A stretch of 64,000 nucleotides of DNA from Gammaproteobacteria bacterium (lineage in GTDB: Bacteria; Pseudomonadota; Gammaproteobacteria; SZUA-229), in assembly GCA_029882395.1 (NCBI GenBank), contig JAOUKT010000010.1:1-64000 (forward strand). Direction: 5' to 3'. The notes beneath the pieces were generated by a model that saw nothing but the letters and a program-made list of their open reading frames with translations, was not told where the DNA came from and did not search any database. Below, piece by piece: positions 1 to 64,000 of the stretch (position 1 is the first letter of the stretch; each line of letters opens with the position of its first letter). The position numbers and the translations under genes are program-made.

Positions 1-542
1 CCAAAAGTAGAGACGGCGGCAACGCTGGGATTGTCGGTCAGGCTGGAAAGATAGAGTCCGGCGGCGACAAAGGCGGAAATTAACAAAAATATCGATAAAA
101 AGCCGGCCAGCAATTTACCCACATCTAACTCGGTACCCATAAATAATGACAGTGGCATCAGGCTAATCTGAAAAATAAACACCGTAAAAAATATCATCAT
201 TCCGAGGTATTTACCGAGCACGATCTGAGTCATGCTGACCGGCGATGACATTAATAACTGAATCGTGCCGGATCGCCTTTCTTCACTGATCAGTCGCATT
301 GTCATTAACGGTGAAACCATCAACAGAACAATGCTGGTGATATTAAACAAGGGAGCGACCACCAGATCGGTGACACCGGGCGCGCTTTTTAATGACTGTA
401 ACTGGGGCTGTAAAGCAAAAAAATTATCAATCTGGGCGAAGAAAATCCAGGCTAAAATAAACTGTACGACCGCAAGAACAGTCCAGGCGAGAGGTGACAT
501 GAACAACGATCGGCACTCGCGAAAGGCAATTGAAAATATCAT
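1..542 (-). CDS. ABC-2 type transporter permease, partial
   Basis: Membrane subunit of an ABC exporter, read from the ATG at 542 downwards; its 3' end lies outside the window, so about 180 residues are visible. The translation starts MIFSIAFRECRSLF and then shows hydrophobic segments (around residues 18-36, 68-85, 115-140 and 150-170). A cytoplasmic stretch reads ISEERRSGTIQLLMSSPVS, the conserved E-E-R-x-x-G-T-x-x-L-L-x-S-x-P pattern of ABC-2 permeases of the GldF/NosY type. Its start overlaps the stop of the ATPase gene by four bases (ATGA), which implies translational coupling and one transporter. Substrate unknown. In related loci a GldG-like protein follows, which could lie beyond the edge. 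Confidence 0.88.
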   Translation of the reverse strand, partial: MIFSIAFRECRSLFMSPLAWTVLAVVQFILAWIFFAQIDNFFALQPQLQSLKSAPGVTDLVVAPLFNITSIVLLMVSPLMTMRLISEERRSGTIQLLMSSPVSMTQIVLGKYLGMMIFFTVFIFQISLMPLSLFMGTELDVGKLLAGFLSIFLLISAFVAAGLYLSSLTDNPSVAAVSTF

Positions 543-1531
543 GCCGCTGTCTCCTTTGCCGTCAGGCCGGCATCACTCTGGTCTGAGTTATTGCTGTCGC
601 TGGTGGTCAGTTCTATGAAAATCTGTTCAAGGCTGCGCACGCCGGGAGAAAATCTAACCAGTCCCCAGTTTTGCTGTATCACGGTAGTTAGCAGGCTGTT
701 GATGGCACGTGCAGCATCGTCTTCATCCTCACAAAGTTGAATAGAAAACAGCTGCTCTGAGATTTTTTCTACGCCAAGGATGCCGGCAATATTTTCTAAT
801 AAAGAGGCATCGGCATTGTGTTTAAACTGCAGCTCAAGCTGCTGGTTGTGATGGCTTGCTTCGATACTGCTCATATCACTGTTAAAAACCAGCTGGCCCT
901 GGCGGATAATCTGCACCCGGTTACAGACGGCCTGAACTTCTGGCAAAATATGAGTTGATAAAATGATGCCGTGATGCTGGCCCAGTTCGATAATAAGCTG
1001 GCGTATTTCCTGTATTTGGATCGGGTCCAGGCCCACCGTCGGTTCATCAAGGATGATCACCGCAGGGTTATGAATAATTGCCTGAGCGATTCCAACGCGC
1101 TGCTGAAAACCTTTGGAAAGGCTGTTGATTAATTGCTGGCCAACGTCGCTGAGCCCGCAGCGCTGTTTGGCTGTGTCTAGTGCCGACAAGATTGAGTCTT
1201 TGTTTATATTGCGAAGTTGTGCACAGTAGTGAAGGTATTCATTAACGGTTAGTTCTTTGTATAGCGGCGGTTGTTCAGGCAAGTAGCCGAGCTGCTGTTT
1301 TGCCAGTGTCGGTTGCTCAACCAGGTCAAAGCCGTTAATCATAATCTGGCCGGCATCAGGCGCAAGCGTGCCGCTAATGATTTGCATGGTGGTGGATTTG
1401 CCGGCGCCATTGGGGCCCAGAAAACCCAGAATGTCACCGACATTGAGTTCTAAGTCGAGATTTTTAACGGCATGGCTGTTGCCGTAGTAGCGATCAATAC
1501 CGGTTGCTTTAATTAATGTTGTTTTAGACAT
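539..1531 (-). CDS. ABC transporter ATP-binding protein, GldA-like
   Basis: ATPase partner of the adjacent permease, 330 aa. Visible motifs: Walker A GPNGAGKST (residues 39-47), the signature LSKGFQQR, Walker B VIILDEPTVGLD and the H-loop STHIL. The roughly 90 residues after the nucleotide-binding domain form the extra C-terminal domain common in GldA/CcmA-like exporters (family knowledge). The gene is first in a minus-strand operon with the permease. It diverges from the hydantoinase gene, so promoters for both should lie between 1532 and 1649. Cargo cannot be inferred from the sequence. Confidence 0.92.
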   Translation of the reverse strand: MSKTTLIKATGIDRYYGNSHAVKNLDLELNVGDILGFLGPNGAGKSTTMQIISGTLAPDAGQIMINGFDLVEQPTLAKQQLGYLPEQPPLYKELTVNEYLHYCAQLRNINKDSILSALDTAKQRCGLSDVGQQLINSLSKGFQQRVGIAQAIIHNPAVIILDEPTVGLDPIQIQEIRQLIIELGQHHGIILSTHILPEVQAVCNRVQIIRQGQLVFNSDMSSIEASHHNQQLELQFKHNADASLLENIAGILGVEKISEQLFSIQLCEDEDDAARAINSLLTTVIQQNWGLVRFSPGVRSLEQIFIELTTSDSNNSDQSDAGLTAKETAA

Positions 1532-1649
1532 AGATGTGTATTATTCGTTGTTTGAAAATGATTTCAAGTTAATTTCTTTAAAACACCCGCCTGAGGTCTA
1601 AGCGGAGCTACAAGCGGTGTGCTGTATAAATTTTAAAGGTATTCCTTAT

Positions 1650-3620
1650 ATGTGGTTAGGTGTTGATACTGGCGGTACGTTCACAGACTTTGTATATTTT
1701 GATGGTAACAGCATACGCACTCATAAAGTTTTATCAACACCGGATGCACCGGAAAAAGCCATACTCCAGGGAATAGAGGCATTAGGGATACGCCGTGGCC
1801 AACAATTTCAGTTGATTCATGGTTCAACGGTAGCTACCAATGCGGTGTTAGAAGCGAAGGGTGTAAAAACGGTCTATATTGCCAACCAGGGTCTGAAAGA
1901 CGTTATTCTGATCGGCCGGCAGGCAAGAGCAGAGCTGTACCAGCTGCAGCCTGTCGCAAAACCTTTTTTTATTGCCGCTGAAGATTGTGTTGATGTGCCG
2001 TCTCGTGTATCTGCCCAGGGTAACACATTACAGCAGATGACGGATCAGCAGCTGGATGAATTGCTTGAAAGCATTCATCAGTTAAAACCGCAGGCAGTGG
2101 CGATTAATTTATTGTTTTCGTTTCTGGATGATGCAGAAGAAAAGCGCATCGAAAAGCGACTGTCGGCTCATTATTTTGTCAGTCGTTCCTCGGCTGTTCT
2201 GAATGAACGGCGCGAGTATGAGCGCGGCATGGCGACCTGCCTCAATGCCTACGTCGGGCCGTTGATGAAACGGTATTTAACCAGACTGGAACAGGCGCTG
2301 CCAGATGCAAATATTACAATCATGCAAAGCTGCGCGGGTACAATCTCGGTCAGTCAGGCCGCTGAGCATGCTGTCAATCTATTATTGTCAGGCCCGGCAG
2401 CTGGCTTAAAAGGCGCTGAGTTTGTTGCGGCTGAAAATAACAGCAGGGCGTTATTAAGTTTTGACATGGGCGGCACTTCAACAGATGTGGCATTGATAAA
2501 AGATCAGATCGAGCTGACCTCAGAAGGCAAGATAGCCGGCTTTCCTGTCGCGGTGCCGATGGTTGATATGCATACAATTGGTGCCGGCGGTGGATCAATT
2601 GCGCGGGTTGATGGCGGCGGCATGTTATTGGTCGGCCCGGCATCAGCAGGCGCCAGCCCGGGCCCTGCCTGTTACGGCAACGGCGGCGAACAGGCGACGG
2701 TCACAGATGCTAACGTTGTGCTTGGCAGAATTCCTCAGCAACAGGCTTTGGGCGGCTATTTATCGATTGATAAAAAAGCCGCGATCAAAGCCGTGTCATC
2801 GATTGCCAGAGCGCTGGACGTGAGTCTGGAACAGGCGGCGACAGGCATTATCCGGGTCGCCAATGAGCATATGGTGCAAGCCTTAAGGGTAATGTCGATA
2901 CAGCGCGGTGATGACCCTAAAGATTTCAACCTGGTTTCGTTTGGCGGCGCCGGTGGTTTGCATATCTGCGAACTGGCAGAGGCGCTGAATATGCATAAAG
3001 CCTTGATTCCGGTACATGGCGGTGTGTTGTCGGCGCTGGGAATGCTGGTTGCGGTGCCATCCCGTGAAATGTCTCATAGCATCAATAAAACCTTTGACGA
3101 TTGCAGCGATGAAATCATCAATACGGCAGTGCAAAACCTGGTTGCTGAAGCCCATCAGCAGATCAGCTCGGAGCTCTCAGGCGAGCCGCCGTTAATCAGT
3201 GTCAGCGTCGATGTCTGTTATAGTGGTCAGAGTTTCAGTTTGTCTGTTAAATGGAGTGGTTTAAAAGCTGTGGCGCAGGCATTTCATCAGCAGCACCAGC
3301 AGCGATATGGCCATCGCATGAAAACAAAACTCGAGCTGGTCACTCTTCGGGTTAAACTCGAAGGCAAAGCAGTCGATTTTAAATTGCCGCCGTTAAAACG
3401 CTTTGAGTCTAATGCAAGCTCTGTCGTTAGCTTGCATGGTGAAAAAGAACAGGCCAACGTTTATCACAGAGAAAAGCTGGGTGCCGGGCAGTGTATAAAA
3501 GGCCCGGCTTTAGTGCTGGAGACGGTAGCCAGTAGTTATATTAAGGGCGGCTGGCAAGCCGAGACAGACCGGCTTGGCAACTTGCTGTTAACACGACCGG
3601 CTATCACAGTGGCTCAGTGA
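1650..3620 (+). CDS. Hydantoinase/oxoprolinase family protein (HyuA-like)
   Basis: Member of the HyuA family of ATP-dependent N-methylhydantoinase/5-oxoprolinase-like enzymes, which share an actin-like fold. The N-terminus MWLGVDTGGTFTDF carries the phosphate-binding DTGGT motif, FDMGGTSTDVAL lies near residue 275, and glycine-rich stretches (GAGGGSIA, SFGGAGGLH) follow. I chose the ATG at 1650 over one at 1617 because the longer form adds 11 residues before the conserved start and an AAAGGT ribosome site sits just ahead of 1650. About 656 aa, as expected for HyuA. No HyuB partner is beside it. Its stop codon region overlaps that of the convergent gene (3614-3620). Substrate is unknown. Confidence 0.88.
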   Translation: MWLGVDTGGTFTDFVYFDGNSIRTHKVLSTPDAPEKAILQGIEALGIRRGQQFQLIHGSTVATNAVLEAKGVKTVYIANQGLKDVILIGRQARAELYQLQPVAKPFFIAAEDCVDVPSRVSAQGNTLQQMTDQQLDELLESIHQLKPQAVAINLLFSFLDDAEEKRIEKRLSAHYFVSRSSAVLNERREYERGMATCLNAYVGPLMKRYLTRLEQALPDANITIMQSCAGTISVSQAAEHAVNLLLSGPAAGLKGAEFVAAENNSRALLSFDMGGTSTDVALIKDQIELTSEGKIAGFPVAVPMVDMHTIGAGGGSIARVDGGGMLLVGPASAGASPGPACYGNGGEQATVTDANVVLGRIPQQQALGGYLSIDKKAAIKAVSSIARALDVSLEQAATGIIRVANEHMVQALRVMSIQRGDDPKDFNLVSFGGAGGLHICELAEALNMHKALIPVHGGVLSALGMLVAVPSREMSHSINKTFDDCSDEIINTAVQNLVAEAHQQISSELSGEPPLISVSVDVCYSGQSFSLSVKWSGLKAVAQAFHQQHQQRYGHRMKTKLELVTLRVKLEGKAVDFKLPPLKRFESNASSVVSLHGEKEQANVYHREKLGAGQCIKGPALVLETVASSYIKGGWQAETDRLGNLLLTRPAITVAQ

Positions 3621-4246
3621 GGCGGCAGGTGTAACGCAGCAGAACGGGGTAGCTGTTGAAAACACTGGCGGTAGATATTGTCTTTGCCTATGCCCTGCTT
3701 AAAATTATCCGGTATTTCATAGTCATCGTGTTCAAACAGTTTTTTGTTGTCATGCAGCGACCGACAAACTTCATAAATCAGGTTGTCAGATGCATCATAC
3801 TGGCGAAAACTGTGAACCGAGCGGCTGTAATGGTGCAGGTTGATGAAGGTCTGGTAGGGCGCGTTGCGAAAATTGGGTAAATAACTGGCAGAATATTCGC
3901 GAATAAGTTTGTTTTCATTGTCATGAATATAAACTTCGATGCTGTGAATTTTATCAGGCTGCCGGCTTTCCCATTCAATTTTACTGAGCAAAGTATTGCT
4001 GGTTTTATCAACGAACTTAACTTCCTGAAAAAAGTCAGGCAGCTTGTGATAGCTGCCACTGCGGCGGAGTGTTTTTATCTGTCTCTGGTCTTTTTGTTTT
4101 AAATGCAGCTGATAAATGTTGTCAACAAACTGATTCCACTGGTTGACGGTGTTTTTATTTGTCTGAAGAGAATTGTTATTTGATGCAGATAAATTAAAAC
4201 TGAACAGTATCTGAGAAATAAAAAAAAATAAACTTAAAAACTTCAT
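3614..4246 (-). CDS. Secreted protein of unknown function (paralogue of 21394-22038)
   Basis: A 210-aa protein with a clear signal peptide (MKFLSLFFFISQILFSFNLSA). The mature part contains QWNQFVDNIYQLH, GSYHKLPDFFQEVKF, IHSIEVYIHDN and RNAPYQTFINLHHY, ending in an IYEVCR segment. These blocks recur in the same order in the protein at 21394-22038, so the two are paralogues of one periplasmic or secreted family; I know no function for it. The ribosome site AGGAGCAGG precedes the ATG at 4246. The gene follows the TPR protein by 14 bases, so the two are probably co-transcribed. Confidence 0.8.
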   Translation of the reverse strand: MKFLSLFFFISQILFSFNLSASNNNSLQTNKNTVNQWNQFVDNIYQLHLKQKDQRQIKTLRRSGSYHKLPDFFQEVKFVDKTSNTLLSKIEWESRQPDKIHSIEVYIHDNENKLIREYSASYLPNFRNAPYQTFINLHHYSRSVHSFRQYDASDNLIYEVCRSLHDNKKLFEHDDYEIPDNFKQGIGKDNIYRQCFQQLPRSAALHLPPH

Positions 4247-4260
4247 TATCCTGCTCCTGG

Positions 4261-5043
4261 TTATTGAATGGCCATTGATTCTGACCAGTTGCCGTCAGGC
4301 AAAAAGTCAGCATGTTCTCTTAACGCTTCTGCCTGTTGTAACTGGCCAAGAGACTTGAGTATTTCACTTTTTAAAATAACCGTGTCTTTTGAATCGGCAG
4401 ATAAAGCCAGCGCTTTGTTGACAAACTCGAGCGCTGCCTGGTTGTTGTCATAGATATAATAGGTGAGGGCAAGATTGTGATAGGCTTTTTGATAACTGGG
4501 TTCGTATTCAATGGTTTTTAGAAAATGACTGATGGCCTGTTTTTGTTTGCCTTGTTGCGCCAGAATGACACCGAGGTCATCATGGGCTTCTGCATTCTTT
4601 GGGTTCAGTGAAATGGCGAATCTGAAATCCTTTTCTGCCCGCTGATTGTCACCCAGCCATAAGTAGCGTACGCCACGTTTGGTATAGGCGACAGAATCAT
4701 CTGGCTTGTGTTTAATAAAAACAGACATATCATCAATGCCTTGCTGCACTTTGCCGAGACGACCCAGTGCCATGCCACGACCAAAATAGGCCTGAAAGTT
4801 TGCCGGCTGCAGTTCAATAACCTGAGTGTAGTCAGCAACTGATGCCTGATGCTGGTTGCTTTGAAATAATAAGTGTGCTCTTTTCATCAGCAGCTCTGCG
4901 TTATGCGGCTGGCTCTTAAGCTGCTGGTCTAATGAGGCAATGGCCTCTTCTGCAGACACGGTTTGAGCGATGAGCGGGCAGCAGAAAAAAAGAGTGAGAA
5001 AATAAAAAAATGCTCTGGCATTGATGCATGTCTTAACGGTCAT
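4261..5043 (-). CDS. TPR-repeat periplasmic protein
   Basis: Secreted tetratricopeptide-repeat protein of about 260 aa. After a hydrophobic N-terminal segment (FFYFLTLFFCCPLIAQ) there are roughly six TPR units with the usual spacing, for example PANFQAYFGRGMALGRLG, SVAYTKRGVRYLWLGD and AEAHDDLGVILAQQGK. I prefer the ATG at 5043 to the one at 5058 because GGAG lies nine bases ahead of it. TPR domains are protein-protein scaffolds; the likely partner is the small secreted protein encoded 14 bases downstream, but this is inference from position only. Confidence 0.82.
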   Translation of the reverse strand: MTVKTCINARAFFYFLTLFFCCPLIAQTVSAEEAIASLDQQLKSQPHNAELLMKRAHLLFQSNQHQASVADYTQVIELQPANFQAYFGRGMALGRLGKVQQGIDDMSVFIKHKPDDSVAYTKRGVRYLWLGDNQRAEKDFRFAISLNPKNAEAHDDLGVILAQQGKQKQAISHFLKTIEYEPSYQKAYHNLALTYYIYDNNQAALEFVNKALALSADSKDTVILKSEILKSLGQLQQAEALREHADFLPDGNWSESMAIQ

Positions 5044-5202
5044 TAGCAGTAACTCCATGTAGGCTTCATGGTGGCGGCTAGTGCGCTACGGGTAAACCCG
5101 GTTATCACCATGAAAATTAACGTTAACTGTCTATGTATGACGCTTTAAAGCTAAAAATATTCCAAAATATTTTAAATGAAACGGAAGGAACTAAAATCTG
5201 AG

Positions 5203-6405
5203 TCAGATTGTTTTCATGATCAGCGCTGTCCATTTGACCGCTTCAAGGTGGCAGCGGGAGATTTCATCCTTGCTTAAATTCAGAAACTTCACGTTTTGCC
5301 AGTCGGATATTTCATAAGCCAGCGTACAGTCAAGAGCGTATCCCATGATGCCCTTTTTTTGAGTGATGGCAAGTCGCAAATCATCACTGATGGGCAGCGG
5401 CTTTAATAGGCTGATAAGTGATGCGCCCATCAGAATGTCGAGTGCTGAAAACAAACCGGTGGTAAAATAATTTTCAACCGGCTGTAGCCTGGATTCTTTT
5501 GCCAGCAGTTCGCACATCTTGGCTCTGATCATTGCAATGTGAAGTTTTTCGGCGGGCTGGTCATTGAGCTGGCTTAAGGCGCTCATTGACGCCCAGCTCG
5601 AAAGCTTTTGCCGGCCCATTAATAATAAAGCCTGTTTGATAGAATCAATCGTCGTGTCAAAACTAAAAAAAGCAGAGTTCATTAGTTTTAAAATTTTATA
5701 ACTGATGGTTGCGTCCGCGCTAATGGCTTCATTGATTTTATCAATATCAGACTCGTGATTTTGTAATAAGGCCAGTATGTTCATAATCGCTATTTTGCTT
5801 TGCGGCAGTGAGGGACTTTTGATAATGCGTGGCCGGCTCAGAAAGTACCCCTGGAAGTAGTCAAAGTCGAGAGCCATGCAGAAGTCATAGTCGTCGAGCG
5901 TTTGCACCTTGTCGGCTAACAGTTTTTTATTAAAAGGCCTGAGAAGTGTGACGTGCTCTTCTACTTCTGCTTTTGTCAGTGCGGCGATATTGATTTTGAT
6001 TATAGAGGCAATTTCGATCAAGGCCTTGTGAGCCGGGTTGTATATATAATCATCAAGCGCAAAAACAAAACCCTGCTGATGTAAGCGGCTAACCGCGTCT
6101 ATCAGTTGCTCGGTGACCGGTGTGTTTTCAGGGATTTCAAGAATAATCTGTTTGCTGGGGATGAGCAGCCTGTCTTCTTGTAACAAAAAGGATTTTGTCA
6201 GGTTGATACAGGCATTGCTAGTACCAACGATATTTTCGAGCCCTATCTCTATAAACGTATTAATAATAGTTTGCGAGGTCGCATCATCAGCTGAAACGAC
6301 AGTGTTTGAGTTAGCGGCGTCACTGGAATGAAACAGTAGTTCATAGGCGTAGACACCCAGCTGGCGATTATAGATAGGCTGTCGCCCGACAAAAACTTCA
6401 GACAC
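5203..6405 (-). CDS. EAL-HDOD domain signalling protein
   Basis: 400-aa cytoplasmic protein with an N-terminal EAL-like domain (about 1-200) and a C-terminal HDOD domain (about 205-395), the YuxH-type architecture. The opening VFVGRQPIYNRQLGVYAYELLF is typical. Of the catalytic EAL set, E-L-L, N in INLT, E in LEIPE, D in ALDDY, K in IIKIN and Q in FQGY are present, but the loop usually read AEGVE is ADKVQ here. Cyclic-di-GMP hydrolysis is therefore doubtful and binding more likely. HDOD domains act in signal relay. No operon partners: the neighbours are a TPR gene and ribosomal protein genes. Confidence 0.88.
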   Translation of the reverse strand: MSEVFVGRQPIYNRQLGVYAYELLFHSSDAANSNTVVSADDATSQTIINTFIEIGLENIVGTSNACINLTKSFLLQEDRLLIPSKQIILEIPENTPVTEQLIDAVSRLHQQGFVFALDDYIYNPAHKALIEIASIIKINIAALTKAEVEEHVTLLRPFNKKLLADKVQTLDDYDFCMALDFDYFQGYFLSRPRIIKSPSLPQSKIAIMNILALLQNHESDIDKINEAISADATISYKILKLMNSAFFSFDTTIDSIKQALLLMGRQKLSSWASMSALSQLNDQPAEKLHIAMIRAKMCELLAKESRLQPVENYFTTGLFSALDILMGASLISLLKPLPISDDLRLAITQKKGIMGYALDCTLAYEISDWQNVKFLNLSKDEISRCHLEAVKWTALIMKTI

Positions 6406-6473
6406 TTAAATATGCCTCAAAAAAATTTATGAGAATGGAGTTTAGAGTATTTTAAGGCAATAGTCATAGGCAT

Positions 6474-6500
6474 AAAAAAACCTGCAAAGCAGGCTTTTTT
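6474..6500 (-). terminator. Rho-independent terminator after rpmG
   Basis: On the minus strand a GCCTGC-TTT-GCAGGT hairpin is followed by a run of seven T. A-rich sequence on the other side makes it able to work in both directions. It lies about 30 bases after the rpmG stop and closes the rpmB-rpmG operon. Confidence 0.85.
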
Positions 6501-6527
6501 ATTAAAAGAGTGACGGCTTAAGAAAGC

Positions 6528-6683
6528 TTATTTGATTTTAGCTTCTTTATACATTACGTATTGACGAACGCGCGGGTCAAACTTTTTGATTTCCATCTTT
6601 TCAGGCATGGTTTTTTTGTTCTTGGTCGTTGTGTAGAAATGACCAGTACCGGCTGAAGAGACCAGTTTGATTTTATCTCTCAT
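6528..6683 (-). CDS. rpmG: 50S ribosomal protein L33
   Basis: A 51-aa ORF reading [20 protein letters not shown], continuing through [18 protein letters not shown] to end in YKEAKIK. This is the bacterial L33 family in its form without zinc-binding cysteines. L33 is a small protein of the large ribosomal subunit near the E site. The ORF starts at ATG 6683, ten bases after the rpmB stop, preserving the conserved rpmB-rpmG order of proteobacteria. Confidence 0.95.
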
Positions 6684-6692
6684 AATGGTTCC

Positions 6693-6929
6693 TTAAACTT
6701 TTTCACCGCGTTGGCGCAGGTCTTTTAAGACTACGTCAATGCCTTTTTTATCGATAATGCGCATACCATTAGCTGATATTTTTAAACGCACAAAACGGTT
6801 CTCGCTCTCAACCCAAAAACGATGAGAGTGGATATTAGGCAAGAAACGACGTCGTGTCCTGTTTTTTGCATGCGATACATTGTTACCTGACATCGGTTTT
6901 TTACCGGTCACTTGGCATACTTTAGCCAT
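6693..6929 (-). CDS. rpmB: 50S ribosomal protein L28
   Basis: 78-aa L28: [21 protein letters not shown], followed by [16 protein letters not shown], the family signature. It is the first gene of the rpmB-rpmG operon. A TTTGGAGA ribosome site lies ahead of the ATG. The length matches the gammaproteobacterial protein. A good sigma-70 promoter sits 45-73 bases upstream. Confidence 0.97.
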
Positions 6930-6973
6930 TTGGATTCTCCAAAGGTCAGAATCTGGTTCACGAAAGAGGCGGA

Positions 6974-7002
6974 ATAATACCGGAAACAGTGCCTTGCCGC
7001 AA
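6974..7002 (-). promoter_or_regulatory. Sigma-70 promoter of rpmB-rpmG
   Basis: On the minus strand, -35 TTGCGG (6997-7002), a 17-base spacer and -10 TATTAT (6974-6979). Transcription would start near 6966, giving a leader of about 36 bases before the rpmB ATG. Two good hexamers at ideal spacing in the only logical place support it. Confidence 0.72.
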
Positions 7003-7041
7003 GCCGATTACAGATAATAATGGGAGAAAAACTTTCATTTA

Positions 7042-7080
7042 GACCAATATCTGGTCAATATCCGCCTGAATGGTTATAGT
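7042..7080 (+). promoter_or_regulatory. Candidate folB promoter with overlapping inverted repeat
   Basis: A -10 like TATAGT (7075-7080) has a weak -35 TGGTCA (7052-7057) at a 17-base distance. The -35 overlaps a perfect inverted repeat GACCA-atatc-TGGTC, which could be an operator. The repeat lies in the divergent rpmB/folB region. The -35 match is poor, so this is tentative. Confidence 0.4.
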
Positions 7081-7134
7081 GCGGCACTGTATATCGGTTC
7101 AATTAAATTAAAACGGCACTTAAGAAAAGGCACT

Positions 7135-7491
7135 ATGGATATCATATTTATACGCGGGTTAGAGATAGAAACAGTTATTGGTATCTATGACTGGGAGCGT
7201 GAAATCAAACAAACCATCAGTATTGATCTGGAAATGGGGACTGATATTGCAAAATCAGCCGGTTCTGATCAGATAGATGACACGCTCAATTATAAAGAAG
7301 TCGGTAAGCGCATTATCTCTTTTGTCGAGCAAAGCAGCTTTGAGCTGGTGGAAAAGCTGGCAGAAGAAGTCGCCCGTATCGTCAGAGATGAATTTGATGT
7401 GCCCTGGTTGCGCCTTACCCTGAACAAGCCCGGTGCGCTGAGAGGCTCAAAATCAGTTGGCGTGGTGATAGAAAGAGGCGATAAGTTCTAA
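7135..7491 (+). CDS. folB: Dihydroneopterin aldolase
   Basis: 118 aa, the full length of FolB. It converts 7,8-dihydroneopterin to 6-hydroxymethyl-7,8-dihydropterin and glycolaldehyde in folate synthesis, as a cytosolic oligomer. Visible: IRGLEIETVIGIYDWERE with the conserved glutamate (E22 region of the family), and LTLNKPGALRGSKSVGVVIER with the catalytic lysine. The gene is two bases upstream of folK, which uses its product, so they form an operon. In many gammaproteobacteria plsY lies divergent to folB; here rpmB occupies that place. Confidence 0.95.
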   Translation: MDIIFIRGLEIETVIGIYDWEREIKQTISIDLEMGTDIAKSAGSDQIDDTLNYKEVGKRIISFVEQSSFELVEKLAEEVARIVRDEFDVPWLRLTLNKPGALRGSKSVGVVIERGDKF

Positions 7492-7492
7492 C

Positions 7493-7984
7493 GTGAGCAA
7501 AGTCTATATCAGCGTCGGCAGTAACATTGATAAAGAAACCAGTATCCGCAAAGGCATTAATGATATGCGCCAGGCCTTTGGCGAGCTGCAGTTGTCTTCG
7601 GTGTATCAAAGTCAGGCGGTCGGTTTTGAAGGCGATGATTTTTACAATCTGGTGGTCTCGTTTGAGTCCAGTGAGCCGGTATTAAGCATTTCTCGACAGT
7701 TGCATGCAATAGAAGATAAAAATGGCCGTGATCGCAGTGGCCCCCGTTTTTCATCGAGAACACTGGACCTTGACCTGCTGCTTTATGATGATTTGATAAC
7801 TGAAGAAAATGGCCTTGAAATCCCCAGAGGCGAAATTTTAGACAATGCCTTTGTGCTCTGGCCACTGGCTGAGATAGCCCCACAGCGGCGCCACCCGATA
7901 ACCGCTAAAACGTATGCTGAACACTGGCAAGCCTTTGATAAAACGAAAGAAAAACTATATCCCGTCGAATTCGATTGGGCATAA
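7493..7984 (+). CDS. folK: 2-amino-4-hydroxy-6-hydroxymethyldihydropteridine pyrophosphokinase
   Basis: 163-aa HPPK. It transfers pyrophosphate from ATP to 6-hydroxymethyl-dihydropterin, the step after FolB. The start is GTG at 7493, one base beyond the folB stop. VYISVGSNI at the N-terminus and the PROSITE-type signature DRSGPRFSSRTLDLDLLLYD (residues about 80-100) with the two Mg-binding aspartates identify it. Its 3' end faces the MBL-fold gene with a 25-base gap and no visible terminator. Confidence 0.95.
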   Translation: MSKVYISVGSNIDKETSIRKGINDMRQAFGELQLSSVYQSQAVGFEGDDFYNLVVSFESSEPVLSISRQLHAIEDKNGRDRSGPRFSSRTLDLDLLLYDDLITEENGLEIPRGEILDNAFVLWPLAEIAPQRRHPITAKTYAEHWQAFDKTKEKLYPVEFDWA

Positions 7985-8009
7985 AGGCGGCTGCGGCTTA
8001 ACGCCACGC

Positions 8010-8948
8010 TTATTCAAACGCGGCCGCTTCGGCTTCCAGTACCGCCAGGCTGATATGGCGGCCAACATCATCGTGAAAACCAACCCAGTGATGGAAGGCT
8101 GTTAGCTTTTTAAGAATCTGAGGTTTCATCTCAAAGTCACTTAAACCCGCATTATAATGCTGGCTGGCCTGACTATAGACGGTTTCAATATACTGTTTAA
8201 ATTGTTTGACGATACTGACATCGCTGGTTTTGCCGTGGCCGGGTACAAACTGTTTTGCCGGAATTTCAATCGCAATCGCACAGGCTTTTGCGTTGCCACG
8301 AAAGCTGGCATCGTCCATGCTCGGAAGCCGGCCGCTTAACACATTGTCACCCAGAAACAGCACAGACTCTTCTACCACATGAATCATGACATCTGTTTTG
8401 CTATGAGCCTTGGCAGGGGCGTAGATTTTGAAGCTAATGCCGCCTGTTTTCAGCTCATAAGCGTCTTCAACGGCGGTTTCGGGAATCACCGCTTTTGTGC
8501 CGTTAGTGGCACCTTTAGTCAGTCTTGCCAGTAACTCGATCCATTTTGCTGCGTCACCTTTTTTAGCACGGGCAATCATGTCAGGGTGAGCCATAATAAC
8601 AGCGTCAGGGAAAGCCTCAGCAAAGGCCTGATTGCCCAGCCAGTGGTCGCCGTGGATATGCGTGTTTAAGACGTGGGTGACAGGTTTGCTGGTTAATTGA
8701 CGGATCTGGCGCAAGACCATGTTGCCGGTATAGACGCTGGAGCCCGGGTCGATCACCACAACACCGTTATTAGTGATGACAAAACCGGGATTGTTCATGA
8801 AACCCTGGTTTTTTTCATCAGGAAACTGCAGCGGGCCATGAATAACGTAGCTGTTGGCAGAGATTTTTTCAGCCGGGTAATCAGGGATTTCAGCGGCCAG
8901 CACCACTGACTGAGAGAGCAATAATAACAAGATAGAAATGAACTTCAT
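8010..8948 (-). CDS. Secreted metallo-beta-lactamase-fold hydrolase
   Basis: 312-aa protein with a signal peptide (first 19 residues) and the MBL metal motif HIHGDH (H97, H99, D101, H102) after VLNTHIHGDHWLGN; further ligands are likely H in KAHSKTDVMIH and in FVPGHGK. The fold binds two metals and hydrolyses esters, thioesters, amides or sulfur compounds. Overall it resembles the periplasmic quinoprotein-relay/SoxH-like hydrolases, but the substrate cannot be read from the sequence. It is convergent with folK and separated by 83 bases from the pteridine reductase. Confidence 0.85.
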   Translation of the reverse strand: MKFISILLLLLSQSVVLAAEIPDYPAEKISANSYVIHGPLQFPDEKNQGFMNNPGFVITNNGVVVIDPGSSVYTGNMVLRQIRQLTSKPVTHVLNTHIHGDHWLGNQAFAEAFPDAVIMAHPDMIARAKKGDAAKWIELLARLTKGATNGTKAVIPETAVEDAYELKTGGISFKIYAPAKAHSKTDVMIHVVEESVLFLGDNVLSGRLPSMDDASFRGNAKACAIAIEIPAKQFVPGHGKTSDVSIVKQFKQYIETVYSQASQHYNAGLSDFEMKPQILKKLTAFHHWVGFHDDVGRHISLAVLEAEAAAFE

Positions 8949-9031
8949 GGCGTTAATCCAAAGTAAAATAGCAGCTTGATAGCGGCATACTTTATCAGAT
9001 TAGTCCGCAGAGCAAAATATTTCTGAGCGAT

Positions 9032-9790
9032 TTAGATATTCAGGCTGCGGCCACCGTCAACTGGAATAATCTGGCCGGTAATATAATGCGCATCGCGTGT
9101 CAGAAACAATACAGCCGAGGCAATATCTTCTGGCATACCGCTGCGTTTTAAGCTGGTACGCATGATGATGTCCTGCTGCAGCTCAGTCTCAATCTCGTTT
9201 TCTGGCCACATAATGGCTCCCGGCGCGACGCCATTGACACGGATATCAGGGCCGAGCTCTTTGGCCAGTGATTTAGTCATCATCGCCAGCCCGGCTTTCG
9301 CCATACAATAAAGGCTATGGTTTTTCATTGGCCGCTCAGCATGAATATCGACGATGTTGATAATGCTGCCCTGGCTGGCTTTAAGCGCCGGTATAGCGGC
9401 CTGTGATAAAAACAACGGTGCTTTGAGGTTGCTGCCGATCAGGTCATCCCAGTGTTGCTCATTCATTTTACCGATAGGGGTGGGATAGAAACTCGATGCA
9501 TTGTTGACCAGTAAATCGAGCCGTGCCCAGTGCTGCTGGTTTTGTTCAATTAAGAGCGGTAACTCGGCTGTATTGTGAAGATCAAGCCGTAGCGCGATAC
9601 AGGAATTCTGTCGAAGCTGATTCAGCTCACTGGCCAGTGCTTGCGCCTCGTCTTTTGAGCCGCGGTAATGCAGAGTAATGTTCATGCCAGCGGCATGCAG
9701 GGTGCGGGCAATCACGGCTCCAATGCGGCGCGAGGCACCGGTTATCAATGCGGTTTTGTTCTGAAGATCGCTTGCGTTAGAATTGGGCAC
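9032..9790 (-). CDS. Pteridine reductase (FolM-like short-chain dehydrogenase)
   Basis: 252-aa SDR enzyme. The cofactor motif is TGASRRIG (residues 17-24); TGxxxRxG, rather than the usual TGxxxGxG, marks the FolM/PTR1 group that reduces dihydropterins or dihydrofolate with NADPH. NNASSFYPT, YCMAKAG (catalytic Tyr and Lys) and the ending GQIIPVDGGRSL also fit. Likely role: dihydromonapterin or dihydrofolate reduction, which matches folB and folK two genes away. Divergent from the methyltransferase at 9859. Confidence 0.87.
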   Translation of the reverse strand: MPNSNASDLQNKTALITGASRRIGAVIARTLHAAGMNITLHYRGSKDEAQALASELNQLRQNSCIALRLDLHNTAELPLLIEQNQQHWARLDLLVNNASSFYPTPIGKMNEQHWDDLIGSNLKAPLFLSQAAIPALKASQGSIINIVDIHAERPMKNHSLYCMAKAGLAMMTKSLAKELGPDIRVNGVAPGAIMWPENEIETELQQDIIMRTSLKRSGMPEDIASAVLFLTRDAHYITGQIIPVDGGRSLNI

Positions 9791-9858
9791 ATTTTACTCC
9801 GGCTGAAAAGCTAGGTTACAGACTAGAAACAGGACAGCATATTAACACACAAGCCGAT

Positions 9859-11058
9859 ATGGCCGCCTTACCCGAACCAGCAGCAGAACAAAAAACGCAT
9901 AGCCAGAAGCTGCAGCAGAAAATGATCGAAGCGATCAGAGACTCAGACGGCTCGATCGGTTTTGACCGGTATATGGCCATGGCCCTGTACCAGCCGGGGC
10001 TGGGTTATTACGCAGCTGGCGCCCAGAAATTTGGGGCGGCTGGTGATTTTATTACCTCGCCGGAAGTCTCGCCTTTGTTTGCGCAGTGTCTGGCACGGCA
10101 GATACAGCAGGCGATGGTGGCATTGCCCGATGCCGTAGTGATTGAGTTTGGTGCCGGTTCCGGAGCGCTGGCAACGGATTTATTACTGGCGCTGGAAAGC
10201 TCAGGCAGTTTGCCGCAAGCCTACTGGATAGTAGAAGTCAGCGCAGAGTTACAGCAGCGTCAACAGCAAAGGCTGAAGCAAAAATGCGCGCAGCTGCTAG
10301 ACAGGGTGGTCTGGTTGCAGCAACTGCCGGATGAAAGCGTCAATGCCGTGGTGATTGCCAATGAAGTGCTGGATGCAATGCCCGTGCGTGCTTTTGAAAA
10401 ACAAAACGGCGAATTGTTCGAACGAAAAGTCAGCGAAAACAAACATGAATTAAGCTGGCTGAATATGCCGGCTGATGAAAGCCTTAAGGCCGCGCTAAAA
10501 GAAATTGAAGCATCGACAGAACAGCCGCTGCCTGAAAACTACCGTTCTGAATTTAACCCGTCACTTAAACCCTGGCTCAGCAGCGTTGCGGCGATGCTGA
10601 AAAATGGACTGGTATTGCTGATCGATTACGGCTACGACGCCAGTGAATATTACAGTGCTGAGCGTGAGATGGGCACAATGATGTGTTATTACCGGCATCG
10701 GGCACATGACAATGTATTCTTTTACCCGGGGCTGCAGGACATCACAGCATTTGTCGATTTTACAGCGCTGGCAGAATCGGCGTTTGATTGTGGTTTTGAG
10801 GTGATGGGTTATACCACCCAGGCGCAGTTTTTATTTGGCTGTGGGCTGGCAGAAATATTCGAAAACAAAATGGCACAATTGTCAGCAGACTCTGTCAAAC
10901 AACAGCTGCATTTGTCACAGCAGGTCAAAACCCTAACATTGCCCGGCGAAATGGGTGAGCGTTTCAAAGTCATGGCATTGGGGAAAAATTGCCAGACAGA
11001 TGAAACAGGGCAAGGCTTAATGGGTTTCACAGTTGCAGACCTCAGACGCCGTCTTTAA
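9859..11058 (+). CDS. SAM-dependent methyltransferase, MidA/NDUFAF7 family
   Basis: 399-aa COG1565 protein. Typical pieces: IGFDRYMAMALYQPGLGYYAAG, FGAAGDFITSPEVSPLFAQC, the SAM-binding VIEFGAGSGALATDLL, and ANEVLDAMPVRAFE. The mitochondrial homologue methylates an arginine of a complex I subunit; the bacterial role is not settled. It is the first gene of a plus-strand series. The next gene starts 54 bases later with a TTG codon. Confidence 0.9.
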   Translation: MAALPEPAAEQKTHSQKLQQKMIEAIRDSDGSIGFDRYMAMALYQPGLGYYAAGAQKFGAAGDFITSPEVSPLFAQCLARQIQQAMVALPDAVVIEFGAGSGALATDLLLALESSGSLPQAYWIVEVSAELQQRQQQRLKQKCAQLLDRVVWLQQLPDESVNAVVIANEVLDAMPVRAFEKQNGELFERKVSENKHELSWLNMPADESLKAALKEIEASTEQPLPENYRSEFNPSLKPWLSSVAAMLKNGLVLLIDYGYDASEYYSAEREMGTMMCYYRHRAHDNVFFYPGLQDITAFVDFTALAESAFDCGFEVMGYTTQAQFLFGCGLAEIFENKMAQLSADSVKQQLHLSQQVKTLTLPGEMGERFKVMALGKNCQTDETGQGLMGFTVADLRRRL

Positions 11059-11112
11059 CAGCCAGTGGCAGAAAAAATAATTAAAAAACAGTATAAATTA
11101 TAGGAAAATATT

Positions 11113-11907
11113 TTGGATTTAATACAGATAGTTGTTTTAGCATTGGTACAGGGGTTAACTGAATTTCTGCCAATATCCAGTTCAGCGCATTTGATTTTGG
11201 TACCCTTATTAAGCGAGTGGCAAGACCAGGGCCTGGCGTTTGATGTCGCGGTACACGTTGGCACCTTATTGGCGGTAGTGCTTTATTTCAGAAAAGAGCT
11301 GGCAGACATGGCTGTCGACTGGTTTGGCTCGATACAGGGCAAACATACTGATAACAGCCGTCTGGCATGGGCTGTTTTGTTTGGCACCATTCCGGTGGGT
11401 TTATGTGGTTTATTGTTTAATGGTTTTATCAAAGAGGCACTGCGCGGCGCGATGGTGATTGCGGCAACGCAGTTTGTTTTTGCGGCATTGCTCTGGTGGG
11501 CAGACAGCAAAGGCCGTCGTAACCGCAATGAATACAGCATCCGCTGGAAGGATGTATTGATTATTGGCGTGGCGCAGGCAATCGCGCTCATCCCAGGAGT
11601 GTCGCGCTCAGGCATAACAATCACAGCGGCGCTGATGATAGGTTTAACACGAGATGCCGCCGCGCGTTTTTCATTTCTGTTGTCGATACCGGTGATTGTG
11701 TTCGCAGGCGGCCTGGAAACCCTGCATTATTTATCGGTGGCGAAAGGCGGTGATTATTCCTCACTGATTATCGGTGCTATCATTTCCGGCATCAGTGCTT
11801 TTGCCTGTATTCACTATTTCCTTAAGTTGCTTGATAAAATTGGCATGATGCCATTCGTTGTCTATCGATTTATACTGGGCATGGTGTTAGTTATTATGTT
11901 TATTTAG
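11113..11907 (+). CDS. uppP: Undecaprenyl-diphosphatase
   Basis: 264-aa integral membrane phosphatase (BacA/UppP) that recycles undecaprenyl pyrophosphate for peptidoglycan and polysaccharide synthesis. The start codon is TTG at 11113 with AGGA eight bases ahead. Motifs: GLTEFLPISSSAHL (the E-x3-E-like and PxSSxAH region) and PGVSRSGITI (PGxSRSG phosphatase motif). At least seven hydrophobic segments follow the family pattern. It is followed by the vanZ-like gene after 12 bases. Confidence 0.96.
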   Translation: MDLIQIVVLALVQGLTEFLPISSSAHLILVPLLSEWQDQGLAFDVAVHVGTLLAVVLYFRKELADMAVDWFGSIQGKHTDNSRLAWAVLFGTIPVGLCGLLFNGFIKEALRGAMVIAATQFVFAALLWWADSKGRRNRNEYSIRWKDVLIIGVAQAIALIPGVSRSGITITAALMIGLTRDAAARFSFLLSIPVIVFAGGLETLHYLSVAKGGDYSSLIIGAIISGISAFACIHYFLKLLDKIGMMPFVVYRFILGMVLVIMFI

Positions 11908-11919
11908 GATGGTCATTAT

Positions 11920-12339
11920 ATGAGTGCTACAACTTCACCGTTCGAAGGTCAAAAATTAAAATATTTCTGGCTCTGGTTACTGCTGGGCTATTTGTATCTG
12001 GCCTATATCATTTTCGGTTCATTAACACCCAGCCCGGTAGAGGTGCATATTGATGACTTTGATAAAATCATGCACTTTTCAGCTTACGCCATACTGATGA
12101 TGTGGTTTGCGATGATATTTTATAATGCCCGTGCCCGTGTGCTGCATGCGGTGGCGTTTGTGGCGCTTGGCGTCGCGTTGGAATTTGCGCAGCAAGCTGG
12201 CGGTGTGCGTTATTTTGAATTCAGTGACATGGTCGCCAATAGTCTCGGTGTGCTCGCCGGTTATGCCGTGACCAGAGGCTGTGGCAAATACCATTTGCTA
12301 CGTATCGAACAAAAATTGTTGAACAAGGCTTCTGCATAA
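11920..12339 (+). CDS. VanZ-like membrane protein
   Basis: 139-aa protein with about four membrane segments. DKIMHFSAYAILMMWFA and ALEFAQQ...RYFEFSDMVANSLGVLAGY match the VanZ-like family (the H in K-x-x-H-F and the D in D-x-x-x-N-x-x-G are typical). Function is not known in this context; VanZ itself gives low-level teicoplanin resistance. Its stop overlaps the cmoA start by one base (TAATG). Confidence 0.85.
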   Translation: MSATTSPFEGQKLKYFWLWLLLGYLYLAYIIFGSLTPSPVEVHIDDFDKIMHFSAYAILMMWFAMIFYNARARVLHAVAFVALGVALEFAQQAGGVRYFEFSDMVANSLGVLAGYAVTRGCGKYHLLRIEQKLLNKASA

Positions 12340-13058
12340 TGTCGAAAGACAGTATTTATTCAAAACGGCAGAATGTGGTGGATTTTGTCTTTGATGAAAA
12401 TGTCGCCAATGTTTTCACTGATATGATCCGCCGTTCTGTACCTGGTTATGAAAGTATCATCACCATGCTCGGAGTGTTTGCAGAACAATACGTGCAAGAC
12501 AATTCGGCTGTCTATGACCTGGGCTGTTCATTAGGAGCCGCTACTTTATCAATGCGTGCAAGGTTGCTGCATAAAAATTGCCAGATGATAGCGATTGATA
12601 ATTCAGAGGCAATGGCAGAAAGATGTCAGCAGAATATTGGTTTGCAAGAAGGGCCTGATGTGAGCGTGAGCTGTGCCGATATACGCGAAATAGAATTTGA
12701 AGCGGCTTCACTGTCAGTGCTGAACTTCACCTTGCAGTTTTTACCGCTTAACGATCGCGAACTGTTGTTGAAAAAAATAGCAGACAATACCTTGCCACGC
12801 GGCGCACTGGTATTATCAGAAAAAATCAAATTCAATGACAGCGGCGAAGCACAGCTAAATGAAGAGCTGCACCTGGCCTTTAAAAAAGCCAATGGCTATA
12901 GTGAGCTAGAAATTGCGCAAAAACGCTCGGCTATTGAAAATGTTTTGATACCCGAAACGCTTAATGTGCACCTTGAGAGACTGAGTTCTGCTGGCTTTTC
13001 TCAGGCAGTGGTTTGGTTTCAGTGTTTTAACTTTGTTTCGATCATTGCGATTAAATAA
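12339..13058 (+). CDS. cmoA: Carboxy-S-adenosyl-L-methionine synthase
   Basis: 239 aa. CmoA makes carboxy-SAM from SAM and prephenate; CmoB uses it to modify U34 of tRNAs. It opens MSKDSIYSKRQNVVDFVFDE, has the SAM motif VYDLGCSLGAAT, and ends near FQCFNFVSIIAIK, all as in the E. coli protein. The ATG overlaps the stop of the VanZ-like gene, and cmoB follows 89 bases later. Confidence 0.95.
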   Translation: MSKDSIYSKRQNVVDFVFDENVANVFTDMIRRSVPGYESIITMLGVFAEQYVQDNSAVYDLGCSLGAATLSMRARLLHKNCQMIAIDNSEAMAERCQQNIGLQEGPDVSVSCADIREIEFEAASLSVLNFTLQFLPLNDRELLLKKIADNTLPRGALVLSEKIKFNDSGEAQLNEELHLAFKKANGYSELEIAQKRSAIENVLIPETLNVHLERLSSAGFSQAVVWFQCFNFVSIIAIK

Positions 13059-13147
13059 GTGTCGCAGCCTTTACTATTTTATTTTGTCATTATCCGAGCA
13101 TGGCTAGGGCAGAGACCGATTGTATTAACAGCAAGTAAAAGTAGCCA

Positions 13148-14140
13148 ATGAAATCGACGATTGATTATTCGCCATTGTTCGAAAAACTAAAAGATACTGA
13201 GCTTGAGCCCTGGCTTGCTGCATTGCCCGTGCAGCTGGATGAAAAACTCTATAATATTAATCATGGCGATATGTCGGCATGGGAAGCCGTGCTCGAATTA
13301 TTACCGACAATAATACCAGAGGCTATCGAACTGACAGCGTCAGCAATAAAAATTGGTGGCGGCGGAGAGCTCGATGACGCATCAAAAAAGCAGCTGAAGG
13401 AAAAACTGCAGGTTTTAATGCCCTGGCGTAAAGGCCCATTCGATTTATTCGGTGTGTATATCGATACCGAATGGCGTTCTGACTGGAAATGGCAGCGGCT
13501 TGAGAAATCACTGTCGCCATTGAAGGGCCGGAAAATCCTCGACGTCGGCTGTGGTAACGGTTACCACCTGTGGCGCATGGCGGCGCATCAGCCTGAGCTG
13601 GTAATCGGTGTCGATCCGGGTTTGAAATATGTTTATCAGTTTGAAATCATGCGGCGTTATATCAACAAAGCTGTCGGCAATGATAACGCCTTTTTACTAC
13701 CGTTAGGGATTGAAGACGTACCGGCTTTAAAAGCCTTTGATACTGTTTTTTCAATGGGGGTTTTCTATCACCGCAAATCGCCGATTGATCATTTAATTGA
13801 ATTGCGTGATTGCCTGCGCAGCGGTGGTGAGCTGGTGCTGGAAACCTTGATTATCGATGGTAAAGATGGGGAGGTGTTATTGCCGGAAGATCGTTATGCG
13901 CAAATGCGTAATGTCTGGTTTTTGCCAAGTGTACCAACATTAGAGGCCTGGATGAAACGCTGTGGTTATAAAAATATCCGTGTAGTAGATGTTAGTGTCA
14001 CCACAATTGAAGAACAGCGTTCAACTGAGTGGATGAATTTTCATTCACTGCAGCAGTTTTTAGATCCGGCAGATCACACGAAGACGATAGAGGGGTATCC
14101 GGCGCCGAAGAGGGTGGTGGTTATGGCGGAGGCGCCGTAG
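13148..14140 (+). CDS. cmoB: tRNA U34 carboxymethyltransferase
   Basis: 330-aa enzyme that transfers the carboxymethyl group of carboxy-SAM to 5-hydroxyuridine at tRNA position 34, giving cmo5U. LMPWRKGPFDLFGVYIDTEW, the SAM motif KILDVGCGNGYHLWRM, VFSMGVFYHRKSPIDHL and the C-terminal GYPAPKRVVVMAEAP are the family landmarks. Length equals that of the E. coli protein (323 aa) within a few residues. Last gene of the plus-strand series. Confidence 0.96.
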   Translation: MKSTIDYSPLFEKLKDTELEPWLAALPVQLDEKLYNINHGDMSAWEAVLELLPTIIPEAIELTASAIKIGGGGELDDASKKQLKEKLQVLMPWRKGPFDLFGVYIDTEWRSDWKWQRLEKSLSPLKGRKILDVGCGNGYHLWRMAAHQPELVIGVDPGLKYVYQFEIMRRYINKAVGNDNAFLLPLGIEDVPALKAFDTVFSMGVFYHRKSPIDHLIELRDCLRSGGELVLETLIIDGKDGEVLLPEDRYAQMRNVWFLPSVPTLEAWMKRCGYKNIRVVDVSVTTIEEQRSTEWMNFHSLQQFLDPADHTKTIEGYPAPKRVVVMAEAP

Positions 14141-14284
14141 GTCTAGTTTATTGTAGCTTGGGGTAAAACCTTAAAGAGCAAAGGCTATAAATCCGTATGC
14201 TTTTTCTGTCTTGCTGTTTCTGTAAAGAGTTATATATTCACTAATGATTGATTTATGAAGTAGCAGTATCTTCAAATTTTATGC

Positions 14285-15190
14285 TTATGGGGTTGTATAC
14301 AGGTAGTAATTACCATTATGCGACCAGTTGTATACAGACCACACGCTACCCCCATGTAAACCGGGGTCAATCAGTCCATCAATTCGTTTGTCAATATAAA
14401 TGGTAAAATCACATAAGTCATTAGGGTAATAAGTATTCACACTACCGAAATCTTCATATAGTATTTGATATAGGCCCTGATCGGGAATGTCATAGACATT
14501 AAAACTTGCGCAATCATTTCCGTTAATATTAGTCCAAGAAAATTGTAATGCCACCGATGAGTTTTCAGTTACTGGCTCCCATTGAATCTGAATTGTATCT
14601 GTTGTTCTTGAATAGACCTCATTACCAATCGGGGATGTGATGGTTATGTGTTGCGGTACTTGAAGTATATTTCCTTCTGAATCCACATGATTTGGCCTTT
14701 TTATTTTTACTTCTGCCGTATCTCCAATAATTGTGTGTTCGGGGAATGTAATTGAATAATAATAATCGTATTCAGGGTCGCAATCAAACAGCCAGCAAAG
14801 AGCATCCTCTAAACAAGGATAACCAGGTGCGCAGTTTTCTATTTCATGTTCAATTAAGTCTGGTGAATATTCGACACTATCGATAACAACTACAAGCTCA
14901 TCGCCATGTGCGAGTATTAACTCATCAACATTATGAATCACATTGCCAGAACTAAGTAGCGTTTCACTATGTTTATAAAGATCTATTCTAAATGAGATAT
15001 GTAAATTGGATTTTGTTAACCTAGCTTCAAGCTCAATATTACTGGTTTCGATACTACTAATTTCAACATTACTGGTTTCTGTTTGCCCCTGTTCCTCACT
15101 CGATTCTGGTTCCGGTATGACTACGCAACCAACAAGGAGTAAAGTATATATAGAAATTAGAAAAACATTATGTTTGATATTTGCTGTCAT
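14285..15190 (-). CDS. Hypothetical lipoprotein
   Basis: About 301 aa from the ATG at 15190 (a further in-frame ATG at 15205 is less likely, since it puts five charged or polar residues before the signal). The lipobox LLVGC gives an acylated cysteine; the next residues are VIPEPESSEEQGQ, favouring the outer membrane. A Thr/Ser/Glu-rich tract with the near repeat ETSNVEISSIETSNIELE follows. Two Cys-rich segments (CAPGYPCLEDALCWLFDC) and an Ig-like stretch (ITITSPIGNEVYSRTT...IQIQWEP) suggest a secreted beta protein. No family recognised. AT content looks higher than in neighbouring housekeeping genes. Confidence 0.72.
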   Translation of the reverse strand: MTANIKHNVFLISIYTLLLVGCVVIPEPESSEEQGQTETSNVEISSIETSNIELEARLTKSNLHISFRIDLYKHSETLLSSGNVIHNVDELILAHGDELVVVIDSVEYSPDLIEHEIENCAPGYPCLEDALCWLFDCDPEYDYYYSITFPEHTIIGDTAEVKIKRPNHVDSEGNILQVPQHITITSPIGNEVYSRTTDTIQIQWEPVTENSSVALQFSWTNINGNDCASFNVYDIPDQGLYQILYEDFGSVNTYYPNDLCDFTIYIDKRIDGLIDPGLHGGSVWSVYNWSHNGNYYLYTTP

Positions 15191-15205
15191 TTTTAATTCA
15201 TGCAT

Positions 15206-15670
15206 TATTTATATGTTGTAACTATAGCAATGTAATCAATATAAAATAGCGCATTAAACTGACAGCTTTGTAGGAATTATCTGATTCGGGAATATGGAAT
15301 GCAGGTTCAATTCGTAGCTTGATCTGTAGTATGGGGATTAACAAAAAGATCAAGGAAAAAGTCAAAGGCGTAGGTGGCTGAGCGACTGCAGATTACTTTT
15401 CTATCTACAGCAATAGAAAATCAACCAAAAGAGTGCCGCCCAGTTAATCAATCTCTCATTAGAAAACAATGAAAGATTCATCATTAGCCGAAATATTTCG
15501 GCTGCGACGTTCAAATTAGCTATGCAATTTTCCGTTTGTATTTTACACGGGACGAAAGGAGAGCATCATTGAAATGCGAGTAACAATAAAGACAGTCATC
15601 ACAGAAAACTCCGAAAGTATTACTCCTTGCTCGGCTTGCTCAAATGGGGAGAGTGGGTCAAAATCTTAAA
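15206..15670. other. Intergenic region without a recognisable gene
   Basis: No ORF with a convincing start or product is seen. The one notable item is a perfect 18-base palindrome AGCCGAAATATTTCGGCT at 15486-15503. The heptamer array begins at its right edge. Confidence 0.6.
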
Positions 15671-15730
15671 GACTTAGGACTTAGGACTTAGGACTTAGGA
15701 CTTAGGACTTAAGACTTAAGACTTAAGTCC
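15671..15730. repeat. Heptamer tandem array 1
   Basis: Five copies of GACTTAG are followed by three of GACTTAA and a final GTCC. Read on the other strand, the units are AGTCCTA and AGTCTTA, so this array belongs to the same AGTC-xxx family as the arrays at 30911-31090 and 46442-46513. It lies between the 3' end of the gene at 15762 and the upstream region of the lipoprotein gene. Confidence 0.95.
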
Positions 15731-15761
15731 AGAAGTGATAAAGCTGGTGATGGCGGGCAGC

Positions 15762-16100
15762 TTAGTGTCCGAGGTATTGCTCTACAAGAAAAGCGGTTCT
15801 GTCGTGGAGATGTTCTTCAAAGTCATTGATGTTTTTAGAAAATAGCTTTAGGTATCTGCCTGCTTTGTCATGAGATAGCTTTTTGTGGTTGATGTTGTAT
15901 TCCATTTCCGGCAACGTTTTATTGGTCCTTGGCACAATGTGCCAGTGAACAAGGTTTGGTTCGATACTGCTGACCTGCTCTTCTACGTACTGACAAAAGT
16001 CATTGACGTGCTCTTCACCGCTGGGGCCAAGGCAGCCTGCTTCTATGCGGAAAATGACAGTGAGCTTTTTTTCATCGGGTAATGTCAGCCTGGCGTTCAT
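15762..16100 (-). CDS. Conserved hypothetical protein
   Basis: About 112 aa from the ATG at 16100 (GGAA six bases ahead); an upstream in-frame TTG at 16112 is less likely. Soluble, with no signal peptide. The stretch VHWHIVPRTNKTLPEMEYNI looks structured and conserved in style, but I cannot assign a family. The gene stands alone, with an inverted repeat in its promoter region and a heptamer array just after its stop. Confidence 0.6.
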   Translation of the reverse strand: MNARLTLPDEKKLTVIFRIEAGCLGPSGEEHVNDFCQYVEEQVSSIEPNLVHWHIVPRTNKTLPEMEYNINHKKLSHDKAGRYLKLFSKNINDFEEHLHDRTAFLVEQYLGH

Positions 16101-16127
16101 GCGAATTTCCAATATAAAAGTGGGATA

Positions 16128-16179
16128 TACGAGTTCGCTATCTGGATATTACTATCGTGCTGATAGCGAGTTACTCGTA
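16128..16179. repeat. Inverted repeat upstream of the gene at 15762-16100
   Basis: Left arm TACGAGTTCGCTATC (16128-16142) and right arm GATAGCGAGTTACTCGTA (16162-16179) pair across a 19-base loop, with a three-base bulge in the right arm. It starts 28 bases upstream of the ATG, so it may be a leader hairpin or an operator. Confidence 0.65.
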
Positions 16180-16688
16180 AATTAACCGTGAACAGAAACA
16201 ACTCTACTGAATTTTAGAAGATTAAATATTAATATTTTATGTAAACTGTTAAATTTTTGTGAAATTAACTGGCGACGTATCGATGCGGTCCGTCGTTTGC
16301 TGTGAAGTGTGAACAGCCGTAACTTTTGCCGGTGTATTACAAAGTCAAAGGCATCGAACAGTGAATGATGTCATGGGTCTTTAAGTTGTTAAAATAAAAG
16401 CATTTATTTAAGCATGTTTATTATGTGTCTATGCTAAAGCCAAGCACTAGCGTTAGCCAAAATGAAAGCTTTCCCGGAGTCGGTCAGTCTCAGGCTTGTT
16501 TGACTTTGTGCTAAGAAAGATTAAAGCTAAACGCCTGTATCGCGATTCGAAAATCAAACAAAACGCTCGATCTGACTGAAGTTGGTAAAAAACCGTTATA
16601 AGGTTTTGATATTCGTCAAAATCAAAAAAACTATCCATGATACGATAAATATTATAGAAAATTCTGTATGCACTACTAGTGACGGTAA
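16180..16688. other. AT-rich intergenic region, no gene recognised
   Basis: About 510 bases between divergent genes. A 61-codon ORF on the minus strand (16453-16638) has no ribosome site and no recognisable features. No tRNA, terminator or repeat is evident. Confidence 0.55.
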
Positions 16689-17099
16689 ATGCAACACATA
16701 AGCCAGGATGGGCTAACTATCTTTGGTGAGATGATGTTAACAAGTGAAAATTTTGATTTTGATGAGTGGCTCAAGCTGGCAAAAAACGATGTTGATGCTT
16801 TTGAAATAAAGCGCGATGAATATATAAAACAATTTATTGCACAGGCACCGGAAAAATATCACAAGCGCATGAGTGGTGTTCAATGGCGAATTGATATGGA
16901 GCGCAATCTTACTGATTCATCTCTGGCATCATGCCTGAAAATATATGGGCAAATGTGGGACAGTTTGTGTGGTGACGATGGCTTATGCGAGAAAATGGAG
17001 TCTTTTCTATTGTATGTGGAGTCTGCCGATGTGTTTTGTGATGAAAGCCTCGACAGAAAAAATACTTGCGTTACATCTAATGTGGTTAATTATCGATAA
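16689..17099 (+). CDS. DUF3135 family protein
   Basis: Up to 136 aa, cytoplasmic. FDFDEWLKLAKNDVDAFE, KRMSGVQWRIDMERN and the S-L-A-S-C-L-K-I-x-x-x-M-W-D segment match the DUF3135 family of gammaproteobacteria, whose function is unknown. The conserved part begins around residue 22, and GGTGAG precedes the tandem ATGs at 16731/16734, so the true protein may start there (about 121 aa). The C-terminal 35 residues with four cysteines lie beyond the usual domain. Confidence 0.72.
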   Translation: MQHISQDGLTIFGEMMLTSENFDFDEWLKLAKNDVDAFEIKRDEYIKQFIAQAPEKYHKRMSGVQWRIDMERNLTDSSLASCLKIYGQMWDSLCGDDGLCEKMESFLLYVESADVFCDESLDRKNTCVTSNVVNYR

Positions 17100-17372
17100 A
17101 TCATCAAATGCGGAATGTAGAATGCTATTCTGATTGCGATGTTGCTCCACTGGCGATTGAAATAATCGGCTGATGCGGCAATTTGTTTCTAAGTCATTTC
17201 GTATCTGATTTATTGTCTTTTAAGAAATAAATGTCTGCCACAAAGGTAGCATATATCGGCTGGCTACTAGACTTTGCCATGAGCTAGTGTTGTAGTGGGG
17301 AAGATGATTTCAAATCAAGCGGCGCCGTTATTAAATCAGACATAACGGCTCCGATGATATTGCTGAAAATAA

Positions 17373-17954
17373 TTAACTCGCTTTTCCAGCGGCCGTCGCT
17401 TCTGGTATCTCAACCAGTTCGCCGGTTTTGCAGTCATAGATATAACCGTAAACGGGGATCTCTGCAGGTACCATGGAATTGCTTTTTATTCTGACGACGT
17501 CTTCAACGACGCTTTTTGCATTGTCGCTGATGGTTAACCAGTTAATGTATTTGCCATCTGTTGTGCCACCGCCTGCGTTACTGTCGTGCCAGCCACTGGC
17601 ATCGACAGAGGATGTTTTCAGGCTGCCGGATAATAACTCGCTCATGATATCGTTATTGAATGTTTCCATGCCGCAGTCGGTATGGTGAATCACAAACCAT
17701 TCTTTGGTGCCGAGTAATTTGTAAGAAATGACCAGCGAGCGAATGGCATCATCGCTGGCTCTGCCGCCGGCATTGCGAATAACATGCGCGTCGCCTTCTG
17801 CCAGGCCGGCATATTTTGCCGGGTCAAGGCGTGCATCCATACAGGTAAGAATGGCAAATTGCCTGCCTGGCGGCATCGGCAAATTGGCTTTGTCGCCAAA
17901 GTTCGAAGCGTATTTAGAATTTGCTGCTGTTACTTCATCAACTACTTTACTCAT
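17373..17954 (-). CDS. Beta-class carbonic anhydrase
   Basis: 193-aa cytosolic zinc enzyme that interconverts CO2 and bicarbonate. Zinc ligands and the Asp-Arg dyad are visible: C38-M-D40-A-R42, then H91-T-D-C94 in IHHTDCGM. It is close to the small plant-type/Rv1284-like group, with an insertion around residues 105-130 ([20 protein letters not shown]) between the HxxC motif and the last helices. The gene is monocistronic, with over 270 bases on the 3' side and about 390 on the 5' side. Confidence 0.92.
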
Positions 17955-18341
17955 GGTTAACTCCCGCAGAAATGCCTTTGTTAAAATATTTATCTGGCAT
18001 GGTTAATGTTTTATTTAAAGTGAACCAAGTAGCCGTTGGAAATCTACTTAAATGTTCGCTTTGTCTTTTTTATTGTATAAACATTTTTATACTATCAGCT
18101 AGACAAATATGGTGCGAAGTATTTTATAGTCTTTAGCTCAGATTAATTATTGATAATATAAACAGTTATTAATAGTGTGGTGATGCAGAGCGCTTAATTT
18201 TTCTGGCTGGCGCGGTTTAAAACTGGGTATGACTGTCAATGATTTGTTGTTTCAAGAGGTAAGTTGCAGACGGCTTACGAGCCGCCTGCTTTAATAAGAA
18301 TGCGCTGGCTGTTAAAAAAGACCAGGAATAGATCAAAGGTT
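17955..18341. other. Intergenic region with one weak hairpin
   Basis: No gene seen. A hairpin with a TACG loop and arms CAGACGGCT / AGCCGCCTG at 18267-18288 lies 54 bases after the rimO stop. It has no T-run on either strand, so it may be an RNA 3'-end structure rather than a classical terminator. Confidence 0.5.
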
Positions 18342-19688
18342 TTACCAGTCATCATCCGGGTGAACTGGCTCGGCATACAAATCATGCTGGTCGGCATCGG
18401 TAATGGTCACTTCAAGAAAGTCGCCAGCCTGGAAACCATCAATAGCCGGTAAGATCACCATGCCGTCAATGTCAGGCGCATCGGCTTTTGATCTTGCCAG
18501 CACTTCTCCGGTTTCTTCATCGTAACCGTCAATGTGCACGGTTATTTTTTTACCGATTTTTTGTTGCAGTTTTGCCGCACTGATGTCGGCCTGCTTTAAC
18601 ATGAAACGTTCGAGGCGTTCTTGTTTGAGTTCTTCCGGCACCGCTCCGGCTAACGCATTGGCTTTTGCACCTTTGACGTCAGAATAGGCAAAAGCACCAA
18701 CGCGATCAAGCTGTGCTTCGTCTAAAAAGTCGAGCAGGATCTGAAAGTCTGCCTCGGTTTCACCGGGAAAGCCGGTGATAAAAGTGCTGCGTAAGGTAAT
18801 GTCGGGACAGATCTCGCGCCATTTTTCAATCCGTGTTAACACATTTTCTGTGCTGGCCGGGCGTTTCATGTTTTTTAAAACTGACTGGCTCGCATGCTGA
18901 AACGGAATGTCGAGATAGGGCAGGATAATGCCGTCGGCCATCAATGGAATGATGTGGTCAACACTCGGGTACGGGTAAACGTAATGCATGCGTACCCAGA
19001 CGCCCAGATCGCCAAGGTTTTTTGCCAGTTCCAGCATGTTGGTTTTGATCGGGCGGGTGCCGTGGAAGTCGGTTCTGTATTTCAGATCAACACCATAGGC
19101 GCTGGTGTCCTGTGATATCACCAGTAACTCACCGCAGCCAGCATTGACCAGGTTTTCGGCTTCTGTCATCACCGAGCTAATATCGCGGCTGACCAGCTTG
19201 CCGCGCAGATCAGGAATGATGCAGAAGGTGCAGCCGTGGTTACAGCCTTCAGAAATTTTCAAATAGGAATAATGTTTTGGCGTTAGTTTAACGCCGGCAG
19301 GCGGTACCAGATCGGTATAAGGGTCATGCGGTTTGGGTAAATGTTGATGCACAACCTGCATCACTTCGGCCTGGGCATGTGGCCCGGTAACGGCTAGCAC
19401 ATTCGGGTAGTTATCCAGCACCACGGTATCCTTTGCACCCAGGCAGCCGGTGACGATGACTTTGCCATTTTCGGCCAGGGCTTCACCAATCGTATCCAGT
19501 GATTCTTCTACAGCGCTATCAATAAAACCACAGGTGTTAATCACCACAAGATCAGAGTCCTGATAGCTGGAGGAGAGCTCATAGCCTTCGGCGCGTAACT
19601 GGGTGATTATGTGTTCAGAGTCTACCGTCGCTTTCGGGCAGCCAAGGCTGACAAAGCCGACTTTCGGGATCTTGGATGAATTGCTCAT
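18342..19688 (-). CDS. rimO: Ribosomal protein S12 methylthiotransferase
   Basis: 448-aa radical-SAM enzyme that adds a methylthio group to an aspartate of ribosomal protein S12. N-terminal MTTase domain cysteines C17, C53 and C82 bind one 4Fe-4S cluster. The radical-SAM motif C149-x3-C153-x2-C156 (CNHGCTFC) binds the other. [13 protein letters not shown] is typical. The last 70 residues form the TRAM domain. The sequence [15 protein letters not shown] distinguishes RimO from MiaB. Cca follows upstream on the same strand after 73 bases. Confidence 0.96.
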
Positions 19689-19761
19689 GAGCTGTAGCTA
19701 TCGAATAGGCTAGAAAGTTAATATTTTAGCATATTCAATTTAAACTAAAGCTAAATACTGA

Positions 19762-20988
19762 CTAACGATAGGGCTGGCGGGCCTGTTTGATGCTCTCTAT
19801 CCGGCATTGCCTGATCGCATCGGCAATATCAGTACCTTTCAGGCCTTGTTGCAGAAATGGTTGGGCCGTGATTTTTTGAGCGGCGGCAAAGGCCACTCTA
19901 TATATAGTGGGCTGATCAAACGCGGCATTTTCAAAACCGGTGCGCCCACGTGAGTCAGCTTCGCACGCCAGCAGGAACTGCTCAAAGCGCTCAGGCCTGC
20001 GAAAGGCATCGAGATTTTCCAGAGTGGATAAGAAGGTGTCGTCACGTAATTCGGCGGCACGGTGATAATGCAAATGATAGCGGGCGACCACAACCGCCAG
20101 ATCGCGGAACGGATTTGGTGTTTTCAGGCGTTTACACACGGCCTTAACCAGAGGCACGCCGCGTTCTTCATGGCCTATGTGCTTCGGCCATTCGTTTTCA
20201 GGCGTAGTGCCTTTGCCAAGGTCATGTAGCAGAGCGGCAAAACGAACCGCGTTATCACTGGATAATCTGGCGGCCTGTTCTAATACCATCATGGTGTGAA
20301 TGCCGGTATCGATTTCGGGGTGGTATTCTTTTGTTTGCGGCACGCCGAATAAAACATCAACTTCTGGCAGTATTATTTTCAATGCACCGCATTCACGCAG
20401 CACCTGAAAATAACGTTGTGGTTGGTTTTCACCGATGGCGCGGTCAGTTTCCTGCCAGATACGCTCGGCAACCAGGTGCTGGATTTCACCCTGAGCGACA
20501 ATGTCTTTCATCAGGCTCATGGTTTCTTCGGCTATGCGGAAACCCAGGTGGTGATAACGCGCCATGTATCGCGCCACGCGCAATACTCTTAACGGGTCTT
20601 CGGTGAACGCCTCGGAAACGTGCCGGAAAACCCTGTTTTCAAGATCGGTGCGGCCATTGAACGGGTCGATGAGTTCGCCGTTTTCATCTTCAGCCATGGC
20701 GTTAATGGTGAGGTCACGCCGCAGCAGGTCTTGCTCAAGCGTAACCTCTGGCGAAGCGGAAACGCTGAAGCCTTTATAACCATGTGCACTTTTACGTTCG
20801 GTTCGGGCCAGTGCGTATTCTTCATGAGTGTCTGGGTGCAGGAAAACCGGAAAGTCATTACCGACCAGTTTATAACCGGCCGCTTCCATCTCTTCGACGG
20901 TGGCGCCCACCACAACCCAGTCACGGTCATTGGCGGGGTAATTAAGTAATTTGTCACGAACGGCGCCACCGACCAGATAAGATTTCAT
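19762..20988 (-). CDS. cca: Multifunctional CCA tRNA nucleotidyltransferase
   Basis: 408 aa. It adds and repairs the CCA end of tRNA without a template. MKSYLVGGAVRDKLL with NDRDWVVVG gives the nucleotidyltransferase G-G and D-x-D motifs. DLLRRDLTINAMA, EDPLRVLRVARYMAR and the HD-domain motif HDLGKG (phosphatase/phosphodiesterase part, around residue 255) follow. Length and HD domain match the E. coli-type bacterial enzyme. Upstream is a 405-base region with a dispersed-repeat-like hairpin. Confidence 0.96.
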   Translation of the reverse strand: MKSYLVGGAVRDKLLNYPANDRDWVVVGATVEEMEAAGYKLVGNDFPVFLHPDTHEEYALARTERKSAHGYKGFSVSASPEVTLEQDLLRRDLTINAMAEDENGELIDPFNGRTDLENRVFRHVSEAFTEDPLRVLRVARYMARYHHLGFRIAEETMSLMKDIVAQGEIQHLVAERIWQETDRAIGENQPQRYFQVLRECGALKIILPEVDVLFGVPQTKEYHPEIDTGIHTMMVLEQAARLSSDNAVRFAALLHDLGKGTTPENEWPKHIGHEERGVPLVKAVCKRLKTPNPFRDLAVVVARYHLHYHRAAELRDDTFLSTLENLDAFRRPERFEQFLLACEADSRGRTGFENAAFDQPTIYRVAFAAAQKITAQPFLQQGLKGTDIADAIRQCRIESIKQARQPYR

Positions 20989-21393
20989 TAAATACTGTTT
21001 CCGACGTTAAAGGAGTTGGCTAATATGTTATCAGGAAGCGACAGCAATTGGTAAGAGTCACTGCTTTTTCATCTGGAAGTATTTAGACTGCAATATTTTA
21101 GAGCGATCTTTACGTTTATCATTGTTCTGAATCAGCCCTTTTCGCTTTGGCAGAAACTAGGGCCGAGCGGACATAAAATAAAAAAAGCATCACACAAAGG
21201 TCACAGAGAAAAGCCTGTTATATAAAGGCTTGTCTCTGTGGTGAAGAATATTGTGATGTTAACAGCTATTGCAGAATTTTTGAGACTTTCAATCTGTTTA
21301 AGAAAACACAGTATTTGTTTTAAATATTTGAGTTATGCTGTCATAAAAGGCGTGGTGATTGCCGCAATAATGTTAGCGGGAATCTACTGTTTA
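20989..21393. other. Intergenic region with a repeat-like hairpin
   Basis: No gene recognised. A small plus-strand ORF beginning at 21238 runs into the coding region of the opposite-strand gene and has no ribosome site. The hairpin at 21189-21257 is described separately. Confidence 0.6.
21189..21257. repeat. Dispersed-repeat-like inverted repeat
   Basis: Arms CACAGAGAAAAGCCT (21202-21216) and AGGCTTGTCTCTGTG (21226-21240) pair with a single mismatch around a nine-base loop. An outer pair ATCACA / TGTGAT (21189-21194 and 21252-21257) frames it. The flanking TCTCTGTGGTGAA resembles short 'cacagagaa / ttctctgtg' repeats seen between genes of many proteobacteria (recall, not a search). Confidence 0.65.
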
Positions 21394-22038
21394 TTAATCA
21401 AGCGGAATATTGAGGCGCTTTTTGTCGTAATCACGACTGCCAAAACATGCGAGGTATTCTTTTGTGCTCATAATGCCTTTTTTATCTTCCAGCGCTGCGG
21501 ATAACTCGCCATAATCATCATCAATGTCAATATTGACTTTTTTGCCGTTGAGCTGACCGCGACAGACTTCATAAATACGTTCATGCGATGCATCGAATAC
21601 CCTGAAGCCGTGCAGGCCCAGATTGTAATAATGCAGCGTGATCAGTGTCTGAATGGGCGCATTGCGATGGGTTGTCAGATAGCTGCCAGAGAAGTCCTGT
21701 ATCACCCGGTCTTTATTGTCATATAAAAAAACCTCGATTGAATGAATGGCATCAGGATTTTTTGTTTCCATCTGTACGATGCTGGTGACGGTGTTGTTGT
21801 CGTTATTGGTGTATTTGGTTTCCTGATAAAAGGCCGGTAGATTACTGTAGCCGCCAGTGCGTTTTGTTTCGGTATGCGGTGACCTGGCCCTTAACTGATG
21901 AGTCAGTGTTAGCAGGTCATTAACAAACTGGTTCCATTTATTGACCATCTTGTCATTGGATTGCATGTCAGCCATCGCTGTTTGCGAGTTTAAGGCAAGT
22001 AAAATAAAGATGGGCAGTGCTTTTAAAATGAACGTCAT
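21394..22038 (-). CDS. Secreted protein of unknown function (paralogue of 3614-4246)
   Basis: 214 aa with a signal peptide (MTFILKALPIFILLALNSQTAMA). It shares with the protein at 3614-4246 the ordered blocks WNQFVN, GGYSNLPAFYQETKY, IHSIEVFLYDN, SGSYLTTHRNAPIQTLITLHYY, GFRVFDAS and IYEVCRG. The C-termini also match in KGI...Y-x-x-C-F. By eye identity is clearly above one third, so a common family is certain; the role is unknown. This copy has no TPR neighbour and lies between cca and the aminotransferase. Confidence 0.8.
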   Translation of the reverse strand: MTFILKALPIFILLALNSQTAMADMQSNDKMVNKWNQFVNDLLTLTHQLRARSPHTETKRTGGYSNLPAFYQETKYTNNDNNTVTSIVQMETKNPDAIHSIEVFLYDNKDRVIQDFSGSYLTTHRNAPIQTLITLHYYNLGLHGFRVFDASHERIYEVCRGQLNGKKVNIDIDDDYGELSAALEDKKGIMSTKEYLACFGSRDYDKKRLNIPLD

Positions 22039-22156
22039 TGTGGGTAGCCTGTTTTTATATTGTGTCTTATTGACCAGTATAGAGGCTTAAAAGTTCAGAG
22101 CAAGACGGGAAAACCCTGACACTGTTGTCAATTTGAAACGGTGTCAGGTTTGAGCT

Positions 22157-23332
22157 TTATTTCATTTTGGCCTGTGCCGCAGGGATTGCGGCGCCACTGT
22201 TTATTTTTGCGCCCATCTCGGTAAGCACGGCATCCAGTGCACCCAGACATAACAGAATGTTTTCAGCACGACTGCTATAGCCCATCAGTCCAATTCGCCA
22301 TACCTTACCGGCTAATGCACCAAGGCCAGCACCAATTTCAAGGTTGAACTGGTTTAACAGCGTAGAGCGTACCGCGGCTTCATCCACGCCCTCTGGAATA
22401 GTGACGGCATTTAACTGCGGTAAACGTGAGTTTTCATCAACGATGAATTGAAGTCCCATGGCCTCAATGCCCGCCCGTAATGCCAGGTGATTGTTGTGGT
22501 GACGTTGCCATGAATTTTCAAGACCTTCTTCTTGCAACATAACCAGTGACTCGTGCAAAGCGTATAACGCATTAACCGGTGCTGTGTGGTGGTAAGCGCG
22601 TTTGCCTTCACCACCCCAGTAACCCATCACAAGGTTAAGGTCGAGGAACCAGCTCTGGACTCTGGTTTTGCGGTTTTTGACAACTTCGACAGCGCGGTCA
22701 TTGAGGCTAACTGGTGAAATGCCCGGTACACAGGATAAACACTTCTGAGTGCCCGAGTAGATCGCATCAATACCCCAGTCGTCAACGCGTAATTCAGAAC
22801 CGCCGAGCGAGGTAACGGCATCAACAATTGTTAACGCGCCGTGCTGATGAGCCAGGTCACAAATGGCTTTGGCATCTGAAGCCGCACCGGTTGAGGTTTC
22901 GGCGTGGACAAAACAGACCGCTTTGACACCTGGATTGGCTTTTAATGCCGCTTCTACTTTCGCGACATCAACCGCTTTGCCCCAGTCATCTTCAACCATG
23001 ATGGCAGTCGCGCCAATGCGCTCAACATTTTCTTTCATACGCCCGCCAAAAACACCGTTCTGGCATACGATGACATTGTCGCCGGCTTCAATCAGGTTTA
23101 CAAAGCAAGTTTCCATGCCCGCAGAACCGGGTGCTGATACGGCGATGGTGAGTTCGTTTTTTGTCTGGAATGCATATTGCAGCATTGTTTTAACGTCATC
23201 CATCATGCTGACAAATTCAGGATCAAGGTGACCGATAGTGGGTCTGCCCAGTGCAGATAAAATGCGTGGGTGAACATCAGAAGGACCGGGTCCCATTAAT
23301 GTGCGTGGCGTAGGGTTAAATGAAGATGTCAT
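22157..23332 (-). CDS. Serine-pyruvate / alanine-glyoxylate aminotransferase
   Basis: About 391 aa from the ATG at 23332 (TGGAA ahead; a longer frame to 23395 adds an unlikely hydrophobic tail). A class V aminotransferase of the AGT/SgaA group. LMGPGPSDVHPRIL at the N-terminus, SAPGSAGMETCFVNL, FVHAETSTGA, DAVTSLGG and the PLP lysine in YSGTQKCLSC are visible. Likely reaction: glyoxylate plus serine or alanine to glycine. GlcDEF (31821-35591) would supply glyoxylate, though it is in another operon. Confidence 0.9.
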   Translation of the reverse strand: MTSSFNPTPRTLMGPGPSDVHPRILSALGRPTIGHLDPEFVSMMDDVKTMLQYAFQTKNELTIAVSAPGSAGMETCFVNLIEAGDNVIVCQNGVFGGRMKENVERIGATAIMVEDDWGKAVDVAKVEAALKANPGVKAVCFVHAETSTGAASDAKAICDLAHQHGALTIVDAVTSLGGSELRVDDWGIDAIYSGTQKCLSCVPGISPVSLNDRAVEVVKNRKTRVQSWFLDLNLVMGYWGGEGKRAYHHTAPVNALYALHESLVMLQEEGLENSWQRHHNNHLALRAGIEAMGLQFIVDENSRLPQLNAVTIPEGVDEAAVRSTLLNQFNLEIGAGLGALAGKVWRIGLMGYSSRAENILLCLGALDAVLTEMGAKINSGAAIPAAQAKMK

Positions 23333-23684
23333 AAATATTCCAGAAGATAATAATAGTACTGGCTGCGAAGTATACCTAGAGTTGGCTAAAAGCATAACCT
23401 ATAAATTAAACGGTTATTATTGGCACCTGAATGATGCATTTGCCTGAAAATTAGGGGTAAGGCTTGCCGGTTACTTTTTGCCCTGATAAAAAAATCTTAT
23501 ATGCGATTTAGCAAATATTATCATTTGATTATATTGCTAAGTTTGTGCATAGGCTGCGCTTGAGGCGTATAAATTAAATATTCATAATTATGAATTATGT
23601 ATTATATAAGCTGATTTTATGGTTTTTCATTAAAAATAAAATACGTCTTGCACTGATTTTGCCGATGCATAAGCTTGTTGTGGG
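23333..23684. other. AT-rich intergenic region upstream of the symporter operon
   Basis: No coding sequence recognised in this divergent region. It is strongly AT-rich between 23490 and 23640, which would suit a regulated promoter. I could not settle on a -35/-10 pair. Confidence 0.5.
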
Positions 23685-23712
23685 TATTTGCACTATATAT
23701 GTACTGCAAATA
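23685..23712. promoter_or_regulatory. Perfect inverted repeat ahead of the DUF4212-symporter operon
   Basis: TATTTGCA (23685-23692) and TGCAAATA (23705-23712) are separated by a 12-base AT-rich spacer. The repeat ends 25 bases before the DUF4212 ATG. It is either an operator or a leader hairpin just ahead of the ribosome site GAGGGGG. Confidence 0.6.
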
Positions 23713-23737
23713 CAGAAATTTAACCTGAGGGGGAATA

Positions 23738-23995
23738 ATGACTTCTGATAAAGCAAAAGATTATTGGAGTAGAAATCTGCGTCTGGTACTGGGATGTCTG
23801 GTGGTATGGTTTGCTGTTTCATTTTTATTTGGAATACTGTTAGTCGATGTATTAAACACCGTTCAAATTGGTGGTTATAAACTTGGCTTCTGGTTCGCAC
23901 AACAAGGTTCGATTTACACCTTTGTTGCACTGGTTTTCTTTTACGCGTCGAAGATGAATAAGCTCGATCGTGAATTTGACGTCCACGAAGGCTAA
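23738..23995 (+). CDS. DUF4212 small subunit of a sodium/solute symporter
   Basis: 85-aa membrane protein with two hydrophobic segments (about 19-40 and 53-72) and the family pattern YWSRNLRLVLGCLVVWFAVSF followed by FWFAQQGSIYTFVALVFFYA. DUF4212 proteins are encoded just before VC2705-type symporters and are taken to be their small subunit. A very strong ribosome site, GAGGGGG, precedes the ATG. The downstream Shine-Dalgarno overlaps this gene's stop codon. Confidence 0.92.
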   Translation: MTSDKAKDYWSRNLRLVLGCLVVWFAVSFLFGILLVDVLNTVQIGGYKLGFWFAQQGSIYTFVALVFFYASKMNKLDREFDVHEG

Positions 23996-24006
23996 GGGGT
24001 TTATTG

Positions 24007-25788
24007 ATGGAATTACAAACATTAACTTATATTGTCGTTGGTTTATCCTTCGCTTTATATATGGTCATTGCTGTTTGGGCTCGTGCCTCAACAACCAGTG
24101 AGTTTTATGTGGCTGGTAAGGGTATTCACCCGGTAGCAAATGGTATGGCAACAGCCGCTGACTGGATGTCTGCTGCATCATTTATCTCGATGGCAGGTTT
24201 GATCGCTTTCAAAGGTTATGACGCTTCAGTCTATCTGATGGGCTGGACCGGCGGCTATGTACTGCTGGCAATGTTACTGGCTCCTTACTTACGTAAGTAT
24301 GGCAAGTTCACGGTACCTGAATTTATTGGCGATCGCTTTTATTCAAGAACGGCACGTATCGTCGCGGTTGTTTGTTTAATCGTGGCTTCACTGACGTATG
24401 TTATCGGTCAGATGAAAGGTATCGGTGTGGCCTTTTCTCGTTTCTTAGAAGTGCCTTTTGAAGCGGGTCTGTTTGCCGGTATGGCGATTGTATTCTTCTA
24501 CGCTGTGTTAGGTGGAATGAAAGGTGTTACTTACACGCAGATCGCTCAGTACGTCGTACTGATCTTTGCATACACGGTTCCTGCAGTCTTTATTTCACTG
24601 CAATTAACCGGTAACCCAATTCCGCAGTTAGGCCTGGGTAGTACCATGGCTGATGGTAGCGGTGTTTATCTGCTGGATAAACTCGACCTGGTACTGGGGG
24701 ATCTCGGCTTCGCCGCTTATACAGAACAGAAAGGTGGCACGCTCAATATGATCCTGCTGACGCTGTCTCTGATGATTGGTACAGCGGGTCTACCACACGT
24801 TATTATGCGATTCTTCACGGTACCTAAGGTACGTGATGCGCGTTCATCGGCTGGCTGGGCATTAGTCTTCATCGCGTTGTTATACACTACAGCACCTGCT
24901 GTTGGTGCAATGGCTCGTTTGAACCTGATGAACACCATTCAGACTGGTCCGGTAGCGGCGGCAGATGCAAATCTGGCCTATGCTGACAAACCTCAGTGGT
25001 TTACTAACTGGGAAAAAACCGGTCTGTTGAAATATGAAGACAAGAATGGCGATGGCAAAATCCAGTACTACAATGACAAGAGTGAGTCATTTGCAGAAAC
25101 GGCTGAAAAAGCTGGCTGGAAAGGCAACGAGATGGTTAAAGTTGACCGTGACATCATGGTACTGGCTAATCCTGAAATTGCCAAATTACCAAACTGGGTC
25201 ATTGCTTTGGTAGCAGCCGGTGGTATCGCTGCTGCATTATCAACTGCAGCGGGTCTGTTACTGGCAATTGCATCATCTATCTCTCACGATCTGTTGAAAG
25301 GGACATTCAAACCTGAAATCAGTGAAAAGCAAGAGCTGATGTACAGTCGTATTGCTATGGCAGGGGCGGTATTGGTGGCCGGTTACTTTGGGCTTAATCC
25401 GCCCGGATTCGCCGCGCAAGTGGTCGCATTGGCATTTGGTCTGGCGGCATCATCGCTATTCCCTGCGCTGATGATGGGTATCTTTGTTAAGCGCATTAAT
25501 AACAAAGGTGCTGTCGCGGGTATGTTAGCCGGTCTGGGTTCAACTCTGATCTACATCTTCCTGTACAAGGGTATCTTGTTTATCCCGGGTACAGCGATGT
25601 TAGCTGACAACCCAAGCGGCTGGATAATGGGTATTTCTCCTGGTGCCTTCGGTGCGGTAGGTGCGCTGATTAACTTTGCAGTGGCATATGCTGTTTCAAA
25701 TGCAACAGAAGAACCACCAGAGCACATCCAGCACATGGTTGAGGACATTCGTGTTCCAGCGGGTGCCGGTGGTGCATCAGATCATTAA
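24007..25788 (+). CDS. Sodium:solute symporter, VC2705/acetate-symporter type
   Basis: About 593 aa, at least 12 membrane segments, SSS family, likely for acetate or a similar short-chain acid. ATG at 24007 with AAGGGG seven bases ahead (the frame also has a TTG at 24004). LTYIVVGLSFALYMVIAVWARA, ADWMSAASFISMAGLIA and GLPHVIMRFFTVP are typical. A hydrophilic insert at about residues 315-385 carries an EF-hand-like loop (D345-K-N-G-D-G-K-I). Frequent GGT and CGT codons suggest strong expression. A terminator follows at 25837. Confidence 0.9.
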   Translation: MELQTLTYIVVGLSFALYMVIAVWARASTTSEFYVAGKGIHPVANGMATAADWMSAASFISMAGLIAFKGYDASVYLMGWTGGYVLLAMLLAPYLRKYGKFTVPEFIGDRFYSRTARIVAVVCLIVASLTYVIGQMKGIGVAFSRFLEVPFEAGLFAGMAIVFFYAVLGGMKGVTYTQIAQYVVLIFAYTVPAVFISLQLTGNPIPQLGLGSTMADGSGVYLLDKLDLVLGDLGFAAYTEQKGGTLNMILLTLSLMIGTAGLPHVIMRFFTVPKVRDARSSAGWALVFIALLYTTAPAVGAMARLNLMNTIQTGPVAAADANLAYADKPQWFTNWEKTGLLKYEDKNGDGKIQYYNDKSESFAETAEKAGWKGNEMVKVDRDIMVLANPEIAKLPNWVIALVAAGGIAAALSTAAGLLLAIASSISHDLLKGTFKPEISEKQELMYSRIAMAGAVLVAGYFGLNPPGFAAQVVALAFGLAASSLFPALMMGIFVKRINNKGAVAGMLAGLGSTLIYIFLYKGILFIPGTAMLADNPSGWIMGISPGAFGAVGALINFAVAYAVSNATEEPPEHIQHMVEDIRVPAGAGGASDH

Positions 25789-25836
25789 TGCCAGGATAGT
25801 AATCATCCGGTATTAATTACCTGAAAATGGTAAATT

Positions 25837-25868
25837 ACAAAGGCTCCTTTATGGGGCCTTTGTTTTCT
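25837..25868 (+). terminator. Rho-independent terminator after the symporter gene
   Basis: Stem ACAAAGGC / GCCTTTGT (25837-25844 and 25856-25863), extended by TCC/GGG-type pairs around a TTTAT loop and followed by TTTTC. It closes the DUF4212-symporter operon. Confidence 0.85.
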
Positions 25869-25959
25869 GTAAGATATATAGAGTCGCTCGATTAAATGCT
25901 AAAGCAAACAGGGCCATTTAATCGAGACACTTTAAATTTAAAAGAAGAAAGTTAAAGCT

Positions 25960-26400
25960 ATGAACAGAGATAAAAAATTAGCCATCTTAATGGCTCCCTT
26001 TTTAGCGATCGCCGGCTACATTGTCGCCGGCTATTTATCCGACAGCCCGGAGCCGCCAATGAGGGCACTGGTGATGGAGGGCGACTGCCGTATAGTGGAA
26101 GCTGACTGTGTCTTGCATAGCCCGGGCTTAAGCCTGACGCTGAGCGCGGAGCAGACATTAGAAGCCGGGCAGGCGGTGAATATTAAAATGATCAGCTCTT
26201 CAAAACTGGATGATGCGCTAATTTCATTTGCCGGCAAAAAACAGCAAAGCCGGCCGCATCGTTTGAATGAGAAAGCAGAAAATCACTGGCAGGAAAGCGT
26301 CTTTATTGAAAATAATGTTGATGCAAAACAAGCTTATCTAAGGCTTATTGTTGGCTGGCAGGGTAATGTTTATTTTGCAGAAGAAAAAATCAAACAATAA
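25960..26400 (+). CDS. Membrane-anchored conserved hypothetical protein
   Basis: 146 aa: one N-terminal membrane anchor (about residues 8-27, LAILMAPFLAIAGYIVAGYL) and a periplasmic domain of about 115 residues. The domain contains the pair GDCRIVEADCVLHSPG, whose two cysteines may form a disulfide. No family I can name. Fifteen bases before the DUF294 gene and 170 after the symporter, it sits inside a cluster otherwise tied to acetate uptake, so a linked role is possible but unproven. Confidence 0.75.
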   Translation: MNRDKKLAILMAPFLAIAGYIVAGYLSDSPEPPMRALVMEGDCRIVEADCVLHSPGLSLTLSAEQTLEAGQAVNIKMISSSKLDDALISFAGKKQQSRPHRLNEKAENHWQESVFIENNVDAKQAYLRLIVGWQGNVYFAEEKIKQ

Positions 26401-26414
26401 AAAACCGGTATAAA

Positions 26415-28259
26415 ATGGAAATAGAACAACTAGAAATAGCCGACTATCTTTCTCAGTGCGCACCACTGAATAAATTACAAAGCGACGAATTAAGCCAGCT
26501 TGTACACTCACTTGAAATCAGTTATAGCCGCAAAGGAGAGCGTTTATTAACTGTAGCAGACAACAACTTCACCGTGTTTTTAATACGCTCGGGTGCACTG
26601 GCTGTTTATGATGACGAACAACAGTTGTGCGGTCAATATTCGGCGGGCGAATGGGTCGGTTACAAATCGGCATTGAGTGATGGTGAAGTCACCATGTCGG
26701 TAGTGGCAGCAGAAGATAGCCTGTTGTACAGAGTACCGGCTAACCTGATCAAACAGCTGATGAAAGAATACGATTTTATCGCTGAATATTTCTCCCATCA
26801 AAAACCGCAGCGTTTACGCAGTGCCACTCAGGATATGCGCAACACAGCGGATACCCTTCTGGTGACCACCGCGGTAAAAGATCTGGTGCATGGACAGCCA
26901 TTACTGGTCGACGTAAACGATAGCATCCGTGAGGTAGCGGTTGCAATGAGCCGTGCCGGTTATACGGTAGCACTGGTCATGCAGAACGACGGCCTAAAGG
27001 GCATTGTTACCGACCGGGCCTACTGCACGAAAGTGATAGCCAGAGATTTTTCGGCCGATAAAAAAATCAGTGAGATCATGACGCATGAGCCACTGACTAT
27101 CGATGCCAGTCGCGCCGGTTCAGAAGCCTTGCTGATGATGGCTCAGCACAACATCCGTCATATTCCGGTGATGCAGCAAGGCCAAGTAAAAGGCGTGGTC
27201 ACCGCAACGGATTTAATCAGACAGCAAAGTCATAATTCAATTTACCTGATCAATGAAATACACCGTGCCGATGGACTGGCCGAATTGATTGTGCTTGCAA
27301 AACAAATTCCCAATACCCTGGTCAGCCTGGTAGATAATAGTTTGACAGCTTTTGATATCGGCAACTTGATCAGCTCAATGGGTGAGGCCATAATTCAACG
27401 CTTAATCAAACTGGCGCAGAGTGAGATTGGACAGGCACCGGTAAAATATGCCTGGATAATTGCCGGCTCGATGGCGAGAAATGAACAGACTGCGGTATCC
27501 GATCAGGACAACGCGCTGATACTGGCAGATGATTATAACGAAAAGCTGCATGGGCAGTATTTTAAAGCCTTAAGCACGTTTGTCTGTGACGGACTGAATG
27601 AATGCGGTTACGTCTACTGCCCGGGTGATGTCATGGCCACCAATAGTAAATGGCGTCAACCGCAGGCCGTCTGGAAGGGCTATTTCGAACACTGGATCAA
27701 TCAGCCTGAACCCAAAGCATTGATGTATGCCAGTATCTTTTTTGATTTGCGCTGTGTGTTTGGCGAGGCAGCGTTATTAGAAGAAGTAAGAAAAGATATG
27801 CTGGCGAAAACAAAAGGTAACGCCTTGTTCCTGAGCAATCTAATGGCAAATGCCTTAAAGTTAAGGCCGCCCTTAGGATTGTTCAGAAATTTTGTGCTGG
27901 AAGACACCGGTCATGAAGACAAAGCGCTGGATATGAAAAAGCGCGGTGTCGTACCAATCATCGACCTGGCCAGAGTATATGCATTATCTGCTGGTGCATC
28001 CGCCGTCAATACACAAGAGCGCCTCGAGCAAGCCAGTGAAACTGGCGAGCTGAGCAAAGAAGGCATGAGTGATTTAAAAGACGCGCTGGAATTCATATCA
28101 ACCGTGAGATTGCAGCACCAGTCATTGCAATCGAAAAACAATGATGAAGTGGATAATTATGTCTCGCCTGATATGTTGTCACCGCTGGAAAGAAGGCACC
28201 TGAAAGACGCCTTCGATGTGGTGCGTAGCATGCAGGCAGCACTGGAACGGCGCTATTAA
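26415..28259 (+). CDS. Cyclic-nucleotide-binding/CBS/DUF294 nucleotidyltransferase-like protein
   Basis: 614-aa cytosolic regulator. Order: cNMP-binding-like domain (about 10-130), a pair of CBS domains (about 150-285, with IVTDRAYCTKVIA and GVVTATDLIRQ), then the DUF294 nucleotidyltransferase-like domain with GSMARNEQTAVSDQDNALIL at about residue 350 and its C-terminal helical part. The G-S and D-x-D residues of a GlnE/GlnD-type transferase are present, so it may modify a partner protein with a nucleotide. Such genes are regularly found next to DUF4212/ActP symporters. Its stop overlaps the exonuclease start. Confidence 0.9.
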   Translation: MEIEQLEIADYLSQCAPLNKLQSDELSQLVHSLEISYSRKGERLLTVADNNFTVFLIRSGALAVYDDEQQLCGQYSAGEWVGYKSALSDGEVTMSVVAAEDSLLYRVPANLIKQLMKEYDFIAEYFSHQKPQRLRSATQDMRNTADTLLVTTAVKDLVHGQPLLVDVNDSIREVAVAMSRAGYTVALVMQNDGLKGIVTDRAYCTKVIARDFSADKKISEIMTHEPLTIDASRAGSEALLMMAQHNIRHIPVMQQGQVKGVVTATDLIRQQSHNSIYLINEIHRADGLAELIVLAKQIPNTLVSLVDNSLTAFDIGNLISSMGEAIIQRLIKLAQSEIGQAPVKYAWIIAGSMARNEQTAVSDQDNALILADDYNEKLHGQYFKALSTFVCDGLNECGYVYCPGDVMATNSKWRQPQAVWKGYFEHWINQPEPKALMYASIFFDLRCVFGEAALLEEVRKDMLAKTKGNALFLSNLMANALKLRPPLGLFRNFVLEDTGHEDKALDMKKRGVVPIIDLARVYALSAGASAVNTQERLEQASETGELSKEGMSDLKDALEFISTVRLQHQSLQSKNNDEVDNYVSPDMLSPLERRHLKDAFDVVRSMQAALERRY

Positions 28260-28948
28260 TGAAAGCCCTGTTTAAAATTTTTCCCAGAGACATAGTAAGA
28301 AAACTGATCGTAAAAAACGTAAAAGACAGTGCCTTCAGGGAGTATCTAAAACATAAAATCCCCTCAAGAAAAGATCAGCTCAATAAGCTGGAATTTATAG
28401 CGCTGGACTTTGAAACAACCGGTCTTGATGTAAATAAAGATCAGATACTAAGTATTGGCTACACTGTCATTAAAAGTAAACGCATAGTTTTGGCTGAGAG
28501 TGACTACCAGGTAATCCGCCAACAGGAAAATCTTCAAAGTGATAATGTCGCCATACACAAAATAACCGATTCAGAAGCTAGCCAGGGTCTTGAACTGAAA
28601 CAATGTTTTGATCAATTATTATTGAAAATGTCCGGTAAAGTGCTGCTGGCACATCATGCGGATATAGAGCTTGGTTTTTTAAACGCAGCCTGCAAGCAAT
28701 TTTACGGCCATCAGCTGCCCGTCAGAGTAGTGGATACAATGGCACTGGAAAAAAAACGCCTGCAGCGCCGCCATGCCGGAATCAAACCAAACCAGTTAAG
28801 GTTGTTCAATATCAGAAAAGCCTATGGTCTGCCCAGGTACAATGCTCACAATGCACTGGAGGACGCGATAGCTACTGCTGAAGTATTTCTGGTGATGATC
28901 AATAGGCACTGTGGAGAGAAGAAATGCAGCTTGCAGGAGTTTTTGTAG
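28259..28948 (+). CDS. 3'-5' exonuclease, DEDDh (DnaQ-like) family
   Basis: 229 aa. Exo I motif FIALDFETTGLD (D50, E52), exo II AHHADIELGFLN, and exo III HNALEDAIATAEVF with the H and D of the DEDDh group. It resembles stand-alone DnaQ/PolC-type exonucleases, not the Pol III epsilon subunit. The ATG overlaps the upstream stop (TAATG), so it is translationally coupled to the DUF294 gene, a pairing common in this symporter cluster. Its biological substrate is unknown. Confidence 0.9.
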   Translation: MKALFKIFPRDIVRKLIVKNVKDSAFREYLKHKIPSRKDQLNKLEFIALDFETTGLDVNKDQILSIGYTVIKSKRIVLAESDYQVIRQQENLQSDNVAIHKITDSEASQGLELKQCFDQLLLKMSGKVLLAHHADIELGFLNAACKQFYGHQLPVRVVDTMALEKKRLQRRHAGIKPNQLRLFNIRKAYGLPRYNAHNALEDAIATAEVFLVMINRHCGEKKCSLQEFL

Positions 28949-29076
28949 GCGTATAACTTATAAAAAAAATTTGAAGCGGTTTTAAGAGTGTACGCGAGTT
29001 GAGAATATGATAATTTTCTGTCACAGGCAGGCAGCGGCAATCTATAACAAAATATCAAATGAACAGGAATAAAAAA

Positions 29077-29958
29077 ATGCAATCATCTCAGGCGGGCATA
29101 CTGGCCGACAATACCAAACAAGCACGATACCTGTTTTTTTCAATCGCATCGATGGCTGAGATTGAAGAGGCTTTAGTCGCATTGAATCAACACGTCGACT
29201 GTGAAAAGACGGTGATCGGTTTTGGGCAGTCTTTGACTGAAGCAATGGGTAAAACCGTTGCCGGTTTATCGACTATGCCAGCACAAAGCACGAATGGAAT
29301 CGAGATTCCGTCGACCCCGGCGGCATTATGGTGCTGGTTGCGCGGTGATGATCGCGGTGAATTATTGCACCGTTCACTGCAGATTGAAGAGCTGCTGGCA
29401 CCGGCTTTTGTGTTAAATGATGTGATTGATTCGTTTATGTATGACCAGAGTCGCGACCTCAGTGGTTATGAGGATGGCACTGAAAATCCGCAAGGCGATG
29501 AAGCCATTGCTGCTGCCATTGTTCAGGGTCAGGGAGCAGGTTTGGATGGTGGCAGTTTTGTGGCTGTGCAACAGTGGCTGCATGATTTTGACTCACTGCA
29601 GTCGATGACAACGGAGCAGCGTGATGATGTGATCGGGCGGCATATCAGTGATAACGAAGAATTTGACGAAGCACCAGAGTCTGCCCATGTTAAGCGCGCT
29701 GCGCAGGAAAGTTTTGAGCCAGAAGCGTTTCTGCTGAGGCGTTCGCTGCCATGGTTAGATGGCATGCAGGCGGGCCTGGTATTTGTTGCCTTTGCTAAAT
29801 CGTTCGATGCCTTCGAGGCGGTTCTTAATCGAATGCTAGGCCACGAGGACAAAATCAGTGATGCCTTGTTCAGTTTTACCCGGCCGGTCAGCGGCGCCTA
29901 TTTCTGGTGCCCGCCGGTGAGCAATGGCAGGCTGGATCTGAGTGCGCTCGGTCTTTAA
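29077..29958 (+). CDS. Dyp-type heme peroxidase
   Basis: About 293 aa from the ATG at 29077 (AGGA eight bases ahead; an ATG at 29059 is in frame). The signature GYEDGTENPQGD holds the distal catalytic aspartate, and the proximal heme histidine is probably in SAHVKRAA. No Tat or Sec signal, so it is the cytosolic YfeX-like type. It reduces peroxides using dyes or unknown natural donors. Monocistronic, between the exonuclease gene and convergent yaaA, which also acts in peroxide stress. Confidence 0.9.
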   Translation: MQSSQAGILADNTKQARYLFFSIASMAEIEEALVALNQHVDCEKTVIGFGQSLTEAMGKTVAGLSTMPAQSTNGIEIPSTPAALWCWLRGDDRGELLHRSLQIEELLAPAFVLNDVIDSFMYDQSRDLSGYEDGTENPQGDEAIAAAIVQGQGAGLDGGSFVAVQQWLHDFDSLQSMTTEQRDDVIGRHISDNEEFDEAPESAHVKRAAQESFEPEAFLLRRSLPWLDGMQAGLVFVAFAKSFDAFEAVLNRMLGHEDKISDALFSFTRPVSGAYFWCPPVSNGRLDLSALGL

Positions 29959-30085
29959 GCCTTGTCGGCCGTTAACGGCCGAGTAGCGAACGCCTGTGAC
30001 CAGGCATTGACCGCCGCTTCAGCTCAATGCGGTTTGAATAAATGAGAGCCGCGCTTTATTGAGTGGCTGCCGGCTATGGCGCATG

Positions 30086-30856
30086 TTATTGCCGTCTGGT
30101 GAATACCCAGTTGTTGCCCTTGCTGGCCTTTTGGTTAAATGTATAACCTTCTTCATCAAAGGCTTTAATATCGTCAGGCTTGGATAACTGGTTTTGAATA
30201 ATATAGCGGCTTAACAGTCCGCGGGCTTTTTTGGCATAGATGCCAATCATTTTATATTCGCCGTTTTTATACTCTTTGAACGCGGGCGTAATAATCTCAG
30301 CATTGATGGCTTTGGTTTTTACTGATTTAAAATATTCATTGGAAGCAAGGTTAATTAAATGCTGTGATTTACTGGCTTTTAATTGTTTGTTGATGGCATC
30401 GGTAATGATGCTGCCCCAGAATTCATAGAGGTTTTTGCCGCGTTCATTATCAAGCCTTGTACCCATTTCAAGCCGATACGGAAACATTAAATCAAGTGGT
30501 CGCAGCAAACCGTACAAGCCAGACAGCATACGGAAATGTTTCTGTGCAAACTTGATGTCAGCAGAAGAAAAGCTGTCCGCATCTAGGCCGGTATAAACAT
30601 CGCCTTTAAAAGCAAACATCGCCTGTTTGGCATTATCAGTGCTCAGCGGTAACGACCAGTCGGCATAACGATCAAAATTAAGCTCTGCCAGTTTCATGCT
30701 CAGGTGCATAAGCTCGGCAATGTCCATCGCTGAAAACTGACGCAGGCGATCGATTAAGATTTGTGAGTGTTCCAGAAACTCTGGCATGCTGCTGGTTTTG
30801 GTTTTAGCTGGGGTGTCGTAGTCGAGTTTTTTAGCCGGTGAAACAACGATTAGCAT
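30086..30856 (-). CDS. yaaA: Peroxide stress protein YaaA (DUF328/UPF0246)
   Basis: 256 aa, full length. MLIVVSPAKKLDY, FKGDVYTGLDADSF, LSGLYGLLRPLDLMFPYRLEMGT, FWGSIITDAIN and the final KGNNWVFTRRQ are family landmarks. E. coli YaaA lowers free iron during hydrogen-peroxide stress and has a DNA-binding fold. The heptamer array starts 54 bases upstream of its start codon, so the repeat lies in or near its promoter region. Confidence 0.95.
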   Translation of the reverse strand: MLIVVSPAKKLDYDTPAKTKTSSMPEFLEHSQILIDRLRQFSAMDIAELMHLSMKLAELNFDRYADWSLPLSTDNAKQAMFAFKGDVYTGLDADSFSSADIKFAQKHFRMLSGLYGLLRPLDLMFPYRLEMGTRLDNERGKNLYEFWGSIITDAINKQLKASKSQHLINLASNEYFKSVKTKAINAEIITPAFKEYKNGEYKMIGIYAKKARGLLSRYIIQNQLSKPDDIKAFDEEGYTFNQKASKGNNWVFTRRQ

Positions 30857-30910
30857 ATTTCTATTTCCGCGATTGGTTTGTTGGTTGCATTGATTATAAC
30901 AAAGTTAACG

Positions 30911-31090
30911 AGTCTTAAGTCCAAAGTCCAAAGTCCAAAGTCCAAAGTCCAAAGTCCAAAGTCCAAAGTCCAAAGTCCAAAGTCCAAAGTCCAAAGTCCA
31001 AAGTCCAAAGTCCAAAGTCCAAAGTCCAAAGTCCAAAGTCCAAAGTCTTAAGTCTTAATTCTTAAGTGTCAAGTCTCAAGTCAAAAGTCC
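30911..31090. repeat. Heptamer tandem array 2 (18 perfect copies)
   Basis: Eighteen exact copies of AGTCCAA (30918-31043) are flanked by variant units: AGTCTTA before, and AGTCTTA, AGTCTTA, ATTCTTA, AGTGTCA, AGTCTCA, AGTCAAA after. The variant edges and uniform centre are what recent expansion by slippage from a degenerate core would leave. It lies between yaaA and the nitroreductase gene. Confidence 0.97.
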
Positions 31091-31138
31091 TGTTGCCGGG
31101 CTTGCGGCGATTGACTTCGGACCTATCCCTGCATGCTG

Positions 31139-31804
31139 TCAATCGAAAAAGCGGGTGAAAGCCTCGACTTTTTCGCGGCTGGTGCGGTAGCTGTTCACCA
31201 GTGCGCTTTTATCCTCGTAGCCCAGGGCCATGCCGCAGAGCAGAACACTGTCGTTAGCGTAGCCTAACTGCTGTTTTACAATCTCGGGGTAATCAGCAAG
31301 TGCCGCTTGCGGACAGGTGGCGAGTCCTTCTGCCTGGGCGCTGAGCATTAGAGACTGTAAGAACATGCCGTAATCGAGATAGGAGCCGGCTTGCATGACG
31401 GGGTCAAGAAAAAACAAAAGCATCACAGGGGCATCAAAGGCGCGGAAGTTTTTTGCCCACTGGTCTAACTGTTTTTGTTTGTCGTCGCGTTTAATGTCCA
31501 GCGTTTTATACATTTGCAAACCACAGGCCCGGCGACGATCTTTATAAGGCGACTGCCATTCTAACGGGTAGTATTGATAATCGGCATGGGCTTTATCACC
31601 GTTACGAAAAGCGGTTTCGAGTTTTGTCTGTAATTCTTCTTTCTGTTTGCCACTAACAACTGCAACCTGCCAGGGTTGTGTGTTGGTTCCCGAGGGTGCA
31701 TGCGAGGCGTTAGCCAGTATTTTTTCTATCAGCGATCTGTCGACCGTTTTTTGGAGAAAAGCACGGGTTGATTTTCTTTCCAGCAGAGCGTCAGTAACGT
31801 TCAT
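31139..31804 (-). CDS. Nitroreductase family protein
   Basis: 221-aa FMN-dependent oxidoreductase. LLERKSTRAFLQKTVDRSLIE and ASHAPSGTNTQPWQVAVVSG are the FMN-binding start of the family; LGYANDSVLLCGMALGYED near the end also fits. It begins 16 bases after glcF, suggesting it is the last gene of the glcDEF operon. Its physiological substrate is unknown; quinone or nitroaromatic reduction is the usual activity in vitro. Confidence 0.88.
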   Translation of the reverse strand: MNVTDALLERKSTRAFLQKTVDRSLIEKILANASHAPSGTNTQPWQVAVVSGKQKEELQTKLETAFRNGDKAHADYQYYPLEWQSPYKDRRRACGLQMYKTLDIKRDDKQKQLDQWAKNFRAFDAPVMLLFFLDPVMQAGSYLDYGMFLQSLMLSAQAEGLATCPQAALADYPEIVKQQLGYANDSVLLCGMALGYEDKSALVNSYRTSREKVEAFTRFFD

Positions 31805-31820
31805 GAGTGTTCCTGTTAAA

Positions 31821-33032
31821 TTAATTAGTGTCGAGTAATTCGATCCAGTGTTTCACCGCTGTCTGGGTGCCAGAGCTGAGGTGGTGCAGGCAACCGATAT
31901 TGGCGGTTGCGATAAGGTCGGGCTTGTTTTCCTGCAGAGACTTGATTTTATTGGCTTTCAGTTGCTGGCTGATTGCAGGTTGTAATATTGAGTAAGTACC
32001 CGCTGAACCGCAGCACAGGTGGCCATCCGAAATAGTATTTAATGTGAACCCGGCTCTCGACAAAATACCTTCGACCACGCCGTTTATTTTTTGCGCATGT
32101 TGCAAGGTGCAGGGCGAATGAAATGAAATGGTTTGTCTGGCTGTTATCTGTAACGGGCTTAAATCTTCAGTGGCGATGATTTCAGACAGGTCTTTGCAGT
32201 GCTGACTAATCACCCTGGCTTTATCGGCATATTCAGCATCGTGACGAAGTATATAACCGTAGTCTTTGACCATGGCACCGCAGCCGCTGGCTGTTATCAC
32301 AATGGCTTCGGCTTCAGCTGACTCAATCAATGGCCACCATTGGTCAATATTTTGTTTGATAAAAACACTTGCAGTGTCTTCATCATCCAGGTGCTGATTG
32401 ACCGCGCCGCAGCATTGAGCCAGCGGTTTGTTAATGAGCTCAATGCCGAGTTTGCCGAGCACCCTCGATGTGGCAGCGTTGATGGATGGGCTGAGTGAGG
32501 GTTGTACGCAGCCATTGAGAATCAGCATTTTTCGTTTTTGTGAGCGTTTGCTCCACTCGGTGTTTCCGGTGATATCCGGTATCGTTTGTTTTAATTTTTT
32601 GGGCAACAGGGGCTTAAACAAGCGGCCCAAAGCCATCGCGGCGGAAAACCGCTTTGGATAGGGCAGTAGCGAGCGCAATAGCTGTCGTATTAACCTGACA
32701 GCTAACGGCCGTCGGACTTTTTGATCGACCAGATGACGGCCAATTTCAAGCAAATGTGAATAATCGACACCAGAGGGGCAGGTGGTCTCACACGAGCGGC
32801 AAACAAGGCAGCGGTCAAGGTGCTGCTGGGTTTTCTGACTGACCTCGTTACCTTCAAGCAATTGTTTAATCAGATAGATGCGGCCACGGGGCGAGTCGAG
32901 TTCATCGCCTAATAACTGATAGGTGGGGCAGGTTGCGGTACAAAAACCACAGTGTACGCAGCTGCGCAAAATCTCTTCGGCACGCTGACCGCTTAAAGAC
33001 TGATTGTATTCGGGGCTGATTTTGGTTTGCAT
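31821..33032 (-). CDS. glcF: Glycolate oxidase iron-sulfur subunit
   Basis: 403 aa. Two ferredoxin-type clusters: CVHCGFCTATCPTY (about 26-39) and CLVCRSCETTCPSG (about 80-93), then two CCG-type domains (QCCGAVNQH and LCCGSAG). GlcF passes electrons from the flavin subunits GlcD/GlcE to the quinone pool. It starts three bases after the glcE stop, within glcD-glcE-glcF. Confidence 0.95.
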   Translation of the reverse strand: MQTKISPEYNQSLSGQRAEEILRSCVHCGFCTATCPTYQLLGDELDSPRGRIYLIKQLLEGNEVSQKTQQHLDRCLVCRSCETTCPSGVDYSHLLEIGRHLVDQKVRRPLAVRLIRQLLRSLLPYPKRFSAAMALGRLFKPLLPKKLKQTIPDITGNTEWSKRSQKRKMLILNGCVQPSLSPSINAATSRVLGKLGIELINKPLAQCCGAVNQHLDDEDTASVFIKQNIDQWWPLIESAEAEAIVITASGCGAMVKDYGYILRHDAEYADKARVISQHCKDLSEIIATEDLSPLQITARQTISFHSPCTLQHAQKINGVVEGILSRAGFTLNTISDGHLCCGSAGTYSILQPAISQQLKANKIKSLQENKPDLIATANIGCLHHLSSGTQTAVKHWIELLDTN

Positions 33033-33035
33033 GGC

Positions 33036-34118
33036 TTATAACTCTTTATACAGACGGCCGGGGTTTAGAATGCCGGCAGGATCAAAAGCTTTATTCAGGC
33101 GCTGGTGCAGCGAATGCATGCCAGGGGCAAGTGGCTGAAAATATTCGGTTGCCTGAGGGTAGTTCTTATAAGCCGTGACATGGCCGCCGAGCGTGCGGGC
33201 TGTATCCCTTAACTGTTGAATGGGTAAATCTGTTTTCAGCCAGCGTAATGCGCCGCCCCATTCGATCAGCTGCTCACCGCCTGGCTCGATGTCCTCTGCG
33301 GTGGCCGGCAATGACAAGCGGGCTATCGATTGCGAGGTATCAAAAAATGCATGCTGTTGTTCTGTTATCGATGTCCAGAATGCCTTGCTGTCGGCTATTT
33401 CAGTGGCATTTATCTTTTGGCTAATGGCCTGGCTGGCGGATAGACAGTTCATTTCGCTGCTGTTGAGGCGGATATAAAGATGGCCGTCGAGATAAACGCT
33501 GGCGCTGATCGGCCAGTTCTGGGCTGACAATGCATTTATATTCTTAATCGCAGAGTTGATGTGCTGCTGGCTTTTTATGGTGATTTCGGTCTGTGCTAGC
33601 GGCAGCACTTTTAAAGACACTTCCAGTATTAGGCCTAATGTGCCGTAAGCGCCAGCCATCAGTCGCGAGGCATCGTAACCGGCCACATTTTTCATCACCT
33701 GACCACCAAATTGCATATCATCACCCTTGCCATTAATGATGCGCGAACCGAGAACAAAATCGCGTGCGGCACCTGAATACGCTCGGGCCGGGCCGGATAA
33801 ATTGCAGGCAATGGTGCCGCCGATAGTGGCGCTATCGGCAAATGACGGCGGCTCAAACGGCAGACTTTGATTGTTTTCTGCCAGCGCCTGTTTAATCTCA
33901 TGGAGCGTGGTGCCGCTACGGGCGGTAATTACCAGTTCACTGGCGTCGTAACTGATGATGCCGGTATGCTCTGCGGTTGAGATATTTATCGAAGCCTGCG
34001 AGTCTGGGGGCGCATTGCCGATGAAAGCTTTGCTGTTACCGCCTTCAATGCGGCAATGCGTTTTGTTTTTATAGGCGGCTAATATCTGCGCCTGTAGATC
34101 GTTTGTTAGATTGTTCAT
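33036..34118 (-). CDS. glcE: Glycolate oxidase FAD-binding subunit
   Basis: 360 aa. An FAD-binding type-4 domain: FEPPSFADSATIGGTIACNLSGPARAYSGAARDF with FVLGSRIINGKGD, then VMKNVAGYDASRLMAGAYGTLG. The C-terminus HQRLNKAFDPAGILNPGRL matches the family. It is the second flavoprotein of the GlcDEF complex that oxidises glycolate to glyoxylate at the membrane. It begins seven bases downstream of glcD. Confidence 0.94.
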   Translation of the reverse strand: MNNLTNDLQAQILAAYKNKTHCRIEGGNSKAFIGNAPPDSQASINISTAEHTGIISYDASELVITARSGTTLHEIKQALAENNQSLPFEPPSFADSATIGGTIACNLSGPARAYSGAARDFVLGSRIINGKGDDMQFGGQVMKNVAGYDASRLMAGAYGTLGLILEVSLKVLPLAQTEITIKSQQHINSAIKNINALSAQNWPISASVYLDGHLYIRLNSSEMNCLSASQAISQKINATEIADSKAFWTSITEQQHAFFDTSQSIARLSLPATAEDIEPGGEQLIEWGGALRWLKTDLPIQQLRDTARTLGGHVTAYKNYPQATEYFQPLAPGMHSLHQRLNKAFDPAGILNPGRLYKEL

Positions 34119-34124
34119 AATAAT

Positions 34125-35591
34125 TTAAAAACGTGGTAGTTCAGGATGAGGCAGTTTGCCTTCGTGGACATGCATGGCGCCCAGTTCGGCGCAGCGATGC
34201 AGGGTCGGTACCGCTTTGCCGGGGTTTAATAAACCGGCCGGGTCGAATGCCGCTTTTATGGCATGAAATTGTGACAATTCAGCGGTTTTGAATTGCACAC
34301 ACATCTGGTCAATTTTTTCGATACCGACCCCGTGCTCGCCGGTAATGGTGCCACCGGCTGCTACGCAGGCTTCGAGAATCTTGGCACCAAATTCTTCGGT
34401 GCGTTCGAGTTCGCCTTCAATATTGGCATCATAAAGAATCAGCGGGTGCATATTGCCATCACCGGCATGAAAAACATTGGCCACCGGCAACTCATATTCT
34501 TTAGATAAGTCGGCAATGCGTTTTAAAATATTCGCCAGCTCCCGGCGCGGAATGGTGCCGTCCATGCAGTAATAATCTGGCGCCATTCGGCCCACGGCAG
34601 GGAAGGCTGATTTGCGCCCCTGCCAGAATTTTGCGCGCTCGGTGTCATCTTTGGCCAGCCGGGTCTCGCTAGCACCACTTTCAAGCAGCACTTTTTCTGC
34701 TAAGGGTATCAGCTCGTCGACTTCGATTGTATTGCCGTCGAGTTCACACAATAAAATGGCTTCAGCATCAAGCGGGTAGTCGGCATGAATGAAGTCTTCA
34801 GCGGCTTTAATGGCGAGTTTGTCCATCATTTCGAGGCCGGCAGGGATAATGCCGGCAGAAATGATATTAGCCACAGCATTGCCGGCTTTGTAGATATCAT
34901 CGAAAGAGGCCATGATCACTTTTGCCTGTTCGGGCATGGGCAACAGTTTAACGGTAATGTCGACGATGATACCGAGCATGCCTTCGGAGCCAGTCATCAG
35001 CGCCAGTAAGTCATAACCGGGGCTGTCGAGGGCCTCGCTGCCGATAGTAAGCCGCTCGCCCTCGACGGTGACGATATCCAGTTTTAGAATATTGTGCACC
35101 GTGAGGCCGTATTTTAAACAATGCACGCCGCCCGAATTCTCTGCCACGTTGCCGCCTATGGTGCAGGCGATCTGTGAAGAGGGATCCGGTGCGTAGTAAA
35201 GACCGTGTGGTTTGGCGGCTTCTGAAATCGCCAGATTGCGAACGCCGGGCTGTACATTGGCAGTACGGGCTAAGGGGTCAATATCGAGTATCTGTTTAAA
35301 TTTAGCCAGGCTCAGTAAAACACTGTCTGCCATTGGCAAGGCGCCGCCGGATAAGCCGGTACCGGCACCACGCGCAATCACGGCAACCTGATGTTGATGG
35401 CAGAGTTTCATGATTTGCTGAATCTGCTCAATGCTACTGGGTAAAACCACCAATAACGGAGTTTGACGATAGGCTGAGAGGCCATCGCATTCGTAGGGGT
35501 GCAAGTCTTCCTGTTCCGAGAGAATAGCGTCAGCGGGCAGTATCTGCATCAAAGCCGGTAAAATGGTCTGTTTAATGGTATCTATCTGCAA
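34125..35591 (-). CDS. glcD: Glycolate oxidase FAD subunit
   Basis: 488 aa. FAD-binding type-4 domain (VIARGAGTGLSGGALP, CTIGGNVAENSGGVHCLKYG), then the FAD-linked oxidase C-terminal domain with VFHAGDGNMHPLI, GTITGEHGVGIEK and KAAFDPAGLLNPGK. Main catalytic subunit for glycolate to glyoxylate. First gene of the minus-strand operon glcD-glcE-glcF-nitroreductase. No glcC regulator is adjacent. A D-lactate dehydrogenase activity cannot be excluded. Confidence 0.94.
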   Translation of the reverse strand: MQIDTIKQTILPALMQILPADAILSEQEDLHPYECDGLSAYRQTPLLVVLPSSIEQIQQIMKLCHQHQVAVIARGAGTGLSGGALPMADSVLLSLAKFKQILDIDPLARTANVQPGVRNLAISEAAKPHGLYYAPDPSSQIACTIGGNVAENSGGVHCLKYGLTVHNILKLDIVTVEGERLTIGSEALDSPGYDLLALMTGSEGMLGIIVDITVKLLPMPEQAKVIMASFDDIYKAGNAVANIISAGIIPAGLEMMDKLAIKAAEDFIHADYPLDAEAILLCELDGNTIEVDELIPLAEKVLLESGASETRLAKDDTERAKFWQGRKSAFPAVGRMAPDYYCMDGTIPRRELANILKRIADLSKEYELPVANVFHAGDGNMHPLILYDANIEGELERTEEFGAKILEACVAAGGTITGEHGVGIEKIDQMCVQFKTAELSQFHAIKAAFDPAGLLNPGKAVPTLHRCAELGAMHVHEGKLPHPELPRF

Positions 35592-35757
35592 TGTTTCTGT
35601 CTCGATTAAAAGTTATGTCTGCAGGGTGGCTTAGATTAACGGGAATTTCAACTAATAACGCATAAGGTTATTATGCTGGTTGTTATAGAGGTTATCTACA
35701 CAGCAGGCTGACTGGATAAAGGCGCACTGCTGTGTATAGCATTAGCGGTACTTGGGT

Positions 35758-36759
35758 TTAATCCCTACGCACGATATTTCTGAACGCGTCGTACTGGCGC
35801 TGGTTATGTTTCTGGCTGATGTACATCGGTACGATATCTTCAATCGCTGTTTTTTGAGTATCGCTATCGTTACAGACGCTGTCGACCAGTAAAGAGCGGT
35901 AATTATCCACAGAGAAACGGGCTTTCTCAAAACCCGGGATCAGCCAGTTCATCATAGGCGTCACCAGCGGTATGCTGTTTGCAAAGTCAGACATGTGCGC
36001 CATCGCCAGCGATAGGCGATCAGGCAGCGCGATGAATTTACGTTTGATACCCATTAGTGAGGCAGTATATTGCATGATTTCCATCATGCTATAGGTATTC
36101 GGGCCGCAGAGATCGATGCGCAGGCCGTTACTGGCCGGGTTAAATAAATGTTCGATCATTGAATCGGCGACATCGCCAACATAGACCGGTGCAAAACGGC
36201 AATTGGCTCTGGGCACGGGACAAATCAGAGGCGTGACTTTTAATAATTTACTGAAACGATTAAAAAAATTATCGCCGGGGCCAAAAATAATTGAGGGGCG
36301 GAAGGTGGTGATTTGGATACCTTTGTCACTGAAGATATGCAGGTGATTTTCGCCTTCACTTTTTGTACGCAAGTAGTGGCTGGGCGAAGTGCCGGCATCT
36401 GCATTCAATACGCTCATTTGTAATAAACGTTTGATATTGTGCTTTTGGCAGGCCTGAACCAGTAGTTTTGGCAGCTCAGTATGGGCTTTTCTGAAACCGG
36501 AACCGTCGAGTGAATTGTCATTCAGAATGCCGACCAGATTGATCACGGCATGCATGCCATGAAGATAATAAGAAAGGCGGTTAAAATCATTAACATCGGC
36601 TTCAACGATTTCAACATTCGGCAGCACCAGCAGGTTACGGTGGCGTTCTGGGTGTCGGCTTATGATACGGGTGTGAATTCCTCTGGCGGCTAGTTTACTG
36701 ACAAGTGTGCTGCCGACAAAACCAGCACCACCCAAAATACAGACTTTGCTAATATTCAT
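35758..36759 (-). CDS. NAD(P)-binding epimerase-like protein (NDUFA9-type)
   Basis: 333-aa extended SDR with the Rossmann motif CILGGAGFVGSTLVSKL at the N-terminus, VEADVNDFNRLSYYLHGMHAVINLVGIL, and YLRTKSEGE at the active-site position (Y-x3-K). This is the complex I NDUFA9-like/YwnB-like group, whose substrates are mostly unknown; quinone or lipid metabolism has been proposed. The last 70 residues are unusual in being rich in polar and basic residues. Monocistronic. Confidence 0.85.
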   Translation of the reverse strand: MNISKVCILGGAGFVGSTLVSKLAARGIHTRIISRHPERHRNLLVLPNVEIVEADVNDFNRLSYYLHGMHAVINLVGILNDNSLDGSGFRKAHTELPKLLVQACQKHNIKRLLQMSVLNADAGTSPSHYLRTKSEGENHLHIFSDKGIQITTFRPSIIFGPGDNFFNRFSKLLKVTPLICPVPRANCRFAPVYVGDVADSMIEHLFNPASNGLRIDLCGPNTYSMMEIMQYTASLMGIKRKFIALPDRLSLAMAHMSDFANSIPLVTPMMNWLIPGFEKARFSVDNYRSLLVDSVCNDSDTQKTAIEDIVPMYISQKHNQRQYDAFRNIVRRD

Positions 36760-37038
36760 TTAAGGCCCATTCTAATCTTTATTATTTCAACATTACAAAA
36801 ACGCTTGAGATCGAGTTTTGGTAATAGTGATGTTTTTTTTATTGTTAACGATCAATAATGACGTTTTAGGAGGCAATTGACAAGTTTATGGGGATAAAAA
36901 GGCCTGTTTTCCGACTTAAGAGTTGATTTCATGTCGCTGGCAGAAGAAATTAAAGCGGTTTTGTATTGTAAGCTGATGATTGAGACGATTAGCGGACATC
37001 AAAGCGCTATTGGCAGTTTAAACGGGGTTTAAAGGCGG

Positions 37039-37959
37039 ATGTTTTTAGAATTAAAATCCAGAATCCAGGCTTGCAAGCTATCTTTAGTGGCTTTGAGTTA
37101 CCTTGGCGTGGTGCTGATCTGGTCAACAACACCGCTGGCCATAAAATGGAGCGCTGAAGAAACGGGTTTTGTTTTCGCCGTCTTGAGCAGAATGCTGATC
37201 GGTGCTGTGCTGGCACTGTTAATCCTGGTAATTGTTAAGCGAAAATTAGAGTACAGCAAAGCCGCAATAAAAGTCTATCTGGCAGCTGCGCTTTCTATTT
37301 ATGGTTCAATGCAGCTGGTTTACTGGGGCGCGGTGTATATACCATCGGGTCTGATCGCGGTGATATTTGGCTTCGCACCTGTTTTAACCAGTTTATTAGC
37401 AAATAAATACCTGAATGAAAAAAAGACCCGCCACTATCAGTGGCTGGCGATGGCCGTCAGTATTGCGGGTTTAACGATCATTTTCTTTGATGCCTTTATT
37501 GCAGGCCTATTAATTATCAAAGGTACTTTTTTGATCCTGCTGGCCGTCGTGTTGCATAGCAGTAGCGCTGTAATGATCAAGGCCTTGAAGGTGAAAATGT
37601 CAGCGCTTTCGCTGACTACCGGCGGTTTGTTAATATCCCTTCCCCTGTTTGCCGTCACCTGGTTTATGAATGATGTGGCTCTGCCGACAGAAATTAGTGT
37701 TAAGGCGGCCTTCTCAATCGTCTATCTGGCTGCTATGGGGTCGGTTGTGGGTTTCGTGTTATATTATTTTTTACTGGAATCATTAACCGCATCAGTGGTC
37801 GCTCTGATTACGTTGATCACGCCGGTGAGTGCGTTATTGCTGGGCGTGTTTTTAAATAATGAGGTGATTACTATTAATCTACTAACAGGGACTTTGCTTG
37901 TGCTCGCAGGTCTGGTGTTTTATCAATGGGGACATGCGTTTATTCGGCGAACGGACTAA
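37039..37959 (+). CDS. EamA/DMT-family transporter
   Basis: 306-aa inner-membrane protein with ten hydrophobic segments in two five-helix EamA repeats. The segment LSYLGVVLIWSTTPLAIKWSAE is the typical DMT start. It probably exports amino acids or other metabolites; the substrate cannot be read. The next gene begins directly at the base after its stop codon, so the two are co-transcribed. Confidence 0.9.
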   Translation: MFLELKSRIQACKLSLVALSYLGVVLIWSTTPLAIKWSAEETGFVFAVLSRMLIGAVLALLILVIVKRKLEYSKAAIKVYLAAALSIYGSMQLVYWGAVYIPSGLIAVIFGFAPVLTSLLANKYLNEKKTRHYQWLAMAVSIAGLTIIFFDAFIAGLLIIKGTFLILLAVVLHSSSAVMIKALKVKMSALSLTTGGLLISLPLFAVTWFMNDVALPTEISVKAAFSIVYLAAMGSVVGFVLYYFLLESLTASVVALITLITPVSALLLGVFLNNEVITINLLTGTLLVLAGLVFYQWGHAFIRRTD

Positions 37960-39240
37960 GTGAAAAGAATAAAACAACAGATCGTTTTCTGTGTTTTTAT
38001 AAGCCTTGTGCTCTGCTACGGGTCGATACAGGCGGCGCTCATTACTCAGATCGACTTTATAGGTAATGAGAAAACACGTGAATATGTGTTGCTGCAGGAA
38101 ATGCAAAGCAAAGTGGGGGACAGTCTTGATATCACTGTTCTTAAAGAAGACCTTCAGGCCATCATGAATCTGGGTCTGTTTCGCCATGTCGACTATACGC
38201 TTTATGCCGCTGATGACGGCATTGATGATCATGTCAGGCTGGTGGTTCAGCTCAAAGAAAAATACTATCTGTTTGTCTTGCCCGAAATACGATTTGATGA
38301 GGTAGACAAAGAAATCCGGCTGGGTGTCCGCGCCTACTGGGACAATATTGCCGGTTCAAATCACAGCCTGCGGTTAAAAACCAGGGAATATGGCGGAACA
38401 CTGGGTGTCGATGATATTCGTCACGAGCTGACATATGGCATGCCGCGGTTATATGGGTCCGCGTTTAACATCGAATTGTTTAATTTGTTACGTGAAGCGG
38501 CCGTGGTAAAAGACAATGCGGACCCCCAGGCCCGAAAAGAAAAAAAATACGGATTCGATGTATTGCGATGGCGGCATTTGAATCAACGCAGCAGTGGCTG
38601 GTACCTGGGCGCAGGGCTTTACCATGAAGAAAGAAATAACCAGGCATTATCTGTCGGCGATATATCCGAACCTGATTACCGGGGGAACTTCTGGGGTTTT
38701 CGGCTCGGTTATAAACAGGTTAATGAATATCTTTTTAACCGCCGCGGAAAAGATTTTGGTTATACGCTGGACACTACCCGGTTTTTGTTTGAATCGGATC
38801 AGAACTTTACCAAGCATATATTATTTTATCGGGGTTACTACCGGCTCAAATCTCAACCCATGAATAACCTCAATGTGCAGCTTGAGCTGGGCGTGAGTGA
38901 AGGTGAATACCTCGGTGATACAGAGTTTTATCTGGGAGGCAGTGAATTGCGTGGCTACGCAAAAAATTATTATTCAGGCAATGTGCGGGTGTTGATGAAC
39001 CTGGAATATTTAAAACCATTCACTAATAACCCGTCCTACCGTTATGGCATGTTGTTTGATATGGGTAACACCTATGCGCGTTTTGAGGATATCGAGCTGA
39101 CACGTTTGCATCCGGCGATCGGCGTCGCCTTCCGCTGGAAACTGGCGGCGTTCGTTAATGTGAATATTCGTCTGGATATCGGCTACGCAATCGATTCGGG
39201 TAATTCGAATGTATTAATAAATTCACGGCACTTGTTTTAG
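37960..39240 (+). CDS. Omp85-type outer-membrane protein with one POTRA domain
   Basis: 426 aa starting with GTG at 37960. A signal peptide (to about residue 25, SIQAA) is followed by a single POTRA-like domain (ALITQIDFIGNEKTREYVLLQE... to about residue 100). The beta-barrel part (about 115-426) ends in an NSRHLF C-terminus, with the Omp85-typical stretch FYLGGSELRGYA. At half the length of BamA (five POTRAs), it belongs to the short surface-antigen (D15) proteins. Function unknown; insertion or secretion of a partner is possible. Confidence 0.82.
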   Translation: MKRIKQQIVFCVFISLVLCYGSIQAALITQIDFIGNEKTREYVLLQEMQSKVGDSLDITVLKEDLQAIMNLGLFRHVDYTLYAADDGIDDHVRLVVQLKEKYYLFVLPEIRFDEVDKEIRLGVRAYWDNIAGSNHSLRLKTREYGGTLGVDDIRHELTYGMPRLYGSAFNIELFNLLREAAVVKDNADPQARKEKKYGFDVLRWRHLNQRSSGWYLGAGLYHEERNNQALSVGDISEPDYRGNFWGFRLGYKQVNEYLFNRRGKDFGYTLDTTRFLFESDQNFTKHILFYRGYYRLKSQPMNNLNVQLELGVSEGEYLGDTEFYLGGSELRGYAKNYYSGNVRVLMNLEYLKPFTNNPSYRYGMLFDMGNTYARFEDIELTRLHPAIGVAFRWKLAAFVNVNIRLDIGYAIDSGNSNVLINSRHLF

Positions 39241-39333
39241 GGTGCTTTTGATAAAAGATTAATCAATAAATAAAAAAGGTGCTGTGTTAAGATTTTTTTA
39301 TTATATGATGGCTGAAGCTAACAATAAAAGATA

Positions 39334-40522
39334 ATGATAAATCGTAATATTAATCAATTGATTGAGCTGATTTATGAAGCGGCAATCGAATCGAAAAAAA
39401 TGGACAGATTAGCTGGATTCATTAGCTGAATTTGTTAATTATGTAGAGAAACAGTCAGGCACAATCGCTTCTCAATTAGTTTGCTGTTTAAGTGTTAAAG
39501 AAATTAGCTGTGAATCAGGTGCCTCATAACACACCGTTAGATCACAGCTTAAAGCAGTATAAAAAAGACCGATACAACACGCCAGGCGGAACTGGTAAGT
39601 CTGGTATATAACGGCTTGGGCGCTTTTGTAAATTCAATTCCTGCTGTTAAGCCAGGTAAACGTGAAGGCTTGCTGACAAAAACAAGTCTATGATGACGAG
39701 ATCGCGAAACGGTGCAACTTAATGACGGAAGAAATCTGGCGTGTCAGGAATATTGAGGCCCTGATGGTGAACCGATTATTCATTGCCGCAGCGTTCTCGG
39801 GTCTCGTCTGGAGTTTGCATTAAACGGACTCGAAATTTCACGACAAAAATCAGTACGAGTTATTATTGCAGACAGCCCCGGCTTTGGTATCTCCGATTCT
39901 GATTCCAAAATGAGTTATATGAAATGGGTCGATGATTTAGTTGAGCTGGTGGATCACCTGGGGCTGGATACGTTTTTAATAAGTGATTATGCGATGGGTG
40001 TATCTATGCCCTGACCTGTGCAGAAAAACCCCCGAACGTTTAAAAAAGGTTGTATTAATAAGCGCGGCTATGCCGGCTAAGTCTTCTTCTGATTTCGAAA
40101 AAATCATTCCGTTGTACAAAATGAATATTCGGATCGCAAGATGTTTTCCAAACATTTATAAATTATTGAGTGATATGCTGGTCAAGGGCAGCATTAATCA
40201 CCCGGTTGTTTTATATCAGTTAAGTGGAAAAATGGATAGGGCCGACCAGGCGATTATGGCCTCAAACGATTTCAAAACAGAAATGTTTGCGTCTTTGCAT
40301 GAAGGCTTCAGGCAAGGTGGCAAGGCTTCGTCGCTGGAAATTGTTCAGCTCATGCATGGCTGGGGGTTTAAGCCAGAAAACATAATTATCCCAGTTGATC
40401 TATGGCGTGGTGACAGTGATCATCACGTGCCGCAGGTGTTTTCCCGGAGATTTGAAGAGCATATAAAAAAAGATCAGCGGCATTATATGTTTTATACACA
40501 TTGGCCGGATATTTTGCATTAG
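39334..40522 (+). pseudogene. Decayed LuxR-type regulator / alpha-beta hydrolase fusion
   Basis: Pieces in three frames form one former gene. First NRNINQLIELIYEAAIE (39334 on), which shifts frame before LAEFVNYVEKQ. Then HTVRSQLKAV, shifting to KKTDTTRQAELVSLVYNG (about 39530-39610), the end of a LuxR-type helix-turn-helix. Then VQLNDGRNLACQEYGDPDGE and VIIADSPGFGISDSDSKM, the start of an alpha/beta hydrolase. After a shift near 40010, the C-terminal half runs from ERLKKVVLISAAMPA to 40522. Too little sequence lies between NYVEKQ and the helix-turn-helix, implying an internal deletion of the middle of the regulator. Several stops and frameshifts make function very unlikely. Confidence 0.82.
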
Positions 40523-40605
40523 CTGTTAAGCTGATTTAATTAGTGGCTCATGTCTATGAGTGCTGTTTCATATTGAATCTTTAAATAGTGATCATTTTTG
40601 CAAGA

Positions 40606-40637
40606 CAAAAAAAAGCCGGAGCAAGCGCCGACTTTTT
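40606..40637 (-). terminator. Rho-independent terminator after the VWA lipoprotein gene
   Basis: On the minus strand, AGTCGG and CCGGCT pair (one G-T) around an eight-base loop and are followed by a run of T. It is 23 bases after the stop at 40660. A T-run also follows on the plus strand, so it may serve both sides. Confidence 0.75.
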
Positions 40638-40659
40638 AATACCTTGTTAACAGTGTAAC

Positions 40660-43245
40660 TTAGAGGCTAGGGTACACTTTAATGTCATCTACCTGGAAGC
40701 CTTCATACTCCCCGCCGATAGCATCCGAAGTGAATACAAAGCGTATCGATACATCATTGAATCCAGTGAATCCGTTTAACGGATACGAGACACTTGTCCA
40801 GTCATGAGTGAACGTTATGTAAGTATCAAGCGTGGCCAGCACAGATTGTGAAATATTATCAAATACCTCAACACTAACTCTATCCCCCGCATTTGCGTTA
40901 CGGAGTTTATATTTGAACTCCAGTAGAGGGGCGCCACCAGCGAAACGGGTGAGGTCAATGGCTGGTGATTTCAGGTTGGCGGCAAGGTTTGATGCATATA
41001 AGCCGCCAGTACCTGGCATGCTTAGCGCATAATCACTGCCGTTGCGACGGTCTGCTGCGGTAATACCGGTAACTCCCCAGCCAGTATCTGCGCTCCAGGA
41101 TTGAAGCGAGTTGGTTTCAAAGTCCCATTCATATTTAGGGCCGACATACACCTGCAAAGTGTGGGTCAGGTTGTTGTCATTGTCGTTGATGGTTATAAAG
41201 GTTTTACCTGTTGCAACGCCAGTGATAGTGGCACGTGTCGGGTCGGTGGCATCCTGAGAAACTGAGGCGGTTGTTGCTACATTGCTGGACCAGGAATAAC
41301 TGCTGGAACTTGGTGCAAACTCTGATACGACTTGAACCGTTAAAGGTGCTGTCGTTGGTACAACTACGGCGTCTTTCCTATCAGTCGTAAGAAGGTTTGA
41401 TGGCTGAGAAACAAAGCCAGTTGAATTAAAGCCTGGTGAAACAGTAGTATCAGCTGATGTCAGATTTGTGTTATCAGTAACAGTAAAACTGATGTCCTGA
41501 GGGCCTGTGCGTTTAGGACTGGCATACTGAAATTTATATAATGAATCTATATAGTTAACCGAACGAGCTTTCAAAGTCGTTATGCCTGTTATAATTTCGG
41601 CAGTTGTGCTCACCTGATTAAAGGCTGATGCATCAACCGGGTCAATATTGCTGTTTTGAGTCAGCAGATACACATTAATATTGTTGTTGTTAATTGTGTT
41701 AAATGCGGTATCAAAAGTTGATTCACCGCTGGTGTCAATTGCATCACTCAAAATAACCAGTGTCTTTTTATTAACAGGGCTGGATGCGCCCATTGTACTT
41801 GCAAGGGTATTTATTGAATTATAAAAACTCGTGCTTTGATTACTTAACGGACGAGTTGTTGCCAATGCATCAAGAGTGTTCCATAAGGATAAGGCATCCT
41901 GAGTATAAGCACCGGCTGTTCCTGTGCGGTCAGTTAAGGCAGAGTCAAATGTATAAATGAGTACGCCCTGACCTTCAATCAGATTGCTGAAATGATTGGT
42001 GCCTGTCGCCACTAGTGCTTTTGCCTGATTTATATAGGCTAAAAATTCAGTATCCGTGACACTAGTACTGTTATCGATCATGATGATCATAGGCGTTGAT
42101 GTGTTTGTGAATCCCGTCGTAGGGTAACCGCGGTAAGTTTCATAATCGTCATCAAAGACAGGATCACTATTAGCGCCTTCAAAGAAACTGAATGCCGCAG
42201 CATCGAGGCCTGTAATGGCATTTCCTGAACAGTCCATCATAGAAAAGTTTATATTAACTATTGAACTGGGAGCTGTCGCTGTAACGCTTGGCGACAGGCT
42301 ATTGGTATCGATGCAGGCAACCGGTGTGGTTTGTGCATCGGTGACTGTGAAACTGAAAGAATAATCAGCAGGCAATGGCATATCGTTGGTATCAAGAATA
42401 GTTGACAAAAGCGATACAGTATAGCTCTCACCAGCTGTTAATGCGTTGTCTGGCTTAAATGACGAAGTTAATCCTGCAACACCACCACTGGCGATTATAG
42501 TGCCTGTAATGGCACTACCAGTGCTGTCCGTTACGGTATACGAGGAAGTATCGACTGTACTGTTTTTAACGGATGAGCTGAAACGCACATCAATACTGTT
42601 AATTAAAGGTAAAACGCTTTGATCAGCATCATTACGGTAGCCAGGAGTGGTGTGCACGATCAGTGGACCAGTGTCTGTAAAGATATTGTCAAGTAAAGTC
42701 GTTGCATCACTGGGGATAAAGTTTGTGACAGCAGTATTACTAGGTGTGGTGATATCTTTTGTCTGGCTGATGGCAAGCACAAGTGAATTAGCAGAGACCA
42801 TATCGAATGGTTGATTAATATCAGAGTAATCATAGCTGAGACTTGCAGCAACATTGTGGGCTGCATTTGTAACCTGTATGCCATTACCAACAAATTCATC
42901 ATGATCAATCGCCATCAGGAAACGAGTGACATCAGTAACCCGAGTAGTGGTTGTGCTCACGGCAGTGTCATCCACAAAGTGCAGCGGAGTCATTAATGCT
43001 TCGGCTTTAGCTTCGCCAATTTTTACGCCGCCAACATAAAAGCTTACTATATCGCCAGCGGTATAAGTGAACTCCCCCATCGGCCCTGTCTGACCGATTG
43101 AGCCGCTAGAGGTGGTGAATGTCAAACCGCTAACATTGATCAATTGACCTTGTTGTGAAGATGAGGATGAACTGCTTGAACAGCCTAGTCCTGCTAGTAT
43201 CGGAATGGTGAGAGCCACAAATATTTTTTTATATATCAAATGCAT
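40660..43245 (-). CDS. Large lipoprotein with von Willebrand factor A and Ig-like domains
   Basis: About 861 aa from the ATG at 43245 (AAGGA nine bases ahead; an in-frame ATG at 43299 adds an implausible 18 residues). Lipobox LAGLGC with C22, then eight serines. Domains: a small beta domain (about 30-70), a Big_5-type Ig-like domain (about 200-305), a VWA domain (about 380-560) with MIDAS motif DNSTS at about 389, a Big_2-like domain (about 632-705), and a C-terminal beta-sandwich (WDFETNSLQSW to the end). It is an outer-membrane, probably surface-exposed adhesion or metal-dependent binding protein. An 18-bp palindrome lies about 105 bases upstream. Confidence 0.85.
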   Translation of the reverse strand: MHLIYKKIFVALTIPILAGLGCSSSSSSSSQQGQLINVSGLTFTTSSGSIGQTGPMGEFTYTAGDIVSFYVGGVKIGEAKAEALMTPLHFVDDTAVSTTTTRVTDVTRFLMAIDHDEFVGNGIQVTNAAHNVAASLSYDYSDINQPFDMVSANSLVLAISQTKDITTPSNTAVTNFIPSDATTLLDNIFTDTGPLIVHTTPGYRNDADQSVLPLINSIDVRFSSSVKNSTVDTSSYTVTDSTGSAITGTIIASGGVAGLTSSFKPDNALTAGESYTVSLLSTILDTNDMPLPADYSFSFTVTDAQTTPVACIDTNSLSPSVTATAPSSIVNINFSMMDCSGNAITGLDAAAFSFFEGANSDPVFDDDYETYRGYPTTGFTNTSTPMIIMIDNSTSVTDTEFLAYINQAKALVATGTNHFSNLIEGQGVLIYTFDSALTDRTGTAGAYTQDALSLWNTLDALATTRPLSNQSTSFYNSINTLASTMGASSPVNKKTLVILSDAIDTSGESTFDTAFNTINNNNINVYLLTQNSNIDPVDASAFNQVSTTAEIITGITTLKARSVNYIDSLYKFQYASPKRTGPQDISFTVTDNTNLTSADTTVSPGFNSTGFVSQPSNLLTTDRKDAVVVPTTAPLTVQVVSEFAPSSSSYSWSSNVATTASVSQDATDPTRATITGVATGKTFITINDNDNNLTHTLQVYVGPKYEWDFETNSLQSWSADTGWGVTGITAADRRNGSDYALSMPGTGGLYASNLAANLKSPAIDLTRFAGGAPLLEFKYKLRNANAGDRVSVEVFDNISQSVLATLDTYITFTHDWTSVSYPLNGFTGFNDVSIRFVFTSDAIGGEYEGFQVDDIKVYPSL

Positions 43246-43348
43246 TTTAAATGATCCTTTTATGTTTTTTCTAGACGATGGCAACTGCCCGGTTGTCATG
43301 AGAATATCTGGAGTATATTAAATAGTATTTAAATTAAATCATCATGTC

Positions 43349-43366
43349 ATCACCTAAATGGGTGAT
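43349..43366. promoter_or_regulatory. 18-bp palindromic site A upstream of the VWA lipoprotein gene
   Basis: ATCACCTAAATGGGTGAT, almost perfectly palindromic. It matches 14 of 18 bases with site B at 44311-44328. A TATACT -10-like hexamer lies 31 bases further towards the gene, which would place the site near -50 relative to transcription, a position typical of an activator. Confidence 0.55.
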
Positions 43367-43757
43367 AGGATAGAAAATATCTGGCTCGATGCGAGTGAAA
43401 AGATAAAATATTATTTTTATTAATAATGATATGTTTTTCATATTGCTTTCCTGTCAAGAAAGTTTACACAATGAGAATTTATTAGTGTTAGGTGAATTGC
43501 ATTAAAGGCTGTTTGACTTATTTGGCTGAAGTGATCGATAGTATCTATCTGCATGAGTTTTCAGGTATCTTGGTCTTACGCTGTTTTTAGGAGATGTGGG
43601 TAGGAGTTATTTATTGCAATAACCATGAACAGTAAGATCGGGATCGGAGGTACATAGGCGCATGAGGATGGTTCTCTTTTAGAGCTGTTGTCTGTTTTGT
43701 GTTAAGTGAAGTTCTTGCTGTGATTTAGGATTATTCATTTCGTAAAAGGGGTTTGCG
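43367..43757. other. AT-rich intergenic region
   Basis: No gene recognised between palindrome A and the transposase remnant. Low-complexity TTATTTTTATT runs near 43410-43445. Confidence 0.5.
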
Positions 43758-44152
43758 ATGGCCAGAAATGCACGGGTGTATATTCCCGGCATGCACAACC
43801 ACGTTGTTCAACGTGGTGTCGACAGGTCAGCGAGCTTCTTCTCTGATGATGATTATCGGTTTTATCTAACATGCTTCGATGATGATCGTCAGCGTAATGG
43901 TGTGGCGGTACAGCTTATGTATTAATGACTAAGCATGTGCATTTATTGATGATACCGTCAACGATTGATGGCACTTCTCGGGTAATGTTGTTGGTGTGGG
44001 GTCGGTGTGTGTAGTACATAAACAAAACCTACTAGCCAACACGGGCTTTATGTGAGGGCGGCATAAGTTCAGTTTAGTGGGTGCTGATAATTACCTTATG
44101 TCTTGTTACCGCTATATCGAATTTAATCCAGTGCGGGTAGGAATGCTTTAAA
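43758..44152 (+). pseudogene. REP-associated tyrosine transposase (IS200-like, Y1) remnant
   Basis: It starts MARNARVYIPGMHNHVVQRG and VDRSASFFSDDDYRFYL, the usual N-terminus of REP-associated tyrosine transposases. After a stop and +1 shift near 43920 it continues YVLMTKHVHLLM, which contains the HUH metal-binding histidines (H-V-H). The middle is disrupted, and the end reads CYRYIEFNPVRVGML before a stop, matching the conserved RYIELNPVRAGM block. The gene is broken and shortened. No flanking REP hairpins were identified. Confidence 0.85.
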
Positions 44153-44310
44153 TTCTGATCAACGGCTTATCAAAGATGCTGCCGGTTTTTTCGGCTAAGC
44201 CAAAAAAGATTAAAGCGGATCAGAAAAAATGTCATCAGAGACGTATAAAACCGTAAAGTTCAGGTAATATTCATTTATAACGCTTAAATCCCGTCATATT
44301 AAAGTCACCT

Positions 44311-44328
44311 TTCACCCATATGGGGGAT
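44311..44328. promoter_or_regulatory. 18-bp palindromic site B upstream of the gene at 44662
   Basis: TTCACCCATATGGGGGAT, sharing TCACC-x-A-x-ATGGG-x-GAT with site A. A TATAGT hexamer begins 21 bases downstream, which would place the site near -42. The coding start is 333 bases away, so a long leader or another promoter must be assumed. Confidence 0.5.
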
Positions 44329-44661
44329 GCGGTATTTAAAAATCATCTTTATAGTCAGTTTGTGGTCAACAAAATCACCGGTGTAATTACGTCTTGCATT
44401 GGATCAGCACATGGATGTGTAGTCAAAGTCGTGTATTCATCGGCCAGGATAACAAAGTTAATTCTCATCTCCGGGTCGGTTCTGGTGCTGACTTATCAGC
44501 GAGGCACGAACTTACAGTAGCTGTACATCGGCGCTGACATTGTTGGTATGTTGCCGGTAGTTAGGTTTCTCTAGGCTTTTAAATGTTGTTTTTAAAATAT
44601 CTGAATGCAGGCGTTTTAACGTGGTGATTTTAAAATCAAATAACCTCAGGATTAATTTAAA
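44329..44661. other. Upstream region of the secreted protein gene
   Basis: A 66-codon plus-strand ORF (44320-44520) is present but lacks a ribosome site and resembles no family. The sequence just before 44662 (TCAGGATTAATTTAAA) carries the AGGA site used by the next gene. Confidence 0.45.
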
Positions 44662-45399
44662 ATGAAAAATTTTTCGGTACTTGTCTTATTCTTTGCCGGT
44701 GTTGTTAGTTTGTTCCCGCTATCAAACGCAAACGCGGCTGACCCGGTTTTTACTTTTGCGCCGCCGCCAGTGGCCTACGAAGGGACAAATGGTAGCCATC
44801 GCTTTACCTATGTGTCAGCTGATTTTGGTACAGCTAGCATGACCGGTATAGGTTATGTAGAGTCGAAAGCGATAAATTCATCTTCGGTAAACTCCAATGC
44901 AACGGCTATTGAAGACAGCGAAAGTTTTTTCCTTATGACGGATGGCGACGTGACCACAATGATAAATATTGATACTGGTATGCGTAGGGATTATCAGTTG
45001 GGGCGTGCGGCCGGGGCAACTTTCTTCCATGGCTACAACTGGGGTTTAGGCTTGATAGACATTAACCTGGAGACTGCCACGAGTCATGGAACCTCTGCTA
45101 CATTGACTGTGCCGCTATCGTATACTGTCGGAATCCAGAAAAAACTTTCACTGGCTGATGCGACAATTATTACACCGTATATTTATGGTACTGCTGGCGT
45201 TACCTTCACAGCAAACAATACCTATTCATGCCCCGATGCAGGCGGGATTTGCGCTACTAGTGATGATCAGAGTCAGTTTGATTACACGGCAATAGTTTAT
45301 GGTTTTGATATTTTCTTTAACGGCATGTCACTATCTACTGTTATTACCGATAGTGAAAACGATATGATCATGTTCTCGCTCGGTTTCCCAATGAAATAA
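44662..45399 (+). CDS. Secreted protein of unknown function
   Basis: 245 aa. Signal peptide ending SNANAA (about residue 26), then alternating polar and hydrophobic stretches with many Thr, Ser and Gly, ending DSENDMIMFSLGFPMK. This resembles an outer-membrane beta-barrel of eight to ten strands. Two cysteines (CPDAGGIC) may form a loop disulfide. No family recognised. A strong terminator follows, so it is monocistronic. It diverges from the VWA lipoprotein gene and shares a palindromic site with it. Confidence 0.78.
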   Translation: MKNFSVLVLFFAGVVSLFPLSNANAADPVFTFAPPPVAYEGTNGSHRFTYVSADFGTASMTGIGYVESKAINSSSVNSNATAIEDSESFFLMTDGDVTTMINIDTGMRRDYQLGRAAGATFFHGYNWGLGLIDINLETATSHGTSATLTVPLSYTVGIQKKLSLADATIITPYIYGTAGVTFTANNTYSCPDAGGICATSDDQSQFDYTAIVYGFDIFFNGMSLSTVITDSENDMIMFSLGFPMK

Positions 45400-45420
45400 A
45401 ATACAAAGCCTGTGGTGTTG

Positions 45421-45453
45421 ACTAAAAAGCCAGCTTTAAGCAGGCTTTTTAGT
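45421..45453 (+). terminator. Rho-independent terminator
   Basis: ACTAAAAAGCC and GGCTTTTTAGT (45421-45431 and 45443-45453) form a perfect 11-base stem around AGCTTTAAGCA, with the T-run inside the right arm. It lies 22 bases after the stop of the secreted protein gene. Confidence 0.8.
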
Positions 45454-45586
45454 CATTGCTACGGATAAGTTAAGCCTGAAATATACTGGCTAAAAGCCTC
45501 AATGCTTCAGCCAGGTTATGCGGCAGTGTTAAGTGGCGTTGTCGGGCTGGTCTGTATGCTGGAGTGTGCTCATCAATAGAAATGAG

Positions 45587-46429
45587 TTATCTACAGCTGA
45601 CGGCAGAAGGCTTTTTTCTTAAGGGTCTGAAATAACTTTTATCGTTATAAAAGCTTTCATTTTGTCTGCCGTTCCACCAGCTGGGAACGCCAAGCAGCGG
45701 CAAAGGTTGCAAGTCTTTTGTTTTTTCAATGACCTTGTTTGACCAGATTTCTGATACCTGTATGTCGAGGTTTTTAACTTGCTGGTGTTCAGGTTGCGAG
45801 AAAAATCCTTCTGGTTTGTTAATTAATAGAGTGTGGCTGGTCATGCCAAGATAAGGTGCCAGTGCTTTTTCATGCATGGCATGGCCGAAGATATAACACT
45901 GTATGTTTTTTCCCCAGATGTGCTTTTTGTCACAGAATATTTCTTTCCATTGGTGGTTGCGAATCAACTCTAAATAGTTTTCGTTATCGGCAACGATGAT
46001 TGCGCCGCATTCATCAAACAGGGTGATAGCGTTTTCCAGCGGGCTGCGGTTGCTGCCAGCTTCTCTGCTCTTTGAATTTTCAAAGTGCAAGCAATTGAGT
46101 GCCGCTTTTGTTTTCGGGAACTGTAACCAGGCTGCGGCATTAAAAAAGTCGTGCCAGTTTTCGAGGCGGGTTTGTAGTTCACCTTTTAGATAAATACGCG
46201 ATTCATAATGGTCTTCAAATTTCTCGGGGGCTTCGCCTTGTGCGACAGGTTTGATTTGAATGTTGTTGTGAGACTGAATGTTTCTTTTTCTGAATTCTTC
46301 TGCAAGCTGTTCCAGTGTTGGCCATTGTCTGTGTTGGGTAAATGGCTGCGCAACTTCACGCAAGGAGGTAAAGAGGGGCGATGATTCAAGGAACGCTGGG
46401 TTCCAAGTGTCGATAGTTGTTTTTGCCAT
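45587..46429 (-). CDS. DUF3025 family protein
   Basis: 280 aa, cytosolic. WNPAFLESSPLFTSL at the start, YESRIYLKGELQTRLENWHDFFNAAAWLQFPKTKAALN and IFGHAMHEKALAPYLGMTSH match the DUF3025 family, found in many beta- and gammaproteobacteria and of unknown function. The last residues (LLGVPSWW) also fit. Upstream, 46430-46525 holds the degenerate third heptamer array between this gene and moaA. Confidence 0.88.
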   Translation of the reverse strand: MAKTTIDTWNPAFLESSPLFTSLREVAQPFTQHRQWPTLEQLAEEFRKRNIQSHNNIQIKPVAQGEAPEKFEDHYESRIYLKGELQTRLENWHDFFNAAAWLQFPKTKAALNCLHFENSKSREAGSNRSPLENAITLFDECGAIIVADNENYLELIRNHQWKEIFCDKKHIWGKNIQCYIFGHAMHEKALAPYLGMTSHTLLINKPEGFFSQPEHQQVKNLDIQVSEIWSNKVIEKTKDLQPLPLLGVPSWWNGRQNESFYNDKSYFRPLRKKPSAVSCR

Positions 46430-46441
46430 AAATAAAGAGAA

Positions 46442-46513
46442 AGTCGTAAGTCTGTAGTCGTAAGTCTATAGTCTCATGTTCAGATTTTGGACTAAAGACT
46501 TTCGGCTTATGAC
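46442..46513. repeat. Heptamer tandem array 3 (degenerate)
   Basis: Consecutive seven-base units AGTCGTA, AGTCTGT, AGTCGTA, AGTCTAT and AGTCTCA are followed, still in phase after two lost units, by ACTAAAG, ACTTTCG, GCTTATG and ACTGG. It is a worn version of the AGTC-xxx family of the other two arrays. Confidence 0.75.
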
Positions 46514-46514
46514 T

Positions 46515-46531
46515 GGCTAGCTCCGCTAGCC
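46515..46531. other. Hairpin over the moaA stop codon
   Basis: GGCTAGC-TCC-GCTAGCC forms a perfect seven-base stem with a three-base loop. It includes the TAG stop of moaA. No T-run follows on the minus strand, so it is not a standard terminator. Confidence 0.5.
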
Positions 46532-47506
46532 CCCTGTCATCGACATAAATCGCACCAGCTTTTCGGGCTTTTCATTGAACTCGTGTTTTTCGGGTTTGAG
46601 GTTTATAGCCCTGATGATGGCAGCTTTCAATTCATCATCGGTGCAGCCGTTGCGTAATAACGGGCGCAATGCAAGATTGTGTTCCTGACCGAGGCAGGTG
46701 TAGATAGTGCCGTCCACCGATAAACGCACGCGGTTACAGGTTTCACAGAAATGCTGTGAGATCGGGGTAATGAAACCGATGTTGATATCGGTGTCGGCGA
46801 CATTCATATAACGGGCGGGACCGCCGCCGGGCATAACGCCGGGGATTAAATCGAATTTTTCGGCCAGTCGCTGTTTGATGATTTGTAAATCGATGTACTG
46901 GCTCTGGGCATCGCGACCGGTATCACCCATTGGCATGGTTTCGATAAAGCGTAAGGTGAAGCCGTGTTCAATACAGAAGTTGAGCATGGCTTCTGCGTCC
47001 ATATCGTTCTCATCTTTCATCACCACCATATTGATTTTGATCGGTTTGAAGCCGGCAGCTTTGGCGGCCATTAAACCATCGATGACTTTTGAGAGCTTGC
47101 CGCCGGTCAGGCGTTTGAATTTGTCCGGGTCTAAGGTATCGAGGCTGACATTGAGGCGCTCGATGCCGCTGGCTTTTAGATCATCGGCATATTTGGCCAT
47201 GCGGGTGGCATTGGTGCTCAGGGATAAATCTTCAAGCCCGGGCAGAGCAGCCAGCTTATGTGCCAGTTCGGCGATGCCTTTTCTGATTAACGGTTCACCG
47301 CCGGTGAGTCGTATGCGCTTGGTGCCAAGTTCAGTGAAGGCTTTAACAACGCGTTCAATTTCAGCATTGCTGAGTGAGTGCTCGGCATCCTCATAGTCAC
47401 TAAAGTCTTTGGGCATGCAGTAGGTGCAGCGCAGGTCGCAGCGGTCGGTAACTGAAAGTCGCAGATACTCTATCGTGCGCCCAAATTGATCGGTCAGCTG
47501 TTTCAT
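46526..47506 (-). CDS. moaA: GTP 3',8-cyclase (molybdenum cofactor biosynthesis)
   Basis: 326 aa from the ATG at 47506 (a TTG at 47533 would add nine unlikely residues). Radical-SAM enzyme for the first step of molybdopterin synthesis. N-terminal cluster motif CDLRCTYCMP, RLTGGEPLIRKG, and the C-terminal cluster cysteines in FCETCNRVRLSVDG plus CLGQ are all present. The protein ends in the Gly-Gly tail that MoaA needs for activity. It lies divergent to soeA, a molybdoenzyme that depends on this pathway. Confidence 0.95.
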   Translation of the reverse strand: MKQLTDQFGRTIEYLRLSVTDRCDLRCTYCMPKDFSDYEDAEHSLSNAEIERVVKAFTELGTKRIRLTGGEPLIRKGIAELAHKLAALPGLEDLSLSTNATRMAKYADDLKASGIERLNVSLDTLDPDKFKRLTGGKLSKVIDGLMAAKAAGFKPIKINMVVMKDENDMDAEAMLNFCIEHGFTLRFIETMPMGDTGRDAQSQYIDLQIIKQRLAEKFDLIPGVMPGGGPARYMNVADTDINIGFITPISQHFCETCNRVRLSVDGTIYTCLGQEHNLALRPLLRNGCTDDELKAAIIRAINLKPEKHEFNEKPEKLVRFMSMTGG

Positions 47507-47719
47507 GGTCGTCCAGATGATGTCTATCGACAATAGCCGTTAGTATAGACCTATCGACTGTTCAGAGTTTGATTTGCTTCAATTTTAACGTATATTTAGC
47601 AAAAGTTAATATTCTAATTCGCTAAAATTAATAAATTCTTATATAGATAAATACTACTTATCGGCTGATTAAAAATTCTATCTTGCGAGTTATTACTGAT
47701 GCAGGCAGACTGCACGGCT

Positions 47720-47767
47720 GATTTTTCCGGTCTGAGTGGTAACGCTCGTCCGAAATAAAGAAAAATC
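47720..47767. promoter_or_regulatory. Nested stem-loop in the moaA/soeA intergenic region
   Basis: GATTTTTC (47720-47727) pairs with GAAAAATC (47760-47767). Inside, CGG pairs with CCG and GAG with CTC. It lies upstream of the candidate soeA promoter, so it could be an operator or part of a transcript from a more distal promoter. Confidence 0.4.
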
Positions 47768-47817
47768 AATGAATTTAATGAGTAGTGGCGGGCTCCAGAG
47801 CAGGCTTTCTGTATAGA

Positions 47818-47845
47818 TTGACTATACTCAGTACCTCTCTATTAA
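47818..47845 (+). promoter_or_regulatory. Candidate sigma-70 promoter of soeABC
   Basis: -35 TTGACT (47818-47823), 16-base spacer, -10 TATTAA (47840-47845). It would give a leader of about 85 bases before the soeA ATG. Confidence 0.5.
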
Positions 47846-47937
47846 AGTGGTTTTTTATGCTGGCTGGCTTGTTGATAACGGCGAGATGGCTGGTTCGTCC
47901 CCCCTAAATTAAGACCCAAAAAGGTATTAATAATTAT

Positions 47938-50841
47938 ATGAATACGACAACTGCAAACGCTGGTGATGGTCGCACAGAGGTAAAAAATACTACCTGTTAT
48001 ATGTGTGCCTGTCGTTGTGGCATCCGTGTCACACTGCGTGATAACGAAGTTCGTTATATCCAGGGTAATCCGGATCATCCCTTAAACAAGGGTGTCATCT
48101 GTGCGAAAGGTGCTTCGGGCATCATGAAACAATATTCACCGGCCCGTCTGACCAAGCCATTGATGCGTCGCGAAGGCGCAGAACGTGGTGCCGGTGATTT
48201 CGAAGAGATCAGCTGGGACAAGGCTTTCGAGGTAATGGAAGAGCGTCTGCGTCATTTGCGCGGCACGGATCCGAAGAAATTTGCTTTGTTTACAGGTCGT
48301 GATCAGATGCAGGCTCTGACCGGTATGTTTGCCAAGCAGTACGGCACACCAAACTATGCGGCACACGGTGGGTTCTGTTCTGTGAACATGGCCACCGGCA
48401 TGATCTACACCATCGGTGGTTCTTTCTGGGAATTCGGTGGCCCGGATCTTGAGCGTTCACGTCTGTTCATTATGTTGGGTACAGCGGAAGACCATCATTC
48501 CAACCCAATGAAAATCGCATTGTCTAAATTCAAGCGTAACGGTGGTCGTTTCATCTCTGTAAACCCGGTGCGTACCGGTTATTCTGCGATCGCTGATGAG
48601 TGGGTGCCGATCAAGCCGGGTACGGATGGTGCGTTATTACTGGCCATCACTAATGAGCTGATTACACAGGGCCTGTATGACCGTGAGTTCCTGGTGCAGT
48701 ACACCAATGCGGCTGAGCTGGTTAATCAGGATGAAAGCAGCGACGAATTTGGCATGTTTGTTCGTAACAAAGACGTTGAAATTGGCGAGAAAGGCTGTTT
48801 CGATCCAGAGAACAAACTGTGGTGGGACCGTAACCTGAATGAGCCGGTTATCACCCATACCAAAGGTGCTGATCCGTTCCTGTTTGGTTCTTATACGCTG
48901 GAAAACGGCACAAAAGTTAAATCTTCTTTGCAGTTATTAAAAGAGCGTGTGGAAGAATACACCTCTGAGTGGGCTGCAAGCATCACCGGTATCCCGGCTG
49001 AGACCATCAAACGCCTGGCGCATGAAATGGGTATTGTTGCGCGTGATGAAAAAATCGAGCTGCCGATTGCCTGGACCGACGTCTGGGGTAACGATCATGA
49101 CACCGTCACCGGTAACCCGGTTTCTTTCCACGCCATGCGGGGTCTGGCGGCACACTCAAATGGTTTCCAGACAATCCGTGCGTTATCGATCCTGATGACG
49201 TTATTAGGTACGATTGACCGTCCGGGTGGCTTCCGTCATAAAGCACCGTTCCCGCGTCCAATTCCGCCTTGTGCGAAATCGCCAAAAGGACCGGAAGATG
49301 TTCAGCCCAACACACCATTAAATGGTATGCCGTTAGGCTGGCCTGCCAATCCTGATGATCTGTTTGTTGATGAAAATGCTAATCCGGTTCGTATCGATAA
49401 AGCCTTCTCATGGGAATTCCCGTTATCAGCACACGGCTTGATGCACAATGCAATTACTAACGCATGGCGCGGCGACCCGTACAAAATCGATACACTGATG
49501 ATCTTCATGGCGAACATGGCCTGGAACTCCAGCATGAACACGACTGAAGTGCGTAAGATGCTGAATGACAAAGAAGAGAATGGCGAATTCAAGATTCCAT
49601 TCTTAATTGTTTGTGATGCGTTCCAGTCGGAAACGGTTGCGTTCGCGGATCTGGTTTTACCGGATACCACTTATCTTGAACGTCACGACGTCATGTCGAT
49701 GCTGGATCGTCCGATCTCAGAATTTGAAGGACCGGTTGATTCGGTTCGTATTCCTGTGGTGCCACCAAAAGGTGATTGCAAACCCTTCCAGGAAGTGATT
49801 ATCGAGTTGGGTTCACGCTTAGGTTTACCAGCTTTTGTTAATAAAGACGGTTCACGTAAATTCCGTGACTATCCTGATTTTATCGTCAACTTTGAAACAG
49901 AGCCGGGTTCCGGTATCGGTTTCTTATCTGGCTGGCGTGGTAAAGGCGGCGAGAAGTTCATGAAGGGTGAGCCAAACCCTAATCAGTGGGAAATGTATGA
50001 GAAGAACGACTGCGTTTATCATCATCACCTGCCGAAGTCTTACCAGTACATGCGTAACTGGAACAAAGGTTACCTGACCTGGGCACAGGATCACCGCTTA
50101 ACGCGTTTTGCTGAGCCGATTAATATCCATATTTATTCGGAAGTATTGCAAGGTTTCCGCCTGGCGGCAGAAGGCAAACGTGCGGGAAAACAGCCACCTG
50201 AACATTTGCGTGAACGTGTAAGAGAGCACTTTGATCCACTGCCGTTCTACAGTGAAACATTAGAGTCGCAATTAACGGATAAACATAAATATCCATTAAA
50301 CGCGTTAACTCAGCGTCCAATGGCGATGTACCACTCATGGGATTCGCAGAATGCCTGGTTACGTCAGATTCATTCGCATAACTACATGCACATTCACCCT
50401 TCAACGGCGCAGGCGCAGGGTATTGAAGACGGTGGCTGGATGTGGGCTGAATCCATGCACGGTAAAGTGCGTTGTATGGCGCGTTACTCGGAAGCCGTTG
50501 AGCCGGGTACGATCTGGACCTGGAACGCGGTGGGTAAAGCCAGCGGTGCGTGGAATCTTGGTAAAGAAGCTAATGAATCCAATAAAGGTTTCTTGCTGAA
50601 TCACCTGATCTCAGAAGAGCTGCCTAAAAATGAGTGTGGCGAACATATATCAAACTCTGATCCGATTACCGGTCAGGCCGGTTGGTACGATGTGCGTGTA
50701 CGTGTTTATAAAGCTGAAGATGACGAAGAGAAAGTAACTTTCCCAACGTTCGACACATTGCCGTTATTTCCAGGCATGGAAAAACGTCGTTCATGGTTAG
50801 CTTATTTCGCCGGCAAATTCACAAAAAAGGGAGCTAAATAA
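47938..50841 (+). CDS. soeA: Sulfite dehydrogenase molybdopterin subunit (SoeA-type)
   Basis: 967-aa DMSO-reductase-family enzyme. It binds a 4Fe-4S cluster through C20-x2-C23-x3-C27 and C55, and the probable Mo ligand is C147 in GGFCSVNMATG. There is no Tat signal, which fits the cytoplasm-facing SoeABC of Allochromatium-type sulfur oxidisers that converts sulfite to sulfate and feeds electrons to quinone. Length agrees with SoeA (about 960 aa). soeB starts directly after the stop. A polysulfide or thiosulfate reductase role is less likely, as those are exported. Codon choice is biased to CGT/GGT/AAC, suggesting high expression. Confidence 0.87.
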   Translation: MNTTTANAGDGRTEVKNTTCYMCACRCGIRVTLRDNEVRYIQGNPDHPLNKGVICAKGASGIMKQYSPARLTKPLMRREGAERGAGDFEEISWDKAFEVMEERLRHLRGTDPKKFALFTGRDQMQALTGMFAKQYGTPNYAAHGGFCSVNMATGMIYTIGGSFWEFGGPDLERSRLFIMLGTAEDHHSNPMKIALSKFKRNGGRFISVNPVRTGYSAIADEWVPIKPGTDGALLLAITNELITQGLYDREFLVQYTNAAELVNQDESSDEFGMFVRNKDVEIGEKGCFDPENKLWWDRNLNEPVITHTKGADPFLFGSYTLENGTKVKSSLQLLKERVEEYTSEWAASITGIPAETIKRLAHEMGIVARDEKIELPIAWTDVWGNDHDTVTGNPVSFHAMRGLAAHSNGFQTIRALSILMTLLGTIDRPGGFRHKAPFPRPIPPCAKSPKGPEDVQPNTPLNGMPLGWPANPDDLFVDENANPVRIDKAFSWEFPLSAHGLMHNAITNAWRGDPYKIDTLMIFMANMAWNSSMNTTEVRKMLNDKEENGEFKIPFLIVCDAFQSETVAFADLVLPDTTYLERHDVMSMLDRPISEFEGPVDSVRIPVVPPKGDCKPFQEVIIELGSRLGLPAFVNKDGSRKFRDYPDFIVNFETEPGSGIGFLSGWRGKGGEKFMKGEPNPNQWEMYEKNDCVYHHHLPKSYQYMRNWNKGYLTWAQDHRLTRFAEPINIHIYSEVLQGFRLAAEGKRAGKQPPEHLRERVREHFDPLPFYSETLESQLTDKHKYPLNALTQRPMAMYHSWDSQNAWLRQIHSHNYMHIHPSTAQAQGIEDGGWMWAESMHGKVRCMARYSEAVEPGTIWTWNAVGKASGAWNLGKEANESNKGFLLNHLISEELPKNECGEHISNSDPITGQAGWYDVRVRVYKAEDDEEKVTFPTFDTLPLFPGMEKRRSWLAYFAGKFTKKGAK

Positions 50842-51567
50842 ATGACACAGTTAGCCCTTGTTATTGATTTAAATGTTTGTGTGGGTTGCCACGCCTGTGT
50901 AACGTCTTGTAAAGAGTGGAACACCTCGGGTCCTGCCGGTGCGATGTCAGATGACAATCCGTACGATAAAGACCCAACCGGTACCTTCTTTAACCGTGTA
51001 CAGACTTATGAAATTGGCACTTTCCCTAAAACGGAAACCCTGCATTTTCCAAAATCTTGCCTGCATTGTGAAGATGCGCCATGCGTTCCGGTTTGCCCGA
51101 CAGGTGCAAGCTACAAACGTGAAGCAGACGGTATCGTACTGGTTGATTACGACAAATGTATCGGTTGTAAATACTGTTCATGGGCTTGCCCATACGGTGC
51201 GCGTGAATTCGACGAACATCAGAAAGTCATGAAAAAATGTACTTTGTGCGTGGATCGTATTTACGACGAATCTTTACCAGAGAATGAGCGTAAACCAGCC
51301 TGTGTCTTGTCATGCCCAACCAGCGCACGTCTGTTTGGTGATGTACATGATTCAGAGTCAGAAGTGTCGGTAGCGATTCGTGAAAACGCGGGTTACCAGC
51401 TGATGCCGGAGTGGGGTACGAATCCATCGAACCATTATCTGCCACGTCGTAAGACCAAGCTGCATTATCATGAAGATGAGCTGCAGCGTGCGGATAATCC
51501 GCTGAATAAAGAACATTCAGTGGCTCCGGTAGATGCTCCAACACTCGACGACTCTACTTCCTGGTAG
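50842..51567 (+). CDS. soeB: Sulfite dehydrogenase iron-sulfur subunit (SoeB-type)
   Basis: 241-aa DmsB/PsrB-like ferredoxin with four 4Fe-4S sites: CVGCHACVTSC, CLHCEDAPCVPVCP, CIGCKYCSWACP and CTLCVDRI plus CVLSCP. It carries electrons from SoeA to the membrane subunit. No signal peptide. It begins at the base after the soeA stop. A stretch of 206 bases containing a long palindrome separates it from soeC. Confidence 0.9.
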   Translation: MTQLALVIDLNVCVGCHACVTSCKEWNTSGPAGAMSDDNPYDKDPTGTFFNRVQTYEIGTFPKTETLHFPKSCLHCEDAPCVPVCPTGASYKREADGIVLVDYDKCIGCKYCSWACPYGAREFDEHQKVMKKCTLCVDRIYDESLPENERKPACVLSCPTSARLFGDVHDSESEVSVAIRENAGYQLMPEWGTNPSNHYLPRRKTKLHYHEDELQRADNPLNKEHSVAPVDAPTLDDSTSW

Positions 51568-51569
51568 TC

Positions 51570-51691
51570 GAAAAGGATCTTTTGCGCGCTGGGGGTGTTG
51601 CGGCACAGTTTTTAAATGCTCACGTACTAACTTGTACGCTCCGCTTTAAAAACTGCACCGCGCCTACCCAGCACACAAAATCTCTCTTTTC
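51570..51691. repeat. Long imperfect palindrome between soeB and soeC
   Basis: About 120 bases fold on themselves. Outer arms GAAAAGGATC and its counterpart ending CTCTCTTTTC, then TTTTGCGCGCTGGG with CCCAGCACACAAAA, then GCGGCACAGTTTTTAAA with TTTAAAAACTGCACCGC, and an inner CGTAC-taactt-GTACG. The pairing mismatches are mostly single bases. Its size and form resemble a non-autonomous mobile or ERIC-like intergenic element. Confidence 0.8.
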
Positions 51692-51773
51692 TTGACTGAA
51701 GGTTTGGATAAGTTTTTACAGGCTGAATATATATATTTTATTTGGCATAATTTTTAATCTCAGGAGTAATGCT

Positions 51774-52757
51774 ATGCATCCTGCGTTTTCAGTAGTATTT
51801 TTAACGACCTTGATCGGTACTGGTCAGGGTTTGTTCTTGGCACTTTTTTCAGCTCAGGCTTATACTGAATTGAATTTATTGCCTTCAATGTCTGACACTA
51901 ACTTCTTCGGAATGGGTAGTGCCATTGCACTGGCGTTTTTGGTATCAGGTCTGATTGCATCAGTTTTTCACTTAGGTCATCCGGAACGTGCCTGGCGTGC
52001 AGCTAGTCAGTGGCGTACATCATGGCTATCACGTGAGGTGATTGCCTTGCCATTTATGATGGCGATGATTTTCGTTTACGGCGTGATGCACCTGTTTGGG
52101 CTTGATGGTGTGATTTATAGTGATGCCAGCGGTAACCATTTCAGTTACAGCCTGATTGTTGCCGGTAGTCTGGCAATGATTGCGTCTTTCATTTTATTTA
52201 TTTGCACGGGCATGATCTATACGTGCATTAAATTCCTGCAGGAGTGGGCGACGCCATTAACCGTCATTAACTATGCATTATTTGGTACGGCTTCTGGCTT
52301 TACTGCTGCCGCTGCATTTAGTGCTTTTTATAATGCGCCTGAAATAACTAAGTTCTTTACTGTCTGGGCAATTATCTTAACGGTAGTAGTGCTGTTTACG
52401 CGTGCGGCTACTTTATATCGCAACTCGCGTATTAAACATAAGTCTTCAATGAAGACGGCGATCGGTGTGCGTCATAATAAGATTGAACAGAAAGCAATGG
52501 GTATGCAGGGTGGTTCATACAACACACGCGAATACTTCCATGGTAAAACAGCAACGTTCCTGAAGTCTGTTAAATATATCTTCCTGGTATTGGTATTTCC
52601 TGTTCCTGTTTTATTCTTGGTATCCGGCCTTGGATCAGCTGACGCAGGGTTACTGATTACAGCATTTGTTGTTCAGTTCGCAGGATTGATTGTTGAGCGT
52701 TGGTTCTTCTTTGCTCAGGCAAATCATCCTCAGAACCTTTATTATCAGACTGTATAA
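51774..52757 (+). CDS. soeC: Sulfite dehydrogenase membrane anchor (SoeC-type, DmsC family)
   Basis: 327-aa inner-membrane protein with eight predicted helices. It starts MHPAFSVVFLTTLIGTGQGLF and contains LIASVFHLGHPERAWRAASQWRTSWLSREV, the DmsC-family motif, and the ending GLIVERWFFFAQANHPQNLYY. It passes electrons to quinone. The gene is separated from soeB by a palindromic insert but keeps its own ribosome site (TCAGGAG) and is followed by a terminator-like hairpin. Confidence 0.9.
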   Translation: MHPAFSVVFLTTLIGTGQGLFLALFSAQAYTELNLLPSMSDTNFFGMGSAIALAFLVSGLIASVFHLGHPERAWRAASQWRTSWLSREVIALPFMMAMIFVYGVMHLFGLDGVIYSDASGNHFSYSLIVAGSLAMIASFILFICTGMIYTCIKFLQEWATPLTVINYALFGTASGFTAAAAFSAFYNAPEITKFFTVWAIILTVVVLFTRAATLYRNSRIKHKSSMKTAIGVRHNKIEQKAMGMQGGSYNTREYFHGKTATFLKSVKYIFLVLVFPVPVLFLVSGLGSADAGLLITAFVVQFAGLIVERWFFFAQANHPQNLYYQTV

Positions 52758-52798
52758 AAACTGTGTAATTCATCACAGATCTTTTATGTTTACTATCT

Positions 52799-52844
52799 AA
52801 CGCTGAATTCTGGGCTATAATAGGCACAAATTCAGCGTTTTTTT
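52799..52844 (+). terminator. Terminator-like inverted repeat after soeC with an internal -10 element
   Basis: AACGCTGAATT (52799-52809) and AATTCAGCGTT (52829-52839) form a perfect 11-base stem followed by a T-run to 52844. The 19-base loop contains TATAAT (52816-52821). That could be the -10 of the yfaZ-like gene starting at 52860, though no good -35 was found. Confidence 0.6.
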
Positions 52845-52859
52845 ATGGGAAGTATCAAC

Positions 52860-53438
52860 ATGCGTTTAATATCTAAAAATTTTCTGGCAGCAATGTGTTT
52901 AATGCTGGCCAGTTTCGGGGCCTCAGCAACAGGTTTTGATTTCCGTGTAGCCGATCAGTCTGCCGAAATCTTCTATTTATATAAATCATCGAGTTTTGGG
53001 TACGGTGGTTCAGATGTCGGCTGGAGCTATTATTTTAATGAGGCTGATGACTACATGGTCTCGGCTTCATTACTGGTGAGTGCAAACGGAGCCGGAGGCC
53101 AGCGCGCGTTACAGTTCGGCGTTGGTGTTAAAGCTTTTGTCGCTACCCTGGGTGCGGCTAATGTTGAGGGCGGCGGTCTGGGTCTGGGCGGTTTAGTGCG
53201 TTATGTGTTCTCTTCTTCAACCCCTGTGGCGTTATTGTTTGAAGCGTATGCGGTGCCGTCTGTCACAGGTTTTGGTGATGCATCTGACTTTACAGAAGCC
53301 CGTTTTGCCATAGAAGCTGAGGTTTCTCCCAGTGCCAGAGCCTATATTGGCTACCGCTCAATGAAGCTGGTTGATGAGACCAGTATTGAGTACAAGCTTG
53401 ATGATGCAATGAATTTTGGTATTCGTATCAGTTTCTAA
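52860..53438 (+). CDS. YfaZ-family outer-membrane protein
   Basis: About 192 aa from the ATG at 52860 (GGGAAG ahead; an ATG at 52845 inside the upstream T-run is less likely). Signal peptide ending ASAT. The mature protein is glycine-rich with alternating strands (DVGWSYYFNEADDYMVSASLL, FGVGVKAFVATL), ending in a terminal phenylalanine as in porin-type barrels. It matches the YfaZ family, whose function is not established. Own terminator at 53455. Confidence 0.82.
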   Translation: MRLISKNFLAAMCLMLASFGASATGFDFRVADQSAEIFYLYKSSSFGYGGSDVGWSYYFNEADDYMVSASLLVSANGAGGQRALQFGVGVKAFVATLGAANVEGGGLGLGGLVRYVFSSSTPVALLFEAYAVPSVTGFGDASDFTEARFAIEAEVSPSARAYIGYRSMKLVDETSIEYKLDDAMNFGIRISF

Positions 53439-53454
53439 GTGTGTCTTGCTACTG

Positions 53455-53485
53455 AAAAAAGCGACCCTTGCGGTCGCTTTTTTTT
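53455..53485 (+). terminator. Rho-independent terminator
   Basis: AAAAAAGCGACC and GGTCGCTTTTTT pair around CTTGC and end in a long T-run, 17 bases after the yfaZ-like stop. The A-run on the left makes it usable from both strands. Confidence 0.9.
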
Positions 53486-53564
53486 GTCTGTGAAAAAGAA
53501 GAACGTTTGTAAAATACAGTTACCAGCATGATGATATCTGATGATGAGAGTGAGAGCCCGTAAA

Positions 53565-54347
53565 ATGGAAATAGAAAAATTACTTGAAGTGATGAAAGCA
53601 TTGAGGACGCCGGTAACAGGCTGTCCGTGGGATTTGAAGCAGACCTTTGACTCGATAGTGCCGTATACCATCGAAGAAGTATATGAGGTGGCTGAGGCGA
53701 TCGAGCATAATGACAAATCTGAACTGAAGATCGAATTAGGCGACCTGCTGTTTCAGATTGTATTCTATTGTCAATTAGCCGAAGAAGAAGGCAGCTTTGA
53801 TTTTGCTGCGGTGGTCACAGCAATTGTGGAGAAGATGGTGCGACGTCACCCGCATGTGTTTGCCGACACTGTCTATGCATCAGAAGCTGAGTTTACAAAG
53901 GCGTGGGAGCTAAGTAAGCAGCAGGAGAGAAAGCAGAAGGAAAAAGTCACACAAAGCATACTGGATGGTTTAAGCAAGGCCTTGCCGGCGTTAAAGGTTG
54001 CTCAAAAAATGCAAACCAAGGTAGCCAGGCTGGGCTTTGACTGGAAACAAATTGAACCTGTGTATGCAAAGATAGATGAAGAAATAGCAGAGGTTCGGCA
54101 GGCGGCTGAAAATAATGACCACCAGCATAGCGAAGAAGAAATCGGGGATTTGTTGTTTTCAGTAGTGAATTTGTCGCGACATTTAAATATTGATGCCGAG
54201 AATGCATTGCGGAAAGCATCGAACAAATTTGAAAACAGATTCAGGCAAGTGGAGAGCCATTGCCAGCAACAGCATCAGAGTATCAGCGACAAGTCAGAAG
54301 AGGAGTTGCTTGCGCTGTGGCATAAAATAAAAAATCTAAAAGACTAA
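53565..54347 (+). CDS. mazG: Nucleoside triphosphate pyrophosphohydrolase MazG
   Basis: About 260 aa from the ATG at 53565; in-frame ATGs at 53541/53544 are possible. Two MazG domains: the first with GCPWDLKQT and EEVYEVAEAIEHND, ELGDLLFQIVFY (E-E-x-x-E and E-x-x-D metal-binding motifs), the second with EIAEVRQAAEN and EEIGDLLFSVVNL. It hydrolyses dNTPs/NTPs, guarding against aberrant nucleotides and, in E. coli, lowering ppGpp under stress. It lies upstream of cheB with 114 bases between. Confidence 0.94.
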   Translation: MEIEKLLEVMKALRTPVTGCPWDLKQTFDSIVPYTIEEVYEVAEAIEHNDKSELKIELGDLLFQIVFYCQLAEEEGSFDFAAVVTAIVEKMVRRHPHVFADTVYASEAEFTKAWELSKQQERKQKEKVTQSILDGLSKALPALKVAQKMQTKVARLGFDWKQIEPVYAKIDEEIAEVRQAAENNDHQHSEEEIGDLLFSVVNLSRHLNIDAENALRKASNKFENRFRQVESHCQQQHQSISDKSEEELLALWHKIKNLKD

Positions 54348-54461
54348 AAACAATAGCGGGCATTCTATTCTATTTGAGGAAATAAAGGCTGGTAGTTCTG
54401 CAAAACAAGGCTATAACTAATTCACAAATAAACATTTTTTGAAACGAGTGAACGGGCGCAG

Positions 54462-55547
54462 ATGAAAAAATTACAAGTGTTATTGGTAGACGATTCTGCA
54501 GTTGTTCGAAAAATGCTCACCGGAATTGTCACAGCTCAACCCGATATGGAGGTGTGTGCTGCGGCACAAGACCCGCTTTTTGCGATAAAGTATATGGAGA
54601 AGCAGTGGCCGGATGTGATAGTGCTGGATGTCGAAATGCCGCGCATGGACGGCATTACGTTTCTCAAAAAAATCATGAAACAGCGACCTACACCGGTGGT
54701 GATGTGTTCAACATTAACAGAAAAAGGCGCTGAAACGACGATGCAGGCGATGTCATCGGGTGCAGTGGAGATTGTAACCAAACCTAAAATGGGTGTTAAA
54801 GGTTTTCTTGAAGAGTCGGCTGTTGAAATAGCAGGCGCAATCAGAGCGGCCTCAAAGGCCAGGTTCAAACAAAATATGACTACATCAGTTCCCGTTGCTG
54901 ATGTCAGGGCAAAGTTAAATGCAGATGTGATGATGCAGGTGCCTTCAGGCTCAGCAATGGTAAGAACCACGGAGCGTATTATAGCGATTGGAACATCCAC
55001 CGGCGGCACAACGGCACTGGAAAAGTTGCTTACCTGTCTGCCCAGAGTGGCGCCCGGTATTGTTGTGGTGCAGCACATGCCGGGAGCTTTTACAGCAGCG
55101 TTTGCAACCCGGCTGAATTCACTATGTGATGTCACGGTTAAAGAAGCGGTTGATGGTGAATCATTACTCGCGGGTTTTGTTTATATAGCGCCGGGTGATA
55201 AACACATGATGATTAAGCGAAGTGGCGCGGTATACAAAATTTGCATTCAGGACGGGCCATTAGTCAGTCGCCATAAGCCTTCGGTTGATGTGCTGTTCAG
55301 GTCAGTGGCGAAATATGCCGGTAAAAACGCGATGGGTATCATTATGACCGGCATGGGCGATGATGGTGCATCGGGCTTGCTGGAGATGAAACAATCGGGC
55401 AGTTATACCCTGGCTGAAAATGAACAAAGCTGTGTTGTCTATGGCATGCCCAAAGAGGCGGTCAAAAAAGGTGCAGTGGAATTAGAACTGGCGCTCGAAG
55501 AGATGCCACAAAAGATCATGTCTTTTTATCAGGCTGGCCTGAAATAA
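54462..55547 (+). CDS. cheB: Chemotaxis response regulator protein-glutamate methylesterase
   Basis: 361 aa. Receiver domain (1-120) with phospho-acceptor D56 in [11 protein letters not shown], then a linker and the methylesterase domain with the catalytic serine in GTSTGG, histidine in VQHMP and aspartate in [11 protein letters not shown]. It removes methyl groups from receptors, opposing CheR (62408). It opens the chemosensory cluster on the plus strand. The 175-base gap before the next gene suggests a second promoter there. Confidence 0.95.
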
Positions 55548-55722
55548 GCTGATAAATGTGCCGGCCTGTTTGTGTGTCACTTCAGATGTCACAACAATGT
55601 AACAAGTCATTAAATAATCAAAAAAATAATCGATTGAGTCATGTAAACCGCTTTAAGCTGTCTATACTAGAATAACCTCAAAAAATAAAGTTTATAAATC
55701 AGTTTATGTTGATGATAATAAT

Positions 55723-56874
55723 ATGGAAATTTTAAAAAATAATATCGTGGTCTTGGTCCTTTTTGTTATTGCCATCGGTGCTGTTTTCACATCAGGATAT
55801 GTTTCATCAGCACTGGTCATCGCATTGCTGCTGATCGCAGTTGTTAGCAGCATTATGCAGGCATCGCAGCTTAAGCAGCTAAAGAATGAAATCTCAGCTC
55901 TATCAAACGCCGCGGCCTCTGCGCGACCTGTAAAAGACTGGGTTCATGAGTTAAGCCAGAAAATTATTCCGGTTTGGGTGAGTCAGCAAGCCACGGTTCA
56001 GACGCAAATCGAAGAGTCAATTAATGGTGTGACACAACAGTTCGCGTCAATAGTCGTTGATATGAATGACACCTTGCAGTTGGTGGCTGGAGACGGCAGT
56101 GGCGAAGATGTGGGCATGGTTGTGCAAATGAGCGAAATTCAGTTGAGTACGGTGCTATCGGTGTTACAGGAAGCGGCTTCAGCAAAAACAGAAATGCTGG
56201 AAAAGATTCAGTCATTAAGCGGCTACATGGAAGAGCTGGACAAAATGGCCGAAGAAGTCGGTAATTTGGCCAATCAGACTAATCTATTGGCATTAAATGC
56301 CGCTATAGAAGCCGCACGAGCAGGCGAAAGTGGCCGCGGCTTTGCGGTGGTTGCAGATGAAGTGAGAAACTTATCAGCGCTTTCTGGTGAGACCGGCAAA
56401 CGAATTAATGATGGTGTAACAAAAGTCAGAGGCAGTATTACGGATGTGGTATCAGTTGCATCCGATTCGGTGCAGCGCGACGAGGTGGCGCTGGATAATA
56501 GTCGCGAAGTCATCGGTAAAGTGATGAGCAGGCTGAACGGCGTGTTATCCGGTTTAAGTCAGAATCAAGAAATTCTGAGAAGCAAAACCACTGAGGTTCA
56601 GGATGATATCTCGGGCGTGTTGGTTAACCTGCAGTTTCAGGACCGGGTTAGTCAGATCAGTGCCGCCATTATGCAAAACCAGCAAGACTTCAAAAAAGAA
56701 GTAGACACCTTTGTACAATTGGTTGATGCCGGTAAGGTTCCCAATTCGGTAAATGTTGATGAATGGGTAGAAAACATGAAACAGCATTATACAACGCAAG
56801 AGCAGCACAGAGATCATGAGGGTGGTGCTGCTGGCGGCAATGATAACAAAGACGAAGAAATAACATTTTTTTAA
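55723..56874 (+). CDS. Methyl-accepting chemotaxis-like protein without a sensor domain
   Basis: 383 aa. Two adjacent membrane segments (about 8-24 and 28-46) leave almost no periplasmic loop; there is no HAMP-like block, and the signalling hairpin [20 protein letters not shown] with [14 protein letters not shown] lies at about residue 185. The C-terminal tail is acidic and ends EEITFF. It may sense an intracellular or membrane cue or act as an adaptor. Co-directional with cheY (26 bases) and likely in its operon. Confidence 0.85.
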
Positions 56875-56900
56875 ATACTCAAAGTTGAAGGGGAAGTGAT

Positions 56901-57266
56901 ATGGCAACCATTTTAATAGTAGATGACTCGTCGTCATTAAGACAGGTTGTTGCTATTGCCTTAAAAGGGGCAGGTTACGATGTCATCGAAGCCGGTGATG
57001 GCAAACAGGCGCTAAGCAAGCTAGACGGCACGAAAATCAATCTGGTTGTGAGTGATGTCAATATGCCGGTAATGGACGGTTTGACGTTTGTCACTGAGAT
57101 GAAAAAGCTGCCCAAATATAAGTTTACCCCCGTCATTATGCTGACCACTGAAGCCGGCGGCGATATGAAAGAAAGAGGCAAGGCTGCTGGCGTTAAAGCC
57201 TGGGTGGTTAAGCCGTTCAAGCCTGACCAGATGTTAAACGCTGTTTCTAAGCTTATATTGCCGTAG
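56901..57266 (+). CDS. cheY: Chemotaxis response regulator CheY
   Basis: 121-aa single receiver domain. Acidic pair D8/D9 in ILIVDDSSS, phospho-acceptor D52 in VVSDVNMPVMDG, threonine in MLTTE and lysine in VVKPFKP. It is phosphorylated by CheA (57622). Whether it acts on a flagellar motor or another output cannot be told; no cheZ is visible. Confidence 0.93.
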   Translation: MATILIVDDSSSLRQVVAIALKGAGYDVIEAGDGKQALSKLDGTKINLVVSDVNMPVMDGLTFVTEMKKLPKYKFTPVIMLTTEAGGDMKERGKAAGVKAWVVKPFKPDQMLNAVSKLILP

Positions 57267-57279
57267 GACAGGGTAAAGC

Positions 57280-57579
57280 ATGGCAACTACAAAAGAAATT
57301 AAAATAGATATATCAGGCGATATGACTATTTACGAGGCAGCTGAAATAAAACAGCTGTTTCAAAATGCCATTGAAAAACAGGCTAACATCAGTATCAGTT
57401 TGGCCAACGTATCTGAAATTGATTCTTCAGGCATTCAGTTAATGGTGTCGTTAAAAAAAGCGGCAACAGATACGGATAAGACGGTGAGCTATCATTCACA
57501 CAGCCCGGCGGTGGTTGCACTGCTCGATCTGTTTGATATGACATCGTATTTTGGTGATCCCATCGTGATGGAAAAATGA
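57280..57579 (+). CDS. STAS-domain protein (anti-sigma factor antagonist-like)
   Basis: 99 aa, one STAS domain: DMTIYEAAEIKQLFQNAIE, then the phosphorylation-type loop VSEIDSSGIQLMVSLKK with the conserved serine. It is 13 bases after cheY and 42 before cheA. STAS proteins bind kinase or NTP partners and can be switched by serine phosphorylation. Here it may be part of the chemosensory complex, a combination seen in some proteobacterial che clusters. Confidence 0.88.
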   Translation: MATTKEIKIDISGDMTIYEAAEIKQLFQNAIEKQANISISLANVSEIDSSGIQLMVSLKKAATDTDKTVSYHSHSPAVVALLDLFDMTSYFGDPIVMEK

Positions 57580-57621
57580 ATACCGGATTAAATATGATTA
57601 GCATTTTATGGAGTAGCTGTC

Positions 57622-59841
57622 ATGAGTGATGAAATGGATGCAGCCAGGCAAGGTTTCCAGGTAGAAGCAGAAGAGTTACTGGAAGACATGGAAGAAGCGC
57701 TGCTGCATCTTGAAAATGAGCCGGGTGATATGGATGCAGTCAGTGCTATTTTCAGAGCGGCGCATACCATAAAAGGCACGGCCGGCGTTTTTGGTTTTGA
57801 TGATGTGGTGTCATTCACGCATGTCGCTGAAAGTTTGCTGGATCTGATCCGTGATGAAGAAATAAAAATCAATGATGACATTATCGCGGTACTGCTAAAG
57901 TCGGGCGACCATATGGCCGATCTGGTCAACTATGTTGTTGAAACTGAAGCTGCGGTGACAGAAGAGCTGCTAACAACAAGTAATGAATTAATTTCACAAC
58001 TCGAAGCATGCATGGGCAAGAGCAGTGGCGCAGCTGGCAGTGAGGTTGAAGAACAAACATCAAATGTTGAAGCGGTGAGCCGTGAAGAAACAGTTAAAAC
58101 AAATAATGATTACTGGCATATATCATTAAGGTTCGGGCTGGAGGTATTAAAAGGCGGTATGGATCCGCAGTCGTTTATCCGTTATCTACAGCGGATTGGC
58201 GAGATTGTTTCAATCACCACGCTTGTCGATAATGTGCCAGCGTTAAATCAGATCGATCCGGAAAATTGTTATCTGGGTTTTGAGATCGGCTTTGATTCAG
58301 ATGAAAACAAAGAGTCGATAGAGTCAGTGTTTGATTTTGTTAAAGAAGACTGTCAGGTTCGCATATTACCGCCTGACAGTTTGATAAGCGAATACCTTGA
58401 GCTGATTCGTGAGCTACCAGAAGAAGACTGGATGCTGGGTGAGATTTTATTAAAGTCAAAGGTGCTAACACGAAAAGAACTGCAAAGCATGCTCACTGTT
58501 CAGCAGAGCATTACCAAGTCCGGCAATGAACAACCCTTAGGTAAAATTCTGGTCGATGCCGGTGTGGTTGATCAGCAGGTAGTATCGGCTGCTGTTGAAA
58601 AACAACAGGTTGTACGCGGCAAGAAAAAAGGCGAGTCGAAATCTGTCAGGGTTGACGCGGTTAAGCTGGATGCACTTATTAACCTGGTGGGCGAACTGGT
58701 GATTGCAAATTCAAGCTCATTCCTGCTGGCTGAAAAAAGTGAAAACTCTGAGTTAATGGAAGCTAATTCTATTACAGCGAGATTAGTAGAAGAAATCCGG
58801 GACAGTGCATTACGTTTGAGAATGGTGCAGATAGGCGATACCTTTAACCGTTTTCAGCGCGTTGTGCGTGATGTGAGTCGCGAGCTTGGAAAAGACATTG
58901 AACTGTCTATCAGCGGTGCGGAAACTGAGCTTGATAAAACCGTGGTCGAGAAAATAGGCGACCCGTTAATGCATCTGGTTCGTAATTCCATGGATCATGG
59001 TATTGAGAGTTCTGAAGAAAGAGAAAGCAATGCAAAGCCAGCAACAGGAAAGCTAAGCCTGAGCGCATATCATGATTCTGGCAGCATTGTGATTGAGGTG
59101 ACCGATGATGGTCGCGGGCTTGATAAAGAAAAATTACTCAATAAAGCGATTGAAAAAGGCTTGCTCAAAGAAGGCGTGTCGTTAACCGATGCAGAGATTT
59201 ACCGTCTGATTTTTGAAGCCGGTTTGTCTACAGCAAAAGAAGTGACCAATATTTCAGGTCGCGGCGTAGGCATGGATGTGGTGAAACGAAATATCGAGTC
59301 TTTGCGCGGTTCTATCGATGTTGAAAGCGAGGTTGGCATTGGCTCAACGATTCGCATACGACTGCCGCTGACATTGGCCATTATCGATGGCTTTCTTGTT
59401 GGCGTTGAAAATGCCTCATATGTCATTCCGCTGGATACGGTTATTGAATGTGTCGAGCTATCTGAAGAAGACAGGCTTGCCTCTTTAGATAGAAGCTATA
59501 TTAATCTGCGCGGTGAAGTTTTGCCTTTTATCAGATTGCGGGAAATGTTTCAGCACGGAAACGGCACAGTTAGCCGTGAAAATATTGTGGTGGTGCAATA
59601 TGCAGGAAAAAGAGCGGGCATCGTTGTTGATGAGCTTCTGGGTGAATTGCAGACAGTGATAAAACCACTAGGGAAAATATTTAGTCAGCTCTCGGGAATC
59701 AGTGGCTCAACTATTCTCGGTTCCGGTGAGGTGGCTGTGATACTGGATGTGCCTGCACTGGTTGGGCGTGCAGCTGAATCAGAAAGCAGCACGATAGTGA
59801 AGGGTGCTACTAGTTCCATCTTACAGATAAGCAGTCATTAA
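57622..59841 (+). CDS. cheA: Chemotaxis histidine kinase CheA
   Basis: 739 aa. Hpt domain with phospho-histidine H48 in FRAAHTIKGTAG, then a second globular region (about 150-330) that replaces the usual P2 and contains LGEILLKSKVLTRKELQ, then dimerisation, the kinase domain (HLVRNSMDHGIE N-box, VTDDGRGLD, GRGVGMDVVK) and a C-terminal CheW-like domain. All catalytic boxes look intact. Phosphorylates CheY and CheB. Core of the cluster. Confidence 0.95.
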   Translation: MSDEMDAARQGFQVEAEELLEDMEEALLHLENEPGDMDAVSAIFRAAHTIKGTAGVFGFDDVVSFTHVAESLLDLIRDEEIKINDDIIAVLLKSGDHMADLVNYVVETEAAVTEELLTTSNELISQLEACMGKSSGAAGSEVEEQTSNVEAVSREETVKTNNDYWHISLRFGLEVLKGGMDPQSFIRYLQRIGEIVSITTLVDNVPALNQIDPENCYLGFEIGFDSDENKESIESVFDFVKEDCQVRILPPDSLISEYLELIRELPEEDWMLGEILLKSKVLTRKELQSMLTVQQSITKSGNEQPLGKILVDAGVVDQQVVSAAVEKQQVVRGKKKGESKSVRVDAVKLDALINLVGELVIANSSSFLLAEKSENSELMEANSITARLVEEIRDSALRLRMVQIGDTFNRFQRVVRDVSRELGKDIELSISGAETELDKTVVEKIGDPLMHLVRNSMDHGIESSEERESNAKPATGKLSLSAYHDSGSIVIEVTDDGRGLDKEKLLNKAIEKGLLKEGVSLTDAEIYRLIFEAGLSTAKEVTNISGRGVGMDVVKRNIESLRGSIDVESEVGIGSTIRIRLPLTLAIIDGFLVGVENASYVIPLDTVIECVELSEEDRLASLDRSYINLRGEVLPFIRLREMFQHGNGTVSRENIVVVQYAGKRAGIVVDELLGELQTVIKPLGKIFSQLSGISGSTILGSGEVAVILDVPALVGRAAESESSTIVKGATSSILQISSH

Positions 59842-60129
59842 GTTGATGATGAAAAAGCTGATGCCGTTTGATAGTTGTGATGTGTCTAGTCTTGAGTTGT
59901 CAGCGATTACGGGAAAGCACCAGGCTCATAAGTTGTTATTATTCATCAGTAGCAGGGCTATGACAACTTTGCGGTGTTTTGAAAGATATAACAGCTGTAA
60001 CAAGAAACCGTCGTTTTAATATGCTTGAGCAAATTAACTATTTAAAAAATATCGTCATAAACAATGTGCGTGATATTCAGTCGATACACGGCCGTATACA
60101 GATGCATAAATAAGGACCTGGAGAATAAA

Positions 60130-61824
60130 ATGTCACTATTAAAAAACATGAAAGTAGGTGCGAGAATTTATACCGGCATTGGCGTGCTGATGATTGGTAT
60201 CATATTTCTTTCACTCCTGACTATTAGCTCACTGAATACAATAGGCAATGAGCTTGCGAGCATTGTTGAAAACGATATTCCTTTAACCACGCGAGTGACA
60301 AAAATTACTGAACATCAGCTGCAGCAGGCTGTCCTTTATGAGCGCATGGTCCGATACGGCGAGGCCGGCTCGGGAGATTCGCACGCAGCTGAAAAATTTG
60401 AGCACTATGCAAAAGAATTCGAAAAGCTGGCGCATAAAGTTGAAAAAGAAATTAAAGAGGCTGAGGCTTTTCTTGAGCAGACAATAGATCATCTGGAAAC
60501 AGATGCTGAGCGAAAAGAGTTTGAAAAGGTAGCCAAAGCATTCAAGTCAATCGAAGGCCATCATGATGGCTTCGACCGGCATGTGCTTGAGGTTGTGGGC
60601 CTGCTAAGGCAGGGCAAAATTTCTGAAGCTAAAGTAGAAGAAGAAAAAATTGAAGCTGAAGAAGATAAATTGAATCATGAATTAGAAAGTCTGGTGAATG
60701 AGTTAGAGTCTTTTACCGAAGCTGCAGCTCAAACAGTGTTAAGTCATGAACGATCCACATTGTTGACGGTGATTATTGTCAGTCTGTCGACACTTATTAT
60801 TGGTGGCCTTGCAGGTTTTATGGCAGCAAGATCAATAGTGAGGCCAATGAATGCAATGCAAGCTGCGGCTTATGATCTAAATGAAGGAGAGGGCGACTTA
60901 ACTCAGCGCTTACCAGATTTTGGGAATGATGAAATAGGGCAGACTGCAGATTCATTTAATGGCTTTGTTGAAAAAATACAAAATGTGATGCTGGAAGTCA
61001 GCAGTTCGGTTGATAATATTTCCTCTGGCGCGGAAGAAATCAGTGCAACAGCCCAGACCTTAAGTCAGGGTGCGACAGAGCAGGCGGCCTCTATAGAAGA
61101 AACCAGCGCTTCGTTGGAACAGATGGGCGCTTCAATTAATCAAAATGCGGATAATGCAAAAACCACAGATTCTGTCGCCAGTAAAGCCTCGGTTGAAGCA
61201 CAGGAAGGCGGAGCAGCGGTTGAAGAAACTGTGACCGCAATGAAAAATATTGCAGAAAAAATCAATATCATAGAAGACATTGCTTACAAGACAAACTTGC
61301 TGGCCTTGAACGCGGCGATTGAAGCGGCAAGAGCCGGTGAGCACGGCAAAGGTTTTGCAGTGGTTGCGGCAGAAGTGCGAAAGCTGGCAGAGCGCAGTCA
61401 GGATTCAGCTCAGGAAATTTCAGAGCTGGCCAGCAATAGCGTAATGATCGCTGAAAAAGCAGGCAGGTTGTTAAATGAAATCGTGCCGGGTATTCAAAAA
61501 ACAGCGGATTTAGTCCAGGAGATTACAGCCGCATCGGAGGAGCAGGCTGCCGGTGTGGGCCAGGTTAACACCGCGGTGTCACAGCTTGACAAAGTGGCGC
61601 AAACCAACGCGTCAGCTTCTGAAGAATTAGCGGCAACTTCCGAGGAAATGAGTTCACAGGCCATTCAGTTACAGAATGTGGTCAGCTTCTTTAAAGTGGG
61701 CGACAGCGCGACGACAATGAGCGCCGATTTTTCGCAGGCTCCGCAGCAAAAAAACAATATTCAGTCGCCCGTGAAAGCCGTCGGAAAATCACATAATGAA
61801 TCGGACTTTGAGCGCTTCAGTTAA
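60130..61824 (+). CDS. Methyl-accepting chemotaxis protein
   Basis: About 564 aa from the ATG at 60130 (GGAG six bases ahead; the frame opens at 60064 but without conserved residues). TM1 at about 11-32, a helical periplasmic sensor of about 180 residues with long charged helices (four-helix-bundle type), TM2 at about 213-236, HAMP ([26 protein letters not shown]), then the signalling domain with [38 protein letters not shown]. No C-terminal NWETF-type tether; it ends SDFERFS. Ligand unknown. Confidence 0.93.
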
Positions 61825-61843
61825 TAAAGAAGGTGGAAAGGTT

Positions 61844-62371
61844 ATGAAAGATATCGCGACTGTAGACGCATCTCAGGAAGATATGGCAGCTGATGACGTC
61901 AACCAGTACCTCACCTTTGTTCTGGGTGGAGAGAACTATGGCGTCAGTATTCTGGTGATTAAAGAAATACTTGAATACCATGAACCAACAACAGTGCCGA
62001 TGATGCCTGACTTTATACGTGGTGTGATTAATTTACGAGGCAGCGTTGTCCCGGTTGTGGATTTGTCCTTGCGTCTCGGCAAGGCGGGCACTGAAGTAGC
62101 AAAGAGAACCTGTGTCGTCATTATTGAAATACAGCATGAAGATGAACGCATGGAAATTGGTGTGGTGGTTGACGCCGTCAATGAAGTGCTGGATATTCCG
62201 CCGGAAAATATTGAAGCAGCGCCAAACTTCGGTGCCAAAATTCGTACTGATTTTATTAATGGAATGGGTAAGGTAGACGAAAAATTTGTTGTTTTATTAA
62301 ATATAGATCACGTGCTCTCAATAGAAGAACTGTCTATGGTCGGTGAGGTTGCTGCTCCATCAACACTTTAG
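61844..62371 (+). CDS. cheW: Chemotaxis coupling protein CheW
   Basis: About 175 aa from the ATG at 61844 (GGTGG ahead; the open frame to 61796 overlaps the receptor gene). A single CheW domain: YLTFVLGGENYGVSILVIKEIL, VINLRGSVVPVVDLSLRLG, and GVVVDAVNEVLDI. It links receptors to CheA. It starts 19 bases after the receptor stop, so the two are probably co-transcribed. Confidence 0.94.
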   Translation: MKDIATVDASQEDMAADDVNQYLTFVLGGENYGVSILVIKEILEYHEPTTVPMMPDFIRGVINLRGSVVPVVDLSLRLGKAGTEVAKRTCVVIIEIQHEDERMEIGVVVDAVNEVLDIPPENIEAAPNFGAKIRTDFINGMGKVDEKFVVLLNIDHVLSIEELSMVGEVAAPSTL

Positions 62372-62407
62372 GCCTAAGAGAATCGGGTTTTTTATTAGTT
62401 ATATTAA

Positions 62408-63214
62408 ATGAATATATTTGAGATCACAGACAAAGAGTTTAAAAACTTTCAGGGCTTTATTTACGATGAGGCCGGCATTAGCATGTCGGACTCTAAGAGA
62501 CAGCTTGTTTTAAACCGTTTGTCAAAGCGCCTGCGACACTATGGTATGAGCCGGTTCCGTGATTATTTTGATCTGGTGCATAGACCTGAAAACCACCATG
62601 AAAAGCAAATGTTAATAGATTTGCTGACGACTAATGAAACCTACTTTTTCAGAGAACCCAAACATTTTGACTTTATAGCGTCAGAGATGCTGCCTTCGTT
62701 TAAGGGCAGGAGTTTCCGCTGCTGGAGCGCTGCCTGTTCGAATGGCGCGGAGCCCTATTCACTGGCAATGGTGCTTGATAATAAACTCGGCACGGGTCGC
62801 TGGGACATGCTGGCCACAGATATCAGTTCACGAATGCTCGAGACAGCTAAACAGGCATGTTATTCTATGCAGGAAGCTGAAAAAGTGCCGGGGCAGCTAT
62901 TGATTAAGTATTGCTTAAAAGGTGTGCGCTCACAGCAGGGCGTAATGATGATTGATAAAAAGCTAACGCGCAATATTCAGTTCAAGCGCATGAATCTGAA
63001 TGGCAGTATTCCGGATAGCGGAAAGTATGATCTTATTATGTTAAGAAATATAATGATCTATTTTGATATCGAAACAAAAAAGAAACTGGTTGAAGATTTG
63101 ATTTCAAGATTGTACCCCGGTGGTTATTTAATTATCGGTCACTCAGAAACGCTGAATTCGGTTACTCAGAAACTAAAGCTGGTAAAACCCTCAGTTTACA
63201 GACTGGAACCGTAA
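62408..63214 (+). CDS. cheR: Chemotaxis protein methyltransferase CheR
   Basis: 268 aa. N-terminal helical domain (LNRLSKRLRHYGM), then LLTTNETYFFREPKHF, the SAM-binding WSAACSNGAEPYSLAM and RNIMIYFDIETKKK. It methylates glutamates on the receptors, opposing CheB. Follows cheW by 36 bases and precedes cheD by six. Confidence 0.95.
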   Translation: MNIFEITDKEFKNFQGFIYDEAGISMSDSKRQLVLNRLSKRLRHYGMSRFRDYFDLVHRPENHHEKQMLIDLLTTNETYFFREPKHFDFIASEMLPSFKGRSFRCWSAACSNGAEPYSLAMVLDNKLGTGRWDMLATDISSRMLETAKQACYSMQEAEKVPGQLLIKYCLKGVRSQQGVMMIDKKLTRNIQFKRMNLNGSIPDSGKYDLIMLRNIMIYFDIETKKKLVEDLISRLYPGGYLIIGHSETLNSVTQKLKLVKPSVYRLEP

Positions 63215-63220
63215 ACGGCG

Positions 63221-63703
63221 ATGTCAGAGATCTTTCTGTTGCCGGGGGAGTTTTATTTTGGTGACCAGCATAAAAAAATAAAAACACTGCTGGGCTCTTG
63301 TGTCGCAATAACTATGTGGAATAAACGTTTGAAGATTGGGGGCATGTGTCATTTTAAATTACCGCGGCGCCATGTTGATAGTAAGACCCGTCTCGATGGT
63401 AGTTATGGTGATGAGTCCATGCTCTTGTTTATGAAAAGCCTGAGTCAATATGGATTACGGCCTGCAAACATGGTGGTTGGTGTTTTCGGTGCCGGTGATA
63501 TGTTTTTAAGTTTGTCTGAGAATAATGATAAATCCATTGGCAAGCAGAATATCAGATTGGCATTTCAGTTGTTAGATAAGCTGGGTTTCGGCATTACACA
63601 CGAGTCGCTTGGTGGCTATGTCTCCAGAAGAATTGCGCTTGATATTGAAACCGGGGTGGTAAAGGTTCAGAGCCTGGATATTGAGCAGCAGAAGTGGCTG
63701 TAG
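63221..63703 (+). CDS. cheD: Chemoreceptor glutamine deamidase CheD
   Basis: 160 aa. Catalytic cysteine in LLGSCVAITMW and histidine in GGMCHFKLPRR fit the CheD deamidase motif; FGAGDMF and KQNIRLAFQLLDKLGF follow. It converts receptor glutamines to glutamates and so completes receptor maturation. Last gene of the cluster; its 3' end faces the ParA-like gene after 13 bases, with no hairpin between them. Confidence 0.94.
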   Translation: MSEIFLLPGEFYFGDQHKKIKTLLGSCVAITMWNKRLKIGGMCHFKLPRRHVDSKTRLDGSYGDESMLLFMKSLSQYGLRPANMVVGVFGAGDMFLSLSENNDKSIGKQNIRLAFQLLDKLGFGITHESLGGYVSRRIALDIETGVVKVQSLDIEQQKWL

Positions 63704-63716
63704 AGTCTGAATTGTT

Positions 63717-64000
63717 TCAGGCTGTGTCTTCCAGTTTAGGCACCTCAAAGATTTCATTGTAATTGATCCAGTTGATGAGCTGGCACCAGCCTGTCAGGTC
63801 TTTCTGTTTTTTCCAGTTGGGCAATTCAAACAAACTGGTGCCGGTGCTGGTGCTGGTAATATAGTTTTGAGTATCGCGTAATGAGGCGATGAAGTCGATA
63901 TCCAGTTTATCGATAAAGCGCTTCAGGGAATTATATATCTTTGTCTGCCGGCGAACCCGGTTGGCAATAATGCCGATTCTGGGTTTATTGGGTAAGTGAT
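63717..64000 (-). CDS. ParA-family ATPase, C-terminal part
   Basis: Only about 94 residues of the C-terminal end are inside the window, reading towards 63717. It shows IGIIANRVRRQTKIYNSLKRFI, IASLRDTQNYI and FELPNWKKQKD, the pattern of ParA/MinD-like proteins past the last nucleotide-binding motif. The N-terminal P-loop lies outside. ParA relatives near che genes position chemosensory arrays in several bacteria, so a ParC-like role is worth considering but is not shown here. Confidence 0.7.
   Translation of the reverse strand, partial: HLPNKPRIGIIANRVRRQTKIYNSLKRFIDKLDIDFIASLRDTQNYITSTSTGTSLFELPNWKKQKDLTGWCQLINWINYNEIFEVPKLEDTA

Follow-up and report, generated by a model that had tools for sequence, protein, structure and literature searches.

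A heptamer array beside yaaA in a gammaproteobacterium may be the expanded arm of a two-armed element placed behind genes

INTRODUCTION

Bacterial heptamer repeats were described decades ago, but their 7-bp period has lacked a convincing explanation; in many bacteria heptamers are, according to work cited in PMC4679880, the commonest long simple repeats. Several described systems are close to the sequences studied here. The REP/BIME/REPIN sequences are small, dispersed, intergenic inverted repeats that mostly follow coding regions, in gaps whose flanking genes are co-directional or convergent (PMC3733652). In the TAACTGA repeats of the marine Beggiatoaceae the full heptamer is fixed, just one inverted repeat is present and most sets lie directly upstream of starts (PMC4679880). 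The GGGNATC heptamers of Xanthomonas and Nostoc are G-rich and quadruplex-forming, prefer four units and are intergenic, often less than 50 bp from a stop codon (PMC4692102). Omega, the RHH ParB protein of plasmid pSM19035, places one dimer on each of its contiguous 7-bp boxes, which may be direct or inverted, and at least four boxes are needed for full activity (PMC9499535). Lastly, the DUS dialects of the Neisseriaceae are words of 10-12 nt that occur in very many single copies and frequently also form inverted pairs with a presumed terminator role (PMC3630211).

Here, we describe an array of AAGTCCA heptamers located beside the yaaA gene in a 64,000-nt stretch of a gammaproteobacterial genome (contig JAOUKT010000010.1; hereafter, the window), together with the elements related to it. 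Like REPs and REPINs, these elements are dispersed, intergenic, inverted and located behind genes, but their arms consist of phased 7-bp units with a fixed box and a free spacer. With the TAACTGA repeats they share the dispersed, intergenic direct repetition of a heptamer in a gammaproteobacterium, and the other strand of those repeats, CAGTTAT, fits the CAGT-N3 dialect described below; unlike them, our elements have a free dinucleotide and inverted arms, and lie behind stop codons, including between convergent genes. The GGGNATC and the cyanobacterial heptamer repeats are similar in the 7-bp period, the variable position within the unit, the intergenic location and the proximity to stops, whereas the AAGTCNN / NNGACTT unit has no G-tract and GGGNATC heptamers are not described as oriented two-armed elements. 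The Omega boxes, also contiguous, 7 bp long and in direct or inverted order, are a precedent for proteins reading such an arrangement (PMC9499535); they form, however, a plasmid centromere/operator with WATCACW boxes, while the elements studied here are scattered behind chromosomal genes and their reader is putative. The DUS are the nearest example of lineage-specific word variants with a common short core in inverted pairs; in the 64-kb window, however, single AAGTC words show no enrichment. The elements are akin to REP-like palindromes and to heptamer repeats. A literature search returned no report of AAGTC heptamers, and no description of the two-armed heptad architecture was found in the searchable, largely open-access literature.

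RESULTS

A preliminary description of the window had reported a run of perfect heptamers with decayed edges. The run is real: TRF identified 18.7 copies with period 7 and 100% matches, and a looser array that extends to 31082; reading the sequence directly, units related to AAGTCCA span from 30911 to about 31090 (Table 1). A pattern of four AAGTC-NN units matched 22 times in the window and never in its dinucleotide shuffles. The edges vary as had been claimed, and the array adjoins yaaA, lying between this gene and a nitroreductase gene, which are both encoded by the minus strand. The statement that no ORF uses the array is correct for credible genes only: no ORF of at least 60 aa traverses it, but the heptamer frames are open and ORFs of 42-59 aa, short and unconvincing, run across it. 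Searching the genome for further AGTC arrays, as had been proposed, returned related AAGTC-NN arrays or elements, including two in the window (15669-15724 and 46442-46514). These two had been overlooked in the preliminary description, as had a short inverted counterpart that comes after the array at 31113-31123.

Table 1. Features of the window discussed in the text
Feature	Position	Strand	Basis
Second AAGTC-NN array (AAGTCCT/AAGTCTT)	15669..15724	-	TRF and sequence
yaaA (peroxide stress protein)	30086..30856	-	Pfam H2O2_YaaD, E 4e-91
Extended -10 like sequence TGTTATAAT upstream of yaaA, putative promoter	30893..30901	-	Consensus reading
Edge unit AGTCTT towards yaaA, with a G before it	30911..30916	+	Sequence
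Homogeneous array, AAGTCCA x 18.7	30917..31047	+	TRF, shuffle control
Diverged units of the same arm (AAGTCTT, AATTCTT, AAGTGTC, AAGTCTC, AAGTCAA)	31048..31090	+	Sequence
Loop between the arms, with a small G+C inverted repeat inside (GCCG...CGGC)	31091..31112	.	Sequence
Opposite arm, two boxes at 7-bp pitch: GACTTCGGACC (minus strand GGTC-CGA-AGTC)	31113..31123	-	Sequence
Nitroreductase-family gene, element on its 3' side	31139..31804	-	ORF and domain search
Complete inverted element, AGTC family	46442..46514	.	AGTC/GACT word display

Read in the sense of the two genes, the nitroreductase stop codon is followed, after about 15 bp, by the two boxes of the opposite arm (GGTCCGAAGTC), by the loop and by about 25 GACTT-type boxes, which end about 10 bp short of the extended -10 like sequence of yaaA; a similar sequence is present upstream of yaaA in the congener G001. 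This arrangement fits the idea that the array is the expanded distal GACTT arm of a two-armed element. The locus is a weak example of such an element, because its short arm has just two boxes, one of them imperfect. The complete element of the window has AGTC at 46442, 46449, 46456, 46463 and 46470 and GACT at 46490, 46497 and 46511, and is flanked by moaA (46526-47533, minus strand) and a DUF3025 gene (45587-46429, minus strand). The stop codon of a 116-aa ORF without an assigned family precedes the second AAGTC-NN array by about 32 bp.

The source genome (G000) contains more than 12 AAGTC-NN arrays, most of which are part of a two-armed element. Three consecutive AAGTC-NN units gave 101 matches in the whole source genome, against 0 for the reversed pattern. 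AAGTC is constant across the arrays, and the other two bases differ (CA, CT, TT, AG, GG, AT, GT and TA), homogenised in blocks within arrays. Because a search for AAGTC itself selects for AAGTC, we also sampled unselected stretches. Four of the five period-7 tracts found in those of two relatives were AAGTC-NN (AAGTCAT once, AAGTCGT three times), the fifth being AAGTATT; 243 kb of unselected source-genome sequence held no period-7 tract.

On the AGTC/GACT word display, many arrays of G000 and G001 face an arm of opposite orientation 20-80 bp away. The resulting architecture has, at a constant pitch of 7 bp, AGTC boxes in the left arm and GACT boxes in the right arm, with 3-bp free spacers and a short loop between the arms; the order, AGTC first and GACT second, reads identically on both strands. 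The pattern AGTCNNNAGTC-(5-35)-GACTNNNGACT is present in 12/54 genomes of the family, at about 9 places in G000 and about 15 in G001, and also in G003 and G006, though these lack long arrays; the genomes compared are mostly metagenome assemblies, in which arrays often break contigs. The opposite arm order (GACT first) was found in 0/54 family genomes. Some copies in G001 have common centres, which suggests spread by copying; such spread could also explain the common arm order.

Two further repeats were seen near these arrays. At the end of contig C152 of G000 (L157:5719-5768), seven copies of CGAGAGG directly follow an AAGTC-NN array, and in G001 (L162:8086-8643) three tandem 186-bp repeats with palindromic CGAATAAATTCG motifs lie near heptad elements.

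The placement relative to genes was evaluated on gene calls made in this analysis with a codon-aware caller. Among 47 family elements and arrays with both neighbours resolved, 26 lay between co-directional genes, 20 between convergent genes and 1 between divergent genes (1/47 vs 21% in the background, p = 1.6e-4). In the sole divergent case, that of the window array at 15671, the 116-aa ORF had escaped the caller. Complete elements begin at a median of about 5-9 bp from the stop codon, most of them within 15 bp. In 16/20 single-arm arrays AAGTC reads in the same direction as the upstream gene, the yaaA array being among the exceptions. In G161, which belongs to another gammaproteobacterial family, ten sampled elements were co-directional (6) or convergent (4) and never divergent, with a stop codon within about 16 bases for most. 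Outside the home family a crude ORF caller gave 7/26 "divergent" cases, many with overlapping ORFs in G+C-rich genomes; since those of G161 became co-directional under the codon-aware caller, we claim the placement for the home family and G161 only.

The elements are retained at orthologous sites across genera, as seen at a handful of sites. Directly after the rpiA stop codon an element is present in five genomes of four genera (G008, G005, G006, G033 and G025), with boxes in phase and unrelated spacers and loops; in G033 and G025 the loop is a G+C hairpin. The same gap holds CAGTTGG heptads in G003, AAGT-N3 heptads in G013 and G410, ordinary terminators in G020, G026, G019, G012 and others, and other palindromes in G009 and G017. 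At moaA, AGTC elements occur in G000, G001 and G003 with boxes in phase and different spacers and loops, and the gap of G002 holds a related centre surrounded by six GCGGTTT heptamers. Two more retention pairs, partly from random stretches, are G005/G033 and G008/G033; in the latter, opposite arms have expanded in the two species, the left in one and the right in its counterpart.

Other periodic palindromes were observed in the rpiA gap. Those of G009 and G017 (L488, L491), like the one at L230:14290-14460, are intergenic palindromes whose direct-repeat arms are built on the 10-bp unit AACGCAAATN, and those of G411, G409, G015 and G416 (L508, L510, L504 and L509) have units around ACACAGAG, ACAGATGAAC and CGCAAAGG. 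Repeat-armed palindromes thus seem to be used behind genes in several lineages.

Elements with the same architecture, a similar centre (AAAAGC..GCTTTT) and CAGT-N3 units are present in 17/54 family genomes, with a single, chance-like match to the opposite order in 54 genomes. No genome of the family has both AGTC and CAGT pair patterns (Fisher p = 0.005, uncorrected for phylogeny), where the patterns require two exact boxes per arm and exclusivity refers to this pattern. G003, which has AGTC pairs, also carries CAGT heptads behind rpiA and at L189:2255-2314. The latter is a CAGTGGG array, and the same convergent gap in G001 is occupied by an AAGTC two-armed element (L162:12822-12930).

Extending a broader pattern to the class, we found it in 23/369 genomes, with 137 matches in G161, which uses a CAAGT-NN dialect. 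Reversed-pattern controls were found in 13 class genomes, and elements with TGAA/TGAC cores exist; the class thus also has cores other than AGTC/CAGT. CTGAA, the reversed control, is about as common as AAGTC in the class (10 genomes each) and, as heptamer tracts, in viral contigs. Therefore, the cores are lineage-specific. We rejected AAGTC as a universal heptamer core and, on the same CTGAA evidence, dropped the general rule that ARTY or AGT is part of every known bacterial heptamer. Most AAGTC arrays of other phyla have a single arm, clear two-armed cases being those of Acidobacteriota L072 and Chloroflexi L088; a Bacteroidales locus (L140) has the opposite arm order.

DISCUSSION

The pattern of the elements, their strict order, the 3' placement, the retention at orthologous sites with diverged spacers, the lineage-specific cores and the lack of co-pairing between spacers are established by the comparisons made here. 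The period corresponds to a lattice in which fixed boxes alternate with free spacers, the arms being inverted in a fixed order and the dialects switching between genera. This lattice, with its order, 3' site, orthologous retention and dialects, points to a trans-acting reader, and we infer that a sequence-specific host factor, as yet putative, reads the 7-bp lattice. The explanation we prefer, with a probability of roughly 55%, is that the yaaA array arose by expansion of the distal arm of a dispersed 3' element, whose boxes would be read by the host factor and whose arms would grow by slippage. Weighing against it are the poor two-armed form of the yaaA locus itself, the small number of sites with retention, the other palindromes or plain terminators that some relatives have at such a site, the G001 copies with common centres, the negative terminator and Rfam results given below, and the similar frequency of CTGAA heptamer tracts in the class and in viral contigs. 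The factor could act on DNA or on the transcript, and reading could help to end transcription, to insulate neighbouring genes or to stabilise the 3' end of the transcript. Since head-to-tail boxes are prone to slippage or unequal crossing-over, the units of one arm could be multiplied and the arm could grow into a long homogeneous array, such as that beside yaaA.

A hairpin of RNA or DNA selected for its stability, i.e., an unusual intrinsic terminator, would account for the position a few bases behind stop codons, for the AAAAGC..GCTTTT centres and for the canonical intrinsic terminators that occupy the rpiA site in other genera. Folding is significant: owing to the complementarity between the boxes of opposite arms, whole AGTC elements are more stable when folded than their dinucleotide shuffles (median z -5.1 over 33 elements). 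Conversely, pairing between the spacers of the left and right arms does not exceed that obtained by exchanging arms among elements (0.54 vs 0.54, p = 0.51), and no spacer co-pairing above the permuted level was present in the CAGT and G161 sets either. Selection on the helix alone should match the spacers and ignore arm order, which favours recognition of boxes at 7-bp pitch; the boxes stay AGTC or CAGT instead of any pairing quartet, and the order is fixed though the reverse would fold equally. From these comparisons, it is the sequence of the boxes, and not the stability of the helix, that seems to be conserved, and we consider a selected hairpin rather unlikely. A canonical intrinsic terminator was rejected at the two element sites of the window (30.9-31.1 and 46.4-46.5 kb), which have no terminator-like G+C-rich stem followed by a T run. 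An Rfam family was also rejected, with 0 matches at gathering score in 115 kb of sequence drawn from ten sources, element loci among them, and 0 matches at E 1 for the yaaA array.

That the elements are non-autonomous mobile elements of the REP/REPIN kind, inverted pairs spread by a transposase such as RAYT, is suggested by their dispersed, intergenic, inverted and fixed-order arrangement behind genes, as in REPs (PMC3733652), and by the centre common to some G001 copies. On the other hand, Y1_Tnp (PF01797, RAYT) had 0 matches in the element-rich genomes G000 (94.6% complete), G001, G005 (100%) and G008 (95%), on which basis a RAYT/REP origin was rejected. Furthermore, most copies have spacers and loops unrelated to those of the others, which is unexpected for a copied element unless very old, and no constant end tag such as the GTAG or CGTC of REPs was noticed by eye in the printed elements. 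We therefore regard this origin as unlikely.

The preliminary description had explained the array by slippage or unequal crossing-over after recent growth of an older array with a homogenised centre. In the plainest form of this view, a chance heptamer was duplicated and grew into a microsatellite without function. The recent growth agrees with the data: among four congeners the yaaA array is present only in the source genome. G001 and G003 lack both the array and the nitroreductase gene, and G002 keeps the nitroreductase-yaaA synteny with a 73-bp gap that has just two GACTT words. As judged from this comparison, the array is young at its locus, and it probably grew by slippage, as the homogeneous centre with decayed edges also suggests. 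Furthermore, two contig ends of the source assembly share flanks on both sides and hold 140 and 203 bp of one array, lengths that fit copy-number variation, with assembly error as the alternative. The abundance of heptamers among the long simple repeats of many bacteria, as cited in PMC4679880, is also in line with slippage. The idea of a lone neutral array is not supported, however, since the AAGTC core, accompanied by a free dinucleotide, recurs throughout the genome and in most cases belongs to an arm of an inverted element with strict arm order, and the elements sit behind genes and are kept in orthologous gaps across genera. Slippage without function is, in our opinion, improbable.

A DNA uptake signal, i.e., a dialect word for transformation often inverted at terminators as the DUS of the Neisseriaceae, would share lineage-specific dialects, a common short core and inverted pairs behind genes (cf. 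PMC3630211), but is very improbable, as the words lie in phased arms and not in thousands of scattered copies, and the lack of single-copy enrichment in the 64-kb window, with 108 AAGTC words outside the heptad phase against 97 expected from trinucleotide context, led us to reject it.

If the yaaA array is the overgrown arm of a box-bearing 3' element, the origin of long heptamer arrays would be explained as runaway arms of a maintained element, and a testable role at gene ends follows from the proposed reader. More tentatively, and with the odds somewhat against it, the elements could represent an undescribed class of bacterial 3'-flanking elements, made of inverted four-base boxes on a 7-bp lattice, with the dialects AGTC-N3, CAGT-N3 and CAAGT-NN and a putative reader, and many of the heptamer arrays reported in bacteria could be their overgrown arms.

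Heptads with other cores were also encountered during the searches. Two viral contigs (L385 and L422) carry several CTGAA heptads each, in inverted pairs about 33 bp apart, which suggest that two-armed heptad elements with a CTGAA core exist on viral or viral-like contigs. Lastly, G351, a very heptamer-rich gammaproteobacterium, has 175 matches to four CTGAA-NN units in a genome of 2.3 Mb.
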